Source: Sphingomonadales bacterium
GTDB lineage: Bacteria > Pseudomonadota > Alphaproteobacteria > Sphingomonadales > Sphingomonadaceae
Direction: 5' to 3'
Assembly (NCBI GenBank): GCA_027486275.1
Contig: JAIXPM010000069.1
Location: 1-5,773, forward strand
Length of the DNA stretch: 5,773 nt
The first letter of the stretch is position 1; every line of letters begins with the position of its first letter. Made by a program: the position numbers and the translations under genes. Positions 1 through 5,773 of the stretch are shown piece after piece. The notes under the pieces were generated by a model. That model saw only the letters and a list, made by a program, of their open reading frames with translations, did not search any database and had not been told where the DNA came from.

Positions 1-192
1 TCGCTGCTCGTGCATGCTTCCATCCTCACGAACACCACTTGGTTCGCCGATTTCTGGCAGGGCGCTGCTGCTGCCCCGGCCGCTGAAATGGCGGCTCCGG
101 CTGCCGAAGCCGCTGCTCCCGCTGCTGACGCCATGGCGCCGGCTGCTGAAGCCGCTCCGGCCGAAGCCGCTCCGGCTGAAGCTGCCAAGTAA
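1..192 (+). CDS. pucA: Light-harvesting LH2-type alpha subunit, C-terminal part (5' end outside window)
   Basis: This is the end of an antenna polypeptide that binds bacteriochlorophyll a in the peripheral LH2 ring of the photosynthetic membrane. The visible 63 codons open in frame 1 inside the transmembrane helix. The stretch VHASILTNTTWFADFWQG closely resembles the LH2 alpha segment of Rhodopseudomonas-type proteins (recalled as VHLAILSHTTWFPAYWQG). The His at codon 5 corresponds to the B850 ligand (His31 in Rps. acidophila numbering). By that alignment the two aromatic acetyl hydrogen-bond donors, Tyr44 and Trp45, are Phe and Trp here. After WQG comes an unusually long tail of about 42 residues rich in Ala, Pro and Glu, with repeated PAAEA units, ending in Lys. 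The usual start, and any pucB, lie upstream of the window. LH1 alpha (pufA) is the alternative, but the NTTWF...WQG signature favours LH2. Confidence 0.87.
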   Translation, partial: SLLVHASILTNTTWFADFWQGAAAAPAAEMAAPAAEAAAPAADAMAPAAEAAPAEAAPAEAAK

Positions 193-200
193 ATCTTTGT

Positions 201-215
201 CCCGGCCTTGCCGGG
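201..215 (+). other. Small hairpin just after the pucA stop
   Basis: A perfect 6-bp stem, cccggc / gccggg, encloses a 3-base ctt loop and starts 8 bases after the pucA stop codon. It lies 12 bases ahead of the terminator hairpin. It has no T-tract, so it is not a terminator itself. A role in protecting the antenna mRNA 3' end is possible, as known for stem-loops in puf and puc transcripts, but is inferred. Confidence 0.45.
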
Positions 216-227
216 CAGACTGAAACG

Positions 228-260
228 GGCCGGTGTCCCCAAGGGGATGCCGGCCTTTTT
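228..260 (+). terminator. Rho-independent terminator of pucA
   Basis: The arm 228-240 (ggccggtgtcccc) pairs with 243-255 (ggggatgccggcc). In the + strand RNA the two central positions form G-U wobbles, so the stem is continuous over 13 positions. The innermost pair would open to give a four-base caag loop. Five T residues (256-260) follow directly. On the opposite strand the wobbles become mismatches and there is no good T-tract, so the signal is directional and terminates pucA rather than the convergent pucC. The 145 bases that follow, up to the pucC stop, show no convincing gene. Confidence 0.9.
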
Positions 261-405
261 CATTGGAAACTGGTGGCGCGCGCGGGTGAATCAGGCCAGC
301 GGCTGGGCAAGCCTGGAGGTGACATCCGGCAGTTGCGTGCCGGGCGCCTCTTCAGGTGAAGGCAGGTGATGCGCGGCTATGCTGCTGCCCGGTTGCAGCG
401 ACGCG

Positions 406-1815
406 TTAATCCCGGGCGTCGTGGTTCAACAGCGGCCACATCGCTGCCAGCGTGGCGGCCATCAGCGCCAGTTCCAGAGCGAAGATCAACACATAGCCAT
501 TGGCCGCCGCCGGTACATCCAGCCCCAGCGACAGGCCGCGGGCCGCATCGCGCATGACGCCACCGATGGTGGCACCGATGCCCTGGCTGGTGGCCTGCAC
601 CGCGCCCCAGGCCCCCATGGCGATGCCAATCTGGCCCGTTGGCGCCAGCCGCATGGTGGCGGTCAGCGTGCCGTGGCCGAACAAGCCAGTGCCGATGCCG
701 GCCAGCAGCACGCCCAGCGTAAACAGTTCCGGCGTGTCGGATCCGGCGGCCATGATGATCAGGCCATAGGCCGGCAGGCCGATGACGGCGCCCAGGCTGG
801 CCATGCGGAACGGATCGGCCCCCAGGCTGAGGATGTAGGAGGCATAGGCAAAGCCCATCAGGCTGCCGAACGCCATGATGGCGCTGAGCAGCGTGGTGGT
901 GCCCACGCCCAGCTTCAGCACTTCGCCGCCGTAAGGTTCCAGCACGATATCCGACATCGAAAAGGCCAGCGTGCCCAGCCCGACCGCGATCAGGCGCAGC
1001 AGGGTCTTTTCCTTGCCCACGAACAGGTCCCAGCTTTGGCGGAACGTCGGGTCGGGCGTTGCCGGTTCAGTGCGCATGTAATGCGGCACGCGGGCTTCCT
1101 GTTTCCACAACGCGATGAAATTCAGGAAGATGGTCACAACAGCACTGCCCTGGATCACCTGGATCAGGCGGCCGTTGCTGAAATCCTCCAGCGCCCAGCC
1201 AAAGAACAGCGAGGCGACAATGGAGCCAAGCAGCAGCATCACATACATCAGGCCAACCACATTGGGCTGCTGTTCGGGCTTGGTGAGATCGGTGGCGAGG
1301 GCCAGGCCGACCGTTTGCGTGGTGTGGATGCCGGCGCCGACCAGCAGGAAGGCCAATGCCGCGGCCGGCTGGCCCAGCCAGATGCGTTCGTCATAGGCTT
1401 CCTGCGCGCCGGCCAGCACCAGCAGCGCAAACGGCATGATGGCGAGGCCGCCGAATTGCACCATCGTGCCGATATAGATGTAGGGCACCCGCCGCCAGCC
1501 CAGCGCCGATTTGTGCGTATCGGATTTGTGGCCGATCAAGGCGCGGAACGGCGCGGCCAGCAGCGGCAGCGCCAGCATGACGCCCACCAGTGTGGCCGGC
1601 ACGCCAAGTTCGACGATCATCACGCGATTGAGCGTACCGACCAGCAGCACCAGGCTCATCCCCACGCTGACCTGGATCAGCGACAGCCGCAGCAGGCGCG
1701 ACAGCGGCAATTCCGGGCTGGCGACATCGGCGAACGGCAGGAATTGGGCACCCCAGGTCATCCAGACCTTGGTGAGGCGGGCGTTGATGCCCTTTGCGGT
1801 GGGTTCAGAAGCCAT
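406..1815 (-). CDS. pucC: PucC-type light-harvesting complex assembly protein (MFS-fold, BCH/LhaA family)
   Basis: This is an inner-membrane protein of the PucC/LhaA family, which in purple bacteria is needed for assembly of antenna complexes and is thought to handle bacteriochlorophyll or antenna polypeptides. The 469 residues match the usual family length of about 460-480. Near the N-terminus are FLPFADVASPELPLSRLLRL and GTLNRVMIVELGVP. Next come GHKSDTHKSALGWRRVPYI, which resembles the MFS loop between helices 2 and 3, then TVGLALATDLTKPEQQPNVV, LEPYGGEVLKL and FGHGTLTATMR. Long hydrophobic stretches fit about 12 membrane helices. ATG at 1815 is preferred. In-frame TTG codons at 1827 and 1833 lie inside the adjacent terminal repeat and lack a Shine-Dalgarno, whereas ATG has a minimal GGA seven bases upstream. 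It faces pucA and so cannot share its transcript. A family paralogue such as lhaA, serving LH1, is the alternative; proximity to pucA favours pucC. Confidence 0.88.
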   Translation of the reverse strand: MASEPTAKGINARLTKVWMTWGAQFLPFADVASPELPLSRLLRLSLIQVSVGMSLVLLVGTLNRVMIVELGVPATLVGVMLALPLLAAPFRALIGHKSDTHKSALGWRRVPYIYIGTMVQFGGLAIMPFALLVLAGAQEAYDERIWLGQPAAALAFLLVGAGIHTTQTVGLALATDLTKPEQQPNVVGLMYVMLLLGSIVASLFFGWALEDFSNGRLIQVIQGSAVVTIFLNFIALWKQEARVPHYMRTEPATPDPTFRQSWDLFVGKEKTLLRLIAVGLGTLAFSMSDIVLEPYGGEVLKLGVGTTTLLSAIMAFGSLMGFAYASYILSLGADPFRMASLGAVIGLPAYGLIIMAAGSDTPELFTLGVLLAGIGTGLFGHGTLTATMRLAPTGQIGIAMGAWGAVQATSQGIGATIGGVMRDAARGLSLGLDVPAAANGYVLIFALELALMAATLAAMWPLLNHDARD

Positions 1816-1819
1816 TTGA

Positions 1820-1848
1820 GGGTCCAAACTCAATCAGGATAGGGGTCG
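1820..1848 (+). repeat. Left terminal inverted repeat of the palindromic element
   Basis: It begins gggtccaaactcaatcagga and runs on through taggggtcg. It is the inverted copy of 2056-2084 with one difference, a T at 1830 where the other copy implies C. Its outer end is separated from the pucC ATG by only four bases, so on the minus strand it supplies the last part of the pucC leader, including the GGA that may serve as its ribosome binding site. Confidence 0.85.
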
Positions 1849-1852
1849 GCAT

Positions 1853-1947
1853 GGGCCGGAGCGGCGATATGGCTAGGCGCGGGCGCGCTGGCGGGGCTTC
1901 GCCCCCCGGCGAGCGACCGCAACGACGCCATATCGCCGCTCCGGTCC
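1853..1947. repeat. First internal hairpin arm of the element
   Basis: Positions 1856-1873 (ccggagcggcgatatggc) and 1927-1944 form a perfect 18-bp inverted repeat. It extends to 21 positions (1853-1873 / 1927-1947) if a G-U pair at 1855/1945 is allowed. The apex holds a smaller hairpin, ggggc-ttc-gcccc (1893-1905). A seven-base stretch of the apex, gcgagcg (1909-1915), is complementary to cgctcgc (1981-1987) in the second arm. Confidence 0.85.
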
Positions 1948-1957
1948 ACCCTGCGGG

Positions 1958-2052
1958 CGTTGTCAGGAAGGCCGATAGCGCGCTCGCTCGATTGCCGGGT
2001 AGCGCTGCTACCCGGCTGCACTCGCTCACTTCTATCGGCCTTCCTGACAACG
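1958..2052. repeat. Second internal hairpin arm of the element
   Basis: Positions 1958-1978 and 2032-2052 form a perfect 21-bp inverted repeat around the core gtcaggaaggccgatag. Nested at the apex is a perfect 10-bp stem, gccgggtagc (1994-2003) with gctacccggc (2007-2016), closing a gct loop. The flanks of this inner stem carry similar ctcgctc stretches in direct orientation (1982-1988 and 2021-2027) rather than pairing with each other. Like the first arm it spans exactly 95 bases. Confidence 0.87.
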
Positions 2053-2055
2053 TGA

Positions 2056-2084
2056 CGACCCCTATCCTGATTGGGTTTGGACCC
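2056..2084 (-). repeat. Right terminal inverted repeat of the palindromic element
   Basis: This is the inverted partner of 1820-1848, matching at 28 of 29 positions and ending in ggtttggaccc. It lies 52 bases downstream of the rnhA stop. Transcripts of the rnhA operon that are not terminated earlier would therefore enter the structured block before reaching pucC. I see no separate intrinsic terminator between rnhA and this repeat. Confidence 0.85.
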
Positions 2085-2136
2085 TTTGCCTCAAAGCGGA
2101 TTGCGGGCCGATTGGCAATGGGCTCAATGAGGGGTC

Positions 2137-2616
2137 TCAATGACGCCCTGCGTGCCGGCCTTCCTTCATTGCCACAATGGCTTCGTTGGCCAGTTCATCG
2201 GCGCGTTCGTTCTCAGCGTGGCCGGCGTGGCCCTTCACCCAATGCCACCGCACGACATGCGGGCGGGCGGCTGCAAGCAGGGCCTGCCACAGATCGTCGT
2301 TCTTCACCGGTTTCTTGTCGGCGGTCTTCCAGCCGTTCTTCTGCCAGCCGTGCACCCATTTCGAAATGCCGTCGCGCACATAGACGCTGTCGGTGGTGAG
2401 ATCGACGCTGCAGGGCCGGGTGAGGGCGTTCAGGGCCGAAATCGCCGCCTGCAATTCCATGCGGTTGTTGGTGGTGTGGGGTTCGGAACCGTTCAGTTCC
2501 CGTTCCTTGCCGCCGGCGCGGAGGATGGCGCCCCAGCCGCCGGGGCCGGGATTGCCCTTGCAGGCGCCATCGGTGAAGATCGCTACGCGCGGGCGCGCCG
2601 GGCTGTCATCAGCCAC
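2137..2616 (-). CDS. rnhA: Ribonuclease HI
   Basis: This cytoplasmic metal-dependent nuclease cuts the RNA strand of RNA-DNA hybrids, removing primers and R-loops. The 159 residues span a complete family domain with a short N-terminal extension. [16 protein letters not shown] carries the first catalytic Asp (D16), and TNNRMEL carries E54. TTDSVYV carries D76, [17 protein letters not shown] carries H130 and D140. All five sit six positions after E. coli D10, E48, D70, H124 and D134. The basic, Trp-rich stretch around [12 protein letters not shown] corresponds to the substrate-binding handle. The start is GTG at 2616: an in-frame stop lies directly upstream, no nearby ATG exists, and a GGAG sits seven bases ahead. 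It overlaps the end of thrB by eight bases, which suggests translational coupling as third gene of ispH-thrB-rnhA. Confidence 0.96.
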
Positions 2617-3565
2617 CCATCATCTCCGGCGTCGCTGCCAGATACCAGGTCAGGCGGCGGGCAAAGGCCATCGGATCCTTGCGGGTGACCAGCGCATCGG
2701 CCGGCGTGTTCAGCCAGTCATAGGCGCGGGTGAGCGTGAAGCGCAGAGCGGCACCGGCCGCCAGCCGCGGCAGGGCAGCCCGCTCGGCAACCGAGAGCCC
2801 GACTTCGGCCAGATAGCCGCGCATCAGGCCGGCGGCGCGTTCGGGGAAGAACTGCCGGCCATCGGCAGAGAAGCACCAGGCGGCGTGGGTGATGGCGACA
2901 TCATAAGCGCGGGCATCAGTGCAGGCGAAATAGAAATCGATGAGGCCCGTGACGCGCCCATCCAGCATCAGCACATTATCGGGAAACAGATCGGCATGGA
3001 TGGTCGATTGCGGCAGGCTAGCCGGCCAATCGGCGGCGGCGGCCAGCCCGCGTGCCACGGCATCGGGCAGGCCGGCGTCAATCTCGCCCAGCCGGCCATT
3101 GCAGCGGGCGGCGAGCGGCGGCCAGGCCGTGGGGCCAAGCGTGTTGGGGCGAGGGGCGGTGAAATCGGCGAGCGCCCGGTGCATCTGGCCCAGTGCGGCG
3201 CCAACCTCGCGGGCGGCCTCCGGCGTGGCTTCCGTAACGCTCACACCCGGCAGGAATTCGATCAGGCAGGCCGGGCGGCCGTTCAGCACCTGCAGTACCT
3301 GGCCGCGGGCATCGACAACCGGGCCGGGGACAGGCAGGCCCTTGGCCGCAAGATGGCCCATCAGCGCCAGGAACCAGGGCAGATCGCCAGCATCGACGCG
3401 CTTTTCATACAGGGTGAGGATGAAGCGCCCGCGTGTGGTTTCGAGCAGAAAATTGCTGTTCTCGACGCCTTCGGCGATGCCCTTGAAGCTGACTGCGGCA
3501 CCGACATCATAGCCGGCCAGAAAGGCCGTCAGATCATCGGCGCTGACCGGGGTGTAAACGGCCAT
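2609..3565 (-). CDS. thrB: Homoserine kinase, aminoglycoside-phosphotransferase fold type
   Basis: This enzyme phosphorylates L-homoserine with ATP to O-phosphohomoserine, the step before threonine synthase in threonine biosynthesis, in the cytoplasm. At 318 residues it has the usual length of the alternative homoserine kinase (ThrB) of many proteobacteria, which belongs to the APH/choline-kinase superfamily and not to the GHMP-kinase ThrB of E. coli. The start [20 protein letters not shown] is typical of this group. A small N-lobe includes [10 protein letters not shown] with a likely ATP-contacting Lys (K55). The catalytic loop is HADLFPDNV (H190, D192, N197), and IDFYFACTD (D210) is the metal-binding motif. 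ATG at 3565 lies 16 bases after the ispH stop with only a weak GAG ahead, so translation may depend on the operon context. Its 3' end overlaps rnhA. Confidence 0.95.
2624..2627 (-). promoter_or_regulatory. Ribosome binding site fixing the GTG start of rnhA
   Basis: On the minus strand GGAG lies seven bases before the GTG at 2616, inside the last codons of thrB. It supports this non-ATG start and allows ribosomes finishing thrB to reinitiate on rnhA. Confidence 0.7.
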
Positions 3566-3581
3566 CGCTCGGCAACCCGGA

Positions 3582-4559
3582 TCAGGCGGTCAGCGAACGC
3601 GGCAGCTTGAACACCACTTCTTCCACCGCCGTCGTGATATTTTCGGTCGTCACGGCAAAGCGTTCGTTCATCGCGGCCAGCACTTCCTGCACCAGCACTT
3701 CCGGGGCCGAGGCGCCGGCGGTCAGCCCGACCGTGGTCACACCTTCGAACCAAGCCCAATCAATCTCGGCCGCGCGCTGGATCAGCCAGCTGCGCGCGCC
3801 TTCGCGCTCGGCTACTTCGCGCAGGCGCTGGCTGTTGCTGCTGTTGGCGGCGCCGATCACCAGAACCAGATCACAGCGTGGCGCCATCGCCTTGACCGCG
3901 GCCTGGCGGTTCGACGTCGCATAGCAAATATCGTCGCCGCGCGGGCCTTCGATATCCGGGAAGCGCCGCTTGAGCTCAGCCACCATGTCGGCAGTGTCGT
4001 CCACACTCAGCGTGGTCTGGGTGAGGAAACCGAGCTTGCCGCTGTTGGGCGGCTGCACAGCTGCTGCGTCTTCCAGCGTTTCAATCAGGGTCATGGCGCC
4101 ATCGGGGACCTGGCCAAAGGTGCCGATCACTTCCGGATGGCCTTGGTGGCCGATGAACAGGATGTGGCAGCCGCCGGCGACCAGCCGTTCGGCCTGGCGA
4201 TGCACCTTGGAAACCAGCGGGCAGGTGGCATCCACATAGGTCAGCCCGCGCTCTTCGGCCTTGGCCGGCACGGCCTTGGGCACGCCGTGGGCGGAAAACA
4301 CGACCGGCACACCGTCGGGCACTTCGTCCAGTTCCTCGACGAAGATGGCGCCCTTGGCTTTCAGACTGTCCACCACGAACTTGTTGTGCACGATCTCATG
4401 CCGCACGAAAACCGGCGCGCCCCAGCGTTCGAGCGCAAGTTCAACGATGTGAATCGCGCGATCCACCCCGGCACAAAAGCCGCGCGGAGCGGCAACCAGT
4501 ACGTTCAGGGCTGGCAGTTCGGCAGGAACAAAATCCATGGCGGGGGCGACGTTGCTCAT
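3582..4559 (-). CDS. ispH: 4-hydroxy-3-methylbut-2-enyl diphosphate reductase
   Basis: This is the last enzyme of the MEP (non-mevalonate) isoprenoid pathway. It reduces HMBPP to IPP and DMAPP using a [4Fe-4S] cluster. The 325 residues are full length. The three cluster cysteines are C29 ([13 protein letters not shown]), C113 (VDATCPLV) and C212 ([11 protein letters not shown]). Substrate-binding residues are visible as H58 (EIVHN), H91 (SAHGVP), H141 and E143 (GHPEV), T182 (TQTT), SSNSQRL and TAGASAPE. Spacings follow E. coli IspH, with residues shifted by 17 and later 15 positions. ATG at 4559 is the upstream choice; a second Met at codon 8 (4538) is possible, and neither has a clear Shine-Dalgarno. 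It heads the ispH-thrB-rnhA operon, and its promoter must lie in or beyond the 86-bp gap shared with the divergent lipoprotein gene. Its products feed quinones, carotenoids and the bacteriochlorophyll tail. Confidence 0.97.
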
Positions 4560-4633
4560 GCCGCGGCTGATACGCGATTGGGCCGGCCCGCGCCACAGTT
4601 TGTTGGCGCTTGCGGTGACGCCTTTTGCCCCAT

Positions 4634-4638
4634 AGGAG
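4634..4638 (+). promoter_or_regulatory. Ribosome binding site of the lipoprotein gene
   Basis: AGGAG stands seven bases before ATG 4646. It decides between that ATG and a longer frame opening at 4625, which would begin upstream of this site and has no Shine-Dalgarno of its own. A second ATG follows immediately at 4649. Confidence 0.75.
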
Positions 4639-4645
4639 AAGGGGC

Positions 4646-5293
4646 ATGATGAGCCCTGCTTTTCGCCGTTCCATCGCTCTGGCCGCTGTTGCCGTGCCGG
4701 CGCTGCTTCTGGCCGCGTGCGACCGCAATCCTCTGGTGGTGCGGCGCTCCTCGTGCCCGGCCGTCGCAGTGGCGGCCTATGCCGGCGACATGACCTTGTT
4801 CCGGCCGGGCGCGGCAGGCACTGTTGCCGATGCGGCCAACATGGACGCCGTGGCGACCATCACCAACGTGCGCGATGACTGCGCCGAAACGACCGATCAG
4901 TTCGTTTCGCGCATCAACTATGACGTGATCGTCCGCCGCACCGACGCGGCACCAGCCCGGCAGTTCGTGCTGCCGGTATTTGCCGCCGTGGTGCAGGCCG
5001 GGAACATCGTGAACGCCAAGCAGATCTCACAGGTGACGGTGAATTTTGCTGCCGGCCAGGAACGGGCCGTTGCACAGGGCACGGCCACGGCCGCCGTGTC
5101 GCGCACCGCGGCCGCCGTGCCGCAGGCCATTCTCGACAAGATCAACCGCAAGCGCCGCCCGGGTGAACTGGATGCGGCCACCGATCCGATGGCTGATCCC
5201 GAAGTGAAGGCTGCCCTGCGCGCCGCCAGCTTTGAAGTGCTGCTCGGCTTCCAGCTCGACGATCGCGCGCTGGCCTACAACATCGCCAAGTAA
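4646..5293 (+). CDS. Predicted lipoprotein of unknown function
   Basis: I do not recognise a domain in this 215-residue protein. The N-terminus is a lipoprotein signal: MMSPAFRRS carries the positive charges, a hydrophobic run follows, and the lipobox LAAC ends at Cys25, the predicted lipidated residue after cleavage. The mature protein begins CDRNP. Asp at position 2 retains lipoproteins in the inner membrane in E. coli, but that rule is uncertain in alphaproteobacteria. Two further cysteines, C37 and C79, could form a periplasmic disulfide. The middle alternates short hydrophobic and polar runs ([39 protein letters not shown]), which suggests a beta-rich domain, and the C-terminal part has helical character. 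The start is fixed by a good AGGAG. It is divergent from ispH and convergent with a possible small gene, so it is probably monocistronic. Confidence 0.83.
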
Positions 5294-5299
5294 GCGGAC

Positions 5300-5443
5300 T
5301 TAGTTGGGCGGGCCCAGCTGGGCCGATTCGCCTGGCTTGGCCACTGGCCGCGCCGCAACTGCGCTTTTGCCGGCACGGTTGATGCTCAACGCCATGGCAA
5401 GGCCGACGAGCAAGGCAATCAGGGGCAGTCGTTTAGCAATCAT
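5300..5443 (-). CDS. Possible small membrane or secreted protein, 47 residues
   Basis: An open frame runs from ATG 5443 to TAA 5300. The product starts MIAKRLPLIALLVGLAMALS: two basic residues, then about 15 hydrophobic ones, as in a signal peptide or single membrane anchor. A short polar, Pro-rich tail ending in LGPPN follows. About 72 percent of codons end in G or C, compatible with coding in this genome. An AGGA lies only one base before the ATG, which is too close for an ideal ribosome binding site. The stop is six bases from the lipoprotein stop, tail to tail. A perfect 14-base palindrome, ggcccagctgggcc (5311-5324), falls in its last codons. I recognise no family; a chance frame remains possible. 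Confidence 0.45.
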   Translation of the reverse strand: MIAKRLPLIALLVGLAMALSINRAGKSAVAARPVAKPGESAQLGPPN

Positions 5444-5503
5444 GTCCTGAAGTTACGGCCGCCGGCCGCCGGGGTTGCGGCATCCTGGTGGTCATTCGGG
5501 CAG

Positions 5504-5532
5504 TTGACTCAGGCGCGAGGTTCGCCCAATCG
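5504..5532 (+). promoter_or_regulatory. Candidate sigma-70-type promoter ahead of the glycine riboswitch
   Basis: TTGACT (5504-5509) is a good -35 hexamer. With a 17-base spacer the -10 position falls on caatcg (5527-5532), which is weak. Transcription would begin near 5539, about 25 bases before the first riboswitch helix, a sensible distance. The remainder of 5444-5564 is GC-rich, including a short ggccgccggcc palindrome near 5458-5468, and shows no gene. Confidence 0.35.
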
Positions 5533-5564
5533 GCAGCTGTCGCCGGGGGCAACTCTGGCGCCGC

Positions 5565-5756
5565 GCGCGGGAGAGTGTGAAGCGCAAGTTTCACCGCCGA
5601 AGGAGCAAGCCGCCCCCGGAATCTCTCAGGCAAAAGGACCGCGCCGGCGTATTCGCGACACTCTGGAAAGCGGGTGCGGGCTCACGCCTTCACCCCACCG
5701 AAGGGGTAAGCCGGACATTGTCCGGTCAAAGCTCTCAGGTCTGGCGACAGTGGGGG
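5565..5756 (+). promoter_or_regulatory. Tandem glycine riboswitch (gcvT motif)
   Basis: Two glycine-sensing aptamers lie in series, the arrangement known upstream of glycine cleavage (gcv) operons, where glycine binding usually turns expression on. Aptamer 1 spans about 5565-5644. Its closing helix pairs gcgcgg (5565-5570) with ccgcgc (5639-5644), and it contains the conserved gggagag, accgccgaaggagcaa (5593-5608) and ggaatctctcagg (5618-5630), then caaaaggac. After a linker of about a dozen bases, aptamer 2 (about 5657-5756) contains ctctggaaagcggg, caccccaccgaagggg (5691-5706), ctctcagg (5732-5739) and tctggcgacagtgggg. Aptamer 2 has ggaaag where ggagag is common, which leaves one A-C mismatch against ctctc. 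The expression platform and regulated gene, probably gcvT, lie to the right of the window. Confidence 0.94.
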
Positions 5757-5773
5757 AACCAGGTTTGGCACAA

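Follow-up and report, generated by a model that had tools for sequence, protein, structure and literature searches.

The window, by which we mean the whole 5,773-nucleotide stretch of DNA analysed here, carries on its minus strand a PucC/MFS-type (pucC-like) gene at 406..1815 (Pfam PF03209, 6.6e-140) and the RNase H gene rnhA at 2137..2616 (Pfam PF00075, 5e-51), with a palindromic element between them, downstream of rnhA. With the pucC-like ATG taken at 1815, 3 bases remain to the element, which lies directly upstream of the start codon. Elsewhere in the window, positions 1-192 of the plus strand encode the C-terminal part of a light-harvesting antenna alpha/beta polypeptide; the complete gene is found at a related locus, L001 (3008-3277, minus strand; Pfam LHC, 8.9e-11), where the product has an Ala/Pro/Glu-rich tail past the Pfam domain. 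Near the right end, at 5558-5760 on the plus strand, is a pair of tandem glycine riboswitch aptamers (Rfam RF00504, 64.7 and 44.2 bits), and the gene that they would control lies outside the window.

The element spans 1819-2085 (plus strand, 267 bp) and has the form of a giant DNA cloverleaf, in which a 30-bp outer stem (left half 1819..1848, plus; right half 2056..2085, minus) encloses two ~96-nt arms and a small central hairpin. Arm 1 (1852..1948, plus) consists of a basal stem, 1852-1873/1927-1948, and an apical part, 1874-1926, with the loop motif TAGGCGCG...CGCAACGAC; its mirror counterpart, arm 2 (1958..2052, minus), consists of a basal stem, 1958-1978/2032-2052, and an apical part, 1979-2031. 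The arms measure 95 and 97 nt and their basal stems 21-22 bp. Between them, CCC-TGC-GGG (1949..1957, plus) can form a mini-hairpin, the surroundings of which (ACC on the 5' side, GGCG on the 3' side) are invariant or nearly so in the alignment A1 described below.

A first-pass annotation had described this region as a gene-less element at 1820-2084, with three inverted repeats in a geometry unlikely to arise by chance. A repeat search of the window agrees with all three, returning 1819-1851/2053-2085 (33 nt, 94% complementary), 1852-1873/1927-1948 (22 nt, 95%) and 1958-1978/2032-2052 (21 nt, 100%), the halves of the latter two each separated by 53 nt. The location is upheld, and the extent becomes 267 bp (1819-2085) if the adjoining A...T pair is counted. 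RNA folding of 1800-2100 gave -211 kcal/mol, compared with -129.0 +/- 5.35 for 100 dinucleotide shuffles, none of which was as good (z = -15.3), in line with the claim about chance. The three-way junction that had been predicted is the minimum-energy fold of the window element; many relatives, on the other hand, fold as a four-way cloverleaf that includes the CCC-TGC-GGG mini-hairpin. As had also been reported, the ORF list of the window holds no plausible gene within 1819-2085, and Pfam scans of five window ORFs revealed no transposase.

Copies and Empty Sites

An exact 21-mer scan of the species genomes returned one locus, L001, in the MAG Sphingomonadales bacterium 32-65-25 (G001), which is the same site as that of the window element (497/500 identical). 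G001 holds two further elements: one is 88% identical over 267 bp and lies between purE-like and purK-like genes (Pfam AIRC and PurK_C), and the other has an outer stem that is unrelated in sequence and pairs without mismatch. DNA matches to the element were present in 19 of 60 relatives, of which G020, G022, G031 and G041 are discounted as carriers, their matches being only 22-39 nt long. From these searches 43 elements were extracted, the window and L001 copies included; 39 are two-armed and 4 are shorter, without an intact arm 2. Two copies carry an extra hairpin in arm 1 (L043 and L044; 280 and 303 bp), with the remaining fold kept. A subfamily of 276-287 bp in G017, G015 and G024 (L023, L067, L069, L180, L182 and L195) has other apical sequences and ends like TAGGYCGTGAACTCATAAATGG. 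Many element matches in G013 and G019 sit at contig ends (for example L046, L048-L050, L053, L055-L058, L060, L065 and L068), which suggests that near-identical copies are more numerous there and break the assemblies.

The rnhA-pucC junction is empty in all 10 syntenic relatives read (L072-L075, L077-L080, L082 and L076, with gene order judged by eye; the remaining loci from this search have different neighbor genes and fall outside the count), and the element is therefore an insertion there. Elsewhere, the joined flanks of 16 other loci were looked for in 12 genomes. Each of the 10 with aligned junctions is free of the element in one relative or more; six of these (L003, L012, L030, L052, L045 and L013) have clean empty junctions. 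L154 gave no usable junction. The clean junctions fit duplications of 2-3 bp, counted by hand. Of 42 elements, 28 have a TA before the GG core at the left end, 21 at the right end and 14 at both, so that 28 of the 42 lack it at one end or both; the window element itself is flanked by GA and AA. Among 62 elements, the window and L001 are the one pair with shared flanks, if a match of 44 bp that links L014 to L051 is set aside. Given these unshared flanks and the empty sites, the copies are dispersed and look young. The insertion sites checked are often short intergenic gaps. No plasmid matched the window element, plasmid matches of the L062 and L069 elements were all short, and the outer-stem 21-mer had no exact match in viral contigs.

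Many copies adjoin an ORF that ends in TAG at the element edge, and targeting of stop codons was considered as an explanation. It was dropped, since a stop at the edge was observed in 38/79 cases and was at least as frequent (392/703) for TA sites drawn at random from those flanks; single empty sites at L003, L012 and L013 resemble native stops and are anecdotes.

Ends and a Putative IS5-Family Partner

The outer 19 nt of the left end (1819-1837) are AGGGTCCAAACTCAATCAG, identical at 19/19 positions to the left terminal inverted repeat (TIR) of an IS5-family insertion sequence (IS) in G707, a genome of the same family as G001. Read on the minus strand, the first 19 nt of the right half match the same terminal repeat at 18/19 positions, the one differing base forming a T-G wobble in the stem. 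The end pattern AGGGTCYRAACTCAW (a 15-mer) was matched in 14 of 197 relatives, with 16 matches in G707; read backward as a control, the pattern gave one match each in two of the 197 genomes. The G707 IS is ~855 bp long and has transposase frames with DUF4096 and DDE_Tnp_1. The four copies read are identical over at least 855 bp, each with TA on both sides, and we take ISs of this type to belong near the IS427 group. Two other end types also border IS5-family sequences (L102, L107 and L113): TAGGYCGTGAACTCATAAA borders IS5-family genes on Novosphingobium PP1Y plasmid Mpl and on a Methylobacterium DM1 plasmid, and CTAGGCTCAGGACC borders an IS5-family remnant in G018. In nine relatives searched for window-type ends, all 19 matches fell at element ends, and no partner IS with such ends was therefore seen in those nine; G707, which has the matching IS, is a different genome of the same family.

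Fourteen end-pattern loci were examined. Three of them (L266, L258 and L268) have two ends close together, and each of these elements measures exactly 267 bp and is flanked by TA at either end; the two-arm fold, a check independent of the covariance model used below, is clean in L258 and less clean in L266 and L268. The remaining 11 showed no right end within 340 nt.

Other candidate partners were rejected. The IS5 element of Sphingopyxis (indica) pMC4 (L101) has other ends and is located between two element-like ends; this IS5-family IS, at 750-1970 of L101, is inserted at CCTAGG, and another palindrome of about 300 bp seems, by eye, to follow. For the IS5-family candidates L114 and L115 in G001 and G004, none of the three best inverted repeats listed agrees with the element's ends.

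The 19/19 left-end identity with an IS that has TA duplications leads us to read the element as a probable non-autonomous, IS5-mobilised MITE. A MITE was one of three identities that the first-pass annotation had entertained, and the dispersed copies, the empty sites, the TA-type flanks of part of the copies and the end identity favor it. Another was a REP-type composite, here understood as a REP/REPIN-like element that a tyrosine transposase (RAYT/HUH) would move by way of single-stranded hairpins. Two mirror hairpin arms with a strand-oriented loop motif, in an element whose shape is conserved and whose sequence is free, are what such an element might be expected to show; however, its left end is the terminal repeat of a DDE-type IS5-family transposon, the flanks of part of its copies are TA-type, and its arms of ~96 nt compare with 20-40 bp for REPs, which makes this identity most improbable.

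Stem Covariation and the Mismatch Spectrum

To follow the stems across copies, we aligned 34 of 37 inner regions (A1; L023, L044 and L069 were excluded for length). In A1, 44 of 59 predicted pairs have changed on both sides with pairing kept. Within the two basal stems, 97.6% of 1384 cells are paired versus 71.4% after shuffling, and 347 two-sided changes stand against 6 one-sided ones (slid controls gave 33-47 two-sided changes). These basal stems have the lowest mean pairwise identity, 0.631; the apical parts reach 0.828 and 0.767, and the mini-hairpin region 0.811. Two-sided differences between copies rise from a mean of 4.2 at identities of 0.90-0.95 to 20.4 at 0.55-0.60, and one-sided differences have a mean of 1.6-2.2 in every identity bin that holds more than one pair; the most similar single pair has 2 one-sided and 0 two-sided differences, and the least similar 0 and 25. 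The first-pass annotation had advised looking in relatives for further copies and for compensatory changes, the lack of which it held to count against both a mobile element and a conserved RNA, and both were found.

Mismatches in the stems show no strand preference. Among 3931 pairs of 57 elements (a count that leaves out L001 and single-arm copies) there are 41 G-U, 41 A-C and 40 other mismatches; a first count that included L001 and single-arm copies gave 28 G-U, 23 A-C and 27 other of 3037 pairs. An RNA control, consisting of 2 tRNAs only, gave 36 Watson-Crick, 5 G-U and 0 A-C pairs. If an RNA were under selection, G-U pairs on its strand would be tolerated. The equal frequency of G-U and A-C indicates that no strand is favored, which argues that the constraint acts on DNA and not on RNA, and the mismatches resemble raw mutation that followed insertion.

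These data bear directly on a structured RNA, the third identity suggested earlier, according to which the pairing would be selected in a transcript, be it an sRNA, a riboswitch-like leader or an mRNA processing site. The strong covariation, the very stable fold and the position directly upstream of the pucC-like start codon would all suit an RNA; on the other hand, the 41 G-U and 41 A-C mismatches depart from the 5 and 0 of the two-tRNA control, the flanks vary between copies, and relatives without the element have an unchanged gene order. Neither the element nor 13 loci of relatives matched an Rfam family at gathering score. At E <= 1, MIR5534 (28.2 bits, 79 needed; E 0.0017) and snoTBR2 (17.4 bits, 62 needed) appeared and were judged to be chance hairpin matches. 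We regard a structured RNA as very unlikely.

The simplest rival is neutral palindrome correction, in which an ordinary MITE has its quasi-palindromes perfected in place by replication template switching and its shape is unselected. Templated correction would be expected to leave mismatches neutral with respect to strand and one-sided differences scarce, as is observed. Quasipalindromes are described in the accessible part of PMC7202029 as known sites of template-switch mutation, and template switching is proposed for the perfect palindromes of nematomorph mitochondria in that of PMC6649704. At the one locus where the same insertion can be compared in two genomes, with flanks ~2% diverged, the window and L001 copies share their wobble pairs and L001 has one more one-sided change, which suggests that in-place correction, if any, is not fast. 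Neutral correction accounts for the stems; it does not account for the loops, the lengths or the motif, since the apical parts and the mini-hairpin are better conserved than the stems (0.828, 0.767 and 0.811 versus 0.631), and correction alone would not preserve arm lengths, span and loop motif across the order and at least one other. Based on these observations, described further below, we consider it an unlikely account, though one to be taken seriously.

Mirror Arms, Loop Motif, and Breadth

The two arms carry the same loop motif when arm 1 is read on the plus strand and arm 2 on the minus strand. In 28 representatives, 52 of 56 arms were found; AGGM lies no more than 12 nt from the 5' basal stem in 35 of the 52 (500 shuffles: mean 7.0, maximum 16), and RACG, under the same limit, lies near the 3' stem in 33 (mean 6.3, maximum 18). 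On the opposite strand the counts are 1 for AGGM and 3 for RACG. The motif was picked after an alignment of 30 elements had been viewed, many of which are among the 28, so that a fresh sample is needed for these counts. Because the arms share the motif on opposite strands, the element is quasi-symmetric; a covariance model also matches the reverse strand of the window element (76.8 bits), in part because the hairpins are self-complementary.

This model, built on the inner 201 positions, matched 5 of 79 genomes of the family and 15 of 296 of the order (E <= 1e-6), and 6 of 385 genomes of the class (E <= 1e-5). The six class-level matches include G001 and G064, in the same order, and G445, in another order represented by two genomes; G445 holds two elements (E 1e-13 and 3.4e-13). 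The other three are G428, G602 and G627. In the order search, 16 of 18 loci fold as two-armed elements with spans of 252-279 bp and with differing stems and ends; the other two are L212, which has one arm and 204 bp, and L216, too truncated to fold. In a further set of 10 loci, six have spans of 264-274 bp, L239 and L241 are longer at 301 and 306 bp, and the truncated L234 and L237 could not be folded as elements. These results reveal that the same ~267-bp cloverleaf is kept, with unrelated stem sequences, in at least two orders.

Proposed Mechanism

We propose, as the probable explanation, that the element is a non-autonomous MITE mobilised in trans by IS5-family transposases, with a life cycle of folded DNA and templated stems. 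What is observed here is the copies and their empty sites, the identity of the ends, the covariation, the symmetry between strands and the loop motif; transposase use, a folded-DNA step and the templating of stems are what this proposal adds. IS5-family DDE transposases would recognise the outer ~19 bp and insert the element at TA-type sites, and the cloverleaf of two mirror arms would keep its shape, length and internal-loop motif while its stem sequence is free. We infer that the shape is kept while the stems vary because the element depends on DNA folding at some step of its cycle. The folded form may be a hairpin or a cruciform, for instance on the lagging strand, and the complementarity of the stem halves would be maintained in the DNA, most simply with one half templating the other during propagation, through hairpin-templated repair or template switching. 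Once inserted, a copy would be a passenger that decays with the raw mutation spectrum. Against a MITE that needs its fold, recognition of the TIRs alone should need no arms, and the 4 short copies have no intact arm 2; the GA and AA flanks of the window element likewise speak against the proposal, as do the 28 of 42 elements without TA at both ends. The first-pass annotation had offered recent arrival or selection on structure as alternatives, and both seem true: recent arrival at the rnhA-pucC locus, and conservation of shape over the long term.

More tentatively, and with rather more doubt than confidence, we suggest that the element represents a mobile DNA lineage, spanning at least two orders, in which DNA shape is selected, the stems are re-templated and the outer ~19 bp are swapped between IS5-family transposases. 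If this is true, the cloverleaf must fold as single-stranded or cruciform DNA in order to propagate.

MITEs are usually regarded as degraded leftovers of ISs that are recognised through their sequence. In the present case, a single architecture persists across at least two bacterial orders in an element without genes, as its stem sequence turns over. Whether DNA folding belongs to the life cycle of an element of the DDE type, and how the two halves of a palindrome evolve in concert, can now be tested. Strong covariation alone is no proof of a structured RNA, and elements such as this one could be taken for RNA candidates in covariation screens.

Comparison with Known Systems

We found no description of this element family in the literature searched, which lay mostly outside subscription journals. 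Among known systems, the IS5-family IS of G707 shares with the window element the 19-nt terminal repeat of its left end; unlike the window element, which is gene-less and has its own stem inward of the ends, it has transposase frames. The CIR repeats of Caulobacter and relatives, which the accessible part of PMC2229807 describes as ~110 bp long, with two hairpin arms, a linker and a conserved GANTC motif in a terminal loop, are likewise alphaproteobacterial and intergenic with two hairpin arms, whereas the element is 267 bp long and has an end-to-end closing stem; GANTC occurs in 8 of 64 elements and not in the window element. CGTC and GTAG REPs resemble it as palindromic units that are often dimers, and the CGTC class is mostly alphaproteobacterial, without a known dedicated transposase and with stems of 8-9 bp, according to the portion of PMC3733652 available; the basal stems of the element are 21-22 bp, and its IS5-type ends have no mention for REPs in that portion. 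Nearly all long repeats of nematomorph mitochondria have perfectly matching arms, but they lie within mitochondrial protein genes and are not described as mobile in the accessible text of PMC6649704.

Bacterial MITEs are like the element in being small and gene-less, with terminal inverted repeats, a stable fold and, for part of the copies, TA-type sites. ERIC is a MITE of this kind. QMITE2 is a further example in the available part of a review (PMC10969869), and Correia/NEMIS are named as bacterial MITEs in that of PMC2229807; in the accessible text of both, stable stem-loops are described for such elements, and not a covarying architecture. What sets the present element apart from bacterial MITEs is its two mirror arms, a shape fixed over at least two orders, and a stem sequence that is free.
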